Assembly: GCF_000422285.1 (NCBI RefSeq)
Contig: NZ_AULM01000013.1
Coordinates: 1-64,000, forward strand
Direction of reading: 5' to 3'
Source: Desulfatiglans anilini DSM 4660
GTDB taxonomy: Bacteria > Desulfobacterota > DSM-4660 > Desulfatiglandales > Desulfatiglandaceae
Length of the DNA stretch: 64,000 nucleotides
Within the stretch, counting starts at the first letter, position 1, and every line of letters starts with the position of its first letter. Below the pieces are notes generated by a model. It did no database searches. It saw nothing but the letters and a program-made list of their open reading frames with translations, and was not told where the DNA came from. Made by a program: the position numbers and the translations under genes. Of the stretch, positions 1-64,000 are shown one piece after another.

Positions 1-122
1 CTTGATATTGGCCAAACCGGGACCCGCCGCGAAGCGGTGGGACTGAGCACCCGAAGGGTGTGAAGAAAAATCCTCATTTCCGGATTGGAAACCGGGTTCT
101 ACCGGGACATCATTTCCGGATG
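1..122 (-). repeat. Dispersed modular repeat, copy 1 (modules B and A)
   Basis: Intergenic copy of a repeat family found at least eight more times in this window, here in reverse orientation and running in from the left edge. It contains hairpin I at 23-41 (an 8-bp stem with one G-T wobble closing a GAA triloop), hairpin II CACCCGAAGGGTG at 48-60, and a module with the words CCGGATTGGAAAC and CATTTCCGG. The same words recur at 9.4, 21.3, 24.5, 33.5, 43.6, 54.8 and 58.4 kb. No coding potential is evident. Confidence 0.8.
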
Positions 123-160
123 GGCACCATCTGAATATTCCCTGGAGGCTTTTCTATCTC

Positions 161-1570
161 ATGACCGAACAGAAGATCGTCACCCGTTTCCCCCCGAGCC
201 CCACCGGTTATCTACACATCGGCGGCGCCCGGACAGCCCTCTTCAACTGGCTCTTCGCCCGCCGGCACGGCGGGACGTTCATCCTGCGGATCGAGGACAC
301 CGACCAGGCGCGATCCACGGACGAGGCCGCGCAGGCGATCATCGAGTCCATGCAGTGGCTGGGGCTCGACTGGGATGCCGGCCCTTATTTCCAGTCCCGG
401 CGCTACGACCTTTACAACCGCGCCATCGACCAACTGCTCGCCGAGGGCAAGGCCTACCACTGCCACTGCTCCCCCGAACTCCTGGAAGAAAAACGCAGCG
501 CCGCCAAGGCCAGGGGCCTCAAACCCAAATACGACGGCACCTGCCGCGACCTCGGGCTCGGACCGGCCCCGGGCTCCGTCGTCAGGCTCAAATGCCCCGC
601 CACCGGGACCACCCATTTCGACGACCTCATCAAGGGGCCGATCCGCATCTCGAACGAGGAGTTGGACGACCTCATCCTGCGCCGCTCCGACGGCAGCCCG
701 ACCTATCACATGGCGGTGGTGGCCGACGACATCGACCTCGGGATCACCCACGTGATCCGCGGCGACGACCACGTGAACAACACCCCCCGTCAGATCCAGA
801 TTTACAACGCCCTCGGGGTGCCCACGCCCTACTACGCCCACGTCCCCATGATCCTTGGCCCCGACAAGACCCGCCTCAGCAAACGCCACGGCGCCATGTC
901 GGTCCTCGCCTACCGCGACATGGGCTATCTGCCGCATGCGCTGCTGAACGCCCTCGTGCGCCTGGGCTGGTCCCACGGCGACCAGGAGAAATTCACCCGG
1001 GAAGAACTCATCGAAACATTCTCGCTCGAAAACGTCGGCAAATCCGCCGGCGTCTTCAATCTCGAAAAACTCATCGACCTGAATGCACAGTACATCCGCG
1101 AAACGTCCGACCAGGATCTGGCCGGACTGCTCGCCCCCTTCCTGGACGCCATCGGCATCCGGGGGGTACCGGCCCGACAGCTCGAGGCGGCGGTCGCCAC
1201 CCTCAAACCACGCAGCAGGACCCTGGTCGAGATGGCCGACGCCGCCCGGATGTACTTCGATGAAACGCTCGCCTATGAGGAGAAGGGGGACAAGAAATTC
1301 CTGGTCCCCGAGGTCCTGCCCCACCTCGAGGACCTCGCGCGGAGGCTGAAAGTCATGGGGACCTTCACGGAGGCCGCCTTGGAGGACGTGTTCAGGGCCT
1401 ACCTCGGGGAGCGCGGCATCAAGCTGAAGGAAGTCGCCCAGCCGCTCCGGCTGGCCCTGACCGGCCGAACCGCCAGCCCGGGCCTGTTCGAGGTGATGGT
1501 GGTCCTCGGCCGGGACGAGGTGCTGCGGCGGATCGACCGCGTCCTGCGCCACATCGAGGCCAAACGGTAG
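161..1570 (+). CDS. gltX: Glutamate--tRNA ligase
   Basis: Class I aminoacyl-tRNA synthetase that charges tRNA(Glu), or both tRNA(Glu) and tRNA(Gln) if the organism uses the transamidation route. The 469-residue length is typical of bacterial GltX. The class I HIGH motif appears as HIGG at residues 19-22, just after PPSPTG, and the KMSKS equivalent is LSKRH at 239-243. The C-terminal third is the helical anticodon-binding region. The ATG at 161 follows a TGGAGG ribosome binding site. The gene converges on an acyl-CoA dehydrogenase gene with only 7 bp between stops and no hairpin terminator visible. Confidence 0.97.
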   Translation: MTEQKIVTRFPPSPTGYLHIGGARTALFNWLFARRHGGTFILRIEDTDQARSTDEAAQAIIESMQWLGLDWDAGPYFQSRRYDLYNRAIDQLLAEGKAYHCHCSPELLEEKRSAAKARGLKPKYDGTCRDLGLGPAPGSVVRLKCPATGTTHFDDLIKGPIRISNEELDDLILRRSDGSPTYHMAVVADDIDLGITHVIRGDDHVNNTPRQIQIYNALGVPTPYYAHVPMILGPDKTRLSKRHGAMSVLAYRDMGYLPHALLNALVRLGWSHGDQEKFTREELIETFSLENVGKSAGVFNLEKLIDLNAQYIRETSDQDLAGLLAPFLDAIGIRGVPARQLEAAVATLKPRSRTLVEMADAARMYFDETLAYEEKGDKKFLVPEVLPHLEDLARRLKVMGTFTEAALEDVFRAYLGERGIKLKEVAQPLRLALTGRTASPGLFEVMVVLGRDEVLRRIDRVLRHIEAKR

Positions 1571-1577
1571 AACGGGC

Positions 1578-2720
1578 TCAGCGTCCGAAGATGTGCTTTG
1601 CAATCACGCGGCGCTGGATCTCGGAGGTCCCCTCGTAGATCGTCAGGACCCGCGCGTCCCGGTAGTAGCGCTCCACCGGGAAGTCTTTCATGTACCCGTA
1701 CCCGCCGTGGACCTGGATGGCCTTGTAGGCGGCCCGGTTGGCCATTTCCGAGGCGTAGAGCTTGGCCATGGAGGCCGCCGCGCCGAAGTTCTCACCCCGG
1801 TCCCGCATGGCGGCGGCGTTGAAGGTGAGCAGCCGCGCGGCCTCGATCTCGAGCGCCATATCGGCGATCATCCAGCGGATCCCCTGGAACTGCGAGATGC
1901 TCTTGTTGAACTGGACCCGCTCCCGGGCGTAGCTCACGCTGGCTTCGAGGCAGGCCTGAGCGATCCCGACCGACTGCGAGGCGATCCCGATCCGGCCGCC
2001 GTCGAGGGACGCCATGGCGATCAGGAACCCGTCCCCTTCCTGGCCGAGGAGGTTCCCGGCCGGCACCCGGCACTCATCGAAGATCAGCTCCACGGTGTCC
2101 GAGGCCCTGAGGCCCATCTTCTCCTCTTCCTTCCCGACCGAAAACCCCGGCGTCCCCTTTTCCACCACGAAGGCGCTGATCCCGCGGTGGCGCTTGCCCT
2201 TGTCGGTGTAGGCGGTCACCACCGTGACATCCGAGTTCTTGCCGGTGCTGATAAAGATCTTGTTCCCGGTGATGACGTAGCTGTCCCCGTCCCGTACGGC
2301 CTTCGTGTGCTGGTTCGCCGGGTCGGATCCCGCCGAAGGCTCGGTCAGGGCGAACGAGCCGATCTTCCTGCCGGCGGCCAGCGGTTTGAGGTAGGTCTCC
2401 TTGAGGAAATCCGACCCGAAGAGATAGATCGGCCCGCAGGCGACCGAGTTGTGGACGGACATGATGACCGCCGTCGCAGCGCAGGCATAGGCGACCTCCT
2501 GCATCGCCGCCGAGTAGCTGACGGTGTCGGCCCCCGCGCCGCCGTACTCCGCCGGGACGTTCATCCCCATCAACCCGAGCTCCCCCATCTTGCGCAGATT
2601 CTCCCGCGGAAACTCGCAGGTGCGGTCCCGCTCGGCCGCCGTCGGCAGCAATTCCTCCCGGGCGAAATCCCTGACCATCGCCTGGATCATCCGCTGTTCT
2701 TCCGTCAACTGGTAGCCCAT
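1578..2720 (-). CDS. Acyl-CoA dehydrogenase (first copy)
   Basis: FAD-dependent alpha,beta-dehydrogenation of an acyl-CoA, passing electrons to ETF. At 380 residues it is a full-length short/medium-chain type enzyme. The family motif TEPSAGSD lies mid-protein, and the catalytic glutamate is E363 in YEGTSE near the C-terminus, the position used by butyryl/short-chain acyl-CoA dehydrogenases. It lies downstream of an XRE-cupin regulator gene on the same strand and is followed by convergent gltX. A paralogue lies at 7.3-8.4 kb. Chain-length specificity cannot be read from sequence; substrates may be butyryl-CoA or branched short acyl-CoAs. Confidence 0.93.
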   Translation of the reverse strand: MGYQLTEEQRMIQAMVRDFAREELLPTAAERDRTCEFPRENLRKMGELGLMGMNVPAEYGGAGADTVSYSAAMQEVAYACAATAVIMSVHNSVACGPIYLFGSDFLKETYLKPLAAGRKIGSFALTEPSAGSDPANQHTKAVRDGDSYVITGNKIFISTGKNSDVTVVTAYTDKGKRHRGISAFVVEKGTPGFSVGKEEEKMGLRASDTVELIFDECRVPAGNLLGQEGDGFLIAMASLDGGRIGIASQSVGIAQACLEASVSYARERVQFNKSISQFQGIRWMIADMALEIEAARLLTFNAAAMRDRGENFGAAASMAKLYASEMANRAAYKAIQVHGGYGYMKDFPVERYYRDARVLTIYEGTSEIQRRVIAKHIFGR

Positions 2721-2783
2721 GCCTCACCCTCGCTCAAACGGTTGGAATCAGAGAACCATCCATGCCAGCGGGCGGACTCCGCC

Positions 2784-3332
2784 CTAGGGGGTGTAGAGCA
2801 CCACCAGGAGTTCGGCCCGCACATCGCTCAGATTCCTGAGCTTGTGGACGATGGACGAATCGAAGTGGACGTTTTGCCCCGGGGCGAGGACATTCCGGTT
2901 CTCGCCCACCATGACCTCCACCTCTCCCTGAAGCACGTAGACGAACTCTTCACCGGGGTGCTGGTAGCTGACGCCCTTGTGCTCCGAGCGCGGATCGATG
3001 AAGATCCGGAAGGCCTTCAGGTGCTTGTGCCGAGCCTCGGGGGTCAGGTTTTCGTAGGTGTAGTCCTCCGTGCGTTTGCGGTAGTCTTCCGCTGACTGTT
3101 CGTCCGCCCGCTTCTTTTCTTCCTTCAGGAGGATGCTGGAATCGACCTCGAGGGCCTTCGAAAGCTGGAGGATCACCGCGACCGGTGGGATGACCTCCCC
3201 CTTCTCGACCTGGGAGATGTATTTGGGCGCAAGCCCCGTCTCGTTGCCGAGATGTTTGAGGGTCAGGCCTTTTTTCTTCCGCAGCGCCGCGAGGCGCTTG
3301 CTGAAAGGCTTGCTCGACTGTTCTTGCGGCAT
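2784..3332 (-). CDS. XRE-family transcriptional regulator with C-terminal cupin
   Basis: A 182-residue two-domain regulator. Residues about 10-65 form a lambda-repressor-type helix-turn-helix (start of helix region LAALRKKKGLTL, then YISQVEKG). Residues about 110-180 form a cupin fold with the HPGEEFVYVLQGEVE motif, a likely small-ligand sensor. This architecture is typical of local regulators of catabolic or redox genes. It sits 63 bp upstream of the first acyl-CoA dehydrogenase gene on the same strand and is likely co-transcribed with it, so it may control the fatty-acid block. The ligand is unknown. Confidence 0.88.
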   Translation of the reverse strand: MPQEQSSKPFSKRLAALRKKKGLTLKHLGNETGLAPKYISQVEKGEVIPPVAVILQLSKALEVDSSILLKEEKKRADEQSAEDYRKRTEDYTYENLTPEARHKHLKAFRIFIDPRSEHKGVSYQHPGEEFVYVLQGEVEVMVGENRNVLAPGQNVHFDSSIVHKLRNLSDVRAELLVVLYTP

Positions 3333-3401
3333 GGGGTTTCCCTCCCTTGAATCCGTTCACGGGTATTGAGCCGAAGGCCCCGCCACATTCGCACTAGGGC
3401 C

Positions 3402-3653
3402 TCAAACCACCGGTCCGTCCGGCCGATCTTCATTTTCGGATTTCTTGAAAGCCTTGAACATCTGAAAGACAAAGCCTGCCAGAAGGGCAAGACTGATCAG
3501 GATCATCAGGTTGGACGCAAAAAAGGTCATGACAAAGGAAAAGGGATCGTTCAAATGGTAGGCGGCGATGAGAACATAGACCCCGAAGAGGAGGAAAAAC
3601 AGCGCCGCCAATGCCATCACGCCCTGACGCAGCCACCAGAGACTTTTATGCAT
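3402..3653 (-). CDS. Small two-helix membrane protein, function unknown
   Basis: An 83-residue protein from the ATG at 3653 (MHKSLWW). It has two hydrophobic segments, about residues 10-32 and 40-65, then a charged C-terminal tail, giving an inner-membrane hairpin topology. The frame stays open upstream to a GTG at 3851, but that extension runs through a copy of the dispersed intergenic repeat and reads as basic, Arg-rich sequence, so the internal ATG is preferred. It lies between the XRE regulator and meaB on the same strand. I do not recognise a family. Confidence 0.6.
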   Translation of the reverse strand: MHKSLWWLRQGVMALAALFFLLFGVYVLIAAYHLNDPFSFVMTFFASNLMILISLALLAGFVFQMFKAFKKSENEDRPDGPVV

Positions 3654-3692
3654 GGAAGCCCTCCCCGCCCGCCCTGCGCACGCCCATTCGTT

Positions 3693-3836
3693 CCCGATCC
3701 GGAAATGAGAATTCCGGGCCGATATCGAGGCGATCAAGCTTTTGCGCGGAGGCGGCCTGTTGGCCACCGCACAGGCGAAGGTGCAGATCAACGCAAAGAT
3801 TGGGCCAAAAGACCATTTCCGGATGCAAAACAGCGA
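3693..3836 (+). repeat. Dispersed modular repeat, copy 2 (module C)
   Basis: Forward-oriented copy between the small membrane protein gene and meaB. It contains the module C inverted repeat at 3751-3768 (7-bp arms with one mismatch around TGTT), the flanking words TTTGCGCGGA and CCGCACAGGCGAA, and ends in GACCATTTCCGGATG. The same segment is far better conserved between the copies at 33.6 and 55.1 kb. Confidence 0.75.
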
Positions 3837-3868
3837 TGAAGGGGTCTTCACCCGACGGAGGGCCTCCG

Positions 3869-4828
3869 CTAGATCTGAAGGTGCGGCAGGACAAGGTCGT
3901 CACAGGCGGAATAGGGATCGAGCGACCCGTCGGCGATCCGATCCACCGCCTGGTCGAATTCGCCCGAGGCGATCAGGCGCCCGATCATCTCCTCGACCAG
4001 CCGATCCTTGATCAGCTGAGCCAGTTCCTCGCGCACATGCCTTCGTTGCTGCCGGAACCGCAGAGTCCCGCACGTCTCTTCGATGTAAGCCCGGTGCCGG
4101 TCGATCGCCTCGATCAGCTCCACCACCCCTTCGTCGAAAACCGCCTGGGCCTTGAGGATGGGGGGTTTCCAGCGGCCCTCGGCGTACTTCTTCTGGTCCA
4201 TGTCGATCATCAGCCGGAGATCCGTCATGGTCTTGTCGGCCCCGTCCCGATCGGCCTTGTTGATCAGAAAGATGTCGCCCACCTCTAGGATCCCCGCCTT
4301 GATGGCCTGGATGTCGTCTCCCATACCCGGAATCACGACGATCACCGTCGTGTGGGCGCTCTTGACTACATCCACCTCGTCCTGGCCCACACCCACCGTC
4401 TCGACGATGATGTAGTCCTTCCCCATGGCGTCCAAGACGTCGATGGCGCTGCGGGTCGATTGGGTCACGCCGCCGAAGTGCCCCCGCGTGGCGAGCGACC
4501 GGATGAAAACGCCCTTGTCCATGCTGTGGCGCTGCATCCGTACACGGTCCCCGAGGATCGCTCCGCCGCTGAAGGGGCTGGTGGGATCGACGGCCAGAAC
4601 ACCGACCGTCTTTTCCCGCTGGCGCAGGTGGCTCACCATCCGGTCGACGAGGGTGCTCTTCCCCACGCCCGGCGCGCCGGTGATGCCGATCACGTAGGCC
4701 CGGCCGGTGTAGGGGTAAAGCGCCTTGAGGATGTCCCTCACGTGCGGCATCCGGTCATCGATGTCCCGAATGAGCCGCGCTGCGGTGCGTACATCCCCGG
4801 CGATCACCTTCTCGACGATTTCATTCAT
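3869..4828 (-). CDS. meaB: MeaB/ArgK-type GTPase, acyl-CoA mutase chaperone
   Basis: G3E-family P-loop GTPase that loads adenosylcobalamin into, and protects, B12-dependent acyl-CoA mutases. At 319 residues it has the usual length. Walker A is GAPGVGKST at residues 51-59, followed by the DPTSPFSGGAILGDR segment characteristic of the family and an NKAD guanine-specificity motif. It starts 6 bp after the stop of the B12-binding subunit gene, so it is surely in the same operon. The chaperone serves either methylmalonyl-CoA or isobutyryl-CoA mutases; see the large subunit entry. Confidence 0.95.
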   Translation of the reverse strand: MNEIVEKVIAGDVRTAARLIRDIDDRMPHVRDILKALYPYTGRAYVIGITGAPGVGKSTLVDRMVSHLRQREKTVGVLAVDPTSPFSGGAILGDRVRMQRHSMDKGVFIRSLATRGHFGGVTQSTRSAIDVLDAMGKDYIIVETVGVGQDEVDVVKSAHTTVIVVIPGMGDDIQAIKAGILEVGDIFLINKADRDGADKTMTDLRLMIDMDQKKYAEGRWKPPILKAQAVFDEGVVELIEAIDRHRAYIEETCGTLRFRQQRRHVREELAQLIKDRLVEEMIGRLIASGEFDQAVDRIADGSLDPYSACDDLVLPHLQI

Positions 4829-4834
4829 CAGGCT

Positions 4835-5245
4835 TCAAACCTCCCTCGGGGTGACATGGTCCTTCACCCACTGAACAATCTGCTCGAGCGGCGAGCCGGG
4901 CGTGAAGATCTCCTTGATGCCGGCGGCCTTCATCTTCGGGATGTCGTCCTCGGGGATGATCCCGCCCCCTACGACGATGATATCGTCGATTCCGTTCTCC
5001 TTCAGCAGTTCCACGACACGGGGGAAAAGGTAGCGATGGGCCCCTGCGAGGCTCGAAAGCCCGATCATGTCCACATCCTCCTGGATAGCGGCCTCAACGA
5101 TCTCTTCGGGGCTCTGATGAAGGCCGCTGTAGACCACCTCGAAACCGGCGTCGCGATAGGCCCTCGCAATGATCCGCGCCCCCCGGTCGTGACCGTCAAG
5201 CCCCGGCTTCGCCACCATGACCCGAACCCTTCTACCGCCTGTCAT
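4835..5245 (-). CDS. B12-binding small subunit of acyl-CoA mutase
   Basis: A 136-residue stand-alone cobalamin-binding domain. The DxHxxG motif is D17-H19-G22 in GLDGHDRG, with His19 expected to replace dimethylbenzimidazole as the lower cobalt ligand. The SSL and GGG loops that cradle the nucleotide tail follow. It partners with the catalytic subunit encoded upstream at 5497-7182, giving a two-subunit mutase as in archaeal methylmalonyl-CoA mutases and IcmA/IcmB. About 250 bp of sequence with no recognisable gene separates the two subunits. Confidence 0.93.
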
Positions 5246-5496
5246 CTTGTCCTCCTCACGCTAACCTTGGAGACAAAGCGCAGCGCACCTGCAGCATCTC
5301 TTCAAGGCGCCGGCGGCCCGTCACGCCGAGCCCCGCATCCAATCAGGGTGAATTTCCCCAAACCCCCCGGCCGCGGCCGGGACACTCGCTCCGTCCTATT
5401 CACCATCCCGGGGCGGCCCCCGATCCAACCCCCGCCCCGTCTTCGACCGCACCCCTCTTTGCAGCGCCGGGGCCGGGTGCTTCGCCGCCTTCGACC

Positions 5497-7182
<1,686 letters not shown>

Positions 7183-7298
7183 GCGGCACCCTCCTTTTTG
7201 GACCGACGATCCCTCGAACCGGCCGACGGGTCGACGCCGGTTCAGTCAGCATGTTCAGGGAATGGTTATCCAGCCCGAACCCGTTTCCAATCAGGGCG

Positions 7299-8447
7299 CT
7301 ATTTCCCCTTCAGGAGGTTTCGCGCCACCACCAGACGCATGATCTCATTGGTTCCTTCGTAGATCTGGCAGATCTTGGCATCCCGCATGTGCCGCTCCAT
7401 GGGATACTCCCGGGAGTAGCCGTAGCCGCCGAGGATCTGAACCCCCTCGATCGAGGCCCGCATGGTGATGTCCGAAGCGAACATCTTGGCCATGGCGGCC
7501 TCTTTTTCATAAGGCATGTGGTGGTCTTCGAGCCACGCCGCCCGAAGCGTCAAAAGCTCCGCGGCATCGAGCTCGGTCGCCATGTCGGCCAGCTTCCACT
7601 GGATCGCCTGGAAGCTCGAGATGGGCTTATTGAACTGCTCGCGCGTCCTGGCGTAGGCAAGGGACTCCTCCAGCACCGCGCGCCCGATGCCGATCGCCTG
7701 TGAGGCGATCCCGATGCGGCCCCCGTCCAGGGTGCTGAGCATCTGCTTGAACCCTTCGCCCTCCTGCCCGAGCAGGGCGTCCGCAGGCAGACGTGCATCC
7801 TCGAAAACCAGCTCGGCCGTGCCGGAGGCGAGGATGCCCAGTTTTTCCTCCACGCGCCCCACCTTGAAGCCGGGCGTGTCTTCGAGATCGGCCACGAAGG
7901 TGCTGATGCCCTTGTAGCCCTTGCCCTTGTCGGTCACGGCGGCGAGCACGCAGTAGGAGGCCACGTTCCCGTTGGTGATGAACTTCTTCTCACCGTTGAT
8001 GATCCATTGATCACCGTCCCTGACGGCCGTCGTAAGCATCGCGGACGGGTCGGAGCCGGCCCCGGCCTCGGTCAGCCCGTAGCAGCCGAGCTTTTCCCCC
8101 GAGGCGCAGGGTTCGAGGTATTTTTTCTTCTGTTCATGGGTCCCGTAGGCCATCACCGGGAAGCAGTAGAGCGAGTTGTTGACCGACATGATGACGCCGG
8201 TCGATGCACAGGCCTTCGACACCTCGATCAAGGCCAGCACATAGCTCACATAATCCATTCCGCCACCGCCGTATTCCTCGGGCACGGCGATGCCGAGCAT
8301 CTTCAGTTCGCCCAACTCCCGGACGATCGCGGCCGGGTGGGCATGCGTGGCATCCAGTTCGGCGGCCTTCGGCTTGATCTCCGCTTCAGCGAAGCGGCGC
8401 GCCATTTCACGGACCATCTGCTGTTCGTCGGTCAGTGCAAAATCCAT
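7299..8447 (-). CDS. Acyl-CoA dehydrogenase (second copy)
   Basis: A 382-residue FAD-dependent acyl-CoA dehydrogenase with the TEAGAGSD motif mid-protein and catalytic Glu364 in YEGTNE. It is a clear paralogue of the enzyme at 1578-2720, with different substrate-pocket residues. It lies between the mutase large subunit and enoyl-CoA hydratase genes, all leftward, which places it in the same catabolic unit. If the mutase yields butyryl-CoA, this enzyme would make crotonyl-CoA. Electron transfer flavoprotein genes are not in the window. Confidence 0.93.
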   Translation of the reverse strand: MDFALTDEQQMVREMARRFAEAEIKPKAAELDATHAHPAAIVRELGELKMLGIAVPEEYGGGGMDYVSYVLALIEVSKACASTGVIMSVNNSLYCFPVMAYGTHEQKKKYLEPCASGEKLGCYGLTEAGAGSDPSAMLTTAVRDGDQWIINGEKKFITNGNVASYCVLAAVTDKGKGYKGISTFVADLEDTPGFKVGRVEEKLGILASGTAELVFEDARLPADALLGQEGEGFKQMLSTLDGGRIGIASQAIGIGRAVLEESLAYARTREQFNKPISSFQAIQWKLADMATELDAAELLTLRAAWLEDHHMPYEKEAAMAKMFASDITMRASIEGVQILGGYGYSREYPMERHMRDAKICQIYEGTNEIMRLVVARNLLKGK

Positions 8448-8631
8448 AGCTGGCTCGTCTCCATCCGGAAAAGATTACGAAACCCAAGGTTTCCAGACCG
8501 AAAGCGGGGCTTTCGGCAGATGCGGGAGCCGGGGCGTCGGCCCGCGGAAAGCCCGATGGGCGGCATCCTCTGCGGGCGGCCTCTCCGTTCGCTCCCCGGA
8601 GTCGGCCGAAAAGACCCCTTGCGGGTGGAAA

Positions 8632-9423
8632 TCAGCTCAACTCCCCTTTGAAATCGGGCTTGCGTTTTTCCAGAAACGCCTTCATGCCTTCACTGCCATC
8701 CGGACTCGCCATGCAGAGCGCAAAGGCGTCGGACTCGAGGTAGCAGCCGGTCCGCAGATCCACATCGAGCCCGCGGTCGATGCAGTGTTTGATCCCGCGC
8801 ATGGACACCTTGCCCTTGGACGCGATCAGTTTCGCGGTCTTCATGGTCTCTTCCCACAGCGCATCGGCCGCAAAGACCTTGTTGACCAGTCCAATCTGGC
8901 GGGCCTCCTCTGCGCCGATCACGTTGCCCGCCATGCAGAGTTCCTTGGCCATGGCCTTCCCCACGAGCCGTGCGAGCCTCTGCGTGCCGCCGAAGCCCGG
9001 GATGATCCCCAAATTGCTCTCCGGCTGCCCGAACTTTGCCTTCTCCGAGGCGTAGATGAAGTCGCAGGCCATCGCGAACTCGGTCCCGCCGCCCAGGGCG
9101 AACCCGTTGACGCAGGCGATGACCGGGATGGGCAGCTTTTCGATCCGCAGCAGCAGGTCCTGCCCCTCGCGCGAAAACTTCCGGCCCTCGAGCGGCGAGA
9201 GATTCGCCATGTGGGCGATGTCTGCGCCGGCGATGAAAGACTTCTCCCCTTCGCCCGTGAACACCAGGACCTTCACCGCCCGGTTGGCCTCGATCTCGTC
9301 CAGGGCCGCGCTGACCTCAGCCAGCACCGCCGGGTTGATCGCGTTCAAAGCCTTCGGCCGATTGAATTTGATCACAGCGATATGTTCCTGAATCTCGAAG
9401 ATGATGTTTTCGTATGCCATCAT
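8632..9423 (-). CDS. Enoyl-CoA hydratase/isomerase (crotonase) family protein
   Basis: A 263-residue crotonase-fold protein that adds water to enoyl-CoA. Both catalytic glutamates of true hydratases are present: E115 in GGGTE and E135 in FGQPE, followed by the GFGGTQRL motif. The oxyanion-hole segment is FIAGADI. Two consecutive ATG codons start the gene; the AAGGAG ribosome site is better spaced for the second (9420). It is the middle step of the dehydrogenase-hydratase-thiolase set encoded here; a 3-hydroxyacyl-CoA dehydrogenase is not in the window. Confidence 0.93.
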   Translation of the reverse strand: MMAYENIIFEIQEHIAVIKFNRPKALNAINPAVLAEVSAALDEIEANRAVKVLVFTGEGEKSFIAGADIAHMANLSPLEGRKFSREGQDLLLRIEKLPIPVIACVNGFALGGGTEFAMACDFIYASEKAKFGQPESNLGIIPGFGGTQRLARLVGKAMAKELCMAGNVIGAEEARQIGLVNKVFAADALWEETMKTAKLIASKGKVSMRGIKHCIDRGLDVDLRTGCYLESDAFALCMASPDGSEGMKAFLEKRKPDFKGELS

Positions 9424-9436
9424 GGACTCCTTGAAT

Positions 9437-9640
9437 GAGAATCGTTTCTATCCGGAAATGGCCTCTCTTGCCAATTCCGGCGTCAATCCGCGCGCTTGCC
9501 CGTGCGGCGACCTACAGGCCGCCTCCGCACAAGCGCTTGATTTTACTGATATCGGCAAACCGGGACCCGCCGCCAAGCGGTGGGACTGCGCAGGGAAGCG
9601 TGTGAAGAAAAAATACCCGTTTCCGGACAAGCGGGGTCTC
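9437..9640 (-). repeat. Dispersed modular repeat, copy 3 (modules C and B)
   Basis: Fills the gap between the hydratase and thiolase genes, in reverse orientation. The module C inverted repeat lies at 9506-9523 (GGCGACC/GGCCGCC arms around TACA), followed by a hairpin I version with a CAA triloop near 9553-9571 and the GTGTGAAGAAA word. Hairpin II is damaged in this copy. Confidence 0.75.
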
Positions 9641-9666
9641 GATCCATCTGCCGGCCGGAAAGCAAG

Positions 9667-10950
9667 TTATGCCCGCTCGATCACCATCGCCATGCCCTGA
9701 CCGCCGCCGATGCAGAGCGAGGCCAGCCCGAGGTCACATCCATCGCGAAGCATCCGGTGGATCAGGGTCAGGACGATCCGCGCACCGCTGCAGCCGATCG
9801 GGTGCCCGATCGAGATGCCGCTGCCGAGCGGATTGGTCTTTTCCGGGTCGCAGCCAAGTTCGCGCAGGCACGCGATCGCCTGGACCGCAAAGGCCTCGTT
9901 CAATTCGATGGCGCCGAAATCACCCATGCCGAGCTTGGTCTGCGCCAGGAGCTTCCGGACCGCGGGGATCGGTCCGAGACCCATGTAAGCCGGATCGATC
10001 GCCGCCGAGGCGTAGGCCTTGATCCGGGCCATGGGCTTCAACCCCATCTCCTTGGCCTTTTCGGCCGACATCAGCAGCATCGCCGCAGCCGCGTCGTTGA
10101 TCCCGGAGGCGTTCCCCGCCGTGACCGCCCCGTCCTTTTTGAAGGCCGGGCGGAGTTTGGCCATCTTCTCGACGCTCGTGTCCATGGGGCGCTCGTCGGT
10201 ATCGAAAAAGACCGGCTCGCCCTTGCGCTGCGGGATCGGCACGGGCACGATCTCGTCCTTGAAGAGGCCGTCGACGATGGCCTTGCGGGCCCGCTGGTGG
10301 CTAAGGGCCCCCAATTCGTCCTGCTCCTGGCGGCTGATGCCGTACTTCACCCCGATGTTCTCGGCGGTGATGCCCATGTGGTAGCCGTAGAAGATCTCGA
10401 AAAGCCCGTCGAAGACCATCAGGTCCACGAGCTGCGTGTTGTTCATTCGGGCGCCCCAGCGGGCCGCAGGCATCGCGTAGGGAATGAGGCTCATGTTTTC
10501 CATGCCGCCGGCGAGCATGATGTCCGCCTCGCCGTGGCGGATCGCCTGGGCCGCCAGGGCCAGCGCCTTCATACCCGAGGCGCAGACCTTGTTGATCGTG
10601 AAGGCGGGGGTCTCCTTCGAGATGCCGGCGGCGATGGTCGCCTGCCGCGCTACGTTCTGACCCTGCCCCGCGCCGACCACGTTGCCCATGACCACTTCGT
10701 CGACCGCCACGGGCTGAAGCCCCTGGTCATAGTCATAAGACTTGCTCTCCAGTTCGATCCTGCCCGTGCCCTTGAGCGGATCCGGTGCAAACTGCAGGAC
10801 GCTCTCGGAAGCCTCAGGGCGGAGCCCGGCCCGCTTGAGGGTCTCTTTCAGGACCAGGGCGCCCATCTGTACGACCGGGGTATCCTTCAACGTCCCGCCG
10901 AATGAACCGACGGGCGTTCTGGCGCCGGAAACAATCACTACATCACGCAT
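9667..10950 (-). CDS. Thiolase (acetyl-CoA acyltransferase), first copy
   Basis: A 427-residue thiolase that cleaves 3-ketoacyl-CoA. The nucleophilic cysteine is C123 in KVCASG. The second-domain motifs NEAFA, GHPIGCSGAR and the C-terminal CIGGGQG with the general-base cysteine are all present. Relative to the neighbouring 396-residue thiolase it carries an extra stretch of roughly 35 residues at about 45-80, before VMGNV. It is separated from the next thiolase gene by about 176 bp; both are leftward. It may act on acetoacetyl-CoA or on longer ketoacyl-CoAs. Confidence 0.93.
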   Translation of the reverse strand: MRDVVIVSGARTPVGSFGGTLKDTPVVQMGALVLKETLKRAGLRPEASESVLQFAPDPLKGTGRIELESKSYDYDQGLQPVAVDEVVMGNVVGAGQGQNVARQATIAAGISKETPAFTINKVCASGMKALALAAQAIRHGEADIMLAGGMENMSLIPYAMPAARWGARMNNTQLVDLMVFDGLFEIFYGYHMGITAENIGVKYGISRQEQDELGALSHQRARKAIVDGLFKDEIVPVPIPQRKGEPVFFDTDERPMDTSVEKMAKLRPAFKKDGAVTAGNASGINDAAAAMLLMSAEKAKEMGLKPMARIKAYASAAIDPAYMGLGPIPAVRKLLAQTKLGMGDFGAIELNEAFAVQAIACLRELGCDPEKTNPLGSGISIGHPIGCSGARIVLTLIHRMLRDGCDLGLASLCIGGGQGMAMVIERA

Positions 10951-11126
10951 GTCTTCTTCTCCTTCTCTCTTTTTATGGAATGATCCGCGTTCTTATCAAA
11001 AGAAGCGGTTTTTCGGAACGATTTCCCGGCGGGGCGAGCCGGCATCCCTCTGCGGATGCGGCAACCTCTCACCCATGCCATACTCACAGCCGCCGAACAA
11101 AGGCCGAAGGCCTGTACCGCCGGGGA

Positions 11127-12317
11127 TCAGGGCTCGTTGTAGACAACCAGCGTGACGGCCTCGCCGCCTCCCAGGCAAAGCGAGGCCTGGCCGATCTCCG
11201 CCCCGCGGTCCTTCATGGCGTAGATGAGGGTCGTCAGGACCCGTGCGCCGCTCGCCCCGATCGGGTGGCCGAGGGCCACGGCCCCTCCGTGCACATTCAC
11301 CCGGCCGGGGTCGATGCCGAGCTCCCGATTGATGGCGACCGACGAGGAACTGAAGGCCTCGTTGATCTCGTGCAGCCCGACGTCGGATACCTTGAGGCCG
11401 TCCTTGGCAAGGACCTTGGGTATGGAGAGGATCGGCGCCACCAGAACATATTTCATGTCGATGCCCGCGGCGCCCTGCGCGCCGACGCGCACCAGCGGGC
11501 GGCACCCCAATGTCTGCGCCCTCTCCCGGGACATCACCACCAGGGCCGAGGCCCCGTCGCTGATCTTCGAAGCGTTCCCGGCCGTCACGGTGCCGTCCTT
11601 CTTGAAAGCGGGACGGAGGGAGGCCAGCGCCTCGGCACTGGTGCGGGGCTTGCGGAGCGGAATCTCATCGGTCTCGAACCGCAGAATCTCACCCTTGCGG
11701 CCCGGAATTTCCAACGGTACCATCTCTTCGACGAATTTACCGGCCTCGATCGCCGACCAGGCCTTCTGATAGGATTCCAGAGCGAAGGCATCCATATCGG
11801 AGCGGCTGACGCCGTATTTCTCGGCAACAAGCTCCGCGCTCACCCCCATGTGAAAATCGTTCACGTGGTCCCAGAGGCCGTCGCAGACCATCCCGTCGAC
11901 CACCTGGGCGTTGTTCATGCGGTAGCCCGTCCGCGCCTTGTCGAGCAGGTAGGGGCACAGGTTCATGTTCTCCATCCCGCCGGCCGCCACCACCTCCGCA
12001 TCGCCGCACTGAATGGCCTGCGCCGCGAGCATGACCGCCTTCAGACCCGAGCCGCACACCTTGTTGACGGTGATCGCACCGACCTCCCAGGGGAAACCGG
12101 CCTTGACCATCGCCTGACGGGCGGGGTTCTGGCCGAGCCCGTGGGGGAGCACGTTGCCCATGATCACCTCGTCCACATCCGTGACGGCGATCCCGGCCCG
12201 CTTCACCGCCTCTTTGAGGACCAGGGCACCGAGGTCCGTCGCAACGCTGTTTTTCAGGGAGCCCGCAAAGTCCCCGATGGCCGTTCGGCAGGCACTGACG
12301 ATGACCACATCCCGCAT
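11127..12317 (-). CDS. Acetyl-CoA acetyltransferase (thiolase), second copy
   Basis: A 396-residue thiolase from the ATG at 12317, which follows an AAAGGGG ribosome site. An upstream in-frame start at 12395 is rejected because it would precede that site. The nucleophile is C88 in KVCGSG, with NEAFS, GHPIGASGAR and the C-terminal CLGGGE motifs in place. Length and motifs match acetoacetyl-CoA thiolases closely. It is the first gene of the leftward fatty-acid block and lies behind a good sigma70-type promoter at 12399-12426, divergent from the aminotransferase gene. Confidence 0.94.
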   Translation of the reverse strand: MRDVVIVSACRTAIGDFAGSLKNSVATDLGALVLKEAVKRAGIAVTDVDEVIMGNVLPHGLGQNPARQAMVKAGFPWEVGAITVNKVCGSGLKAVMLAAQAIQCGDAEVVAAGGMENMNLCPYLLDKARTGYRMNNAQVVDGMVCDGLWDHVNDFHMGVSAELVAEKYGVSRSDMDAFALESYQKAWSAIEAGKFVEEMVPLEIPGRKGEILRFETDEIPLRKPRTSAEALASLRPAFKKDGTVTAGNASKISDGASALVVMSRERAQTLGCRPLVRVGAQGAAGIDMKYVLVAPILSIPKVLAKDGLKVSDVGLHEINEAFSSSSVAINRELGIDPGRVNVHGGAVALGHPIGASGARVLTTLIYAMKDRGAEIGQASLCLGGGEAVTLVVYNEP

Positions 12318-12398
12318 GACCGTTTCCCCTTTCCGTTGGGCGCACCCCGCCTGAAACCCGGGTGTACGAAATTGGTTCACATTGAGTTTTCGCATCTT

Positions 12399-12426
12399 TA
12401 TATATAGGCAGCACGTTTGAAGTCAA
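12399..12426 (-). promoter_or_regulatory. Predicted sigma70-type promoter for the thiolase gene
   Basis: Reading leftward: -35 TTGACT (12426-12421), a 16-bp spacer and -10 TATATA (12404-12399), in an AT-rich patch that stands out from the GC-rich surroundings. Transcription would start near 12391, giving a leader of about 75 nt before the thiolase ATG. Confidence 0.6.
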
Positions 12427-12499
12427 GCACCTTTCCATCCGCCGTCCGCCTTTTTGAGGCGCGGAGCGCCTGCCGGATTGTCCGCCCGTTGAATTTTTC

Positions 12500-12528
12500 T
12501 TGACCATTGCGCTGACAACAGGTAATTC
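12500..12528 (+). promoter_or_regulatory. Predicted sigma70-type promoter for the aminotransferase gene
   Basis: Reading rightward: -35 TTGACC (12500-12505), a 17-bp spacer and -10 TAATTC (12523-12528). The expected transcription start near 12535 leaves a leader of about 30 nt holding the ribosome site AGAAAGGA at 12551-12558. Confidence 0.55.
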
Positions 12529-12565
12529 AAAATCCTTAACTTTTCGAACCAGAAAGGAACACTGC

Positions 12566-13876
12566 ATGAACCCGATCGCACAGGAACTGAACGAGATCCT
12601 CCGCAGGGCGAACCCCCACGTTTTCGACATGCTGAGCCAGGTCGGCCGGAACCTGTTCTTTCCGAAAGGCATTCTGGCGCAAAGCGCCGAGGCCAAGCAG
12701 AAGGCCCATCGTTTCAACGCCACCATCGGCATGGCGACCGAAAAGGGCGAGACGATGTACCTGCCTTCGGTCATGGCATCCATCGCCGGGCTGACCGCCG
12801 AGCAGGCGCTCACCTATGCCCCGTCTTTCGGGATTCCCAAGCTCCGCCAGGTCTGGCAGGAAGGGCTCTTCGCCAAGAACCCCTCCCTGAAGGGCAAGAC
12901 CGTCAGCCTGCCCATCGTGACGAACGCGATCACCCACGGCCTCAGCGTCATCGCCGACATGTGGGCCGATCCGGGCGACGTCCTGATCCTCCCGGACAAG
13001 ATGTGGGGCAACTACAACATGATCTTCGGCGTTCGCAGGGGCGCTGAGGTGGTCAATTATTCGCTCTTCGACGAGGCAGGCGCCTTCAACCTGGGGGCCT
13101 TCGAGGAATGCGTGCGGAAAGAGGCGGCCGCACGGAAAAAGCTCATCATCATCCTGAACTTCCCCAACAACCCGACCGGCTACACCGTGAGCGCGGCCGA
13201 GGCCGACCGGATCGGCGAGATCCTGACCGCCGTCGCCGAGGCCGGGACCAATGTCCTCGCCGTCACGGACGATGCCTACTTCGGCCTTTTCTACGATGAA
13301 ACCGCCTCGAAGGAATCGGTCTTCACCCGGCTGGTGGACCGGCATCCGCGCCTCCTGGCCGTCAAACTCGACGGCGCCACCAAGGAAAACTTCGTCTGGG
13401 GGCTCCGCGTCGGCTTCATCACCTATGGGGGCGTCTTCCTCGAGGACGAAAAGGGCGCCTGCGACGCCCTGGAGCGGAAGACGGCGGGGGATGTCCGGGG
13501 CTCCATCTCGAACGCCTCGCGTCTGAGCCAGGAGATCGTGCTGAAGGCGCTTCTTTCTCCCGGGTACCCGGCCGAAAAGGAGCAGAAGTTCCAGATCATG
13601 GCGGGGCGTGCCCGCGAGGTCAAACGCGTGCTTCAAGACCCGAAATACCAGGATGCCTGGGACGTCTACCCCTTCAACTCCGGCTACTTCATGTGCCTGA
13701 AACTGAAGACCGTCGATGCGGAACAGCTGCGCGCGCATCTTTTAGACCAATACGGGGTCGGGCTCATCGCGCTCGGCAAAACCGACCTGCGCGTCGCCTT
13801 TTCCTGCCTCGAGGAAGAGGACGTGCAGGCCCTCTTCGATGCGGTGCTGAGCGGGATCCGCGACCTGGAAAAATAG
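12566..13876 (+). CDS. PLP-dependent class I/II aminotransferase
   Basis: A fold-type I aminotransferase of 436 residues from the ATG at 12566, chosen because AGAAAGGA sits 7 bp upstream; the frame is open to 12500 but that lies in the promoter. Key positions are NNPTG at 201-205, D235 and Y238 in TDDAYFG (pyridine nitrogen and O3 contacts), the PLP-binding lysine K273 in GATKEN, and R281 nearby. The GATKENF context differs from the usual SxSK, so it is a divergent subfamily. The amino donor and product are not predictable from sequence. Confidence 0.87.
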   Translation: MNPIAQELNEILRRANPHVFDMLSQVGRNLFFPKGILAQSAEAKQKAHRFNATIGMATEKGETMYLPSVMASIAGLTAEQALTYAPSFGIPKLRQVWQEGLFAKNPSLKGKTVSLPIVTNAITHGLSVIADMWADPGDVLILPDKMWGNYNMIFGVRRGAEVVNYSLFDEAGAFNLGAFEECVRKEAAARKKLIIILNFPNNPTGYTVSAAEADRIGEILTAVAEAGTNVLAVTDDAYFGLFYDETASKESVFTRLVDRHPRLLAVKLDGATKENFVWGLRVGFITYGGVFLEDEKGACDALERKTAGDVRGSISNASRLSQEIVLKALLSPGYPAEKEQKFQIMAGRAREVKRVLQDPKYQDAWDVYPFNSGYFMCLKLKTVDAEQLRAHLLDQYGVGLIALGKTDLRVAFSCLEEEDVQALFDAVLSGIRDLEK

Positions 13877-13926
13877 ACGGCGGCGCGTCCTGCGTCTTGC
13901 ACTGCCGGGAACGAGGATGAGGATCG

Positions 13927-14643
13927 TTGGCTGAATTCGATATCTGGCTGATGCTCAGCCGCTCCACCCTGATCATCCGGATCGATCTGGCGATCCTGCT
14001 GGCGATGTCGCTGATCAGCTGGGCGATCATCCTGACGAAGTATATTCAGTTCCGTCGGGCCGACAGGGCCGCCTCAGCCGACCTGCGCTGGCCCGGCGAC
14101 ATCCAGGACGTGCACGGGCATGTCAGGAAACCCGGGCGCCACAAGGACTCCCCATCAACCCTCCTCGCCCTGGAGGTCTTCAGCGAATTCAAGCGCCTGA
14201 GCGCGATGCAGAACCACTCCGTGGACAACGCTCCGCTCATTATGGAAAGCATCCGCCAGACCACCCGGGACGAGATCGCCGCTCAGACGGACCGGCTTTT
14301 CAGCACCCTGCCCTTTCTTGCCACCTGCGCGAACGCAGCGCCGCTCCTGGGCCTTTTCGGCACGGTCTGGGGGATCATGCACTCCTTTCAAAGCTTCGAA
14401 GGGCTCACCCAGAGGTCCCTCGCCGCGGTGGCGCCGGGGATGGCCGAAGCGCTCGTCACGACCGCCCTCGGACTGATCGTCGCCATCCCCGCCACCCTGG
14501 CGCACAACGTCCTGCTCGGCAGGCTCAGCGGCATCGAAAACAAGCTGAACCGCCTCGGCGCAAGATTCGTCCGGCAGATCGAGGCGACGGTCATGAAGGG
14601 AAGGCCCCACGCAGACGGAGAGGCGCCGGATGCCCGCACCTGA
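13927..14643 (+). CDS. MotA/TolQ/ExbB-family proton channel protein
   Basis: A 238-residue inner-membrane protein with three hydrophobic segments, about residues 13-38, 125-150 and 172-200, arranged as in TolQ/ExbB. The second holds the NAAPLLGLFGTVWG motif typical of the family, and the third the ALVTTALGLIVAIPA motif. The start is a TTG at 13927 behind GAGGATGAGGA. It follows the aminotransferase gene by 50 bp. The partners expected next (TolR/ExbD, TonB or TolA) are absent: the next gene is convergent. It is either an orphan ExbB or works with partners encoded elsewhere. Confidence 0.85.
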   Translation: MAEFDIWLMLSRSTLIIRIDLAILLAMSLISWAIILTKYIQFRRADRAASADLRWPGDIQDVHGHVRKPGRHKDSPSTLLALEVFSEFKRLSAMQNHSVDNAPLIMESIRQTTRDEIAAQTDRLFSTLPFLATCANAAPLLGLFGTVWGIMHSFQSFEGLTQRSLAAVAPGMAEALVTTALGLIVAIPATLAHNVLLGRLSGIENKLNRLGARFVRQIEATVMKGRPHADGEAPDART

Positions 14644-14756
14644 CGTGCGGGCGATGGCCACCGGGTGCGCACACCCGGCCTCTTTCGGGAAAAGGCGGGG
14701 TCTCCAGGCCTCTGCGCAATCCAGGTTTCCAAGTCGCCGACGGGGGACGGCCCGCC

Positions 14757-15731
14757 TCAGCCTTTCGACCGGTGTGACAGAAGAACGGCGTCGATGATAT
14801 CCCGGTCACAGTTGAATCGCCTGACGGCCGCCTGCTCTTCGAGCGCCGTGGCGGCATTCTCCAAGAGCTTTTTATAGGGGATCGCGCTGGCAAAATGCCG
14901 GAGGCGGGTATAAGCGCCGATGACCCCAAGGATCCTGGCGCAATTGCCGCTCAAATCGCTGGGCGCGGCGGGCGGTTCGGCCGATTTTCTGAACAGGATC
15001 GATATATTGCCGTTGTGCCGTTCCGTCTCCCTTCTGAAGACGCGGAATCCAGCCTTTTCACCCAGAGCGGAAAGGCTTCCGGGATTGAAGGCGTAGAGAT
15101 GGGCCTTGTGGTATCGGTTTTTTGGATCCTGTCTCAGATCCTCCGCGTTGGGCACGTCGACCACCAGAAATCCACCGCTCTTCAAGAGGGCCCGGATATG
15201 CCTCAATTCGGCAAGAGGATCGATCATATGCTCGAGGACATGGTTCAAGGTAATGATATCGAAGGCGCCAAACCGGTCGATTTCCCGTGAAAAACCGGTT
15301 TCCACCGGGACGTGCAGCTCCTCGCGTGCATAGCGTGAATGACTTTCATCGGGCTCGATCCCGGAGGCCTCGGCGCCAAGGCGCCGCAAGCAGTAAACGA
15401 ACACCCCATTGCCCGCGCCGATATCCAGCAACCGATCGCCTTCCTTCAGAACATCCCTGAAGAACCCGTATCGTTTCAGCGCGTTTTTAGCATGCCGGTA
15501 GACATGTTTTTTCTTGGGGCTGGTGATGCGCTTGTATTCTTTTCGATACCGCTTCGCGTAGAAGTGCTCGATCCGCTCGTCGGACGGCCGCGGATCGCTC
15601 CAGATCAGGCCGCACTCCGTGCAAATAACCGTCCTCAGGTACCGCCCTTCCCGATCCCGAAGAGAGATCTCCTCAACGGATTCAGAGCCACACAGATTGC
15701 AGGGTATCGAACAGGCGGTCCGGTTGGTCAT
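14757..15731 (-). CDS. Class I SAM-dependent methyltransferase with N-terminal zinc motif
   Basis: A 324-residue protein. Two CxxC pairs near the N-terminus (C11/C14 and C37/C40) form a probable zinc ribbon. The Rossmann SAM-binding loop is DIGAGNG at 103-109, and the acidic residue after the second strand lies in GIEPDE. Such zinc-ribbon methyltransferases often act on sugars or small secondary metabolites. Its start codon overlaps the stop of the upstream C45-type hydrolase gene by 4 nt, implying translational coupling. The substrate is unknown. Confidence 0.85.
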   Translation of the reverse strand: MTNRTACSIPCNLCGSESVEEISLRDREGRYLRTVICTECGLIWSDPRPSDERIEHFYAKRYRKEYKRITSPKKKHVYRHAKNALKRYGFFRDVLKEGDRLLDIGAGNGVFVYCLRRLGAEASGIEPDESHSRYAREELHVPVETGFSREIDRFGAFDIITLNHVLEHMIDPLAELRHIRALLKSGGFLVVDVPNAEDLRQDPKNRYHKAHLYAFNPGSLSALGEKAGFRVFRRETERHNGNISILFRKSAEPPAAPSDLSGNCARILGVIGAYTRLRHFASAIPYKKLLENAATALEEQAAVRRFNCDRDIIDAVLLSHRSKG

Positions 15732-16942
15732 CGAGAATCAGCCTCTGAAAACAGCCGGTCCAGGTCCACAGCGGTCCATTCCTGGAAGCCCGGCACCTTG
15801 ACCCAAAACTTGCGTTCAGCAGGAACGGCGATGATCTGGTAAACCGTCTGGATCGCATCCCCCGCCGGCCAGGCAGCACCGCCCCGGTCGATGTCCGTGT
15901 CCAGGATCTCCATCATCGCCTCGACCGTTATACGACCTTTACGGCCCTCGGCAAGAGACAGGAGATTGTCCCTGCGCTCCCTGGTTTTGAACCCGCCGGT
16001 ATCCTGCAGTTCGATGCCCCATCCCGGATCCACGAAGTGATTCGTCGCCACCAGCAGACCGTCGGCCTTGCCGGTCCGCCTCCGGATATCGAAGGGAAGC
16101 CATTCATAGGCAAAAGCCGCCTCCCGGTCGGCAACATTGATGATGAACGTAAAGTTCGAGCGGGTCGAGTTCAGGGCGGCGTCGAGGTGCGCCATATTCG
16201 AACAGTCCCGAAGGAACGCCAGCAGATGGACAACGGCCGGCACCCGGTTCGAGTAGGCAAGGGACCCTCCGGACGGGAACCCGTTGTTGAGTTCCAGAAA
16301 AAGCCCCTGCGCATTCATGCCGGTGGTGGCGTAGATTACGCCGGCAAAGGTGGCGATGGCCGCAGGAATGCCATCCCCTCCATTGAAAACCGTAACCGTG
16401 AGGAAGCGCGCAAAGGAGCGGTAACTTCCGAACCAGTCGTAATTGCGGCCGAAGACGAGAGGACCGCCCGCCGTATAATCCTTCCACGCGGCGATGCCCG
16501 AGCAGCCGGGAAGCAGACCGTACAGCTCGATGGCGTTGAGCAGGATGTGCTTTTCGAGGGCCAGCCCGGACGTCTCCGCCATGCCCTCGAAAAAGGTCTT
16601 GAAACGGTGGGGATAGAATGCATAGAGCGATTGGGCCGCCTGCCTCATCGCCTCCGGTGCAAGCCCTTTTTCGCCGATGAAATACCCTTCGATGGCCTCC
16701 GCATACAAACGCCGCAATTCATCCTGCAGGAGATGCCCGTACTGCCGCCCCATCTGCCTGTAGGACCCGTGCAGATCGAGGACATTCAGTTTTCCACACC
16801 GGTAAAGCCTCCCGCTTTCATACCTTTCGGCAACCTCAGACAGAGGCGCCATCTTCGGTTCGGCGCCTCCCCCCGATGGATGCAGGGAAATGCACACTGC
16901 GAGCGCCGCTGCAGCCAGGAACTTCCAGATCATTGCATGCAT
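15728..16942 (-). CDS. Secreted C45-family (Ntn-type) acyltransferase/hydrolase
   Basis: A 404-residue protein related to acyl-CoA:6-APA acyltransferase and choloylglycine-hydrolase-like Ntn enzymes (MEROPS C45). A signal peptide spans about residues 4-27 (MIWKFLAAAALAVC, ending near GGGAEP), so it acts in the periplasm or outside. The candidate nucleophile is C147 in LLPGCSG, followed by the FGRNYDW motif typical of the family. Starts at 16942 and 16933 are both possible; a further upstream start would place charged residues ahead of the signal peptide. The enzyme probably cleaves or transfers an amide-linked acyl group; the substrate is unknown. Confidence 0.82.
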   Translation of the reverse strand: MHAMIWKFLAAAALAVCISLHPSGGGAEPKMAPLSEVAERYESGRLYRCGKLNVLDLHGSYRQMGRQYGHLLQDELRRLYAEAIEGYFIGEKGLAPEAMRQAAQSLYAFYPHRFKTFFEGMAETSGLALEKHILLNAIELYGLLPGCSGIAAWKDYTAGGPLVFGRNYDWFGSYRSFARFLTVTVFNGGDGIPAAIATFAGVIYATTGMNAQGLFLELNNGFPSGGSLAYSNRVPAVVHLLAFLRDCSNMAHLDAALNSTRSNFTFIINVADREAAFAYEWLPFDIRRRTGKADGLLVATNHFVDPGWGIELQDTGGFKTRERRDNLLSLAEGRKGRITVEAMMEILDTDIDRGGAAWPAGDAIQTVYQIIAVPAERKFWVKVPGFQEWTAVDLDRLFSEADSR

Positions 16943-17226
16943 GTTTTTCCCGCCGCCCCTTCGATAAAACCCTCTCGCAGGATCCCGGCACAAAGAGACC
17001 ATGATTCGATCATCCCATACAAGGTCTGACGAACATTCGGAGAAAACCGTTTTACAGAATTGTTTTGGCGCCGGCTTCCACCGCGGGAATCATTTCCTCC
17101 TGCCCTTTGGAAGTCCGGCTTTTCCGGACGATCAGCTCCGAATGGCTGAAACCATGGAGTTCTTGTAGCACAAACCCTGTCAATAAAACAAGGGCATGCC
17201 GGTATCCGTCCGAAGCAACGCCTCTT

Positions 17227-17239
17227 TGTCAACTTGACA
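17227..17239. promoter_or_regulatory. Operator-like palindrome, copy 1
   Basis: Perfect 6-bp-arm palindrome TGTCAACTTGACA in the 441-bp divergent gap (16943-17383) between the C45-hydrolase and flavin reductase genes. It is flanked by CCTCT and AGAGG, which extend the symmetry with a small bulge. A near copy lies 103 bp to the right. No other recognisable element was seen in this gap. Confidence 0.45.
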
Positions 17240-17329
17240 GAGGGGAACCTAATAGAGAGAATCACGGGACGACGTGCCGGCTCAGAGGAAATCGCCGCCC
17301 GTTGACGAGACGCTCTTGTTGATCGCCGA

Positions 17330-17342
17330 TGTCCACTTGACA
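17330..17342. promoter_or_regulatory. Operator-like palindrome, copy 2
   Basis: TGTCCACTTGACA differs by one base from the palindrome at 17227-17239 and lies 41 bp before the flavin reductase start codon. The right arm TTGACA resembles a -35 box with GATAAC 18 bp downstream, but the implied start would run into the ribosome site, so a regulator-binding role is favoured. Confidence 0.45.
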
Positions 17343-17383
17343 CGGACCATCACCGATCGAGATAACTACTCCGGGAGGGAGCC

Positions 17384-18046
17384 ATGTACTACGATCCGCA
17401 AAAAGGCGACCACGGCCTGGCCTTCAACCCGTTCAAATCCTGCGTCGTGCCCCGGCCTATCGGGTGGATATCGACCCGCAGCAAGAAACGTACGGACAAC
17501 CTCGCCCCCTACAGCCAATTCCAGAACCTCACGTTCGACCCGCCGTACGTCATGATCGCCGCCAACCAGAACACGCACGGGAAGCGGAAAGACACGGTCG
17601 TGAACATCGAGGAGACCGGAGAATTCGTATACAACATGGCCACCTACGATCTGCGCGAGGCCGTCAACCGGTCTGCGGCGGAGGTTCCCCCCGACGTGGA
17701 CGAATTCGATCTGGCCGGGCTCACCAAGGCGCCGTCCCTGAAGGTGAAGCCCTTCCGGGTGGCGGAATCCCCCATCCAGTTCGAATGCGTGTACCACCAA
17801 ACCCTGAGACTGCCCGGCAGCGGACCGATCGGCACCGTCGACGTCGTGATCGGCAGGGTGGTGCTGGTGCATATCCGGGACGACGCGATCACCCCGGACG
17901 GGAAACTCGACGTCCTCAAAATCCGCCCCCTGGCGCGCCTCGGCTATTATGACTACACCACGGTGGACTCCCTCTTCGAAATGGTCATTCCGGGCGAAAA
18001 CGAGCTGCTGCTGACGGGCCTGGAAGGGGCGCCCGGCAGAAAATAA
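17384..18046 (+). CDS. Flavin reductase family protein
   Basis: A 220-residue FMN-binding split-barrel protein of the flavin reductase (DIM6/NTAB-like) family. Typical features are the N-terminal SCVVPRPIGWIST strand-turn, NLAPYSQF, and the EFVYNMA segment. These bind FMN and use NAD(P)H, or serve as flavin-containing oxidoreductases. The ATG follows GGGAGGGAG closely. The next gene, with an in-frame TGA, starts 20 bp downstream with its own ribosome site and is probably co-transcribed. Two copies of an operator-like palindrome lie upstream. Confidence 0.9.
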   Translation: MYYDPQKGDHGLAFNPFKSCVVPRPIGWISTRSKKRTDNLAPYSQFQNLTFDPPYVMIAANQNTHGKRKDTVVNIEETGEFVYNMATYDLREAVNRSAAEVPPDVDEFDLAGLTKAPSLKVKPFRVAESPIQFECVYHQTLRLPGSGPIGTVDVVIGRVVLVHIRDDAITPDGKLDVLKIRPLARLGYYDYTTVDSLFEMVIPGENELLLTGLEGAPGRK

Positions 18047-18066
18047 TACGCGGGCGAGGAATTCAA

Positions 18067-18531
18067 ATGGGAGAAGAAGCGGTTTTGGTCGCTATCGGCT
18101 GCGGCCGTCTGCCAAGGATACTCGATCTTGCCGCGCGGCGATCTTTTGTCGTTTTTGGAGCGCTAGGGGAAGAGGTCGCCGCCGGCCTCGCTGCGCACAC
18201 CGGGGGCGGCACACCGGCGGCTCTGCCGGTCTACTTCTACGAAACCGGGTGAATCATCCCGCGGCGGGTGGTTGCGGTCGGCAACCTGGACAGGATCTGG
18301 CCGGCTTTTCTGGAGGATGTTGCGGATGAGGCCTGGGAAACAGCCTTTCGAGGCCGTTTCGGGGCGGCATGGACCGACGTCCTCGACGCAGCCGACCCCT
18401 CCTTGAGCTACAACGCATCGAGCGACGTCTATTTCTCCGTGCGGGATGCCCACAGGGTGGAGGATCTGACCGTTGAGCAGTTGCTGGAAAAAGAAGCGGC
18501 CGGCAGGCCGCTCGATATCATCGTCAGCTGA
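18067..18531 (+). CDS. Unrecognised protein with one in-frame TGA: candidate selenoprotein
   Basis: A GAGGA ribosome site 6 bp before the ATG at 18067 opens a frame interrupted once, by TGA at 18250-18252, and then open to TGA at 18529-18531. Read through, it gives 154 residues with the special residue at position 62 in the context YETG-U-IIPRR. Codon use looks protein-like on both sides, and the second half lacks its own convincing start or ribosome site. A hairpin with a GGTCG loop lies 24 nt past the TGA, in the position and style of a bacterial SECIS element. I do not recognise the family. The alternative is a recent nonsense mutation or sequencing error. Confidence 0.6.
18250..18286 (+). 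promoter_or_regulatory. Candidate bacterial SECIS element
   Basis: After the in-frame TGA (18250-18252) comes a perfect 6-bp stem: GGTTGC (18270-18275) pairs with GCAACC (18281-18286) around the loop GGTCG. The first loop G is the 24th base after TGA. Known bacterial SECIS elements have a G or GU in the apical loop some 16-37 nt past the UGA, and the E. coli fdhF element also uses a GGUUGC arm and a GGUC loop. SelB and selC are not in this window. Confidence 0.55.
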
Positions 18532-18667
18532 TGTTTCGTGATCGCTCGAAGGCCGGTCCTTTCCGATGCCCATGCGGACTGTACGATTGGGGAACCGGGG
18601 GCTTTGACAAAGGGCTTTTTGAAGGGGGTGCGATAGATAGGGGGCGTCGAGCATTCGAGCGGGAGAC

Positions 18668-18702
18668 AAAAAAGCTGCGCCCGGGCCCTTCGACCCGGGT
18701 GC
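18668..18702 (-). terminator. Predicted rho-independent terminator of the histidine kinase gene
   Basis: Reading leftward from just past the kinase stop: CCCGGG arm, loop TCGAAGGG, CCCGGG arm, then AGC followed by six T residues (18673-18668). The stem has 6 GC pairs plus two more beyond a mismatch. Confidence 0.5.
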
Positions 18703-18709
18703 TCGGATG

Positions 18710-21061
18710 TCAGGGTGCGGGGGGAAAGTGCAGGATAAAAACGGTCCCTCCCGAGTTGAAGCAGTCTTCCGGGGAGTCGCAGCAGGCGCAGTCGCTGATG
18801 CGGCTGGGGCAGATGTCGTCCTCCTTGGGGATGAAACGGCACCGTGTCGATTCCATTTCGATCCGGAAGTGGTAGCGTTCGGAGAAGATCTTCATGCGGA
18901 GAAGGTCTGCGCCCTTGCCGCCCGCATTGAAGTCGAAGGGCCGCTTGGACGAGTAGGCCATGGTATCGCGGGTGGTGAAAAACCCCTCGAAGATCCGCCG
19001 CTGGTGGTCGGGGGTAATCCCGACCCCGTAGTCCCTGACCCGCAGGAGGGCCCCGGTGCCCTCTTTCTTGACTGCAATCTCGATCTTCCCCTCGTTGGGG
19101 GTGTTCTCGACGGCGTTCTTCACCAAACCGTCGAAGATCTTCTGGATGGCCTCGACCGGGATCAGAATCGGGGGGACAGGCTCCACCTCCAGGAATAGTT
19201 CCACCTCCCTGGTGGGGAATTCGGCCTGCAGCACGGGCAGCCGCTCACTCACGAAGTCGTGCAGCAGAACCTTGCGGGCCACCATCTCCCGGGGCGAGAA
19301 GAGCTCCTCGATTCGCCGCCGCACCAGGGCGATGCCCGACGCCTCACCGACCATCTCCGCCAGGAGGGTCTCCAGTTCGTCCGTGCACTGCTCCACCAGC
19401 AGATTCATCATGGCGTAGATCTCGTGCGTCCGCCCCTGCATGATGTCGTCGACCTCGTCCTCGATCTCGGTGATCCGGTCGAGGTTCCTTCGCGCACGCG
19501 CCATCGTCGTTTTCCAATTCTGCTCCGGCAGCTCCTCAAGCCTCCTCTCGAGGACGTTCAGAGAACCTGAAAGAACGGAGATCGGCGTCTTGAGTTCATG
19601 GCTCAGATGGTTGATGACCTTGTCCTTCGCGCGGTTGAGGCTGCTGACCTCCCGGTACGCACGCTTCAGCTCCTCGGAAAACCGCGCGTTTTCGATCGAG
19701 AGGACGACCGTGCCCGCGATCATGCTGAGGAGGGCTTCGTCCGTCTCATCGAAATTCCCCTCGAACTTGTTGATGGCGCAAAGCGACCCGATGATGCGGT
19801 CGAAGCTTCGGAGGGGCACCAGCACCAGGTTGCGGGTGTGGTATCCGAGCTTCTTGTCCCGCTCCCGATGCAGTGAGGGGTCGACCGAGGTGTCGGTGAC
19901 GATCATGGGCTCCCCGGTCTGGATGACCTTTCCCGCCACGAGCTGGTCCATCCCCCAGCGGATCTCCTTCACGCGGCGCTCTGTGGCGGTGTCGTCGTAG
20001 GCCCCGCCGAGGGCGTAAAGCTCCTTTTTCTCCTCGTCGTGCAGGATGATAAGCGCACCTTCGCTTCCCAGAAGGTGCCGCACCTCCTCGCTGATATAGT
20101 CCAGTAGTTCCTCGAGATCCGGGTACTCCGGCAGGGCTACGCTGATGCGGTGCAGAATCTCGTTGTTGCGCGCGAGCCGCTTCTCGTTCGTGATATCCCT
20201 GAGGATCACCAGTTCCCCGGCCGGCTCGCCCTCGTCATCCAGAAAAACGACCCCGCGCATGACGACATCGAGCGTACGCCCGTCCCGCGTTCGGCGCTTG
20301 GTTTCGTGGCGGAGTACCAGACGCGTCCGGATCAGTTCCTGGAGTTTTTCGCTGGTCTCCTTTTCGAGCCCCTCCGGGACGTAGGGGATGCGCTGGCCCT
20401 TCAATTCCTGAAAGGTCCAGCCGAAGGTCTCGGTAAACGCGGCATTGGCATAGGTGACCTTGCCTTCGAGCGAAAAGGCCACCATGGGGTAGGGCACAAA
20501 ATCCAGCAGCGTCCGGTAGCGCCGCTCCGAATTGCGGACCACCTCCTCCGCCCGCTTCCGGTCGGTCATATCCTGCAGGGTCTCCACCGCTCCGATCACC
20601 TCGCGGTGCTGGCCATACAGGGGCGCCGCTGTAAAAAAGAGCCAGCGGCCCTTTTGCCCGAGGGCCTGGAAAAACCCCTCCGCTTCGTACGCCCCCTCGA
20701 TGACGTTCGAACGACGGCACCGCTTCCCGTAAAGGCGGACGATCTCCTCTCCGGGCGCCTGATCGACGATGAAGTCGGCGAGCACCGGCCGCTCCTCGGA
20801 GTAGAAGGCCGACCACTGACGGCGCGTCCCGAGGATATCCTCCGCATTCACCCCGGTTAGATTCTCGCAGGCACGGTTGTAGTGCGTGACGCAATGGTTC
20901 TTGTCGATCACGAAGGTGGGGATGGGACTGCCTTGGATGATCTGGGAGAGAAGCTGTTCGCTGTCGCGAAGCGCGTTTTCCGCCTCCGAACGCCTTGCGG
21001 CCTCCATTTCCAGTGTCTTGACCCGTTCTACCAACTGCTCATGGGTGGAGCTCTCAGCCAT
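18710..21061 (-). CDS. PAS-PAS-GAF sensor histidine kinase with C-terminal cysteine cluster
   Basis: A soluble 783-residue sensor kinase from the ATG at 21061 behind AGGAGAG. Order: short coiled coil (5-35), PAS (about 35-160), PAS (about 175-295), GAF (about 305-460), HisKA with phospho-acceptor H488 in SHELKTP, then HATPase with N649 in the N box and DYGVG in the G1 box. Between the G2 box (GGKGADL) and the final strand is an insertion with Cys at 751, 758, 760, 761 and 767, suggesting metal or redox sensing. No transmembrane helix and no adjacent response regulator are seen. Confidence 0.92.
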   Translation of the reverse strand: MAESSTHEQLVERVKTLEMEAARRSEAENALRDSEQLLSQIIQGSPIPTFVIDKNHCVTHYNRACENLTGVNAEDILGTRRQWSAFYSEERPVLADFIVDQAPGEEIVRLYGKRCRRSNVIEGAYEAEGFFQALGQKGRWLFFTAAPLYGQHREVIGAVETLQDMTDRKRAEEVVRNSERRYRTLLDFVPYPMVAFSLEGKVTYANAAFTETFGWTFQELKGQRIPYVPEGLEKETSEKLQELIRTRLVLRHETKRRTRDGRTLDVVMRGVVFLDDEGEPAGELVILRDITNEKRLARNNEILHRISVALPEYPDLEELLDYISEEVRHLLGSEGALIILHDEEKKELYALGGAYDDTATERRVKEIRWGMDQLVAGKVIQTGEPMIVTDTSVDPSLHRERDKKLGYHTRNLVLVPLRSFDRIIGSLCAINKFEGNFDETDEALLSMIAGTVVLSIENARFSEELKRAYREVSSLNRAKDKVINHLSHELKTPISVLSGSLNVLERRLEELPEQNWKTTMARARRNLDRITEIEDEVDDIMQGRTHEIYAMMNLLVEQCTDELETLLAEMVGEASGIALVRRRIEELFSPREMVARKVLLHDFVSERLPVLQAEFPTREVELFLEVEPVPPILIPVEAIQKIFDGLVKNAVENTPNEGKIEIAVKKEGTGALLRVRDYGVGITPDHQRRIFEGFFTTRDTMAYSSKRPFDFNAGGKGADLLRMKIFSERYHFRIEMESTRCRFIPKEDDICPSRISDCACCDSPEDCFNSGGTVFILHFPPAP

Positions 21062-21239
21062 GTGATTCTCTCCTAACATCAGGGGAACTTGGCGAGCCGT
21101 CCGTTCCCGTTCATACATGGACGTTGAAGACCAAAAGCAAAGGCGCTTGAGCTGCAGGTGGGTCCTTCCCTTTTACACCATGATGCGCCTTCAAGGCAAT
21201 CACCTTCCTCGGGCATCATCTCACACGCATCTCCTCCAT

Positions 21240-21480
21240 GTGCTGAATCAGATTCCTTCCGAAAGCGGTCTTTTGGGCCGATCGCGGCGTCAGTCTGCCC
21301 ATTTGCTTGTGCGGCGGCCTCCGGGTCGCCTCCGCGCAAACGATTGATTTCCTGCCTATCGGCCAAACCGGGACCTGCCGCGAAGCGGCGGCCCCGAGCA
21401 CGCGAAGCGTGTATAGAAAGACCCTCATTCCCGGATTGGGTACCGGGTTCCATCAGGAAAGCATGTCCGGGTGGACACGA
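21240..21480 (-). repeat. Dispersed modular repeat, copy 4 (modules C, B, A)
   Basis: Reverse-oriented copy in the 727-bp gap between the kinase and mqnB. The module C inverted repeat is at 21313-21330, a GCCGC-GAA-GCGGC hairpin near 21377-21389, hairpin II CACGCGAAGCGTG at 21399-21411, and the CCGGATTGGGTACCGGG word follows. The rest of the gap holds only a weak promoter candidate. Confidence 0.78.
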
Positions 21481-21599
21481 ATCAGCATGCGCTTGAGCCG
21501 AGGCAGTTTCCTAGCACCTGAATCACAAGCCTTCGAGGGTCCAGGAAGACCGTGGACCGCTGCAGCGGGGACATCCCCTTGACCGAAAACATCTCTGCA

Positions 21600-21628
21600 T
21601 TGTGCCCTCGGGCCCTTGCTGGTAGAAT
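21600..21628 (+). promoter_or_regulatory. Tentative promoter upstream of mqnB
   Basis: TTGTGC (21600-21605), 17-bp spacer, TAGAAT (21623-21628). The -10 is good and the -35 weak. The predicted leader to mqnB is about 150 nt. Confidence 0.3.
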
Positions 21629-21788
21629 AAACCCCTCAACCGGCTTCTCCCTCTTCGGCGCACGCGGAAGGGAGGCTTTGCGATGCTGCCCGCGCAGTGA
21701 GGAAGGACGCTGAAAGGCATGTCTTGACGGATCTTGGGGGGCTGTCGGCCGACCGGAGGGAAATTCATTCGAAAAGGCGGTAAGCGTC

Positions 21789-22487
21789 ATGACCACGATC
21801 TGGATCCTGGCCGCAATGCAAGACGAACTGGATCTGCTCAAGCAGGCGCTGCACGCGGCGCCCGAAGAGCACGACCTCCCTTTGCCGGTCCATAGGGGCC
21901 GGATCGGCGAACGCCCCGTTGGACTTGCAGCCCTTGGGATCGGCGTCGCCGCGGCGTCCCTGGGGTTGGGGCTTCTTCACCGTGAGTTGAAGGGGGCCGA
22001 GGTGATCATGGTTGGCTCGGCAGGGGCCCTTCCGGGCTCCGGCCTCATCACCGGGGACCTGGCCGTGGCCGAGGCCGAATGGCTTTCGGAGCTGGGCCTT
22101 CCGACAGGGCCCGGGACCGCGGATGCCCGTGCGCTCGGCCTCCCCGGCCTCGAGCAGTCCGCCCGCTTCGACGCCCGCCTGACCGCAGCCATCCGGGACG
22201 CGGCCGAGCGGATGGCCAAGGCGACATTCGGCCCCTTCCTGACCGTCCTCAGTCCGTCGGCGGATCTCCAGCAGGCGGGGATACGCGCCGCGGCCTTCCG
22301 GGCCGTCGCCGAAAACATGGAAGGCTATGCTCTTGCCGCCGCCGCCCGCACCCTCGGCTGCCGGGCGGCGGAGATCCGGGCCATCAGCAACCAAGCCGGC
22401 GACCGTGACAAACACAACTGGGACCTGGTGCCCGCGCAGCGGCTCGCCCAGGCAGCCGTCCTGCAGTATCTGAAGGAGCAAGCATGA
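21789..22487 (+). CDS. mqnB: Futalosine hydrolase
   Basis: Cleaves futalosine to dehypoxanthinyl futalosine and hypoxanthine in the futalosine pathway to menaquinone. At 232 residues it belongs to the PNP/UDP phosphorylase superfamily: the GSAGALP segment binds the nucleoside and ENMEGYALA carries the substrate-binding Met-Glu pair, with SNQAGDRD near the end. The stop overlaps the start of mqnD by 4 nt, which strongly supports the assignment over methylthioadenosine nucleosidase. The other menaquinone genes lie at 27.3-33.3 kb on the opposite strand. Confidence 0.93.
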   Translation: MTTIWILAAMQDELDLLKQALHAAPEEHDLPLPVHRGRIGERPVGLAALGIGVAAASLGLGLLHRELKGAEVIMVGSAGALPGSGLITGDLAVAEAEWLSELGLPTGPGTADARALGLPGLEQSARFDARLTAAIRDAAERMAKATFGPFLTVLSPSADLQQAGIRAAAFRAVAENMEGYALAAAARTLGCRAAEIRAISNQAGDRDKHNWDLVPAQRLAQAAVLQYLKEQA

Positions 22488-23320
22488 AAACGCTCGAGAT
22501 CGGATACTCCCCCTGCCCGAACGACACGTTCATCATGGCCGCCCTCGCCGAGGGGCGCATCGACACGCCTCTCCGCTTCCAACCGGTTCTCGCGGACGTC
22601 GAGACGCTGAACGTCTGGGCGGAGAAGGGACGCCTGCCCGTGACCAAGTTGAGCTTCTTCGCACTCGGGCACGTGCTGGAGGGGTACGGCCTCCTGCACA
22701 CCGGTGCGGCCCTCGGAAAAGGCTGCGGTCCCCTGCTGATCGCCCGCCCCGGCACGCCGCCGAACCGGCTCGAGAGCGCCAGTGTGGCCTGCCCGGGAAA
22801 ACGCACGACCGCCGGGCTCTTGCTGAGTCTTTATCTCGGCCGCGAACCAGTCTTCCGGCAGATGGTCTACTCGGAGATCATGCCGAGCGTTGAGCGCGGG
22901 GAGTGCGAGTTCGGACTGATCATTCATGAAAGCCGCTTCACCTACCCCGCGCATGGCCTCGAGGCGGTCCTGGACCTCGGCGCCTGGTGGGAGGAAACGA
23001 CGGGATGCCCGATCCCCCTCGGCGGGATCGCCGCCCGCCGCGACCTGGGGCCCGATGCGGCCCGCCTGGCGGACCAGGCGATCCGCGCCTCGCTTCTCGC
23101 TGCTAGAGCCGGTGGCGATGCGATCTCAGATTACATCCGGCGACACGCCCAGGAGATGGACCCCGAGGTGATGCGCCGGCACATCGACCTCTATGTGAAC
23201 GACTACACGCTCGACCTCGGGACGGCGGGGCTCGCGGCGGTCGAGACGCTCTTCGAGCGAGCCCGGGCCGCCGGGCTGCTGCCCGCTGATGGCCGGCCGA
23301 TCATGGCCTGTCCTCTCTGA
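22484..23320 (+). CDS. mqnD: 1,4-dihydroxy-6-naphthoate synthase
   Basis: Converts cyclic dehypoxanthinyl futalosine into 1,4-dihydroxy-6-naphthoate, the first bicyclic menaquinone precursor. The 278-residue protein has the periplasmic-binding-protein-like fold of the MqnA/MqnD family. Diagnostic segments are the N-terminal GYSPCPNDTF, the TKLSFFALG stretch and the IIHESRFTY segment with the family's histidine. It is translationally coupled to mqnB. The last 20 bp overlap the 3' end of the convergent dmeF gene. Confidence 0.95.
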   Translation: MKTLEIGYSPCPNDTFIMAALAEGRIDTPLRFQPVLADVETLNVWAEKGRLPVTKLSFFALGHVLEGYGLLHTGAALGKGCGPLLIARPGTPPNRLESASVACPGKRTTAGLLLSLYLGREPVFRQMVYSEIMPSVERGECEFGLIIHESRFTYPAHGLEAVLDLGAWWEETTGCPIPLGGIAARRDLGPDAARLADQAIRASLLAARAGGDAISDYIRRHAQEMDPEVMRRHIDLYVNDYTLDLGTAGLAAVETLFERARAAGLLPADGRPIMACPL

Positions 23321-24302
23321 TCGCTTCTGCGGCGGGCGCAGCTCGATTGACCTCGACGGTCACGTGGCACACCTCCTCGAAACGGCACAGCAACGCCTTG
23401 TAGTCATCGGGTGAACGGAGATCCTGTGTCAGGACGGACAGGATGGCGGCGAATTTTCCCATCCCGATGCGCCACAGGTGGAGGTCCACGACGCGGTCCG
23501 CCCCGCCCGCCTCCACAGCCTCCCGAATGCGCGCCTGGAGCCCGATCCCGGGAACCATGTCCAGCAGCACCCGGCCGCTCTGACGCATGAGCTTCCACGA
23601 CCAGCGCAGGATGACGGCCGCGCCGACGACACCCGTCATCGGATCGAGCCACACCCAGCCGAGGAAGCGACCGGCCGTGAGAGCGGCGATGGCCAGCACG
23701 GAAATCAACGCATCGGCCAGCACGTGCAGGTAGGCCGCCTTGAGATTGAGATCCGTGTGATGGTCGCCGTGATGGGGATGCCCCGGCCCCTCTTCGGAAC
23801 GGTGCCCGTGTCGGCCCTCATGGCGCTCCTTCAGGATGAAGGCGCTCAGAACGTTCACCCCAAGGCCCAGGACCGCGACGCCGATGGCCTCGTCGAAGTC
23901 GATCGGCACGGGGGCCAGGAAGCGTTCGACCGATTCATAGCCCATCAGGACGGCGATGAAGGCGAGGAGATTGGCGCTCGCGAAGCCCGCCAGATCACCG
24001 ACCTTGCCGGTGCCGAAGGAAAAGCGCGGGTCATCGGCGTGGCGCCGTGAAAACCCGTAGGCGAGCGCGGTGATGCCGAGGGCGGCCGTGTGGCTCGCCA
24101 TGTGCCACCCGTCGGCCAGAAGCGCCATGGAGCCGAAGATCCATCCAGATACGATCTCGACCACCATCGTCACCGCCGTGAGCGCGATCACGATCCACGT
24201 GCGGCGCTCGTTGGCCGCCTCGGCGCCGTTCAAGTAGACGTGGTCATGGCAGTAGGGGGCCGGGTCGCTCCGTATCTCCGTCATGTCTTTTCTCATGGGC
24301 AT
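23301..24302 (-). CDS. dmeF: Cation diffusion facilitator (DmeF-like Co/Ni efflux)
   Basis: A 333-residue inner-membrane CDF transporter that exports divalent metal in exchange for protons. It begins with the CHDHVYLNGAE stretch and the DGWHMASH segment typical of DmeF, which gives cobalt and nickel tolerance. Metal-site motifs are LADGWH in helix 2 and HVLADA in helix 5, with a His-rich loop (HEGRHGHR...HPHHGDHH) between. The ATG at 24302 is preferred over a TTG at 24308 because GAAGG lies 6 bp upstream of it. Metal preference is inferred from family resemblance. Confidence 0.85.
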   Translation of the reverse strand: MPMRKDMTEIRSDPAPYCHDHVYLNGAEAANERRTWIVIALTAVTMVVEIVSGWIFGSMALLADGWHMASHTAALGITALAYGFSRRHADDPRFSFGTGKVGDLAGFASANLLAFIAVLMGYESVERFLAPVPIDFDEAIGVAVLGLGVNVLSAFILKERHEGRHGHRSEEGPGHPHHGDHHTDLNLKAAYLHVLADALISVLAIAALTAGRFLGWVWLDPMTGVVGAAVILRWSWKLMRQSGRVLLDMVPGIGLQARIREAVEAGGADRVVDLHLWRIGMGKFAAILSVLTQDLRSPDDYKALLCRFEEVCHVTVEVNRAAPAAEAIREDRP

Positions 24303-24454
24303 GATCAACCTTCAGACCGGCCGGGGGTTCGGATCAACGATCCATTCCATTTGAAGATTCCGGCCAATGGTGGTATAGAGTTTGGTTCTTATCAGGGTCG
24401 CTGAGTGGGCGACCGCGTTGCAAACATCCTTCTACGTCCAACAAGAGCCGGTCT

Positions 24455-24800
24455 CCATCCAAAAGGGTTTTTTTGCCCATGTCGGCGTCAACCTGCGTAT
24501 TTGCCTGTGCGGCGATCACGAGGTCGCATCCGCACAAAGGCTTGATTTACTCGATATTGGCCACGTTCATTCCGGCCGCAAAACGGTGGAATCGAGCACG
24601 CGAAGCGTGTGAAAACACCAGGACCCGCCCCGAAGCGGTGGGCCTGAGCACCCAAAGCCCGTGAAAGGACCAGAAGCCGCTGCGAAGCGCTGGGACTGAG
24701 CACTCGAAGGGTGTGAAGAAAGCGGGACCCGCCCCGAAGCGGCTGTGCTGAACACGCGAGGCGTGCGAAGAAACATTCCTCTTTCCGAATCGGAGACTGG
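24455..24800 (-). repeat. Dispersed modular repeat, copy 5 (module C plus expanded module B)
   Basis: Reverse-oriented copy occupying most of the 533-bp gap between dmeF and the GDT1-like gene. A decayed module C at about 24480-24570 is followed by module B in tandem (separate entry) and ends in a module A remnant (CATTCCTCTTTCCGAATCGGA). Confidence 0.78.
24570..24773 (-). repeat. Tandem array of about four 50-nt module B units
   Basis: Four successive units of roughly 50 nt, each with a GACCCGCC...GCGGTGGG-like hairpin I followed by a CAC...GTG hairpin II and a GTGAAGAAA-like spacer. Hairpin II versions include CACGCGAAGCGTG (24597-24609) and CACTCGAAGGGTG (24701-24713). The units are diverged, unlike a CRISPR, and lack unique spacers. 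Confidence 0.7.
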
Positions 24801-24835
24801 CGCATCACCCACCCCGACCATCAGGGAGAAACACC

Positions 24836-25114
24836 ATGGATTTCAAAGTGCTGCTCACCACCTTCGCCCTGGTCTTCCTGGCCGAACTCGGCGACAAGAC
24901 CCAGCTGGCGACCTTCGCCTTCGCCGTTGAAACCAAGTCCCGCACGGCGGTCTTTCTCGGCTCGGCCGGCGCGCTCATCACGACCTCGCTCCTCGCCGTC
25001 CTCTTCGGGTCGTTCATCAGCCGTATCGTGCCTCCCCATTGCATCAAGCTCGGCGCCGGCTTGTTCTTCATCGTCCTCGGCGTGTGGATGGTGCTCTTTT
25101 CGGGCAGCAAGTAG
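24836..25114 (+). CDS. Half-size GDT1/TMEM165 (UPF0016) family membrane protein
   Basis: A 92-residue membrane protein with one copy of the UPF0016 repeat: ELGDKT at residues 17-22 sits in the first helix, with two more hydrophobic helices at about 38-57 and 68-88. Family members (TMEM165, Gdt1, MneA) exchange Mn2+ or Ca2+ for protons and usually contain two such repeats in about 190 residues. A single-repeat form must act as a homo- or heterodimer. It lies alone between the repeat array and a convergent iron-sulfur protein gene. Confidence 0.88.
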   Translation: MDFKVLLTTFALVFLAELGDKTQLATFAFAVETKSRTAVFLGSAGALITTSLLAVLFGSFISRIVPPHCIKLGAGLFFIVLGVWMVLFSGSK

Positions 25115-25138
25115 CGGAGAGGGCGATAGTGCCTCGGG

Positions 25139-26224
25139 CTAGCGGTAGGCGCTGTAATCCACGCCTCGGCGGCGCCCCCGCTCCTCGAACCAGGCGTGCT
25201 CGTCTTTGGGCGGCCGCACCACCTCTTCCGGCGCCTTCCGGACGAGTTGCACCGCCCCGGCCGGGCAGGTGCCGACGCACAACCCGCAGCCGATGCAGCG
25301 CTCTTTGACGACCCGGTACCCGCCCTCGTCCTCTTCGATCGCCCCGACCTGGCAGCGCTCCTCTTTACAGATCCCGCAGCCCACGCATGCATCCGGATCG
25401 ATGGACGCGAAATAAGACGAATTGACCACCAGCCCCGCCGGGATCCCGAGGTCGTTGATCCCCCGCAGGATCCCGCAGCAGCAGCCGCAGCAGTTGCAGA
25501 TGAAGAAGTGGCCGTCTTCGATGTTCCAGGTGAGGTGGACGAGCCCCGCCTGCTCGGCCTGTTCGAGAACCCCGTACGCCTCCTCCCGGGTGAGGATCTT
25601 TCCGATCTTCGAGCCATCGAACACGCCCGGCACCGGCGCTATGGCCAGGCAGACCTCGAGCGGCTTCGCGCAGCGACGGCCCAGGAGGCCCTGCTCCTTT
25701 TTGCAGATGCACTCGTTCAACAGAAACGACTGTCCCTTCTCGATGATGGAAGACACCTTCTCGTAGGTCAAGGCCTGCTGCTCCGCCGGGATATCCCTTT
25801 CGATGGGAATCACCTGCATCAACGGCGGCCCCCCGCTCAAGAACTGCCGGCCATAGACCGGCATATAGACCTCGTTCAGCTCGGCCAGTTCCCGGTCCAT
25901 GTGCGGAAGCTGCAGTTCATAGATCCCGAAGGCCCAAGGGACCATCTTGTAGAGCTTCAGCCCCTTAAAGGCCACGCCGAAGATCTGGCCGCGCCGCCAC
26001 ATCTCCTTCAGTTGGGCCTCCACCTCCTCGAGCGGTCTCCCCGCCCGCTGCGCGATCTGTCCGGGCGTCTCGAAGCTGAGCCTCAGATGCCCGAAAAAGG
26101 CGGCATCCTCCGGCCGGAAGATCTTCTCGAGGATTTTAAGCTCAACCCCGCTCTCCGTGGAAGGGAACCCGTTCGGCAAGGTGTCGAGGATCGCCGCCAG
26201 CTTCCGGTAAACCGCATCACTCAT
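25139..26224 (-). CDS. 4Fe-4S ferredoxin-domain protein with extra cysteine motifs
   Basis: A 361-residue protein from the ATG at 26224 behind AAAGGGG; the frame is open further upstream but that stretch is antisense-frame to the EamA gene. The N-terminal 200 residues include a winged-helix-like part and a Cys-rich stretch (ECICKKEQ, RRCAKPLEVC). A central CNCCGCCCG motif is followed by two ferredoxin clusters (CVGCGIC and CIGCGLC with CPAGAV). Similar proteins occur widely in anaerobes as uncharacterised 4Fe-4S proteins. It is probably cytoplasmic, in electron transfer or redox sensing. Confidence 0.85.
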   Translation of the reverse strand: MSDAVYRKLAAILDTLPNGFPSTESGVELKILEKIFRPEDAAFFGHLRLSFETPGQIAQRAGRPLEEVEAQLKEMWRRGQIFGVAFKGLKLYKMVPWAFGIYELQLPHMDRELAELNEVYMPVYGRQFLSGGPPLMQVIPIERDIPAEQQALTYEKVSSIIEKGQSFLLNECICKKEQGLLGRRCAKPLEVCLAIAPVPGVFDGSKIGKILTREEAYGVLEQAEQAGLVHLTWNIEDGHFFICNCCGCCCGILRGINDLGIPAGLVVNSSYFASIDPDACVGCGICKEERCQVGAIEEDEGGYRVVKERCIGCGLCVGTCPAGAVQLVRKAPEEVVRPPKDEHAWFEERGRRRGVDYSAYR

Positions 26225-26301
26225 GTGTGTACCCCTTTTCGAGCGGCGGCGTTGCGCGCCCCGCCTGCAGATGGTTTGGGCCTCAGACTTTGGAGGCCAA
26301 T

Positions 26302-27195
26302 CTACCCGCGCCGGTTGACGAGGATCATCCCGACGCTCACCAGGCACAGGGCCACAATGACGCTCAGCCCGACCGACTCCCCCAGCATCAGGGTCCCGCT
26401 CAGGAACACCCCGAAGACCGGCGTAAAAAACGAAAAGGCATGCAGGAGGCTGACCGGGTAGCGGTGGATCAGCTCGAACCAGACGAGATAGCTCAGAAAG
26501 GCCACGATGATGCTCTGAAAGAAGAGCGAAAACCAGGTATTGAACGACAGCGCGGTCAGGACGGGCTCCTCGAAGACCGCGCTCATGATGAAGAGGAGCG
26601 GGATGGAGAAGAACAGCTGATAGAAAAGGGTCTGCAGGGGTGCGGTCTGGTGGGCCAGGAAACGTTTGAGGTAAACGGTCGTGGAGGCCCACAGAAAGGC
26701 GGCGCCGAGGGCAAAGAGGTCTCCTCGCAAGGCCAGAAGCGTGAAGGCCCCCAGGTCCTCCATGAACAAGGAAGCCACCCCGACGAAGGCCAGGGTCAGC
26801 CCGGCGATCCGCCAGATGTTCAGGCGGTCCCCCTCCAGGAAAAAATGAGCCTGGAGGGACGCGAAAAACGGGGCCGTATAGAGCAGCACGTAGACACGGG
26901 AAGCGAGAGTATAATCGAGCGCCGAGTAGATGAACCCGAATTCCCCGCCGAAGAGGAGGCCGAGCACCAGCCCGTGCAGGAAGACGGCGCGGGAGGGAAA
27001 GACCGCCATCCGCTTGGCCTTCATCCAGACGAAGAGGCAGGCGGCCGCCACGAGCGAGCGGATGGCCGCCTGCAGGAGGGTCGGCATCTCCAGGGCGGCG
27101 ATCTTGATGAAGGCCATGTTGGCACCCCAGACGAGGGACAGGACCAGCAGCAGGACGACCGGCTGCCATCGTAGCTCACTCTGATACATCCGCAT
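26302..27195 (-). CDS. EamA-family (DMT superfamily) transporter
   Basis: A 297-residue polytopic membrane protein with ten predicted helices in two EamA repeats. The first repeat begins with the WGANMAFIK segment typical of the family and the second ends with GTLMLGESVG. Members export amino acids, metabolites or nucleobases; the substrate cannot be read from the sequence. It is transcribed leftward ahead of the iron-sulfur protein gene, with a 77-bp gap, and may share a transcript with it. Confidence 0.88.
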   Translation of the reverse strand: MRMYQSELRWQPVVLLLVLSLVWGANMAFIKIAALEMPTLLQAAIRSLVAAACLFVWMKAKRMAVFPSRAVFLHGLVLGLLFGGEFGFIYSALDYTLASRVYVLLYTAPFFASLQAHFFLEGDRLNIWRIAGLTLAFVGVASLFMEDLGAFTLLALRGDLFALGAAFLWASTTVYLKRFLAHQTAPLQTLFYQLFFSIPLLFIMSAVFEEPVLTALSFNTWFSLFFQSIIVAFLSYLVWFELIHRYPVSLLHAFSFFTPVFGVFLSGTLMLGESVGLSVIVALCLVSVGMILVNRRG

Positions 27196-27307
27196 GATTC
27201 CCTCCTGGTTGATGCCCTGAAGCCCGCTTCGCGGGTTATTCCGCTCCAGAGCAACAGAAACTCTTACGCCTCAAAAATCACGACTGATGGGGATCGCCCG
27301 ATGCTGG

Positions 27308-28153
27308 TCAACACCACAGACCGCCGATCACCGCCAGAAGAAGGCTCAGGCTCACCATGGAATTCACCCGGAAGAACGCGAGTTCGAGCCGGGTCAGGTT
27401 GTCGGGCGCAACCAGCCGGTGCTCCCAGTAGAGAAGGGCGGCCGTGACCAGGCTGAGGGCGAAAAAGCACCACCCGAGGGAGGCCACAAGCCCGCTCAGC
27501 ACGAAGAAAAGATAGGCGGCCGCATGGCTCAGGCGTGCGATCTGCATCGCCCGGGCCTCGCCGAACCGCGCCGGGATCGAAAAAAGGCCCGTCCGGCGGT
27601 CGAAGGCCACATCCTGGCAGGCGTAAAGGATATCGAAACCCCCCACCCAGAACACCACGCCGGCCCCCAGGACCGCGGGCGCCCAGCCGAAACTCCCCGT
27701 GACCGCGATCCACCCGGCGACAGGGGCGAGCCCCAGGCAGAGCCCGAGGATATAATGGGACAGAACGGTGAACCGCTTGGTATAGGAGTAGCCGGCGAGC
27801 AGCCCGAGCGCGAACGGCGAGAGCGCAAGGCAAAGCGGATTCAAGGCCCAGGCCGACAGGAAGAAGACCGCCGCCGCAACGATGGTCAGAGCCGCCGCCC
27901 TTTGAAGCGAGATCTTTCCGACCGGGATGTCCCGGTCCGCGGTCCGCGGGTTCCGGGCGTCCAGGCGCCGGTCGACGATCCGGTTGAAGGCCATCGCTAC
28001 GGTCCGCGCGGCCGTAAAGGCCAGGGCGACCCAGAAGAAGACCCCGAACGGGGGCAGGCCGCGGGCCGCCATCAGGGTGCCGATCAGCGCCAGGGGCAGC
28101 GCGAAGAGGGTGTGCTCGATCTTGACGAGGCTCAGGAGGTCTCTGATCTTCAT
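27308..28153 (-). CDS. mqnP: UbiA-family prenyltransferase, menaquinone (futalosine) type
   Basis: Attaches the polyprenyl chain to the naphthoate precursor in the futalosine pathway. The 281-residue protein starts at the ATG at 28153, which overlaps the stop of the upstream decarboxylase gene by 4 nt. Nine or so helices carry the two Asp-rich prenyl-diphosphate motifs, NRIVDRRLDARN in the first half and DILYACQD in the second. The UbiA-UbiD pairing next to mqn genes supports the MqnP assignment rather than ubiquinone UbiA. Confidence 0.87.
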   Translation of the reverse strand: MKIRDLLSLVKIEHTLFALPLALIGTLMAARGLPPFGVFFWVALAFTAARTVAMAFNRIVDRRLDARNPRTADRDIPVGKISLQRAAALTIVAAAVFFLSAWALNPLCLALSPFALGLLAGYSYTKRFTVLSHYILGLCLGLAPVAGWIAVTGSFGWAPAVLGAGVVFWVGGFDILYACQDVAFDRRTGLFSIPARFGEARAMQIARLSHAAAYLFFVLSGLVASLGWCFFALSLVTAALLYWEHRLVAPDNLTRLELAFFRVNSMVSLSLLLAVIGGLWC

Positions 28154-29589
28154 AGCTTCAACCGGTTCCAGAGTTGGTCGATCTTCGTCCGGACGCTGTC
28201 GGACATCCGGATCAACTCCGGCCATTCACGCTCGTAGCCTTCCCCGGACCACTTCCGGGTGCAGTCGACCCCCATCTTAGTGCCGAGGTTCGGGAGCGGC
28301 GCGGCGTGGTCGAGGGCGTCGACGGGCCCGCGAACGACCGTGAGGTCCCGCCCCGGATCCACATTCCCCCCGAGGCGGAAGAGGACCTCGCCGACGTTCT
28401 GCACATCGACCTCCGCGTCGAAAACGAAGATCATCTTGGTGAACATCATCTGCCCGAGGCCCCAGAGGGCGTGCATGACCTTCTGGGCGTGCCCCGGATA
28501 GCGTTTGTCGATGGCGACGAAGCAGAGATTGTGGAACACCCCCTCGACGGGCAGGTTCATGTCGACGATCTCGGGCATCTGCTGCCGGATCAACGGCAGG
28601 AAAAGCCGCTCGGTCACCTTGCCGAGGAGGCCATCTTCCATGGGCGGGCGGCCCACGACGGTGGCCGTATAGATGGGGTTGGAGCGCCGGGTGATCGCCG
28701 TGACGTGAAAGACGGGGTAGTCATCGGCCGGGGAGTAGAAGCCGGTGTGATCCCCAAAGGGGCCTTCTCGGCGTGTCTCGCCCGGGCGGACAAACCCCTC
28801 GATCACGAACTGACTCTCGGCCGGGACCTCCAGGTCGCAGGTCACGCACCGCACGAGTTTCACCGGTTTGCGGCGTAGAAAACCGGCCAGCATGAACTCG
28901 TCGATCCCGTCCGGCAGAGGGGCGGTGGCGGAATAGGTCGTGATGGGATCGGGCCCGAGGGCCACTGCGACCGGCATGGGAGCCGACCCCCGCGCCGCCT
29001 GAAGGTAGTGCGCCGCGCCGCCCTTGTGCAGATGCCAGTGCATTCCGGTGCTCTTCGCGTCGAAGACCTGCATGCGGTACATCCCTACGTTCCGCCGGCC
29101 GCTGGCCGGATCGCGCGTGACCACTACGGGCAGCGTGATGAACGGGCCGCCGTCTTCGGGCCAGCAGGTCAGGACCGGCAGCGCCCCGAGATCGCATTTT
29201 TCGGTCTCCACCACTTCCTGGCAGGGGGCGTCCTTGACGGTTTTCGGGAAAATATCCCCTAGTTCCTTCATCCTCGGCAGCAGTTTGAGCTTGTCGATCC
29301 AGCCGGTGGGCGGACGCACGTTCAGAAGCGTCTCAAAGCGCCGCCCGAGGTCGTCGAGCGAGCGGATGTCGAAGATCGCCTGCACCCGCTTTAAGGAACC
29401 GAACAGATTCGTGAGCACCGGGTACCCGTGTCCGGCCGGGCGCTCGAAGAGAAGCGCCGGGCCTCTCTTTTTCACCACCCGGTCGGTGACCTCGCTGATC
29501 TCGAGGTGCGGGCTCAGGGGCTCCTTGACGCGGACGAGTTCGCCCTGCGCCTCGAACGCCTCTATCGCCTTCTGCAAGGTTTCAAACAC
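28150..29589 (-). CDS. mqnL: UbiD-family decarboxylase, menaquinone (futalosine) type
   Basis: A 479-residue prenyl-FMN-dependent decarboxylase that probably removes the naphthoate carboxylate in the late futalosine pathway. The UbiD signature region appears as NVGMYRMQVFD followed by GMHWHLHKGGA, and the E(x)nE acid pair that binds the cofactor metal lies further on (EGPFGDHTGFY). It is translationally coupled to the UbiA-type gene. The flavin prenyltransferase (UbiX/MqnM) that makes its cofactor is not in the window. The 282 bp to the next gene upstream (29590-29871) show nothing recognisable. Confidence 0.87.
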   Translation of the reverse strand: MFETLQKAIEAFEAQGELVRVKEPLSPHLEISEVTDRVVKKRGPALLFERPAGHGYPVLTNLFGSLKRVQAIFDIRSLDDLGRRFETLLNVRPPTGWIDKLKLLPRMKELGDIFPKTVKDAPCQEVVETEKCDLGALPVLTCWPEDGGPFITLPVVVTRDPASGRRNVGMYRMQVFDAKSTGMHWHLHKGGAAHYLQAARGSAPMPVAVALGPDPITTYSATAPLPDGIDEFMLAGFLRRKPVKLVRCVTCDLEVPAESQFVIEGFVRPGETRREGPFGDHTGFYSPADDYPVFHVTAITRRSNPIYTATVVGRPPMEDGLLGKVTERLFLPLIRQQMPEIVDMNLPVEGVFHNLCFVAIDKRYPGHAQKVMHALWGLGQMMFTKMIFVFDAEVDVQNVGEVLFRLGGNVDPGRDLTVVRGPVDALDHAAPLPNLGTKMGVDCTRKWSGEGYEREWPELIRMSDSVRTKIDQLWNRLKL

Positions 29590-29871
29590 GACGGTCCTCC
29601 TCCTAACCGCGCAAACGGTTCCCCGATGACGACCGGGACGGGCGGGCCCGCGCGCAGTGCGCCACCGTCCTTCCCCGGGGGGATCCAGTACGGCTCCAGT
29701 CGCCTCCAGGCGCCGGGAAGCGCCCCTTCCGCTCTCCCTCGTTGACCGGAACGAGCTCCGTCATCTGCCCCGGCGTTGCCCAGCCCGGCTATCGGCCCTG
29801 CCGAGGCACCTGCCGCCCGTCTGCCGCCCTCTGACGATGACCAGGACATCCGGGGGGTGCCGGCTCGCGTT

Positions 29872-31080
29872 TCAGAGGCCGCCGCCTTCCTCGCCGCGGT
29901 CCATCCTGATGTCGGTCTTCTCGAGGCACCAGGACACACCCCTCCCCCTGCCGGCAGCGAGGCGCTCCAGGACCTCCCGGGGGGTACGCGCCTCCAGTTC
30001 GACGTAAAGCAGCCGGCCGAGCGCCCCCGGGCGGCAATGGCCGAGGCCGCCCACCCCCAGGGCCTCGGCCCCGTTCAGGGTCGCCATGGCGACGATCTCC
30101 CGGGGGTCGATCTCCGGAAAAGAGTGGACCATGAAGCGCATCTCGTCGAACAGATCGAGCGTCGGGGTGCTCGCGAGCGAGTCGGTCCCGAGCGCCGGGC
30201 GGATTCCGCTCTCCAGCATGGCCTCGACATCGGGGAGCCTTCCATGGAGAACGCTGTTGGAGCGCGGGCAGAGGCAGACACGGCACCCAGTCCCCGCCAG
30301 GGTCTGGATCTCTTCCCGGCTTGCCGTCAGCAGATGGACCGCCAGTGTGCCGACGTCGAGAAGCCCGAGGCGGAGCGCCCGTGCGACAGGCCTCTCCCCC
30401 CATGGGCCCCAGGCCGCGAGATCGTGGCCGCGGCGCGCCATCAAATCCGCCCACGGCCCCCGCCCGGACGCGAGAAAGGCCGTCTCTTCCTCCGATTCGG
30501 CCAGATGCAGTCCGAAAGGCCGGCCCCGGGACGCGGCGGCGCATTTGAGGGCGCGAAGCTTCTCAGGGCTCGTCGTGTGGGGCGCGTGCCCGGCCCAGCT
30601 GTAAAAGAGGCCCCGTTCATCCTCGGGCAGCGGCTCGACCGCGCTCCCCGCGCCCAGGCCCTCCAAAAAGAGCAGGCCGCGCAAACCCGCCCGGCGGATA
30701 GCCTCGGCCCCGGGCGCAAGCGCGCCCACCTCGGCCACAAGCGCCGCACCGTCCGCGTGCATGTCTGCCGCCGCGCTGCATGCCGCAGCGCCGAGCGCCT
30801 CCTCCGGCAGGGATGCCCTCAGGGCCATGAGGGCCTCCACCCAGTGCTGAAACCCTCCGGTCGACGGGACACGCCCCTTGAGGGCGGAAAGGCCGAGATG
30901 GGTGTGCGCGTTCACGAGCCCCGGCATGATCACACCCGGCCCGTGATCCACCGCCGCCGCACCCGGCCGGCAGCGCTCCACCGCCTGGATGCGCCCGTCC
31001 GCGACCAGGACCCCGGCGTTCGGCAGGACGGTTGCCGGGTCCACCATGACCCAGCCGGCCCGATGCCAACCCGCCTTCAT
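29872..31080 (-). CDS. mqnX: Amidohydrolase, probable aminofutalosine deaminase
   Basis: A 402-residue metal-dependent hydrolase of the cytosine/adenosine deaminase group. The metal ligands are visible: H59 and H61 in NAHTHLG, a histidine in FGLHLAESEEE, a second in the AVHLL stretch and an aspartate in GTDSLAS. The start overlaps the stop of mqnC by 4 nt, which places it in the menaquinone operon and points to deamination of aminodeoxyfutalosine to futalosine. That fits the presence of a futalosine hydrolase (mqnB) at 21.8 kb. The specific reaction is inferred from context. Confidence 0.83.
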   Translation of the reverse strand: MKAGWHRAGWVMVDPATVLPNAGVLVADGRIQAVERCRPGAAAVDHGPGVIMPGLVNAHTHLGLSALKGRVPSTGGFQHWVEALMALRASLPEEALGAAACSAAADMHADGAALVAEVGALAPGAEAIRRAGLRGLLFLEGLGAGSAVEPLPEDERGLFYSWAGHAPHTTSPEKLRALKCAAASRGRPFGLHLAESEEETAFLASGRGPWADLMARRGHDLAAWGPWGERPVARALRLGLLDVGTLAVHLLTASREEIQTLAGTGCRVCLCPRSNSVLHGRLPDVEAMLESGIRPALGTDSLASTPTLDLFDEMRFMVHSFPEIDPREIVAMATLNGAEALGVGGLGHCRPGALGRLLYVELEARTPREVLERLAAGRGRGVSWCLEKTDIRMDRGEEGGGL

Positions 31081-32138
31081 GGGCGCACGACCTGTCCGTA
31101 AACCGGTCCCCGCTGCCGAGCCGCGAAGCCGGCCTCCTCGATCAGGCGGACCATGTCGGCCTCCCCCATGCGGTTGCGTACACCGGCGGCAGCCACCACG
31201 TTCTCCTCGATCATGGTCGAACCGAGGTCGTCCGCCCCGAAGTGCAGCGCCGCCTGCCCCACGTGGGCGCCCTGGGTAACCCAGGAGGCCTGCACGTGCG
31301 GGAAGTTGTCGAGCACGATGCGGGAAAGGGCGAGCAGGCGCAGGTAGCTCACGCCGCCGCGGGTCTCGGCCGGCAGGGTGGCCGCCCCGGGCTGATAAGG
31401 CCACGGGATGAAGGCCGTAAACCCGCCCGTCCGGTCCTGCAGGCGCCGAAGGCGGATCAAATGGGCAAGCCGGTCATCGAGGGATTCGACATGGCCGAAC
31501 ATCATGGTGGCCGAGGTCTTCAACCCAAGCGTGTGAGCCGTCTCCATGACCTCGAGCCACTCGCGGCTGTCGGCCTTCCCGGGGGAGATCCGCCGCCGCA
31601 CCCGGTCCGTGAGGATCTCGGCGCCGCCCCCGGGGATGGAGCCGAGCCCCGCCCCCACCAGACGTTCGATCACCTCCCGGATCGTCGCACCGGCCTGCCG
31701 GGCGAAGAAGACGATCTCCGGCGGGGAGTAGCCGTGCACCTGCAGACCGAAGGAGCGGATGAACCGGACCGTGTCCTCGTGCCAGGCCAGATCGAGGGAC
31801 GCGTTGAGGCCGCCCTGAAACAAGATGTGCGTGCCGCCGAGAGCCCGGGTCTCTTCGAGCTTTTGCGCCAGGGTCTCCCGGTCGAGGACGTAGGCCTCCG
31901 GGTGGCCTTCGGAGCGGTAGAAGGCGCAGAAGCGGCAGCCCGAGACGCAGATGTTGGTGTAGTTGATATTGCGGTCGACGGCGTAGGTGACGACCCCTTC
32001 CGGGTGCAGGCTCAGCCGCCGGGCATGCGCCAGGCGGCCCAGCGTGAGCAGGTCCGCCTCCCGGTCGAGGGCCCGTGCCTCCCGGAAGGAGATGCGCTCC
32101 CCGGCCAGAGCCTTTTCCGCAATCCCGCCGAGCCTCAT
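31077..32138 (-). CDS. mqnC: Cyclic dehypoxanthinyl futalosine synthase
   Basis: Radical SAM enzyme that cyclises dehypoxanthinyl futalosine. It has 353 residues; the CxxxCxxC cluster motif is C64, C68, C71 in CVSGCRFC, preceded by NINYTNI. The GGLNAS, PGGGAEI and MFGHVE segments are typical of the MqnC/MqnE family. It starts at the ATG at 32138, overlapping the end of mqnE by 4 nt; an upstream in-frame stretch is out of place over mqnE. It is the middle gene of the mqnE-mqnC-deaminase operon. Confidence 0.96.
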   Translation of the reverse strand: MRLGGIAEKALAGERISFREARALDREADLLTLGRLAHARRLSLHPEGVVTYAVDRNINYTNICVSGCRFCAFYRSEGHPEAYVLDRETLAQKLEETRALGGTHILFQGGLNASLDLAWHEDTVRFIRSFGLQVHGYSPPEIVFFARQAGATIREVIERLVGAGLGSIPGGGAEILTDRVRRRISPGKADSREWLEVMETAHTLGLKTSATMMFGHVESLDDRLAHLIRLRRLQDRTGGFTAFIPWPYQPGAATLPAETRGGVSYLRLLALSRIVLDNFPHVQASWVTQGAHVGQAALHFGADDLGSTMIEENVVAAAGVRNRMGEADMVRLIEEAGFAARQRGPVYGQVVRP

Positions 32139-33277
32139 GCCGCTTCGACCCTTTCGTGAAAGGTGTTCCGCTCGACCGGCCGGAAGCCGGCGGCGGTGAT
32201 CATCGCCTCCACCTGGGCGCGCGTCAGCCCCTGGGCGGTCGCCGCCCCGGCCTGATGGGCGATCCGCTCCTGGACGATGGTGCCCTCGAGATCGTCGGCG
32301 CCGAAGTGCAGCGCCACCTGCGTGAACTTCAGCCCCAGCATGATCCAGTAGGCCTTGAGGTGGGGGATGTTGTCCAGCATCAGGCGGCTCAAGGCCATCG
32401 TCTTCAGGATGTCCACCCCGCTCGGTCCGGGCAGATGCGCCATGGGGGTGTTGGCCGGGTGGAACGGCAGGAGGATGAAGCACTGGAAGCCGCCGCTCAG
32501 GTCCTGCTGCCTCCGCAGCCTGAGGAGGTGCTCCACGCGCTCCGCATGCGTCTCGATGTGGCCGAAGAGCAGGGTCGCGTTGGTGCGAAGCCCGAGCGCA
32601 TGCGCCTCGCCATGAACGGCGAGCCACTCATCGGCTCCGATCTTCCGGGGGAAGAGCGCCTGGTGGATCCGCTCGGAAAAGACCTCCGCCCCGCCGCCGG
32701 GCATGGCGGAGAGGCCCGCCCCGCGGAGCCGCTCGAGCACCTCGCGGGTCGTACAACCCGCGCGCGAGGCGATGTGCGCGATCTCGACCGCCGTGAAGGC
32801 CTTGAGCTTCAGGCCCGGCCGGGCCCGGCCGAGGGCCTCCAGCAGCGCCACATAGTAGGCCAGATCGGGCTCCGGGTTGCACCCGCCGACCACGTGGACC
32901 TCGCGCACATCGTTCGCATCCGTCGCCGTAATGCGCCCGGCGGCCTCCTCCGGGGTCATGAGGTACCCCTCAGGATCGCCGGGGGCCCGGTGGAACGCGC
33001 AGAAGCGGCAGTGGTTGATGCAGATGTTGGTGTAGTTCAGGTGCTGGTTGGCGACGTAATAGGCCTCGTCCCCGTACAGGCGCGTGCGGACGTTCAAGGC
33101 TAGGCGCCCCAGGCCTATGAGATCGTGGGTCTCGAGGCAGGCCAGCCCGTCCTCGAAATCCAGCCGCCCGCCCCGCGCGAGCTTGTCGCCGATCGATGTC
33201 AGCGCCGGATCGACGGGGGCCTCCCAGGCGGTCCGCCCCGGCGCCTGCACCTCATTTTCCTCGAAGCTTTCAGTCAT
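32135..33277 (-). CDS. mqnE: Aminodeoxyfutalosine synthase
   Basis: Radical SAM enzyme that joins the enolpyruvyl benzoate made by MqnA to the adenosyl moiety of SAM. It is 380 residues with the cluster motif C86, C90, C93 in CINHCRFC, then VGGCNPE, PGGGAEVF and LFGHIETH. It is closely related to MqnC, downstream by a 4-nt overlap, but the longer N-terminus and the CNPEPDL segment favour MqnE. It is the first gene of its operon. mqnA (chorismate dehydratase) is not in the window. Confidence 0.95.
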   Translation of the reverse strand: MTESFEENEVQAPGRTAWEAPVDPALTSIGDKLARGGRLDFEDGLACLETHDLIGLGRLALNVRTRLYGDEAYYVANQHLNYTNICINHCRFCAFHRAPGDPEGYLMTPEEAAGRITATDANDVREVHVVGGCNPEPDLAYYVALLEALGRARPGLKLKAFTAVEIAHIASRAGCTTREVLERLRGAGLSAMPGGGAEVFSERIHQALFPRKIGADEWLAVHGEAHALGLRTNATLLFGHIETHAERVEHLLRLRRQQDLSGGFQCFILLPFHPANTPMAHLPGPSGVDILKTMALSRLMLDNIPHLKAYWIMLGLKFTQVALHFGADDLEGTIVQERIAHQAGAATAQGLTRAQVEAMITAAGFRPVERNTFHERVEAA

Positions 33278-33399
33278 GTCATCTCACCTGCCCGGTCCCC
33301 TTCCCGACCTCGATCGCTTCGGAGAAACGGTCCCGAGCCCAATTGGTACATCGAATATCAGCGCGCCTTCGAACTTCCTCCTATGCCCTTTGGCTCGCA

Positions 33400-33712
33400 C
33401 CCATCCGGAACTGATTTCCCGTTAGAACCCCGTTTCCAATCCGGAAATGAGGATTTTTCTTCACACCCTGCGGATGCCCGGTCCCACCGCTTTGTGGTCA
33501 GTCCCGGTTTAACCAATATCAAGGAAATCAAGCAGTTTTCGCCCGGAAGTGATTTCCTGGTAGAACCCCGTTTCCAACCCGGAAATGAGGATTTTTGGCC
33601 ATAACAAGGAAATCAAGCGCTTGCGCGGAGGCGACCTGCAGGTCGCCGCACAAGCAAACGTGCAGATTGACGCCGAGATTGGCCAAAAAGACCATTTCCG
33701 GATGGAAATGAG
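33400..33712 (+). repeat. Dispersed modular repeat, copy 6 (A-B-A-C)
   Basis: Forward copy filling the 549-bp gap between mqnE and trm112. Two module A segments (CCCCGTTTCCAATCCGG and CCCCGTTTCCAACCCGG) flank a module B with hairpin II at 33464-33476. Module C at about 33590-33712 has a perfect 18-bp palindrome at 33630-33647 and is almost identical to the copy at 55023-55140, which indicates recent movement. Confidence 0.85.
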
Positions 33713-33826
33713 CTCAGATCGAGACGGCGATCGGTTGCACCGGGTTCCCTCGCTGAGAGATAACACAGATCCCCCGAAGAAACCGATGTGCACCGAGCGG
33801 CTTGGCCCCGTCCGGCAGGTCGGCAA

Positions 33827-34003
33827 CTAAGGCCTGTCGAGCGGCGTGGCCTCATCGATCAGCATGATCGGGATATCGTCCCGGATCTCATAAAGCAGCC
33901 GGCAGGCCTCGCAGATCAATCCGTCGCCCTGTTCATTCAAATGCAGCTCGCCCCGGCATTTCGGGCAGGCCAGGATATCCAGCAATTCCTTGCTCACGGC
34001 CAT
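33827..34003 (-). CDS. Trm112 family protein
   Basis: A 58-residue zinc-ribbon-like protein starting at the ATG at 34003, behind AGGAGAG. LLDILACPKCRGEL near the N-terminus and ICEACRLLYEIRDDIPIML at the C-terminus are the Trm112/YcaR signature, with two CxxC pairs (ACPKC, CEAC). In bacteria these small proteins sit with lipid A and LPS genes, and in eukaryotes they activate methyltransferases. It is the last gene of the leftward envelope cluster, 108 bp after waaC. Confidence 0.9.
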   Translation of the reverse strand: MAVSKELLDILACPKCRGELHLNEQGDGLICEACRLLYEIRDDIPIMLIDEATPLDRP

Positions 34004-34111
34004 ACGATCGCTCTCCTCTGCAGAAAATAGGCACCCTCGCGGCACCCCGTGCTCCGCGCCTCATTGCCGAAAATACACCCAACCGCGACCGGCTTGCAAG
34101 GATTCCAAGCT

Positions 34112-35179
34112 TCAGGCAGGAATTTCCTGTCGCACTTGCAGCGCCTCGGCCGCCGCTGCAAAGACGCTCTCAACCGTAATCCCCCGCATGCACGTCCTCT
34201 CCTCACAGCGTTTCCGGAAGCAGGGGCTGCAGGCAATCCCGGTCCTGACGACGCGGTGCAGAAGGCCGTAAGGCCCGGTGCGCCATGGGGCGGTCGGCCC
34301 GAAGAGCGCCACGACCGGGCAGCCCATGGACGCCGCCATGTGCATGGGGCCCGTGTCGGTGCAGATGAGCAGCGCGGCGCGCCGATAAAGCCATGCCAAA
34401 GTCTTCAGGCCGGTGCGGCCGGCGAGGTTCGCGGCCGGATGGGACATGCCGCCCACGATGGCCTCGATGACGCCCCGGTCCTCGGGCCCGCCCGTAAACG
34501 CGATGTCCGCCTGCAGCTCCGATCCGATCCGGTCGGCCAGGGCCCCGAACCGCTCGGGCTCCCAGAGCTTGGTCGCCCACTTGGCCATCGGGTTGAGGGC
34601 GACCAGGGGCCGCAGGCCCCAGCGGTGTTCCTCGAAAAGGCGCTCGACCTCCTCCCGATCCTTTTCACCGACCGGGATCACACCATCCCACACGGAGGTG
34701 TCGCATCCGAGCGCCCTGCCCACCTCGAGATAGCGCAAAATGGCGTGGATCTCGTAATCGACAGGAACGGGGGCCTCGGTCAGGAAGAAGGCAGAGCCCT
34801 CCCGCGTGCCGCTCATTCCGACCTTCCGCCGCCCGCGTGCCAACCCCGTGACAACCCCGCTCTTGAAGAGCCCCTGAAGATCCACCACGAGGTCATAGCG
34901 CTCCCTCCGCAGGGCCCCGGCAAAGGCGGCCGCTTCACGGACGGCCGCGGCCCGGCCGGGCCCCTTCGTCAGGGCGCGCTGCCAGGCCTTCCGGCGGGAG
35001 ACCCACACCCGGTCGAGCGCCGGATGCCCGAGGACGATGGGAGCCGCCGCCTCCTCGACGACCCAGTCGATTCTGGCCTGCGGCCATGTCCGCTTCACCA
35101 CCTCCAGGAAGGGGAGGCTGTGCACCACGTCGCCGATGGCGCTGAGCTTCACGATCAGGATCCGCTCCGGGGCCTTCAC
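34112..35179 (-). CDS. waaC: Lipopolysaccharide heptosyltransferase I-like (GT9)
   Basis: A 355-residue GT-B glycosyltransferase of family 9 that adds heptose to the Kdo of the LPS inner core. The N-terminal ILIVKLSAIGDVVHSLP is the typical WaaC opening with the catalytic aspartate. The C-terminal half holds the ADP-heptose site: ICTDTGPMHMAAS and the FGPTAPWRTGP segment. The start overlaps the stop of gmhB by 4 nt. Assignment to heptosyltransferase I rather than III rests on the N-terminal motif and the nearby waaF. Confidence 0.86.
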   Translation of the reverse strand: MKAPERILIVKLSAIGDVVHSLPFLEVVKRTWPQARIDWVVEEAAAPIVLGHPALDRVWVSRRKAWQRALTKGPGRAAAVREAAAFAGALRRERYDLVVDLQGLFKSGVVTGLARGRRKVGMSGTREGSAFFLTEAPVPVDYEIHAILRYLEVGRALGCDTSVWDGVIPVGEKDREEVERLFEEHRWGLRPLVALNPMAKWATKLWEPERFGALADRIGSELQADIAFTGGPEDRGVIEAIVGGMSHPAANLAGRTGLKTLAWLYRRAALLICTDTGPMHMAASMGCPVVALFGPTAPWRTGPYGLLHRVVRTGIACSPCFRKRCEERTCMRGITVESVFAAAAEALQVRQEIPA

Positions 35180-35805
35180 AAGACCTCCTTGCCCGCCGGT
35201 GGCGCCTCAACGGCGGCGGCCGGGGCGGCGAGGCTCCCCTCCCCGAGGATCCAGTCCACCGCCTGGGTCAAGTCATCGACCACCACGGCAGGCCGAAGGG
35301 GATGACGAGGCAGGATATAGCGCTCCTCGCCCAGGCCGTAGCCCGTCCGGACGAGGATGCCTGGAACACCCGCCCGGTGCGCGAGTTCGATGTCGTCCAT
35401 GCGGTCCCCGACGACAACGGACCTCTCAAGGTCGATGTCGAGGCGCCCTACGGCCTCGTCGATCAAGCCGGTCCGGGGTTTGCGGCAGCCGCACACCTGC
35501 GCGAAGGGCGCAACCGACCCCCCGGGGTGATGGGGGCAGAAAAAGACGCCGTCCAGAAGCGCCCCGTCCAGGGCGAGCAGGCCCCGCATGCGCTCGTGCA
35601 CCTCCTCCACGAGCTCGTAAGGAAAATACCCGCGGGCGACGCCCGACTGGTTCGAGACAACGATCACCAGATGCCCGCTGCGGTTCAATCGGCGGATGGC
35701 CTTTCCCGCCCCGGGCAGCAGCACGAGGCGGCTCGGGTGGTTGATGTAGCCCATCTGCTCGTTGATCGTCCCGTCGCGGTCCAGAAAAACAGCCGGCTTC
35801 GGCAT
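35176..35805 (-). CDS. gmhB: D-glycero-beta-D-manno-heptose 1,7-bisphosphate 7-phosphatase
   Basis: HAD-superfamily phosphatase (209 residues) of ADP-heptose biosynthesis. The nucleophile motif is FLDRDGTIN at residues 7-15. The zinc-binding cysteines and histidines lie in CPHHPGG and CGCRKP, which separate GmhB from histidinol-phosphatases. The last motif is VGDRMDDIE. It sits between waaC and waaF, overlapping waaC and 1 bp after waaF, in the envelope operon. The C-terminal tail (residues about 190-209) is Ala-rich and variable. Confidence 0.93.
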   Translation of the reverse strand: MPKPAVFLDRDGTINEQMGYINHPSRLVLLPGAGKAIRRLNRSGHLVIVVSNQSGVARGYFPYELVEEVHERMRGLLALDGALLDGVFFCPHHPGGSVAPFAQVCGCRKPRTGLIDEAVGRLDIDLERSVVVGDRMDDIELAHRAGVPGILVRTGYGLGEERYILPRHPLRPAVVVDDLTQAVDWILGEGSLAAPAAAVEAPPAGKEVL

Positions 35806-35806
35806 C

Positions 35807-36907
35807 TCACGCCCTCCCGGTCAGGGTCTCGAGCGCCCGCCAGACCTCGGCCGGCTCGATCGAAAGCATGCAGCCGTGATGACCCTTCGGGCAATCGGGC
35901 TCGAGGCAGGGTGCGCATTCGACCGGGTGACGCACCATGGCCGTCCGTGCACCCCGGGGGCCCGTCGCCTGAGGGTCGGTAGACCCGAAGACCGCCAGGG
36001 TCGGCACACCGAGGGCCGCCGCGATGTGCATCAGGCCCGAGTCGTTGGTCATGAAGGCGTTGCAGCGCCCGATCAGGCCCACCGCCGCGCCGAGGGAGGT
36101 CCGCCCGCACAGATCGATGGAGGGTCGCTGCATCGCGGCGGCCACCTGCTCGCAGATCGCGCTTTCCCTGCCGCTGCCGAAGATGAGGACCTTCGCCCCC
36201 CAGAGCCGGGCGGCCAGGTCCCCCACCGCGGCGAACCGCTCGGCCGGCCAACGCTTGGCCGAACCGTACATGGCTCCCGGGCTCAATCCCACCACGGGCG
36301 CATCGGCCCCGATCCCCTCCCGCTCGAACCAGCCTGCGGCGGCCTCCGCATCGGCATCTGCGAGAAAAAGACGCGGTTCGCGGCTTTCCGCCGCCAACCC
36401 GGCCGCCTTCAGGATCGCGAGGTAGTACTCCACCTGGTGGACCTCGAGGACCGCCGGCTCGCGGACCACGCGGTGGCTCAGCAGGGGGCCCCTCCCATCC
36501 GTGTTGTACCCGAGCCTCCGGGGAACGCCTCCGAGGAACGCCAGGAGCGCCGCCTCGAAGGCGTTCTGGAAGAGAACCGCCAAGTCGAATCCGCCTTTGC
36601 GGACCGCGCCGGCGCACCGGATGCGGGCGGCGGCATCCGCTGCGAACGCCCCGCTTTTCCGGAGCACGAGCAGATCATCCACCGCGGGGTGCCCCTGCAA
36701 GAGGGCGGAGACCCACGGAAGGGCCAGGACCGTGATCCGGGCCGACGGGAAATTTTCCCTCAGGGCCTCCAGGGCCGGCAGGCACATCACCATGTCGCCC
36801 ACCCAGTTGGTCGCCCGGACCAGGACGCGGTGAACGGACCGGCGGTCGATCGGGCCGCCCCCCCGCATCGCGGGCGCGGGCACCTCACGCTTCAGCCCTT
36901 CGATCAT
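35807..36907 (-). CDS. waaF: Lipopolysaccharide heptosyltransferase II (GT9)
   Basis: A 366-residue GT9 enzyme that adds the second heptose of the inner core. It begins with a short Arg/Ala-rich leader and then RVLVRATNWVGDMVMCLPAL, the WaaF signature. GLSPGAMYGSAKRWP and MTNDSGLMHIAAALGVP mark the nucleotide-sugar site, and the FGSTDPQATGP and CAPCLEPDCPKGHHGCM segments near the end are usual for the family. The ATG at 36907 overlaps the stop of lpxL by 4 nt; a longer frame reaching 36958 is rejected for that reason. Confidence 0.93.
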   Translation of the reverse strand: MIEGLKREVPAPAMRGGGPIDRRSVHRVLVRATNWVGDMVMCLPALEALRENFPSARITVLALPWVSALLQGHPAVDDLLVLRKSGAFAADAAARIRCAGAVRKGGFDLAVLFQNAFEAALLAFLGGVPRRLGYNTDGRGPLLSHRVVREPAVLEVHQVEYYLAILKAAGLAAESREPRLFLADADAEAAAGWFEREGIGADAPVVGLSPGAMYGSAKRWPAERFAAVGDLAARLWGAKVLIFGSGRESAICEQVAAAMQRPSIDLCGRTSLGAAVGLIGRCNAFMTNDSGLMHIAAALGVPTLAVFGSTDPQATGPRGARTAMVRHPVECAPCLEPDCPKGHHGCMLSIEPAEVWRALETLTGRA

Positions 36908-38034
36908 GCCGGCCCCCCGATCGGGGACAGGGTCGGAACGTTCGCTCCATCCGTGCAAACCGTCGCTGCATCAACCGTAGAGGCGCATGCCGCCGCCCCG
37001 CCGGGTGGACCCTTTCCTGAACACCCGCCGGGCGCCGCCGCAAATGTATCGGACGGAGCGCCTCCCGCCGGAGGAAAGGCCGCCCCGGGCAGGGGGCAGA
37101 AAGGGCGCGTCTTCCAGCGCCGGTGGAACCAGAACCACTGCTCGGGGTGCCGGCGCACCCATGATTCGATGATCTCCGTAAATATACGCGTGTTCTCCTC
37201 TACATCCCGGGTTTTGTCCCCCGTTACGCATAGACGGACCTCCTCCTCGAAGACCACCCGGTAGCGGCCGTCCGCCTCCCGCAGGGCATAGATGGGGACC
37301 ACCGGGGCGCCGGTCTTGAGGGCCATCAGCGCCAGCCCCTTGTTCGTGCAGGCCGGCCGCCCCATGAACGGCACGAAGACCCCGGCGTACCAGTCGACGT
37401 TCTGGTCGAGCAGGATGCCGATCGGACGGTTCTCCCGCAGGACCCGCATGATCCGGCGCATCCCGTGGTCCTTGGGGATCACCTCCGTACCGAAGCGGGT
37501 GCGGAGATCGGTGAACAGCCGTTCGACAGGCGGAAAATCCATCGGCCGGGCGACCACGGCAGCATTCGGGGCGTAGCGGAGGCACGCCGCCGCGCTCATG
37601 AGCTCCCAGTTCCCGAAATGGGCCGTCAGGATGAAGCAGCCCTTTCCCTTGGCCAGGGCCTGCTCCATCCGTTCCGGGTGGTCGAAGGTCACATAGCGCG
37701 AAAGGCTCCGCTCCGTCATCGTGAAGATGTGCGGCAGTTCGAAGAGCATGGCGCCGAAGTGCCCCATCAGCCGGCGGTACAGACGCTCGGCCTCCGGGCG
37801 TGACAGCGCGGGCCCGAACGATGCGAGCAGGTTCTCGACGGCCACACGCGGGCGCTTCAGGGGGATGCACGCGAACAGGCCTCCCATCCTGCGCCCGAGC
37901 TTCTGGCTCACCGGGAACGGGATGCGTGCCAGCAGACGGACCAGGCCCGAGAGTCCCCTATAAATCCATCGCGTCGATGGTTTTTCTCTTCCGGATCGCT
38001 TCTTCAATGACCTCGAATAGACTCCTTTCTTCAC
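36904..38034 (-). CDS. lpxL: LpxL-type lipid A late acyltransferase
   Basis: A 376-residue inner-membrane acyltransferase that adds a secondary acyl chain to the Kdo-lipid A precursor. The HxxxxE motif is HFGNWE, followed by ARPMDFPP and GILLDQNVD typical of the LpxL/HtrB family. The conserved end is WFWFHRRWKTRP; after it comes an unusual 65-residue Gly/Pro/Ala-rich tail (about 312-376). The annotated GTG start (38034) lies 77 bp inside lpxK; a TTG at 38007 is an alternative. The precise acyl donor is unknown. Confidence 0.88.
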   Translation of the reverse strand: MKKGVYSRSLKKRSGREKPSTRWIYRGLSGLVRLLARIPFPVSQKLGRRMGGLFACIPLKRPRVAVENLLASFGPALSRPEAERLYRRLMGHFGAMLFELPHIFTMTERSLSRYVTFDHPERMEQALAKGKGCFILTAHFGNWELMSAAACLRYAPNAAVVARPMDFPPVERLFTDLRTRFGTEVIPKDHGMRRIMRVLRENRPIGILLDQNVDWYAGVFVPFMGRPACTNKGLALMALKTGAPVVPIYALREADGRYRVVFEEEVRLCVTGDKTRDVEENTRIFTEIIESWVRRHPEQWFWFHRRWKTRPFCPLPGAAFPPAGGAPSDTFAAAPGGCSGKGPPGGAAACASTVDAATVCTDGANVPTLSPIGGPA

Positions 38035-39082
38035 CCGGCACAGGTTCGAAACGGATCCTCAGGAATCCGATCTTCCGGGAATCCAGTTCCAGCGCCTCGA
38101 TCTTCACCCAGTCCTTTTCCGTCGTCAACAGATAACGCGCGCCAACGGCCTCTCCCGCCCGGCGAAGCGACAGGATATCCCCGGCCGTGTAGCGATGATG
38201 ATCTGGAAAGACGCGGAAATCCACGATATCGACACCGAGCGAGAGCAGGGTCTCCCAGAATCTCTCCGGCGCAGCGATCCCGGCAAAGCCGAGCGCCGGC
38301 ACCCCGCGCAGCCGGTCGAGGGGCACAGGCCGGCCTTCGTACGGAAACATGCACTCTTCCGGCCTATGCGAGGCCTTGAATACCGGCTTGCCGGGAAAAC
38401 CCCGTTCGAGGGCCCGAAGGGCGGCCTCCTCACGCCCGGACGCCCGCCCGCAGCCGGTCAGGATCAGGGCGTCGGCCCGCCGGAGCACCCGCTGCGGCTC
38501 CCTCAGCGGCCCCCACGGGAGCAGATGGCCGTTTCCGAAAGGCTCCCGTCCATCCAAAAGGACCAGATCGACATCCCGCGCCAGCCGATGGTGTTGAAAT
38601 CCGTCATCCAGGATGAAAATTTCTGCGCCGAATTGCCGGTGCGCCAGCATCCCGGCCTGCCACCGGTCCGCCCCGACGATCACCGGGACCCCCTCGAGGC
38701 GCCGAGCCAGGAGGCAGGGCTCATCCCCGGCCGACCAGGGGCCTGCCAGGAGCGCTGTTCCATCCGATACCACGAGCGGACCGTTTCCGGCCGAGCGCTT
38801 GTACCCTCTGGAAAGAACCGCCGCGCTGAAGCCCCGGCTTCGCGTCCACTGCGCCAGGCAGGCCACGGCCGGCGTCTTTCCGGTCCCCCCCGCCGTGAGA
38901 TTGCCCACGCTGAGGACGAACCCCGGGAGCCGGCGCGCCTTCAGGACGCCCCGCTCATAGGCCAGCCGGTGGATACATGCCATCGGGCCGTAGACGGCGG
39001 CTCCAAGGGCCAGACAAGGCGTGGCGGCCGTCCAGTCCCTGCGGGCATGAACCCGCGACCAGTCGATCCGCAGGCCTTTCAT
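37958..39082 (-). CDS. lpxK: Tetraacyldisaccharide 4'-kinase
   Basis: Phosphorylates the 4' position of the lipid A disaccharide. It is 374 residues from the ATG at 39082, which overlaps the stop of waaA by 4 nt. Walker A is GGTGKTP in the segment SVGNLTAGGTGKTP. Other family marks are SRGYKR and LDDGFQHHRLARDVDLVLLDGREPFGNG. The TEKDWVKI segment at the C-terminal end is also typical. It is membrane-associated through an N-terminal hydrophobic helix. Confidence 0.95.
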   Translation of the reverse strand: MKGLRIDWSRVHARRDWTAATPCLALGAAVYGPMACIHRLAYERGVLKARRLPGFVLSVGNLTAGGTGKTPAVACLAQWTRSRGFSAAVLSRGYKRSAGNGPLVVSDGTALLAGPWSAGDEPCLLARRLEGVPVIVGADRWQAGMLAHRQFGAEIFILDDGFQHHRLARDVDLVLLDGREPFGNGHLLPWGPLREPQRVLRRADALILTGCGRASGREEAALRALERGFPGKPVFKASHRPEECMFPYEGRPVPLDRLRGVPALGFAGIAAPERFWETLLSLGVDIVDFRVFPDHHRYTAGDILSLRRAGEAVGARYLLTTEKDWVKIEALELDSRKIGFLRIRFEPVPGEERSLFEVIEEAIRKRKTIDAMDL

Positions 39083-40365
39083 CGGACGGCCTCCGCGACG
39101 CACCGCCCGATCCGGTCGATCACCCGGTCGAGGGCCCCCCGGTTGGCCATCACGAAAGCGCGCGCAGCGGAGCCCGCCTGCCGGCGCCGGCCTTCGTCCG
39201 AGAGGATCGCCGAGACGGCCTCATGGAGGGAGGCCCGGTCCCGGATACACACCCCGCCGCCCTCTTCGCTCAAGGCATCGGCCATGTCCTCGAAGTTGTG
39301 GGTGTGCGGGCCGAACAACACCGGACAGGCGAACGCCGCCGGTTCCAGCAGGTTGTGCCCGCCCACAGGCACGAGACTGCCCCCCACGAAGGCGACGGCG
39401 GCCAACCCGTAGACCCGGCCGAGTTCACCGACGGTATCGAGCAGAATGATCCCCGCGCCTTGCCCGGCGAAGGCATCCGGAGCGCTTCTCAAGCACGCCT
39501 GAAGGCCCCTCTGACGAGCCATCGCCGCCAGTTCATCCGCGCGGCTGATATCACGGGGCGCGATCACGAGGCGCAGGCTTGGGAAGCGGCTGCGAAGCTT
39601 CCGGTAGACATCCATCAGGACCGCCTCCTCCCCTGGATGGGTGCTGCCCGCCACCCACAGCGTCTCCTCCCCTGAGAGGCTCAGCCGCCGCAGCCATGCG
39701 AGCCGCTCCTCCGCCTCCATGGGCGGCCACTCCCGGTCGAACTTGATGTTTCCGACGGCCTCGCAGCGCTCGGGATCGATGAGACGCGGCGCGAGGAGTC
39801 TCTGGCGGTCGCGCGCCGTCTGCATCAGGCAGAGCCGGAAGCAGTCGAAGATTGGGCGCAGCAGGGGGGCGGCGCGCCGGTAGCCCCGCGCGGTCCGCGG
39901 GCTCACGCGGCCGTTCACGAGCAGCGCCGGGATGCCGCGGTCCTTCAGGAGCCCGAGGATGCCCGGCCAGATGTCCGTTTCGACCAGCACGAAGACCGAA
40001 GGACGGATAAAATCCATCATGCGCCGGACCGGCCGCCAGAAATCGAACGGCATGCCGAGCACCCGGTCGGCGACCCCGGCCATCTCCGCCCGGGCCAGCG
40101 CCAATCCCTTCTCCGTGCTGGCGCTCATGACGAGCGGCCGGTCCGGGAAGACGCGCCGCAGCTCCCGGGCCAGGGGGACGGCGGACATCGCCTCGCCGAC
40201 CGACAGGGCGTGGAGCCAGATGCCGCCGGGGCGCGGCGGCCTTTCATCCTCCTGCCAGATCAGGCGGCGGAGTCCCTTCGCCTTGCCGTCCATCCGGCTG
40301 AACGGGAGCATGGCCGCAGCGGCCGGGGTCCAGCAGAGGTTGTAAAAAAGGTCGAAGGTCCGCAT
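39079..40365 (-). CDS. waaA: 3-deoxy-D-manno-octulosonic acid (Kdo) transferase
   Basis: Adds Kdo to lipid IVA. The 428-residue protein has an N-terminal membrane anchor then a GT-B fold of family GT30. The catalytic-side motif WLHALSVGEAMSAVPL holds the conserved glutamate, and FVLVETDIWPG and GSTHPGEE are strong family marks. The C-terminal donor site is FVGGSLVPVGGHNLLEPAAF. It is 9 bp downstream of the NtrY-like kinase gene and coupled to lpxK. The number of Kdo residues added (one to three) cannot be read from the sequence. Confidence 0.95.
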   Translation of the reverse strand: MRTFDLFYNLCWTPAAAAMLPFSRMDGKAKGLRRLIWQEDERPPRPGGIWLHALSVGEAMSAVPLARELRRVFPDRPLVMSASTEKGLALARAEMAGVADRVLGMPFDFWRPVRRMMDFIRPSVFVLVETDIWPGILGLLKDRGIPALLVNGRVSPRTARGYRRAAPLLRPIFDCFRLCLMQTARDRQRLLAPRLIDPERCEAVGNIKFDREWPPMEAEERLAWLRRLSLSGEETLWVAGSTHPGEEAVLMDVYRKLRSRFPSLRLVIAPRDISRADELAAMARQRGLQACLRSAPDAFAGQGAGIILLDTVGELGRVYGLAAVAFVGGSLVPVGGHNLLEPAAFACPVLFGPHTHNFEDMADALSEEGGGVCIRDRASLHEAVSAILSDEGRRRQAGSAARAFVMANRGALDRVIDRIGRCVAEAVR

Positions 40366-40374
40366 GACGCCCCC

Positions 40375-42606
40375 TCAGGCCCGCACCGGCAGCTCGATGA
40401 TGAAGCGCGTGCCCCTGGGCACGTTCTTCTCGACCCGGATGAACCCGTCGTGGTCGTTGACGATGGTGTTGACGATCGCCAATCCAAGCCCGGTGCCGTG
40501 CTTCTTGGTGGAAAAGTAGGGCTCGAAGAGCTTGCTCCGATGATCGGGCGAAACCCCCTTGCCGTTGTCGGCCACCTCGATCCGCACCACCTGCTGCACC
40601 GCATCGAAGGCGAGCCGCACCGTGATCTCGCCGTCCCCCTCCACGGCCTCGATGGCATTGTCGAGGAGGTTGATGAGGACCCGCTTCATCTGCTCCCGAT
40701 CCAGAGGGAACACAGGAAACTCGGGCGCATCCTCGAAGCGGAACACCACCTCGCGGTGGGCCTCGCGGTACAGGCTCAGGGACTCCTCGACAATCCCGCG
40801 CAGGTCGGACGGAGCACGGTTTGCGGCCGGCATCCGGGCGAAGTTGGAAAACTCGTTGACGAGCCCCTTCAGCTCCTCCACCTGGCGGACGATCATCCCC
40901 GTGCACTCGTTGAATATCCGGTAGTCCTCTCCGGAGAGCTTCTCCCCGTAGCGCTTCTTAAGCCGCTGCGCGGAGAGCTGGATGGGGGTGAGGGGGTTCT
41001 TCACCTCGTGCGCGATGCGGCGCGCCACCTCGCGCCATGCCGCCATCCGCTGGGCCTTTTCGATTTCGCTCAGGTCCTCGAACACCGCCACCAGACCGAG
41101 ATACCGCCCCTGGTCGTCCCGCAGGACATTGAGGGAGACCAGCAGAGTCAGCCGGCTGCCTCCGGCGGAGAGGCGGATCTGCTTTTTCAGAAATCCCTTT
41201 GCAAAAAGACGCCTGTCGCCCAGGAAGCCGTCCACGATGTTGATGTAATCCTGATCCAGCACCTCCTTGTAGCGCTTGCCGATGATATGCTCCGCCTCGA
41301 TGTTCAGCATCTTTTCCGCGGACTTGTTGATGGTCAGGATCTTCCCGTTCGCATCGGCCGACACCACCCCGGCCGCGACGTTGGCCAACACGAACTCCAT
41401 GTATTGACGCCGCTGTTCGAGTTCGATGTTGCTCTTGACCAGTTCCCGGTTGGCCTCTTCGAGCTTCTCCTTGCTGTTCTTCAGGTCGAGGGTCATCCGG
41501 TTGAAGGAGTTGACGAGCACCCCGATCTCGTCGGTCGACTCCAGGTCGATGAAAAAACTGTAGTCCCCGGAGGCGATGCGGTTGGTTCCCTCCGCCAGTT
41601 CCTGGATGGGGATCGTGATCTCCTTCGATAGATAGAACCCGAACCAGACCGAGGAGAAGATGATCAGGAGCGTCACGATCGACAACGTGATCATATGGCT
41701 GATCTTGATCGGCTTTTTGAGCATCTTCAATTGACGGTACTCCTGGAGGCCGCTGCTGATCGCCTTCAGACGGTTGACGAACGTGGCCGGGACGAATTTT
41801 CCGAGGACGATCAGACCGACGACGGCCCTGGTCTCGGCCCCGGAAAAGATCGGGATGATCCCGCTGACAAGGTCGCCGTGGGAGGAGCTCTCGATGTCCT
41901 GGGAGTCGGTGCCGAGATCGAGGCTTCGGCGCAGGCTCTCCGCCCCCGGCCCTTCGAAGCCGCTCAGATCGAGCCGCTGATCCGTCGAGGCGCTCTTCGG
42001 CAGCAGCGTCTCGGTGTAGACCCTGATCGAGGCCAGGCCGTACTCCTTCTGCTTGTCCGCAACCAGCTTCTCGAGCTGACCCCCCTTCTCCGGCTGCAGA
42101 AAACCTTCATAGGTGATGACCCGGCTCAGGCCGTTGCCGAGCTGGAGGACCTCCTCCGCCGTCCGGCTGTAATACTCCTGGCCGACCTCCAGGGCGTTCT
42201 TGAGCGACTGCTCGATCTGGACGTTGAACCAGTACTCGATCGAGGAGGAGATGAACTGCACCGAAACGAAGAAGAGGATGATCGTCGGGAGAAGGGACAG
42301 GGTCACGAACGCCAGGACGAGCTTGCTCCGCAGCTTGGCCCCCATGATCCGCTTGCGGCGCTCGAACAGGAGCTTCACCAGATTTCTGAGCGTCAGGAAG
42401 ACCAGAAGGAGCAGGAGGATGACGTTGATGTTGATGAGGGCGAAGATCAGGATGCTGTTGGACAGCGAAATGTCCGGACCCATGTCCAGAAAGCGTGTCC
42501 CGTAGTAGACGAGGCCCGAAATCAATACGAAGAGGCCGACAATGAGATAGCGCTCTCGACGTCTTCGCTTCAGATCCTGTTGCCGAGCTTCCCGGTAGGT
42601 ATTCAT
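40375..42606 (-). CDS. NtrY-like membrane sensor histidine kinase
   Basis: A 743-residue transmembrane sensor. Helices lie at about 21-40, 51-72 and 95-120, then a periplasmic sensing region of about 180 residues, a fourth helix at 303-326, HAMP (about 325-380), PAS (about 400-510) and HisKA with H533 in AHEVKNP. The HATPase holds the DNAIEAV and GTGLGLAI motifs. This is the NtrY/AtoS-type layout. No cognate NtrX-type regulator is adjacent. It lies 14 bp after the DUF4390 gene and 9 bp before waaA, so kinase output may be linked to envelope biogenesis. Confidence 0.9.
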   Translation of the reverse strand: MNTYREARQQDLKRRRRERYLIVGLFVLISGLVYYGTRFLDMGPDISLSNSILIFALININVILLLLLVFLTLRNLVKLLFERRKRIMGAKLRSKLVLAFVTLSLLPTIILFFVSVQFISSSIEYWFNVQIEQSLKNALEVGQEYYSRTAEEVLQLGNGLSRVITYEGFLQPEKGGQLEKLVADKQKEYGLASIRVYTETLLPKSASTDQRLDLSGFEGPGAESLRRSLDLGTDSQDIESSSHGDLVSGIIPIFSGAETRAVVGLIVLGKFVPATFVNRLKAISSGLQEYRQLKMLKKPIKISHMITLSIVTLLIIFSSVWFGFYLSKEITIPIQELAEGTNRIASGDYSFFIDLESTDEIGVLVNSFNRMTLDLKNSKEKLEEANRELVKSNIELEQRRQYMEFVLANVAAGVVSADANGKILTINKSAEKMLNIEAEHIIGKRYKEVLDQDYINIVDGFLGDRRLFAKGFLKKQIRLSAGGSRLTLLVSLNVLRDDQGRYLGLVAVFEDLSEIEKAQRMAAWREVARRIAHEVKNPLTPIQLSAQRLKKRYGEKLSGEDYRIFNECTGMIVRQVEELKGLVNEFSNFARMPAANRAPSDLRGIVEESLSLYREAHREVVFRFEDAPEFPVFPLDREQMKRVLINLLDNAIEAVEGDGEITVRLAFDAVQQVVRIEVADNGKGVSPDHRSKLFEPYFSTKKHGTGLGLAIVNTIVNDHDGFIRVEKNVPRGTRFIIELPVRA

Positions 42607-42620
42607 GGCTGGGGTGGCGG

Positions 42621-43187
42621 TCAGTACCTAAAATCCACGGAGTACCAGTCCGTTTCGAAATCCCAGAGGGAGAGGAAAAAAAGGACGTAATGAAAGTATA
42701 AAGGCAACTTGATCGTGTCGAGTTCGGCCATCATGCGGACCCGGTAATAAGCATCCTTCTCGAGGCGGTCGAGGGAGGTCACCTTGAGACCGACGATCTC
42801 GGACATCAGCGTCTTGGCCTCTTCAAAATCCTTCACGATCAGTTCCTTCCGGTCGTCTTCCGAAAAGCGCAGGATGTATACCTTTTTGAGGCTGTCGTAG
42901 GTGATCTCGTGGCTTACCTTCAAATCCGCGATCTTCTTGTCCCACCAGGACGATCGAACCTTCAGCAGCTTCACGAAAAAGGTGAACGTCGTCGGGATCC
43001 CGTTGTGGATCGCCCGCTCCATGTCTTCCGTAAAACAGTCGACCACCGTAAAATAGGCCAGCAGATCGTCCTGCGTGGTCGTGATCACGATATCGCTGAG
43101 CGCGGCCTCTTCCGCCCGGACCCGTCCTTCTGCGCCGCTCAGGAACAGGCAAACGGCCACGGCAAAATAGATGCATCGTTTGATCAT
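42621..43187 (-). CDS. DUF4390 domain-containing exported protein
   Basis: A 188-residue protein from the ATG at 43187, with a signal peptide (CIYFAVAVCLFLSGAEG, cleaved near VRAEE) and then a beta-rich DUF4390 domain. Such proteins are regularly encoded next to NtrY-type kinases and LPS genes in Desulfobacterota, as here, 14 bp upstream of the kinase. The role is unknown; a periplasmic partner of the kinase sensor region is one inference. The 458-bp gap upstream (43188-43645) holds only a repeat fragment. Confidence 0.83.
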   Translation of the reverse strand: MIKRCIYFAVAVCLFLSGAEGRVRAEEAALSDIVITTTQDDLLAYFTVVDCFTEDMERAIHNGIPTTFTFFVKLLKVRSSWWDKKIADLKVSHEITYDSLKKVYILRFSEDDRKELIVKDFEEAKTLMSEIVGLKVTSLDRLEKDAYYRVRMMAELDTIKLPLYFHYVLFFLSLWDFETDWYSVDFRY

Positions 43188-43572
43188 ATCCGCGTCAACC
43201 AAACCTCCCGAGTCCTTGGCCTGCCCCGATTGCCGCGCCGAACCGCAACGTGCCCTCCGCCGGCTTCCCGTCCGCTCCACCAGGGCTGCTGGCACGTTTC
43301 TCTCCACGGAACCATGCCCGGATCCAATGAATGAAGATTCACCATTGTTTGGCAAAAAGGGCGGCGACCTCCATTCACCCGCTTCCGAAAAGAGGTCTCA
43401 AAGGCCTAAAAGCGTGATTTTAGTTGATTAGCGGGGCAAAAGCAAGCGCAAAGCCATCACAAACCGACGCGATCGCTTCTACGCCGTTTCCCCGGGAGGA
43501 GGAGCGGAATCAGAAGAAAATGATCCCGCTCCGTGCGGGGCAGGGGACAAAGACCAAGGACCTATGCGAACA

Positions 43573-43632
43573 TGAGATCGTATCCATCCGGAAATGATTT
43601 CCCGGTAGGACCCAGTTTCCAATCCGAAGATG
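43573..43632 (+). repeat. Dispersed modular repeat, copy 7 (module A only)
   Basis: A forward module A fragment just downstream of the lpxC stop. CCGGAAATGATTTCCCGG forms a near-perfect palindrome, followed by CCCAGTTTCCAATCCG. It closely matches the fragment at 58383-58437. The rest of the gap up to 43187 shows no recognisable feature. Confidence 0.7.
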
Positions 43633-43645
43633 AGACCGATTATCC

Positions 43646-44575
43646 TCAGGCGGCCAGGGGTTCCAGGCGACCGAAGGCCGGGATCCTAACCCGGTTCTCC
43701 CGGCACGCTTCCGGCGATTCGAAGGTGACCCATCGCCAGTGGCGTTCGGAGCCCATCAATTTGCGCAGCATGAACTGGTTCAGGTAGTGCCCGGACTTCT
43801 TGACCACGAAGTGGCCGATGACCGGAGACCCGACGATGGAAAGATCCCCTAAGAAATCGAGCAGTTTGTGACGCACGAATTCGTCCTTGTAGCGAAGGCC
43901 GTCCTCGTTGAGGATCCTGAACTCGTCGACCACGACGACATTGTCCAGAGAGCCGCCCTTGGCGAGCCCGTGCTTTTTCAGCGTTTCGACGTCCTTCAGA
44001 AAACCGAAGGTACGCGCCCGGCTGATATCCCGCACAAAATCCCGCCCGGAAAAGGTCAGTTCGTGGGTCTGGTTGCGCAGCATCGGGTGCTGAAAATCGA
44101 TCATGCAGGTGATCTTGAGCTCCTTCGAAGGATAGATGGCGATCGAGCGATTGCCGTCATCGACCTTGAACGGCCGTCTGATGAGCAAAAAACGCTTCGG
44201 GGCGCTCTGCTCCCGGATGCCGGCGCTCTTGATCAAAAAAACGAATGGGGCCGCGCTGCCGTCCATGATCGGGACCTCGGGCCCATCGAGTTCCACCACG
44301 GCATTGTCGATGCCTAAACCGAAAAAGGCTGCCATCAGGTGTTCGATGGTGCCGATCCGGCATCCGTCGATGCCGACGGTCGTAGCCAGGGTCGTGTCCA
44401 ATACATGCTCGAAGCCGGCGGGCACCCTGGGACGGCCCGCAAGATCGCTCCGCACAAAACAGAGCCCGCTGTTCGGCGCAGCGGGACGAAGGACCATATG
44501 AACTTTTTCGCCAGAATGGAGTCCGATGCCCGTACAGTCGACCGGCTCCTTCAATGTGCGCTGTCTGTAATCCAC
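43646..44575 (-). CDS. lpxC: UDP-3-O-acyl-N-acetylglucosamine deacetylase
   Basis: The first committed enzyme of lipid A synthesis, a zinc amidase. At 309 residues it starts at the GTG at 44575, which follows GAGGAG; the ATG at 44650 is rejected. The catalytic region includes TIEHLMAAFFGLGIDN (zinc-binding histidine), PIMDGSAAPF and DEFVRHKLLDFLGDL with the second zinc histidine and aspartate. The N-terminal ECTGIGLHSG-like CTGIGLHSGE is the family opening. It is separated from the LPS cluster by a 458-bp gap. Confidence 0.96.
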   Translation of the reverse strand: MDYRQRTLKEPVDCTGIGLHSGEKVHMVLRPAAPNSGLCFVRSDLAGRPRVPAGFEHVLDTTLATTVGIDGCRIGTIEHLMAAFFGLGIDNAVVELDGPEVPIMDGSAAPFVFLIKSAGIREQSAPKRFLLIRRPFKVDDGNRSIAIYPSKELKITCMIDFQHPMLRNQTHELTFSGRDFVRDISRARTFGFLKDVETLKKHGLAKGGSLDNVVVVDEFRILNEDGLRYKDEFVRHKLLDFLGDLSIVGSPVIGHFVVKKSGHYLNQFMLRKLMGSERHWRWVTFESPEACRENRVRIPAFGRLEPLAA

Positions 44576-44722
44576 GCGTTTCTCCTCGATATCGGTGCAA
44601 CAACCGGAATAGGAATCAGGGTTTTCCCTGCTCGCCGCCTTGGATTGCAAGGACCATGCCCTCCCGCCCGCAAAGCCGCAAAAACAACGATCATCCTGTC
44701 TAACTTATGGACATCCAATACT

Positions 44723-44751
44723 TTTATCAGGCCAAACTTTTTCGCGAACAA
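44723..44751 (-). promoter_or_regulatory. Tentative promoter of lpxC
   Basis: Reading leftward: TTGTTC (44751-44746), 17-bp spacer, GATAAA (44728-44723), in the AT-rich part of the 393-bp divergent gap between lpxC and mltA (44576-44968). The implied lpxC leader is about 140 nt. Nothing else in the gap is recognisable, apart from an A-rich run near 44790-44820. Confidence 0.3.
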
Positions 44752-44968
44752 CAAATGGATGCGCACCCAGCATCCGAAACTGTAGCAAAAAAAACACAGC
44801 CCCTAACAAAAAAACAACAACTGCCGGTGCTTGAACTCTGCCGCGGGATTGCCTAAAATACCGGTTTTGAAACCAGGCGCCACCCCTCGCCCTGCGGGGG
44901 TGTGCGTCCAAATCCATCCACCTTCATCCACCGTCGTGTCTTCATCCGGACGGGAGGATCTTTGCCTT

Positions 44969-46168
44969 ATGCCTCTAAGCCGCTGCCTTTGGCTGACTGC
45001 CGCGCTCTTCGCCTCCGCGTTCCTCGCGTGCCGCCCGGCCGTGGAGAAACGGGTCGAGAAGCCCGAACCGGCCCTCCAACTCGTGCAATCCCATCTCCCG
45101 TCCTTTTCGGACGACCTGGACCGGGCCTCCCTCATCCAGGCCGTCGAGCGGACCTTCGCCTATCTCGACCGCCTGCCGGACGAAGCCCCGTTCGACTACG
45201 GCGAACGGAGGTTCACCGCCCGGCAGGTGCGGGAAAGCCACGCCCTGTTCCTGGCCCTTCTGCGTGAAGAAACGAGCCCCGATGCCCTGGCGGCGGCGGT
45301 CAAACGCCATTTTCTGGTCTTCAAGGCCAGCGGGAGGACGCCTTCGGGAGAGGTCCTTTTCACCGGCTACTTCGAGCCGCTCTATCCGGCCAGCACCCGG
45401 CCGGACGACGTCTTTGCCCATCCGATCTACCGGAGGCCGAAGGACCTCCTGCGCATCCGTCTCGAGGCCTTCCATCCCAAGTTCAAAGGCGAGAGCATCG
45501 TCGCCCGGATCGAGGGCGGGCGGGTTCTCCCCTACTACAGCCGGGCTGAGATCGAATCCGAAAAACCGCTCGACGGGAAGGGCCTCGAAATCGCCTGGCT
45601 GAAGGATCCGGTGGACGTCGCCTTCCTGCAGATTCAGGGGTCCGGCCGCCTGCGGCTGACGGACGGGCGAGAACTCCCCGTCGGATACGCTGAGGCCAAC
45701 GGGCGCCCTTACCGGGCCATCGGGGGCTACATGATCGAAAAGGGCTATCTGACCCGCGAAGAGATGTCCATGCAGCGCATCCGAAGCTACCTCGAGGAGC
45801 ACCCCGAAAAGGTCCAGGAGGTCCTGGACGCCAACCCCTCCTACATCTTTTTCCGCCCCCTCCAGGACGGCCCCTATGGGAACATCGGCGTCCATCTGAC
45901 GCCTGAAAGATCGCTCGCCGCCGACGCCGCCCTCTTCCCGAAAGGGTCCCTCGCCTTCATCTCCTGCAGCAAGCCAAGGGCCGGATCGGAGGCGGCAGAC
46001 CTCGAATGGCAGCCCTTCTCCCGTTTCATGGTCATCCAGGACACCGGGGGCGCCATCAAGGGCCCGGGGCGCGCGGACATCTTCTGGGGCAACGGCCCCT
46101 ATGCGGAGCTCGCCGCGGGGCACCTCCGCCACACCGGTGATCTCTACGTCCTCATTAAAAAACCCTGA
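44969..46168 (+). CDS. mltA: Membrane-bound lytic murein transglycosylase A
   Basis: A 399-residue outer-membrane lipoprotein that cleaves peptidoglycan glycan strands. The ATG at 44969 follows GGGAGG; the signal peptide ends in the lipobox FLAC (lipidated Cys21). The MltA beta-barrel and 3D domain follow: TGYFEPLYPAS, QIQGSGRLRLTDG, and near the C-terminus QDTGGAIKGPGRADIFWG, which holds the catalytic aspartate. The stop codon lies inside the 5' arm of a rho-independent terminator. Confidence 0.95.
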   Translation: MPLSRCLWLTAALFASAFLACRPAVEKRVEKPEPALQLVQSHLPSFSDDLDRASLIQAVERTFAYLDRLPDEAPFDYGERRFTARQVRESHALFLALLREETSPDALAAAVKRHFLVFKASGRTPSGEVLFTGYFEPLYPASTRPDDVFAHPIYRRPKDLLRIRLEAFHPKFKGESIVARIEGGRVLPYYSRAEIESEKPLDGKGLEIAWLKDPVDVAFLQIQGSGRLRLTDGRELPVGYAEANGRPYRAIGGYMIEKGYLTREEMSMQRIRSYLEEHPEKVQEVLDANPSYIFFRPLQDGPYGNIGVHLTPERSLAADAALFPKGSLAFISCSKPRAGSEAADLEWQPFSRFMVIQDTGGAIKGPGRADIFWGNGPYAELAAGHLRHTGDLYVLIKKP

Positions 46169-46195
46169 ACCATGCAGCTGGTTCAGGGTTTTTTT
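46157..46195 (+). terminator. Rho-independent terminator of mltA
   Basis: AACCCTGAACC pairs with GGTTCAGGGTT around ATGCAGCT, followed by a T run ending at 46195. A run of A residues precedes the 5' arm, so it could also work leftward for a transcript entering from glyS, though glyS runs away from it. The mltA stop TGA is in the 5' arm. Confidence 0.9.
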
Positions 46196-46302
46196 CCCTA
46201 TCGGCCCTGAATGGCAGGGATGATCCAGGGGCCTGTCCACTTTTAAACAGGCTGCATCTCCGAAGCCGCATCCGGAGAAACCCGTTTCGAAAGAACCGCC
46301 CC

Positions 46303-48381
46303 CTACACGCCGAATTTCGAGAAATCCGCGACCCGCAGGAACAGGCTCTCGAGATCCTGCAGAACCGCGATCCGGTTTTCGCGCAGGGCGGGGTCATCCT
46401 TCGTCATGACCTCCACCTGGTCGAAGAAGCGGTCCACCGGAGCGCGGAGTTCCTTCAACCGCTGCATCGCGGCGTAGTACTCCTCCCGCTCGACGCAGCG
46501 GATCACCTCGGACCGCACCGCCTCGATCGCATCCCAGAGGGCGCCCTCGCTCGGCTCCTTGAAGAGCGCCGGATTCACCTTGAAACGCTCTTCCGTCTTC
46601 TTGAGGATGTTGCTGACGCGCTTGAACGTCATTGCGGCCGTCTCGAAATCCCCCGATTCCGCGACAAAGCGCTGGAGCTGTTCGAGCCTGCGCGGAATGC
46701 GTGTCACGGGATCGAAGGCGACCGAAAGGACGGCCTCCACGAGATCCGCGACATAGCCGGAGCGGAGCATCATCTGGCGGCAGCGCTCCATGAAAAAGGC
46801 CTGCACCTTTTCGAAGACCGCAGCCCGGTCAAACGCGATCTCTTCTCCCAGAAACTCCAGGGACCGGTCGATCAGGTCGTCCAGGGAGATGTTCCATGCG
46901 AATTCCTCCAGGATCCGGATGATCGCCAGGGCGTGCCGGCGCAGGGCGAAGGGGTCGGCGCTCCCGCTCGGTTCGAGCCCCACGGCGAAGCAGCCCGTGA
47001 TGGTGTCCATCCGGTCGGCCACACCCACAAGCGCGCCGATCTTCGAGCGAGGCATCTCGCCCCCGGCGCGGTTCGGGAGATAGTGTTCTCCCAGGGCCTC
47101 GGCCACCTCTTCCGGATACCCCTCGATCCGGGCGTATTCCGTGCCCATCACGCCCTGCAGGGTCGGGAACTCCCCGACCATGTGGCTCACGAGATCGCAC
47201 TTGCACAGGCGCGCGGCGGTCTCGACAGACGAGGTCTTTTCCGGCAGGACCCGCTCCGCCAGATAGCGGGCTAGGCGCCCGAAGCGCTGCACCTTGGCGT
47301 AGGACGTCCCGAGGTCGGCCTGGTAGATGACGCCCTTCAAATCCTCCAGCCGTTCGATGAGCGGCCTTTTACGGTCCTCCTCGAAGAAGAAGCGGGCATC
47401 CGACAGGCGCGCCCGCAGCACACGCTCATGCCCCCGGCGCACGACCCGTTCGTCGCGCGCACGGGTGTTGTTGACGGCGATGAAGTGCGGCATCAGGTTG
47501 CCGGCCTGGTCATAGACCGCGAAGTACTTCTGGTGCTCGCGCATGGCGGTGATGAGGACGGCCGGGGGCACGGCGAGAAACGCCTCGTCGAAGTGCCCGG
47601 CCACGGCCGAAGGGTATTCGACCAAATTGGCGTTGATCGAGACGAGTTCCGGATCATCGGACGGGCGGCCGCCCACCGATGCCGCGGCCGCTTCCACCTG
47701 CTCCCTCACCCGCTCTTCGCGCTCCGCCGGGTCGATGACCACGAACCGCTCGGCGGTGTCCTTCAGATAGCGCTCCCAGCCGGCGACCTCGAAAGGCTCC
47801 GGGGCCATGAAGCGGTGCCCCGCGGAACGGCTGCCGCTCCGGATCCCCGCCAGCTCGAACGGGACCACGGCGCCTTCGAAAAGGGCCACGATCCAGTGGA
47901 TCGGCCGCACGAACGGGACGTTCTCGCTCCCCCAGCGCATGGACTTGGGCCAGGGAACGGCCGCGATCAGCGCCGGCAGGTTCTCGGCCAGGATCTCGGC
48001 CGCCGGTCTTCCGGCGATGGCATGCTTCACATGCAGGTACTCGCCCCTGGGCGTCGAGATGGTCCCGAGGGCCTCGACCGCCACCCCCTGCTTCTGGGCG
48101 AATCCGAGCGCCGCCTTGGTCGGGCGGCCATCCTTGTCGTAGGCCACCTGCCTGGGGGGGCCCGTAACCTCCTGCACCCGGTCGCGCTGTTTCCGCTCGA
48201 CGCCCGCAGCCCGCAGGACAAGCCTTCGAGGCGTGCCATAAACGGCGGGCCGTTCGGCGAAACCGATCTCGTTCTTCGCCAGCAGCTCTTCCCAGAGCCT
48301 CCTCAGGTTTTCGAGGCCGTCGGCCAGATAGCCCGCCGGGATCTCCTCGGTGCCAATTTCCAATATGAATTCTGAAGACAT
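46303..48381 (-). CDS. glyS: Glycine--tRNA ligase beta subunit
   Basis: The beta subunit of the alpha2beta2 bacterial glycyl-tRNA synthetase, 692 residues as usual, responsible for tRNA recognition. It starts with FILEIGTEEIPAGYL, the family opening, and the C-terminal region carries the anticodon-binding domain (FFDQVEVMTKDDPALRENR). The ATG at 48381 is chosen; the frame stays open upstream but that stretch is a response-regulator remnant. The alpha-subunit gene lies 204 bp upstream, a larger gap than in most glyQS operons. Confidence 0.95.
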   Translation of the reverse strand: MSSEFILEIGTEEIPAGYLADGLENLRRLWEELLAKNEIGFAERPAVYGTPRRLVLRAAGVERKQRDRVQEVTGPPRQVAYDKDGRPTKAALGFAQKQGVAVEALGTISTPRGEYLHVKHAIAGRPAAEILAENLPALIAAVPWPKSMRWGSENVPFVRPIHWIVALFEGAVVPFELAGIRSGSRSAGHRFMAPEPFEVAGWERYLKDTAERFVVIDPAEREERVREQVEAAAASVGGRPSDDPELVSINANLVEYPSAVAGHFDEAFLAVPPAVLITAMREHQKYFAVYDQAGNLMPHFIAVNNTRARDERVVRRGHERVLRARLSDARFFFEEDRKRPLIERLEDLKGVIYQADLGTSYAKVQRFGRLARYLAERVLPEKTSSVETAARLCKCDLVSHMVGEFPTLQGVMGTEYARIEGYPEEVAEALGEHYLPNRAGGEMPRSKIGALVGVADRMDTITGCFAVGLEPSGSADPFALRRHALAIIRILEEFAWNISLDDLIDRSLEFLGEEIAFDRAAVFEKVQAFFMERCRQMMLRSGYVADLVEAVLSVAFDPVTRIPRRLEQLQRFVAESGDFETAAMTFKRVSNILKKTEERFKVNPALFKEPSEGALWDAIEAVRSEVIRCVEREEYYAAMQRLKELRAPVDRFFDQVEVMTKDDPALRENRIAVLQDLESLFLRVADFSKFGV

Positions 48382-48400
48382 ATCTTCATCCTCATCGATG

Positions 48401-48490
48401 ATCGGGGGAGGCTCGCAGCGCCCATCCTGAACATCTTTCCAGAACGGATTCCGATCCTTCTCCCAACCCTTCTCGAAAGATGCGGTCAAG
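48401..48490 (-). pseudogene. Remnant of a response-regulator C-terminal tail
   Basis: In the same frame as glyS and just upstream, the sequence reads GWEKDRNPFWKDVQDGRCEP, matching the C-terminal tail of both response regulators at 56.7 and 57.8 kb (GWEKDRKQFWQDVQEGRYEP in one). The nucleotide match extends with no gap for roughly 85-90 bp. There is no receiver domain left. It sits between glyQ and glyS. Confidence 0.75.
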
Positions 48491-48585
48491 CGATCTTCTC
48501 CACCCGGTCTTCTCCGCTCCCCTGTTTGCACGGATACCGGCTCGGCCCGCCATCCGCCAGTCCTGGATGCCGGACCGGACGAGGC

Positions 48586-49464
48586 TCACGCGGCGGCCTT
48601 AGCCAGCAGCGGGAACCCCATCTCCTCGCGCTGCTGCAGGTACGTCTTCGCGCTCAGACGCGCCAGGTTGCGGATCCGCTCGATGTAGTGGGTCCGCTCC
48701 GTCACGCTGATCGCACCGCGCGCATCGAGGATGTTGAAGGTGTGCGAACACTTGAGGCAGTAGTCATAGGAGGGGAGGACGAGCCCCTTGGCGGCGGTCC
48801 TCTTCGCCTCGCTCTCGTAAAGCGAAAAGAGCTGCAGCATCATCTCCACATCGGCTTGCTCGAAGTTGTAGACCGAGAGCTCCCACTCGCCCTTGCGATG
48901 GACATCCCCATAAGAGACCCGCCCGTTCCAGTCGAGATCGTAGACGTTTTCCTTCTCCTGCAGGTACATGGCAATCCGCTCGAGCCCGTAGGTGATCTCG
49001 ACCGAAATGGGATCGAGGCGTATGCTTCCGGCCTGCTGAAAATAGGTAAACTGCGTGATCTCCATCCCGTCGAGCCAGACCTCCCACCCGAGCCCCGAGG
49101 CCCCCAGCGTCGGGGATTCCCAGTCGTCTTCTACGAAGCGGATGTCGTGGTCGAGGGGATCGATCCCCAGGGCCTCGAGGCTTCCGAGATAGAGCGCCTG
49201 AACCTCCAGGGGGGACGGCTTGAGGATGACCTGATACTGGTAGTAGTGCCCGAGCCGGTTGGGGTTCTCCCCGTACCGCCCGTCCGTGGGGCGCCTCGAG
49301 GGCTCCACGTAGGCGACCGCCCAGGGCTCCGGCCCGAGGACGCGCAGCAGGGTCGCCGGGTTGAAGGTCCCCGCCCCCACCTCGAGGTCGTAGGGCTGCT
49401 GAATCAGGCAGCCCCTGTCGGACCAGTACCGCTCGAGGGCGAAAATGAGTTCCTGAAATGTCAT
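48586..49464 (-). CDS. glyQ: Glycine--tRNA ligase alpha subunit
   Basis: The catalytic alpha subunit (292 residues) of the heterotetrameric glycyl-tRNA synthetase. The start is the ATG at 49464, behind GAGGAGG; an open frame reaching 49566 is ignored. Class II features include [14 protein letters not shown], the [13 protein letters not shown] loop and YFQQAGSI. Alpha and beta subunits are needed together to charge tRNA(Gly). Confidence 0.97.
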
Positions 49465-49627
49465 GTCCAGCGCCTCCTCCGATGCGGCCTCCGCCGGGCG
49501 ATCCAGGCCGGCCGCGCAGTTTCGATCGAAATGGATACGATTAGCACTGGTTAGAGGTCTTGTCAAGCGCGGCGTCCAAGGTGTTGGAACCTGCAGGGAG
49601 CGGCCGGGGATTCCGGGGGCGGGCGTT

Positions 49628-51262
49628 TCACTTCTTCATCTTGCGGCGCTCCTCGTCGCGGATGTCGCGGCGCAGCAGCTTGCCGACCTTGGATTTGGGG
49701 AGCATGTCGCGGAATTCGATGTACTGGGGGATCTTGTACTCGGCCAGACGCTCCCGGCACCAGCGGGTGAGATCCGCGCCGCTGACGCCCCGCGCGTCCT
49801 GCTTGAGCACCACGATCGCCTTGATGCGCTCGCCGAGCTTCTTGTCCGGCACGCCCACCACGCAGGCCTCGATCACCGCCTCGTGGTCCAGGAGGCAGGA
49901 CTCGATCTCCGAGGCCGAAACCCGGTAGCCCTTGCACTTGATGATGTCGGCGCTGCGGTCCACGTAGTAGAGGAGCCCCGTTTCGTCGCGCCGCACGAAG
50001 TCGTTCATGCGGTACCACCGGCGGCCCTCGATGTCGATATACGCCTTGGCCGTTTCATCGGGCTTGCGCCAGTAGCCGTCCGAGATGTGGCGGAAGGTCA
50101 CCAAAAGCTCCCCCGGCTCGCCCTCATCGACCGGCTCGAGGGTCTCGTGGTCCACGATCATCACCTCGCGCGAAGGCAGCGGCATCCCGATGCTGCCCGG
50201 CACCGGCTCGCGGTCGAGGGGGCTCATGCAGGTGAAGCCCACCTCGGTGGCCCCGTAGGCCTGGTAGATCGGGATTTCCAGGAGCTTCTTCCAGCGTTCG
50301 AAGGTCTCGAGCGGCAGGACGTCGCCGCCGCTCCAGCAGTAGCGGAGGGAGTGCAGGTCGAACAGGTCGAGCCGGTCGTTTTCGAGGATCATGCGGTAGA
50401 GGGTCGGGGCCCCTAGAAAAAGCGTGGCCCTGTGCCGCTCGATGGCGTCCAGGATGGCGTCCACCTGCGGAATGGGCATCAGGATGCAGGTGTTCCCCCG
50501 GCTCAGCACCATGCCGAGGAGGACCCCCTGGGCGAGCTGGTGGAAGAGCGGGTTGACCATGACAAAGGCCTCTTCCTCGTCCCGGATGAAGCCCTCGCCG
50601 ACCTCCCGGATCTCCTCCACGAACGAGACCATGCCCGCATGGCTCATGACGCAGCCCTTGGGAAACCCCGTGGTGCCGCCGGTGTAAAGGATGTAGCAGG
50701 GATGGTCGATCGGGTCCACCTCGACCTGGGGGGGGCTGGGCGGGTATTGCCTGAGGAGCGCGCCGAACCGGTGCAGGTTCTCGCCCTTTTCGGTCGTCCC
50801 GCGCGGGACGAGGTCGAACATCCACCCGAAGAGGCGTTTGTAGGCGGGCAGCATCTCGTCGTGGGTGGTCACGATCACGCGCTTCAGGGCCGTCTCGGGC
50901 CAGACCTCTTTGACGTAGCGGTAATTGGTGTCGAGGCAGACCACGGTCTTCGCCCCGGTGTCGTTCAAGAGGTAGCGGATCTCGTGCGGCGTGTAGATGG
51001 GCGAGACCGGGACGGGCACGGCGCCGACCACCTGCGCGCCGAAGTAGGCGATCAGGAACTGGGGCAGGTTCGGCAGGTAGATCATGATCCGCTCCCCCGG
51101 GCGCACCCCGAGGGCGTGCAGCGCCGTCGCGAACCGGTCGATCAGCTCCCGCATGCGGCGGTAGCTGAACCGCTGACCGAGGTAGATGACGGCCGTGCGC
51201 TCCGGCCAGCGTTCGCACGCCCGGTCGAAGGAGGAATAAACCAGTTCGGGTGTCTGGGGCAT
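49628..51262 (-). CDS. AMP-forming acyl-CoA ligase, module A
   Basis: A 544-residue ANL-superfamily ligase that activates a carboxylate with ATP and CoA. The P-loop is [11 protein letters not shown] at 193-203; YGATEVG, the hinge region around [11 protein letters not shown] and the C-terminal catalytic lysine in [10 protein letters not shown] are present. It ends a leftward Liv-transporter operon, about 41 bp after livF, and its paralogue at 58439-60100 has the same place in module B. Context suggests it activates the acid brought in by the transporter. The acid is unknown; fatty, branched or aromatic acids are all possible. Confidence 0.9.
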
Positions 51263-51303
51263 CGATCGACCTTTCTCTTCCGTCCACCGCCGCAGGGCGG
51301 CCG

Positions 51304-52056
51304 CTACATCCCGAAATACGCCGATTTCACGTCCGGGTTGTCCATCAGTTCCTGGGCCCGCCCCATCACCACCACCCCGCCGTTTTCCATGACGTAGCCG
51401 AAGTCGATGAGGGGCAGCACAGGCCTCGCGTACTGCTCGGCCAGGACCACGCTGATGCCGGTCTCCTGGTTGATGTTCTCGACGGCTTCTGTCAGCATGG
51501 TCTCCATGAGAGGGCTCAGCCCCAGCAGGGGTTCGTCCAGCAGGAGCAGCTTCGGCTGGGCCATCAGGGCGCGGCCGATGGCGAGCATCTGCTGTTCGCC
51601 GCCGCTCAGGAAGCCGCCCTCCCGCTTCCGCAGGAGCTTCAACTTCGGAAAGATGCGGAACACGTAGTCGAGCGTGCGCACCGCCTGGGCCCGGGTGGCG
51701 AGGACACCGCCGATGCGGAGGTTTTCCATCACCGAGCTCTCCTTGAAGATGCGGCGCCTCTCCGGGCACAGGACCATCCCGAGGCGGGCCCGCTCGCTCG
51801 CCTCCAAGTGACGGATCTCGCGGCCTTCGAAGAGGATGCTACCCAGAATGGTCAGGCGCTGGCCGCCCCGCATGCGCTCCTTTTTCTGCACGTCCAGGAT
51901 GACCCCCGACGCGGTGTACATGAGGGTGGACTTCCCGGCGCTGTTGGCCCCGAAAACGCCCGTGATCCCGCCCTTCTCCACGCTGAGCGAGACGTTGTTG
52001 ATGGCGAGGGCGTTCTCGTAGAAGACCATGAGGTCCTTGATCTCCAGATGGTTCAT
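51304..52056 (-). CDS. livF: Branched-chain-type ABC transporter ATPase LivF, module A
   Basis: A 250-residue ABC ATPase of the HAAT family. Walker A is GANSAGKST, the signature LSGGEQQ and Walker B LLLLDEPLLG. An insert of about 15 residues (VQKKERMRGGQR) follows the first helix, shared with the module B copy. The start overlaps the stop of livG by 4 nt. Fourth gene of a transporter operon for an amino acid or carboxylate; the ligase gene follows. Confidence 0.92.
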   Translation of the reverse strand: MNHLEIKDLMVFYENALAINNVSLSVEKGGITGVFGANSAGKSTLMYTASGVILDVQKKERMRGGQRLTILGSILFEGREIRHLEASERARLGMVLCPERRRIFKESSVMENLRIGGVLATRAQAVRTLDYVFRIFPKLKLLRKREGGFLSGGEQQMLAIGRALMAQPKLLLLDEPLLGLSPLMETMLTEAVENINQETGISVVLAEQYARPVLPLIDFGYVMENGGVVVMGRAQELMDNPDVKSAYFGM

Positions 52057-52811
52057 TTCCGGTCCTCCGCGCCCATGTAAGCCTTCTTGACGGCCGGGTC
52101 CTCCATCACCTCCGCGGGCGGCCCGTCGGCGATCTTTTCGCCGAAGTTGATCACCATGACCCGGCCGGCCAGCTTGAAGAGCTCCCGCAGGCGGTGCTCC
52201 ACCATCATCAGGGTGATGCCGTTCATCTGCATCTTTTCGAGCAGCGGGAGCATGCTGGCGATCTCCGACATGCTCATGCCCGAAAACACCTCGTCGCACA
52301 GGACCACCACGGGCTGGAGCGCCAGGCACCGGGCCAGTTCGAGCCGCTTCAGATACCCGAGGGGGAGCGACCCCGCCGTCTTGTAAGGCACCCGGGCGTC
52401 GCGCTCGAAGCCGATCTCCTCGAGGATGTCGATGGCGACGGAGTCGAGGTCGCCGAGGGCCCCGGAGCGGGTCTTCCGGACGCGCGGCGAGTTGAGCGGC
52501 ACAATGAGATTCTTGTAGGCAGCCATGGTGTGGAAGGGACGCATGACCTGGAAGGTCCGGACCAGCCCGCGCAGCGCGATCTTGTGAGGGGGCAGGCCGT
52601 CGATCCGTTCGCCCATGAAGGTGATCCGCCCGTCGTCCGGCTTGACGAAGCCGGTCAGAAGGTTCACGAGCGTCGTCTTTCCCGCCCCGTTCGGGCCGAT
52701 GATCCCGACCACCTCGCCCTTGTGCAGGTCGAAGCTGACGCCGCTCATGGCATGGACCCCGCCGAAGGACTTCCAGAGATTCGTGACTTCCAGGATGCGT
52801 TCTCCGGTCAT
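52053..52811 (-). CDS. livG: Branched-chain-type ABC transporter ATPase LivG, module A
   Basis: A 252-residue ABC ATPase. Walker A is GPNGAGKTT. The signature region is unusual: SLPLGYLKRLELARCLA replaces the usual LSYGQQRRLEIARAL, so the canonical Ser-Gly-Gln core is missing, and Walker B reads VVLCDEVFSG rather than LDEP. The same changes occur in module B, so they are a shared trait and not decay. The start lies 2 bp after the stop of livM. Confidence 0.9.
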   Translation of the reverse strand: MTGERILEVTNLWKSFGGVHAMSGVSFDLHKGEVVGIIGPNGAGKTTLVNLLTGFVKPDDGRITFMGERIDGLPPHKIALRGLVRTFQVMRPFHTMAAYKNLIVPLNSPRVRKTRSGALGDLDSVAIDILEEIGFERDARVPYKTAGSLPLGYLKRLELARCLALQPVVVLCDEVFSGMSMSEIASMLPLLEKMQMNGITLMMVEHRLRELFKLAGRVMVINFGEKIADGPPAEVMEDPAVKKAYMGAEDRK

Positions 52812-52813
52812 GG

Positions 52814-53824
52814 CTACACCTTTTCCCAGCGCTCGAACTGGAAGTACTTCCGTTCGAGGTAGTTCAGGATCCCTTCGGGCTTGTAGAGGATGAAGGCGAG
52901 GAGGATGAGGCTGTAAAGCACCACCCGCAGCTGCCCGAAGCCCCGCAGGGCCTCCGAGAGCGGCGTCAGGACGAAGGCCCCGATCACCGGGCCGGCGAGG
53001 GTGCCCATCCCGCCCATGACCGTCGCGGCGATCGGCAGGATGGAAAAGTCCATGGCGAACATGGACAGCCCCAGCCAGCCGTAGAGGTGGCTCAGGTACG
53101 CGCCGCAGAAGGACCCGATCAGGGCGGCCAGAAAAAGGGCCTTGATTTTGTAGGCGGTGATGTCGATGCCCGAGGCCTTCACCGCCTGATCGTTGTCCTT
53201 GACCGCCTGCAGGATGATCCCGAAATCCTCGGTCATCAGCCGGCGGAGGCCGAAGAGCGCGACCAGCAGCGCCCCCACCAGCAGGTACTGCTCCACCCAG
53301 ATGTTGGGCAGGTAGTCGAGGCTGCTGATCCCCTCGGTGCTTCCGAGGATGCTGGTCGCGATGATGAAGGAGACCAGGAAGAGCGGCAGCATGAAGCTGA
53401 CGATGGCGAAATAGACCCCGCGCAGCCGCAGACAGAGGACCAGCGCGAGGGTGCCGAGCGCCGCCCCGGCCACCGAGGCCAGGGGGATGGTGACCCAGAT
53501 GGGCCATCCCCAGTAGTGGTTGAGGCTTCCGGAGACGTAGCCCCCGAGGCCGATGAACATGGAGAGGCCGAGGCAGACGAGCCCCGCGTACTGGGCCAGA
53601 AAATCGAAGGCCAGGGCCAGCATGGCATAGGTGGCGGCCGCGCAGAACACGCGCTGCCAATACATGTCGAGCATCAGGGGGAGCGCGCAGAGAAGAGCCA
53701 CCAGAGCCACGCGCGGGAGGAGCAGAAAGGTCATCTCCCGCCAGGAACTGAGGGCATAGAGCCCGCGGCTTCTGACCGTAATGCTCCGGTCGAGGCGCTT
53801 TTTGCGCCGTTCGGACATCTCCAT
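52814..53824 (-). CDS. livM: Branched-chain-type ABC transporter permease LivM, module A
   Basis: A 336-residue permease with about nine transmembrane helices. The conserved RAVKDND-like loop (QAVKDNDQAVKASGI) couples to the ATPases, and the end reads YGWLGLSMFAMDFSILPIAATVMGG, the stretch matched by a remnant at 56.6 kb. Its ATG shares one base with the stop of livH. The N-terminus is preceded by a basic, charged cytoplasmic segment of about 20 residues, also seen in module B. Confidence 0.92.
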   Translation of the reverse strand: MEMSERRKKRLDRSITVRSRGLYALSSWREMTFLLLPRVALVALLCALPLMLDMYWQRVFCAAATYAMLALAFDFLAQYAGLVCLGLSMFIGLGGYVSGSLNHYWGWPIWVTIPLASVAGAALGTLALVLCLRLRGVYFAIVSFMLPLFLVSFIIATSILGSTEGISSLDYLPNIWVEQYLLVGALLVALFGLRRLMTEDFGIILQAVKDNDQAVKASGIDITAYKIKALFLAALIGSFCGAYLSHLYGWLGLSMFAMDFSILPIAATVMGGMGTLAGPVIGAFVLTPLSEALRGFGQLRVVLYSLILLAFILYKPEGILNYLERKYFQFERWEKV

Positions 53825-54708
53825 CAGACCCTTTCCTCCAGTTCCTTCTGCTTGCCGAGGAGCCCGGAGGGCTTGAGCAGAAGGATGAGAATGATCGTCC
53901 CGACAAGCACCATCGACTCCCAGACGGTCCCCAAGAGCGTGCTGCTGATGATCACCGTGTAGCCGAGCACCAGGGAGGCCAGGATCGTCCCGGCCCAGCT
54001 TCCGAGCCCTCCCACGATGCAGACGGCGAGCGCCCGGATCAGGACGTGGTATCCCTGCTCCACCGCCAGGTTCCCCAGGGGGAGGACCAGGACCGCCGCC
54101 ATCCCCGCCAGGGCTGACCCGACCGCCAGGGACAGCATCGCGGTCCGGTCCGGATGGATCCCCAGCATCATGGCCGCCTGTTCGTCCTGCGCGATCGCCC
54201 TCAGCTTCAACCCCGCCTTGCTGTAATGGGTGAAGAGATAGATGGCCACGAGGATCAGGCTGCCGAAGCCCAGGATGAAGAGGCGCTGGAAGTCCACGAA
54301 GACCCCGGCGACGTTGATCTTGGCGTCGAAAAACGGCGGGAGGGAGTAGAACGGCCCGATGAACCCCTTGAACCCGGCGATGCCCTGCAGCCGGAGCCCT
54401 TCGAGAATGACCAGGCTGACGGCGAAGGAGGCGATGATCTCCGAGGTGGGCATCCCCCGCAGCCGGATCAACACGAGACGGTAAATGATCAGCCCCAGCA
54501 GCGCGGACACGACGAGCGCCAGGAGGATCGCCAGGATGTAGGGCAGCTTCAGGTCGTTCAGGAAGCTCCAGGTCAGGAAGCCCACAAGCACGTAAACCGC
54601 GCCGTGGGCGAAATTGGGGATGCGGCTGACGCCGTAAACCAGCGCGAATCCGGCGGCCAGCAGCATGAAAATCATGCTGTTCACCGCCCCGTAGATCAGG
54701 ATCTCCAT
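53824..54708 (-). CDS. livH: Branched-chain-type ABC transporter permease LivH, module A
   Basis: A 294-residue permease with eight or so hydrophobic segments. The family motif GVSRIPNFAHGA near the N-terminus and the ATPase-coupling loop RAIAQDEQAAMMLGI are both present. The ATG at 54708 is preferred; a frame open to 54771 is ignored. It is separated from the substrate-binding protein gene by about 438 bp, most of which is an intergenic repeat. Confidence 0.92.
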   Translation of the reverse strand: MEILIYGAVNSMIFMLLAAGFALVYGVSRIPNFAHGAVYVLVGFLTWSFLNDLKLPYILAILLALVVSALLGLIIYRLVLIRLRGMPTSEIIASFAVSLVILEGLRLQGIAGFKGFIGPFYSLPPFFDAKINVAGVFVDFQRLFILGFGSLILVAIYLFTHYSKAGLKLRAIAQDEQAAMMLGIHPDRTAMLSLAVGSALAGMAAVLVLPLGNLAVEQGYHVLIRALAVCIVGGLGSWAGTILASLVLGYTVIISSTLLGTVWESMVLVGTIILILLLKPSGLLGKQKELEERV

Positions 54709-54804
54709 GCCCGCACCTCGGCTGTGGGTTGTCGGTCCTGCAGCCGACATCCACTTCCGCTGCAGAACCATGAACCATCAACGTCCTGAAATGGCCTGTT
54801 CAGC

Positions 54805-55146
54805 ACGATCCCGTTTCCAGGCCGGAAATGAGGATTTTTTTCACACGCTGCGCGTGCTCAGTCCCGCCCTTGCAGCGCGGGTCCCGGTTTCTTCACACCC
54901 TGCGGGTGCCCAGTCCCAACGCTTCGTGGCGGGTCCCGGTTCAACCAATTTCAAGCAAATCAATCAGTTTTCATCCGAAAACGATTTCCTGGTAGAACCC
55001 CGTTTCCAATCCGGAAATGAGGATTTTTGGCCAATATCAAGGAAATCAAGCGTTTGCGCGGAGGCGACCTGCAGGTCGCCGCACAAGCAAACGTGCAGAT
55101 TGACGCCGAGATTGGCCAAAAAGACCATTTCCGGATGGAAACCGGG
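54805..55146 (+). repeat. Dispersed modular repeat, copy 8 (A-B-B-A-C)
   Basis: The largest forward copy, inserted between livH and the substrate-binding protein gene of module A. Two module B units have hairpin II versions CACGCTGCGCGTG (54844-54856) and CACCCTGCGGGTG (54896-54908), then module A and a module C with the 18-bp palindrome at 55063-55080. The module C part nearly duplicates that at 33.6 kb. It ends at the stop codon of the adjacent gene. Confidence 0.88.
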
Positions 55147-56424
55147 CTACTTCTTCATCCAGGGCGGGAGCTTCAGTTCCCCGGTGGCGGCGGCCTTCGG
55201 GAAGATGGTCACCCGCTGGCCGTCCTGCCATTGGATCCAGTTCCCGAGCACGCTCGTCTGGGGGTCATAGCCGTAGACGATCTGATGGTTCTCGTCGAAG
55301 CGGACCGTCCCGCGCACCAGTTGGAGGTCGGTCTTCAGGAGGGCGTCGATGACGGCCTCCTTGTCGAGGGTCCCGGCCCGCTGGATGGCGTCCGTCAGGA
55401 TGTACATGGTCTCGTACCCGCTCACGGACCCGGTGCTGCGCGGCGGCACGCCCCAGCGCTTCTCATAGGCCTCGTAATAGGCGCGGGACTTCGGGGTGAC
55501 ATCGGAGGGGGTCGCGCCGGCCTCCGAGAGGTTCACCACCACATAGGCGGTCTTCCCGCCCGTGGCCTCCCAGAAACCGGGGTCTTCAGCCGCCCCGATG
55601 AAGCCGAGCGGCAGCGCCGGCACTTCGAGGTCCGCCCATTGCCGGATCATGATGGAGGTCTCGGGGGCATACGCCCAGACGAAGAGCACCTGCGCGCCCG
55701 ACTTCTTGCACTCGGTCAGGGGCACCGTGTAGTCCGTGGTGCCGATCGGGTGCTTGTCGTATCCGGTGATCTCCCATCCCATGGCCTTCGCCTTCTCTTC
55801 CACGATCTGCGCAGCCTTCCGGCACATGAGGCTGTCGTCGATGGAGATGAACAGCCTATTGAAGCCGTGGTTTTCCTTGAGGCTGGTCAGGAGGTCCAGG
55901 GCCTCTTTGACATACCACTTCACGCTGCCGCTCGCCCGGAAGGAGTGCTTGTATTTTTCCCGGTTCTCGGCGACTTTCTGATCCCAGGTGGGGGTGTAGG
56001 AACCGATCCCCACGATGTCCACGATCCCGTACCGGGCGTAAAGGTCCATCGCGGCGATCGAGCACTCCGACATACAGGGGCCGCCGGCGATGAAGTGGGC
56101 CTTGGTGTCGAGGATCAGCTTCTCGATCGCCAGGAGCACGTCGCGGGCCGGCACGCCCGGCTCTTCATCCCGGCTGTCGATGATCTCGAGTTTGATGGGC
56201 CGTTTCTCGCCGCCCACATTGACGCCCCCGGCGGCATTGATCTCCTCGGTCGCGAGCACCATCCCCCGCTCGCCGTTCTGCCCATAGCCGCTCGCCCTCG
56301 GAATCGGCGCGCCGACGATGATGGGATCCGCGGCCGCAGCCGGATCAGGGCCCGCGGGAACCGACCAGAGGGCCGCGCACACCAGCACCAAAAAGACCTT
56401 CCCCAGACAGCTCGCTACCTTCAT
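55147..56424 (-). CDS. Liv-type substrate-binding protein, module A
   Basis: A 425-residue periplasmic binding protein of the branched-chain amino acid family. The signal peptide runs to about residue 33 (LVLVCAALWSVPAG...AAA), and the first strand is IIVGAPIPRASGYG. The ATG follows a strong AGGAGG site. It ends LPPWMKK, as the module B copy does. It supplies the transporter with a ligand; the adjacent acyl-CoA ligase suggests a carboxylic acid. The stop lies at the edge of the intergenic repeat. Confidence 0.92.
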   Translation of the reverse strand: MKVASCLGKVFLVLVCAALWSVPAGPDPAAAADPIIVGAPIPRASGYGQNGERGMVLATEEINAAGGVNVGGEKRPIKLEIIDSRDEEPGVPARDVLLAIEKLILDTKAHFIAGGPCMSECSIAAMDLYARYGIVDIVGIGSYTPTWDQKVAENREKYKHSFRASGSVKWYVKEALDLLTSLKENHGFNRLFISIDDSLMCRKAAQIVEEKAKAMGWEITGYDKHPIGTTDYTVPLTECKKSGAQVLFVWAYAPETSIMIRQWADLEVPALPLGFIGAAEDPGFWEATGGKTAYVVVNLSEAGATPSDVTPKSRAYYEAYEKRWGVPPRSTGSVSGYETMYILTDAIQRAGTLDKEAVIDALLKTDLQLVRGTVRFDENHQIVYGYDPQTSVLGNWIQWQDGQRVTIFPKAAATGELKLPPWMKK

Positions 56425-56552
56425 ACCAGCCTCCTTTTTTGGACAACACTTGGAAAAAACGGTTGACGGTCCAATGAAACATCGGGATCACCCCTCTTCG
56501 ATCGGCCTCAGGGGCGCCGACGAAACGCAAGCTCGACGGGTCCACGCCGGGC

Positions 56553-56637
56553 GGCGCTCATCCCGCCCATGAATGCCGCGGCGATCGGAGGGATGAAAAA
56601 CCTCATGGCGAACAGAGGCACGCCCGGCCAGCCGCAG
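56553..56637 (-). pseudogene. Decayed livM fragment
   Basis: About 85 bp read leftward as CGWPGVPLFAMRFFIPP, then IAAAFMGGM, matching the LivM stretch YGWLGLSMFAMDFSILP, IAATVMGGM. The nucleotide alignment to 53001-53084 needs no gap. It lies between the module A substrate-binding protein and response regulator 1 and has no start. It marks an earlier Liv copy that has mostly been lost. Confidence 0.75.
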
Positions 56638-56686
56638 ATGATCGGCCGCGGCCAGGCTCACCAGCGGGGATAGCGCCGGCTGCGGG

Positions 56687-57208
56687 CTATCGCTTGAGAA
56701 TGGTCGGTGAAGGCTCGTACCGCCCCTCCTGAACATCTTGCCAGAACTGCTTCCGATCCTTCTCCCAGCCCTTCCCGAAGGACGATGCAAAGACCCCGCC
56801 CAGCCGTTCGAAGAGCCGCTTCCATCCGGCCTGATGGCTCAGGGTGAGCACGTCTTCCAGAAAGGGGACGATCTGAGAGAGCTTTTCTTTCGGCAGATAG
56901 GCCCGGGCGCCGAGCTCGATCGATTTTTGGAGGGCCTCCCGGTTGAAGGCCTGCGCGGTCAGCATCACCGCCGGGAACCCCATGTGGACGGCGGTGTCGA
57001 GGAGTTCGAAGCCGCGCACCCCCATGATGTCCAGGATCACCAGATCGTAGGTCCAGGAGTGCAGCAGCTGCTGAGCCCTCTCATAGTCCAGGGCCCGGTC
57101 GATCAGGAGCCCCTCGAAGCCTTCCAGCTGCTCTTCGAGCGCGTCGAGGACGTCGGGTTCATCGTCGACGATCAGGATATGCTTGTTGTTCAGGATGCTT
57201 TCAGGCAT
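56687..57208 (-). CDS. Single-domain response regulator 1 with conserved C-terminal tail
   Basis: A 173-residue protein with an N-terminal receiver domain (to about residue 125): acidic pair D15-D16, phospho-acceptor D60 in ILDIMG, T84 and K107. There is no DNA-binding or enzymatic output domain; instead a tail of about 45 residues (LGGVFASSFGKGWEKDR, then a FWQDVQEG stretch) is shared with response regulator 2 and a remnant near glyS. The tail may bind a partner. Located beside the Liv modules, it may control them through protein interaction. Confidence 0.87.
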   Translation of the reverse strand: MPESILNNKHILIVDDEPDVLDALEEQLEGFEGLLIDRALDYERAQQLLHSWTYDLVILDIMGVRGFELLDTAVHMGFPAVMLTAQAFNREALQKSIELGARAYLPKEKLSQIVPFLEDVLTLSHQAGWKRLFERLGGVFASSFGKGWEKDRKQFWQDVQEGRYEPSPTILKR

Positions 57209-57838
57209 TCGAACGTGCTCCTTTCCTCATTCCGGCGTGGCCTTCGGACCCGCCGCGGAGCCGGGTGCATCATCAATTCCAGGAGTTCAAACGAACGGGT
57301 ATCAGACAGTTGAAACAAGACGCCATCCGGGTCGGCGCAGGACAAACACGCGGCTCGGCGCTGGAATCGGCTGAAGCGACCGTCCCGGATGGAAACCGAA
57401 AAAAAAGCAACGCTCTTGCCGCATGCGAAGCGCCGGAGCGGTTTTCGGCTGCCGGGTCGCGAGGCCTGTCCGCGGGGCGGCAGTCCTCGTGTGGAGGTTG
57501 GAATCCGCCCTGTCGAAAGACCTTGACGGGCAGAGCGAAAAACGCGCGCGCCGGAGGCGCGGAAAGCACCCCTCGCCGGGGGGGCATCATGTCCCGCCAG
57601 GGTGGGGCGATGGAACGGGGATTCGCTGCAGCCCCTTTCACGAGGCGCAAGAATCGCCTGAGAGACATCGAAAATGGAACGAGGAAACCAACACCCGGTG
57701 CAGCGGCACCGCCCTGGCGCACACAGGCGAACTGAACGCCCGCGGGTTGGAAGCGGGCGGGGCGGTCATGGCTGAGCCGCCTGCCGCCTGCGCTGGAAAC
57801 GGACGCCCCGGACGGAGCCCCGGCCGCACGGGACAGTC
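57209..57838. other. 630-bp gap between response regulators, no gene recognised
   Basis: Only atypical open frames occur here, with compositions that look antisense or random. GC-rich hairpin-forming runs lie near 57545-57580 (CGCGCC around GGA, and CCCC around TCGCC). No promoter or repeat of the dispersed family was identified with confidence. Confidence 0.5.
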
Positions 57839-58360
57839 TTATTTCTTCAGGATGACGGGGGCAGGCTGGTAGTTCCCCTCCTGCACCTCCTTCCAGAACG
57901 CCTCCCGATCCTTCTGCCATTCCTTGCCGAACTTCGACGTAAAAACCCCGCCCAGCCGGTCGAAGACGCGCTTCCAGCCGGCCTGGTGGCTGAGGGTGAG
58001 CACGTCCTCCAGAAAGGGGACGATTTCGGCCAGCTTCTCCTTAGGGAGGTAGGCCCGGGCGCCGAGTTCGACAGACTTCTCGAGCGCTTCGACCGAAAAC
58101 GCGTGGGCGGTCAGCATGACCGCCGGGAATCCGAGGTGCACGGCCGCGTTCAGGAGATCGAAGCCCCGCACCCCCATGATGTCCAGGATCACCAGATCAT
58201 AGCTCCAGGAGCGGAGCAGTTCGTAGGCGGTCTTGTAGTCGGTGGCCTTGTCGAAGACGAGCCCCTCGAATTCTTCGAGCTGCTCCTCCAGGGCCTCGAG
58301 CACGTCCGGCTCGTCATCGACCGCCAGAATACGCTTGTTGTTCAGAACACTCTCCCGCAT
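57839..58360 (-). CDS. Single-domain response regulator 2 with conserved C-terminal tail
   Basis: A 173-residue paralogue of response regulator 1, same length and layout: receiver domain with the acidic pair in AVDDEPD, phospho-acceptor aspartate in ILDIMG and a lysine in YLPKEKL, then the tail ending GWEKDR-like EWQKDREAFW. It follows the module B ligase gene by about 78 bp on the same strand, with a short repeat fragment between, so it is probably in that operon. The output partner is unknown. Confidence 0.87.
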   Translation of the reverse strand: MRESVLNNKRILAVDDEPDVLEALEEQLEEFEGLVFDKATDYKTAYELLRSWSYDLVILDIMGVRGFDLLNAAVHLGFPAVMLTAHAFSVEALEKSVELGARAYLPKEKLAEIVPFLEDVLTLSHQAGWKRVFDRLGGVFTSKFGKEWQKDREAFWKEVQEGNYQPAPVILKK

Positions 58361-58382
58361 CGCAGGATCCTCCTTCTAACTC

Positions 58383-58437
58383 GTATCCATCCGGAAATGA
58401 TTTTCCGGTAGAACCCAGCTTCCAATCCGGAAATTTC
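58383..58437 (+). repeat. Dispersed modular repeat, copy 9 (module A only)
   Basis: A forward fragment between response regulator 2 and the module B ligase gene. CCGGAAATGATTTTCCGG (58392-58409) is a near palindrome, followed by CCCAGCTTCCAATCCGG. It closely matches the fragment at 43573-43632. Confidence 0.7.
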
Positions 58438-58438
58438 G

Positions 58439-60100
58439 TCACATCTTCTTTTCCTTGGTGAGCCGGCGGCGCTCCTCGTCGCGGATCTCACGCCTCAGAA
58501 GCTTGCCGACCTTGGATTTCGGCAGCATGTCGCGGAACTCGATATAACTCGGCACCTTGTAGGAGGCCAGCCGCTCCCGGCAGAAGTTCAGGAGGTCGGC
58601 GCCGCTCACTCCGCGGGCGTCTTCCTTCAGCACGACGATCGCCTTGATCCGCTCGCCCACCTTTGGATCCGGCACGCCCACGACGCAGGCCCCGATCACG
58701 GTCGGATGGTTCTGCAGCACGGCCTCCACCTCGGAGGCCGAGACCCGGAAGGCCTTGTGCTTGATGATGTCGGCGGAGCGCTCCACGTACAGCAACTGGC
58801 CGTCTTCGTCCTGCTTGACGAAGTCCCCCATGCGGTAGAAGATCTTGTCGCCGATCTTGACATAGGAACTCTGGGTCTCATCGGGCTTCTTCCAGTATTC
58901 CTTGATCGTGTAGGGCGAAGTCACCAGGAGTTCCCCCGTCTCGCCCGTCGGAACGGGTTCGAGGGTTTCGGGGTCCGCCACCAGGCATTCGCGGCTTTCG
59001 AGCGGCAGGCCGATGGTGGTCGGCTTCGGGTTGCCGTCGATGCGGCTGTAGGTCACGTGCCCCGCCTCGGTCGACCCGTAGACCTGGTAGACGGGCACGC
59101 CGAAACGTTCCCTCCAGCGGTTGAAAACCTCCCGCGGCAGGACGTCGCCGCCGCAGTAGCAGTAGACCAGCGAACTGATGTCATAGCGTTCGAGGCGGTC
59201 GTTTTCGAGGATCATCCGGTAGAGGGCCGGCACCCCCAGCATCCACCGGATCCGGTGCCGCTCGATCGTCTCGAGGATCGCGTCCACCTGCGGCATGGGC
59301 ATGAGCGCCGTGCAATTCCCCTTGTTGAGTCCAAGCGCCATGAAGAGCCCGAGCGCCATGATGTGGAAGAGCGGGTTGACGGCGATGTAGCCGTCCTCGC
59401 CTTCCTTGAGGTGGTCCGCCGCCACGTCCTCGGTGACATCGTTCACATAGGAGGTCATGCCGATGTGGTTGCCCGGGACCCCCTTCGGAAAACCGGTCGT
59501 GCCGCCCGTGTACAGAATGTAGGAGAGGTCCTTCCACGGGTCGATCGCGGGGGACTTTGCGAGCGGTGCATGCTTGAGGAGGGACCGGAAGGAATGAATC
59601 TTGGTGCTCTTTTCCCACTTTCCGTGCGGGATCTTGTCGAACAGGACCCCAAGGGCCCTTTTCCAGGGCGGCAGGAGATCGACCAGATTCGTGACGATCA
59701 CCCGCTTGAGGCCGGTCTTCTCGAGGACCTCCTGCACATAGCAGAAGTTCGTGTCGAGGCAGATCACCGTTTCCACCTCGGCATCCTTGATCATATACTC
59801 GATCTCGAACGAGGTGTAGATCGGCGAGACCGGCACCAGGACCGCCCCGAGCTTCTGGATCCCGAGGTAGGCGATGACCCACTGCACGCAGTTGCTGATG
59901 TAGATCATCACCCGGTCGCCCTTGCGGACCCCCATCTCCTCCAGTGCCCCGGCAAACCGCTCACTGAGATTCCGCAGACGGGAAAAGGAGAAGACCTCCC
60001 CGAGATAGAGCACCGCCGGCCGGTCGCCGTAGCGCTCGCACATGCGGTCGAACCGCGTGAAGGTCACCTCCCGCGCCAGCTCCTCCGGACTGATTTTCAT
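58439..60100 (-). CDS. AMP-forming acyl-CoA ligase, module B
   Basis: A 553-residue ANL-superfamily ligase, paralogous to the one at 49628-51262. The P-loop is [30 protein letters not shown] and the catalytic lysine in [10 protein letters not shown] are in place. It lies about 54 bp after livF of module B. The YGSTEAG versus YGATEVG difference from module A and changes around the acyl pocket suggest different substrates for the two ligases. Confidence 0.9.
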   Translation of the reverse strand: MKISPEELAREVTFTRFDRMCERYGDRPAVLYLGEVFSFSRLRNLSERFAGALEEMGVRKGDRVMIYISNCVQWVIAYLGIQKLGAVLVPVSPIYTSFEIEYMIKDAEVETVICLDTNFCYVQEVLEKTGLKRVIVTNLVDLLPPWKRALGVLFDKIPHGKWEKSTKIHSFRSLLKHAPLAKSPAIDPWKDLSYILYTGGTTGFPKGVPGNHIGMTSYVNDVTEDVAADHLKEGEDGYIAVNPLFHIMALGLFMALGLNKGNCTALMPMPQVDAILETIERHRIRWMLGVPALYRMILENDRLERYDISSLVYCYCGGDVLPREVFNRWRERFGVPVYQVYGSTEAGHVTYSRIDGNPKPTTIGLPLESRECLVADPETLEPVPTGETGELLVTSPYTIKEYWKKPDETQSSYVKIGDKIFYRMGDFVKQDEDGQLLYVERSADIIKHKAFRVSASEVEAVLQNHPTVIGACVVGVPDPKVGERIKAIVVLKEDARGVSGADLLNFCRERLASYKVPSYIEFRDMLPKSKVGKLLRREIRDEERRRLTKEKKM

Positions 60101-60154
60101 AATCCCGCAAACTCCCGAAAAAAGGCTGAGAAAAGGTTTTCCGTCATCCTAGGC

Positions 60155-60907
60155 CTACGACTCGACCCCGAAGTAGGCGGAGCGCACATCCGGGTTGTCG
60201 AGCAGCGCCTGGCGCTCCCCTTCGAGCACCGCCGCCCCGTTCTCGAGGATGAAGGCGTAGTCTACGATGGGGATCACCGGCCGCGCATACTGCTCCGTGA
60301 CGATGATCGATAGCTGGCGCTCGTCGCGGATGACCCGTGTCGCCTTGACGAGGATCGCCTGCATCAGGGGGCTCAGGCCCATCAGCGGCTCGTCGAGGAG
60401 CAGGAGCTTCGGCTGCGCCATGAGCGCCCGCCCGATCGCCAGCATCTGCTGCTCCCCGCCGCTCAGAAACCCGCCGATGCGTTTGCGCAGCTTGACCAGG
60501 GGCGGGAAGAGTTTGAAGCAGTACTCTTCGGTCTCCCGCGCCTCGGCGGGCTTCGCCAGGTAGGCGCCGATGCGGAGGTTCTCGAGGACCGTGCTCTCGC
60601 TGAAGATGCGGCGCCGCTCGGGGCAGAGGATGAGACCCTTGCGGGCCCTCAGGCTCGGCTTGAGGCCGGAGATGTCCTCGCCCAGGTAGGTGACACTGCC
60701 GAGCACCGTGATCCGCTCGCCGCCGGCCATCGCCTCCTTTTTCCGGATGTCCTCCATGATGCCGGAGAGGGTGTACATGAGCGTGGACTTCCCGGCGCTG
60801 TTGGCGCCGAAGACCCCCACGATCCGCTTCTCCGCGCACGCGATGCTGACGTTGTTCAGGGCGAGCATGTTCTCGTAAAACACCATCAAGCCGGACGCCT
60901 CAAGCAT
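60155..60907 (-). CDS. livF: Branched-chain-type ABC transporter ATPase LivF, module B
   Basis: A 250-residue ABC ATPase with Walker A GANSAGKST, signature LSGGEQQ and Walker B LLLLDEPLMG. It has the same insert after the first helix as the module A copy. The start overlaps the stop of livG by 8 nt. It is one of two ATPases energising the module B transporter. Confidence 0.92.
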   Translation of the reverse strand: MLEASGLMVFYENMLALNNVSIACAEKRIVGVFGANSAGKSTLMYTLSGIMEDIRKKEAMAGGERITVLGSVTYLGEDISGLKPSLRARKGLILCPERRRIFSESTVLENLRIGAYLAKPAEARETEEYCFKLFPPLVKLRKRIGGFLSGGEQQMLAIGRALMAQPKLLLLDEPLMGLSPLMQAILVKATRVIRDERQLSIIVTEQYARPVIPIVDYAFILENGAAVLEGERQALLDNPDVRSAYFGVES

Positions 60908-61688
60908 AGGTCATCACCTCCGAAATCTCCTCGGACCCGAAGTAGGCCTCCTTCACCCGCGGATCCGCCATGACCTCCTCGGACGTCCCTTCGGTCAATT
61001 TCTCGCCGAAATTCATGACGACCACCCGGTTGGCCACCCGGAACAGCTCGCGCAGGCGGTGCTCGATCATCACGAGGGTGATCCCCTCCATCTGCAGCCG
61101 TTCGATCAATGGCACCATGCTGGCGATCTCGCTCATGCTGAGCCCCGAAAACACCTCGTCGCAGAGGATCACATCGGGCTTGAGCGCCAGGCAGCGCGCC
61201 AGCTCCAGGCGCTTCAGGTAGCCCGTCGGGAGGCTCGAGGCCATCTTGTAAGGGACGTAGGAATCGCGCTCGAAGCCGATCTCCTCCAGGATGTCGATGC
61301 TGACCGTGTTGCGGTCGCCGAGCTTTCCGCCGCCCCGCCAGCCGCCGGTCCGCTTCGAACGCGGCGAGAAGAGGGGGATCACCAGGTTCTTGTAGGCGGG
61401 CAGACTGTAATAGGGCCGCATGATCTGGAAGGTGCGCGCCACCCCCATGTCGGCGATCTTGTGCGGGGGCTTGCCGCTGATCTCCTTCCCGCGGAAGAAG
61501 ATCCTGCCCGAGCTCGGTTTGACGAAGCCCGTAATGCAGTTGACGATCGTGGTCTTGCCCGAGCCGTTCGGGCCGATGATCCCGAGGACGTCCCCCTGGT
61601 AAACATTGAAACTCAGACGGTTCAGGGCCAGGATCCCGCCGAAGGTCTTGGTCACCTCCCGGATCTCGAGGATCGGTTCTGCGCTCAT
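60900..61688 (-). CDS. livG: Branched-chain-type ABC transporter ATPase LivG, module B
   Basis: A 262-residue ABC ATPase, Walker A GPNGSGKTT. Like module A LivG it has the changed signature region (SLPTGYLKRLELARCLA) and the Walker B variant VILCDEVFSG. The ATG at 61688 overlaps the stop of livM by 4 nt; a start 12 bp upstream is also open. The ATPases probably pair so that canonical signature motifs come only from LivF. Confidence 0.9.
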   Translation of the reverse strand: MSAEPILEIREVTKTFGGILALNRLSFNVYQGDVLGIIGPNGSGKTTIVNCITGFVKPSSGRIFFRGKEISGKPPHKIADMGVARTFQIMRPYYSLPAYKNLVIPLFSPRSKRTGGWRGGGKLGDRNTVSIDILEEIGFERDSYVPYKMASSLPTGYLKRLELARCLALKPDVILCDEVFSGLSMSEIASMVPLIERLQMEGITLVMIEHRLRELFRVANRVVVMNFGEKLTEGTSEEVMADPRVKEAYFGSEEISEVMTYA

Positions 61689-62695
61689 ACCTTCACCCAC
61701 CTTTCGAACTGCTGGTATTTCCGGGTCCCGTAGACCATGAGCCCCTCACTGCGAAACACCACGAAGGCCATGAGGATGAGGGCATAAAAGACGATGCGCA
61801 AGGTCCCGAACGCCCTCAGAAGCTCGGAGACGGGCACCAGGATGAAACACCCGAGGACCGGCCCCACCAGCGTTCCGCCGCCGCCGATCACCGTCGCAGC
61901 AATGGGCAGAATGGAAAAATCGAGCGCGAAGAGGGAGATCCCGGACCACATGTAGATGTGTACGAGGCACGCCCCGCCAAGGCACCCGAGGCCCGAGGCG
62001 ATGAACACCCCCAGGGCCTTGTAGTAGGTCACATTCATGCCCGAGGCCCGCACCGCCTGATCGTTGTCCTTCACCGCGCGGAAGACCAGCCCGATGTCGA
62101 GGTTGACCAGACGCCGAACCCCGAAAAGAAAGAGGAGCACCAGCGCGATGACCAGATACTCCTCGACCCGCTGGCTCGGGAAGCTCTCGATGCCCATGAT
62201 GCCGTCGGTTCCGCCTAGGATGTCGAGGGCCTCGATGACCCTCGCCAGCAGCAAAGGGTACATCAATGTCACGATCGCGAAATACACCCCGCGCAGCGGC
62301 AGACACGGCAGGAGCAGCACCGTGCAGATGACCGCCCCGCACACCGTGGCGATCGGGACGGTCAGAAGGGGATGCAACCCGAAGGAGGTGTTGAGGATAG
62401 CGGCTATATAGCCGCCGACCCCGATGAAAAAGGCGCCTCCGAGCGACACCAGCCCGACGTAATGGGCCAGGAAGTCGAAACTCAGCGCCAGAAGCGCATA
62501 GATGCAGACGATGGAGACCACCCGCTGCCAGTAGAGGCTCGGCAGGATGAGCGGCAGCATGATGATGCCCAGGATCAGGACCAGCCGGGGCAGGGTCAGA
62601 TAGGACAACTCGCGCCAGGACATGAGGGCGTAGAGCCCGTCGGTGCGGACCTTGATCCCCCGGTCCAGCCGTTCTTTGCGACGCTGTTCGGTCAT
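61685..62695 (-). CDS. livM: Branched-chain-type ABC transporter permease LivM, module B
   Basis: A 336-residue permease of the same length as module A LivM. The coupling loop is RAVKDNDQAVRASGM and the end region FALDFSILPIAATVIGGGGTL. It starts 6 bp after livH. The basic N-terminal segment (RRKERLDRGIKVR) is shared with module A. Confidence 0.92.
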   Translation of the reverse strand: MTEQRRKERLDRGIKVRTDGLYALMSWRELSYLTLPRLVLILGIIMLPLILPSLYWQRVVSIVCIYALLALSFDFLAHYVGLVSLGGAFFIGVGGYIAAILNTSFGLHPLLTVPIATVCGAVICTVLLLPCLPLRGVYFAIVTLMYPLLLARVIEALDILGGTDGIMGIESFPSQRVEEYLVIALVLLFLFGVRRLVNLDIGLVFRAVKDNDQAVRASGMNVTYYKALGVFIASGLGCLGGACLVHIYMWSGISLFALDFSILPIAATVIGGGGTLVGPVLGCFILVPVSELLRAFGTLRIVFYALILMAFVVFRSEGLMVYGTRKYQQFERWVKV

Positions 62696-62701
62696 GAGTG
62701 C

Positions 62702-63568
62702 TTAAACCCTTTCCTCCAGTTCCTTCTGACGTCCGAAAAGACCCGAAGGGCGCAGGATCAGCGTGATGATGATCGCCAGGAGAGCGACCACCATCTGGAA
62801 ATGGGCCCCCAGGTAAACCACCGTGAAGATCTGGGCGAAGCCGATCAGGAAGGAGGCCACGACCGCCCCCATCCAGCTCCCCAAGCCGCCGACGATGCAG
62901 ACCGCGATGGCCAGGATCAGGACATCGTACCCCTTCTCGACCACGATGTTGCCGAGCGGCAGCAGCATGATAGCGGCGAGCCCGGCCAGCATGGCCCCGA
63001 AGCTCATCGCCACGACCGCCATCCGGTCCGAATCGATCCCGAGCATGAGAGAGGCCCGTTCATCCTGGGCCATCCCCCGCAGGGCCAGCCCCACCTTCGT
63101 GTAGTGCGTGAAAAGCCACAGAAAACCCACCACCGCCCCCCCGACCGCCACCACCAGGATCCTTTGCCAGTCGATCGGGATTCCCGCGATCGTCACACTG
63201 CCCTCGACGAAGACCGGCAGCGTGTAGGTCATGCCCTTGAACCCCCACCAGCGAAACCCTTCGATGATGGCGAGCCCCATCGCGTAGGACGCGATGATCT
63301 CGGATATCGCCATACCCCTGACGCGCACCAGGATCAACTGATAGATCAGGGCCCCGACGATGCCCGTGATGAGCATCGCCAGAAGGATGCTGAGGAAGTA
63401 GTTCAGGTGGAGCGTTCGGAGGAAACCCCAGGTGAGGAAGCCCGTTACGACGTACAAGGCGCCGTGGGCGAAATTGGGGACCCGGCTGATCCCGTACACC
63501 AGGGCGAAGCCGAGTGCCATCAGGGCCAGAGAAATGCTGTTGAAAATACCGTATATGAAGATATCCAT
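62702..63568 (-). CDS. livH: Branched-chain-type ABC transporter permease LivH, module B
   Basis: A 288-residue permease. GISRVPNFAHGA and the coupling loop RGMAQDERASLMLGI match module A LivH. The ATG at 63568 is preferred over a longer frame to 63640. The substrate-binding protein gene lies 93 bp upstream with no repeat in this module. Confidence 0.92.
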   Translation of the reverse strand: MDIFIYGIFNSISLALMALGFALVYGISRVPNFAHGALYVVTGFLTWGFLRTLHLNYFLSILLAMLITGIVGALIYQLILVRVRGMAISEIIASYAMGLAIIEGFRWWGFKGMTYTLPVFVEGSVTIAGIPIDWQRILVVAVGGAVVGFLWLFTHYTKVGLALRGMAQDERASLMLGIDSDRMAVVAMSFGAMLAGLAAIMLLPLGNIVVEKGYDVLILAIAVCIVGGLGSWMGAVVASFLIGFAQIFTVVYLGAHFQMVVALLAIIITLILRPSGLFGRQKELEERV

Positions 63569-63661
63569 GACGCCGCCCGAATGCCCTCCATTGGTTCGGG
63601 CCGGGCCGGCCGGCGCGTGTTCCGGCGGGCGGCCCGGCATGAAAAGCCGTCGACGGAACCG

Positions 63662-64000
63662 CTACTGCTTCATCTTCATCCACGGCGGCAGGATGATCTT
63701 GCCCATGGCGATCGACTCGGGGAAGACCACCACGCGCTTGCCGTCCTGCCACTGAAAGATGCTCCCGACCGCGCCTTCCTGCGGGTCGTAAGAAGGGATC
63801 ACCTGATGGCTCTTCGGGTCGAAGCGCACGCGGCCGTAAACACCCATCAGATCGGTCTGCTCGAGCGCCGTGATCACGGCGCCGCTCTCGAGCGTTCCCG
63901 CCCGTTCGATCGCATCCTTCAGGGTGTAGATCGCCATGTAGCTGCTGGAGGACCCGAGCCCTTCGGGTTCGATCCCCCACTTCTCGGTGTAGGCGTCATA
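63662..64000 (-). CDS. Liv-type substrate-binding protein, module B (partial)
   Basis: The last 112 residues of a periplasmic binding protein, cut by the right edge of the window; the reading frame is open to position 64000. The end, ILPPWMKMKQ, and the SYMAIYTLKDAIERAG stretch match the module A protein. The signal peptide and most of the ligand site lie outside. It is the first gene of the module B operon. Confidence 0.9.
   Translation of the reverse strand, partial: YDAYTEKWGIEPEGLGSSSSYMAIYTLKDAIERAGTLESGAVITALEQTDLMGVYGRVRFDPKSHQVIPSYDPQEGAVGSIFQWQDGKRVVVFPESIAMGKIILPPWMKMKQ

Follow-up and report, generated by a model that had tools for sequence, protein, structure and literature searches.

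In bacterial SelB/SECIS systems, of which E. coli FdhF is the type, an in-frame UGA is followed at a distance of 16-37 nt by a hairpin with a G or GU in its loop. Many prokaryotic selenoproteins are annotated simply as hypothetical protein. A 2026 catalogue lists 119 prokaryotic selenoprotein families (PMC13188914), and the hypothetical families among them mostly have NCBIfam models. The authors of deep-Sep caution that their own method may miss selenoproteins that lack cysteine (Cys) homologues (PMC12013277), a caveat that fits a family in which nearly all members carry selenocysteine (Sec) and hardly any carry Cys. Here we describe a candidate for such a family, identified from a gene in a 64,000-nucleotide stretch of the Desulfatiglans anilini DSM 4660 genome (contig NZ_AULM01000013.1, positions 1 to 64,000; hereafter the window). 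Comparative sequence evidence indicates that this gene very probably encodes a selenoprotein in which UGA-62 has been kept as a sense position and is followed by a SECIS-type hairpin.

The locus and its reading frame

The features of the locus, in window coordinates, are as follows.

17384-18046, + strand: neighbour outside the feature, PF01613 flavin reductase-like protein, 20 nt upstream (E 1.2e-21)
18053-18061, + strand: Shine-Dalgarno-like GAGGAA 5' of the ATG, read from the sequence
18067-18531, + strand: predicted selenoprotein gene, 154 codons plus a TGA stop, with TGA-62 as Sec; homologues have one in-frame TGA, in one column
18250-18252, + strand: in-frame TGA, predicted Sec codon, residue 62; TGA in 43/43 aligned Sec members, TGC (Cys) in L044
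18270-18286, + strand: candidate bacterial SECIS element (bSECIS), stem GGTTGC 18270-18275 / GCAACC 18281-18286, loop GGTCG 18276-18280; assessed by the published model, covariation and a synonymous-codon null
18529-18531, + strand: true stop TGA of the predicted selenoprotein gene, an internal control; no stable hairpin 3' of it
18710-21118, - strand: neighbour outside the feature, convergent PAS sensor histidine kinase, 95.5% identical in sister genome G001

The first-pass annotation of this DNA had described a 154-codon frame split by one TGA, and this is what we find: the frame opens at ATG 18067, with GAGG just 5' of it, and continues to the stop at 18529-18531, the read-through frame itself (18067-18528, 154 codons) having homologues. 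The second half was correctly said to lack a convincing start, GTG at 18268, beside the hairpin, being its sole possible start. The hairpin is likewise as claimed, with a 6-bp stem, loop GGTCG and first loop G at +24 from the TGA. The best hairpin after the true stop has an energy of +0.7 kcal/mol, and other family members terminate in TAA, TAG or TGA.

Distribution of the family and conservation of the TGA column

At least 55 sampled genomes carry the family, drawn from deltaproteobacterial relatives, Nitrospirota MAGs and Bacillota, to which the isolate Desulfofundulus thermobenzoicus DSM 14055 belongs; the total of 55 is the sum of 46 and 9, leaving out L031, L033 and L034, whose genomes are already within the 46. 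Five genomes matched among 61 (the window's own and 60 relatives), each with a single in-frame TGA, its codon position shared by all five, while profile searches matched 6 of 85 genomes in the order/class set and 3/395 in the phylum sample. A Bacillota sample yielded 8/398 matched genomes, and in one Bacillota class 46/113 sampled genomes carry the family, with further matches in named MAGs of Nitrospirota, Deltaproteobacteria and Bacillota. The family is common in one Bacillota class and occurs sporadically in other phyla. A single-sequence search of genome_contigs and a profile search of viral contigs found no relatives.

Each full-length best match, with the exception of the Cys form, contains exactly one in-frame TGA. 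This TGA occupies an identical column in all 43 TGA copies that were placed in a codon alignment, down to ~20-30% identity; column position was checked in these 43, and some 12 further genomes were counted for the presence of one in-frame TGA. Among 46 aligned copies, residue 62 is TGA in 43, Cys in one, Ile in one and Ala in one, and neither TAA nor TAG occurs at this column. The homologue alignment proposed at the outset as a check on the Sec assignment therefore returned Cys or TGA at residue 62 in 44/46 copies, both exceptions being diverged paralogues. The sole Cys homologue found is L044 (genome G1111, Nitrospirota sample), which has TGC at the Sec column, and the Sec/Cys pairing consequently rests on one sequence plus many TGA copies. 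In a 20-member alignment the invariant positions are Sec/Cys62, A70, G72, W102 and V125.

Several genomes hold a second copy. The diverged copies with Ile or Ala in place of Sec are L075 (G1166:C1:280551-280991; Ile) and L077 (G465:C21:2977-3420; Ala), and both genomes keep a TGA copy. L025 (G075:C171:36480-36647) is the remnant of another second copy, reduced to its C-terminal third and ~21 kb from an intact TGA copy.

In most pairs dN/dS is low and differs little between the segments before and after the TGA, with respective values of 0.31 and 0.34 (window versus L002), 0.27 and 0.27 (L026 versus L027), and 0.13 and 0.11 (G1161 versus L042), from which it follows that the segment 3' of the TGA is a translated portion of the same protein. 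A lone TGA in an otherwise open frame looks like a mutation, but the idea that a nonsense mutation or a sequencing error has split an ordinary gene, or that the gene is a pseudogene, has next to no probability here and is ruled out by independent homologues: the same TGA recurs in at least 55 genomes of several phyla, its column was confirmed for 43 copies, and the segments before and after it are under purifying selection. Its presence in independent genomes also settles the earlier concern over a sequencing error at TGA-62.

In part of the family the context of the codon differs. CTPT-U replaces YETG-U in L041, L042, L044, G1161, G1162 and G1166, with G1166 and L044 reading CAPT-U or CAPT-C within this subclade. 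A branch with 100/100 support separates the CTPT-U clade from the other members, and the clade has a Cys four residues before the Sec. Elsewhere in the protein, Cys12 is found in 23/45 copies. Given these distributions the family has no universal resolving Cys; for some members, the resolving partner of Sec may be Cys12 or the Cys at -4.

The SECIS-type hairpin

The window hairpin, with 6 bp, a GGTCG loop, 23 nt between TGA and loop and an energy of -8.6 kcal/mol, fits the published bacterial SECIS model, whose constraints were used for scoring (PMC13188914). Hairpins satisfying these constraints follow 154/1771 (~9%) of the TGA triplets on both strands of this GC-rich window, and when the window sequence alone is compared with synonymous shuffles, its pairing is borderline, at P 0.06 for the number of pairs and 0.009 for energy. 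Taken singly, the window hairpin is therefore weak evidence for a SECIS; it is conservation across the family that places the element far beyond chance.

In 38 members the hairpin reads [N]GTTGCC-GTN-GGCAAC[N] or departs from this with its pairing kept; its loop lies 24 nt from the TGA in most and 23 nt in the window. Of its alignment cells 96.2% are paired, and four of the seven pairs have changed on both sides, as in the stems AACTGCC-GTG-GGCAGTT (L033), CCTCGCC-GGG-GGCGAGG (L040) and GCAGCC-GTG-GGCTGC (G1255). Double-sided changes number 16 against 3.2 in shuffles, and the covariation score exceeds those of 500/500 shuffles and of all slid versions. The stretch that forms the hairpin also encodes the conserved VVAVGNL, for which reason we used a null in which synonymous codons are randomised and the protein is held fixed. 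Under this null 4.17 +/- 0.15 of 7 pairs are expected and 6.53 are observed (z 15.3; energy z -19). Few positions of the stretch vary as much as the third base of the loop codon GTN, while the stem codons retain their third bases. Scored with ungapped stems, 29/43 Sec members meet all SECIS criteria, and 14/43 hairpins fall short of the -7.5 kcal/mol guideline. Rfam searches of the locus gave chance-level matches only.

The five Sec members of the CTPT-U clade have a 6-bp hairpin ~6 nt further upstream, with loops GGTA, GGTC, GGTC, GGTT and CGTG and a z of 4.3 against the synonymous null (five sequences). The same kind of element in another register argues for function and against a by-product of protein sequence.

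Selenocysteine machinery and the probable decoding of UGA-62

The first-pass annotation had named the genes of the Sec machinery as a check. Both of those sought are in the genome: tRNA-Sec (selC) at 71.7 bits against a cut-off of 47, with anticodon TCA, and SelB at 387.5 bits against a cut-off of 242. The selenium cofactor gene yqeC adjoins selB, and a gene resembling cysteine desulfurase or Sec-lyase lies near selC. Among 19 Sec-carrying genomes checked, 17 have SelB above cut-off. No such match was found in the draft assemblies G037 and G466, the second of which carries a SelB-like fragment where a contig ends. In G1111, the genome with the Cys form, no SelB match exceeded the cut-off.

A hairpin 3' of a stop codon can stimulate read-through. 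UGA-62 could on this basis be read by a near-cognate tRNA or serve as a regulated stop, with the hairpin acting as a read-through or attenuation signal and not as a SECIS, an explanation that draws on the comparative nature of the Sec reading and that we consider very improbable. Against it, TAA and TAG never occur at the column and the sole substituted homologue outside the paralogues has Cys; SelB is almost always present in carriers; and the loop G, the stem and the 17-24 nt spacing of the family hairpins match the bacterial SECIS model. Column conservation, the hairpin, selB and tRNA-Sec together strongly support the original proposal that residue 62 (in YETG-U-IIPRR) is selenocysteine. 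If decoding follows the established biology, a ribosome arriving at UGA-62 would receive Sec-tRNA-Sec from hairpin-bound SelB; insertion of Sec would give the complete 154-residue protein, and translation without insertion would give a 61-residue fragment.

Genomic context

A link to the flavin reductase, hinted at when the gene was first noticed, did not survive comparison, as the reductase adjoins the gene in the window genome alone. The reductase was rejected as an operon partner: a 497-aa HATPase protein separates it from the selenoprotein gene in the sister genome, G001, neighbours differ elsewhere, and comparison of the genome contexts of homologues revealed no conservation of the flavin-reductase neighbourhood beyond the genus. 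In six Bacillota genomes, a PF03692 CxxCxxCC protein (~277 aa, 48-85% mutual identity) lies beside the selenoprotein gene in the same orientation (L081, L082, L083, L092, L088 and L090), downstream of it in four and upstream in two. As neighbours vary among genomes, no conserved partner accounts for function.

Comparison of window positions 18054-18713 with L094 of G001 (3141-5639) gives flanks of 91-93% DNA identity, whereas the block containing the selenoprotein gene shares just 73% DNA and 60% protein identity. The extra 497-aa HATPase gene of G001 sits within this low-identity block. Such an island of divergence around the window gene suggests replacement by recombination or transfer.

Apparent novelty of the family

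The family had not been recognised from the sequence, and it matches no catalogued family in Pfam, NCBIfam or the table of PMC13188914. At E 0.01, none of 20 members matched any NCBIfam model (June 2026), including those of the catalogue's hypothetical families; in Pfam the same 20 gave one chance-level match only (E 0.08). Neither an ASCH, EVE or PUA-like domain nor a motif similar to YETGU or CTPTU appears in the PMC13188914 table. Judged by listed domains and motifs and by model matches, the family appears to be uncatalogued. It probably escaped searches based on Cys homology because almost all of its members carry Sec and hardly any carry Cys.

It might instead be a selenoprotein family already known by a different name, from literature or databases beyond those searched. 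Many prokaryotic selenoproteins bear the name hypothetical protein, and our search covered open-access journal papers and curated database entries, for which reason we allow prior description a small chance. The lack of an NCBIfam match, a Pfam match at E 0.08 only and the lack of a similar entry among the 119 families of the table all weigh against it. If the family is indeed uncatalogued, it is one carried by 46/113 genomes of one Bacillota class and yet without a Pfam or NCBIfam model; its genes are probably annotated as the 61-residue fragment or left unannotated, and the family offers a ready model for genome annotation.

Fold and possible function

AlphaFold modelled the window protein with low confidence (pLDDT 57.5), and its model of the Desulfofundulus member is unusable (pLDDT 44.4). 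With the low-confidence window model, the top Foldseek match is ZmASCH (E 2e-4, probability 1.00, across the domain), and the VIA list for the same model consists nearly entirely of ASCH, EVE/DUF55, YTH, TRIP4, YqfB and McrB-N structures with Z up to 7.2, this highest value extending over 112 residues. Family members match neither the ASCH nor the EVE profile of Pfam, hhalign against one EVE protein gives nothing (probability 0.1%), and a sequence-profile search of the PDB returned nothing meaningful. From the structural model, a PUA-like fold of the ASCH/EVE/YTH type is likely for the window protein, though by a modest margin of confidence.

A quite credible alternative leaves the selenoprotein standing and takes its domain not to be PUA-like, the fold match having come from a weak model and the protein being a redox protein of another fold. 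This would agree with the pLDDT values of 57.5 and 44.4, with a Z of 7.2 that lies within the range usual for unrelated matches, and with the lack of any profile match to PUA-like families, but sits less easily with top ranks that belong nearly all to one superfamily and with a Foldseek match of E 2e-4 and probability 1.00 over the whole domain.

On a PUA-like fold, the Sec would lie in the loop between strands VYFYETG and RRVVAVG, at the presumed ligand pocket. We tentatively suggest, from this model, that a selenolate there could act on a nucleic-acid or base ligand, either as nucleophile or as redox group. The fullest reading, a Sec-dependent enzyme or sensor built on a PUA-like fold that binds nucleic acid or modified bases, with Sec nearly obligatory and outside the catalogue searched, is more doubtful still. 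Were the fold right, it would place selenium chemistry on a nucleic-acid-binding domain.

Comparison with known systems

The family shows no Pfam or hhalign similarity to ASCH and EVE proteins, although the low-confidence model of the window protein resembles ASCH proteins (the ribonuclease ZmASCH and the ac4C amidohydrolase YqfB), EVE and YTH in its predicted order of strands and helices and in overall fold. Hypothetical selenoprotein families already catalogued (OS_HP, GOS_B/C, DG, DW, DF) differ from it in their listed motifs, and its members match no NCBIfam model, yet it resembles them in small size, a label without function and an origin in comparative genomics. From the bacterial SelB/SECIS selenoproteins typified by FdhF it differs in being an unrelated protein, a small stand-alone domain with almost no Cys homologues; it lacks a UxxC, CxxU or UHxP motif, and most members have no Cys near the Sec. 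With these systems it nevertheless shares the in-frame UGA followed by a G/GU-loop hairpin within the 16-37 nt range, selB and selC in the genome, and the existence of a Cys homologue.
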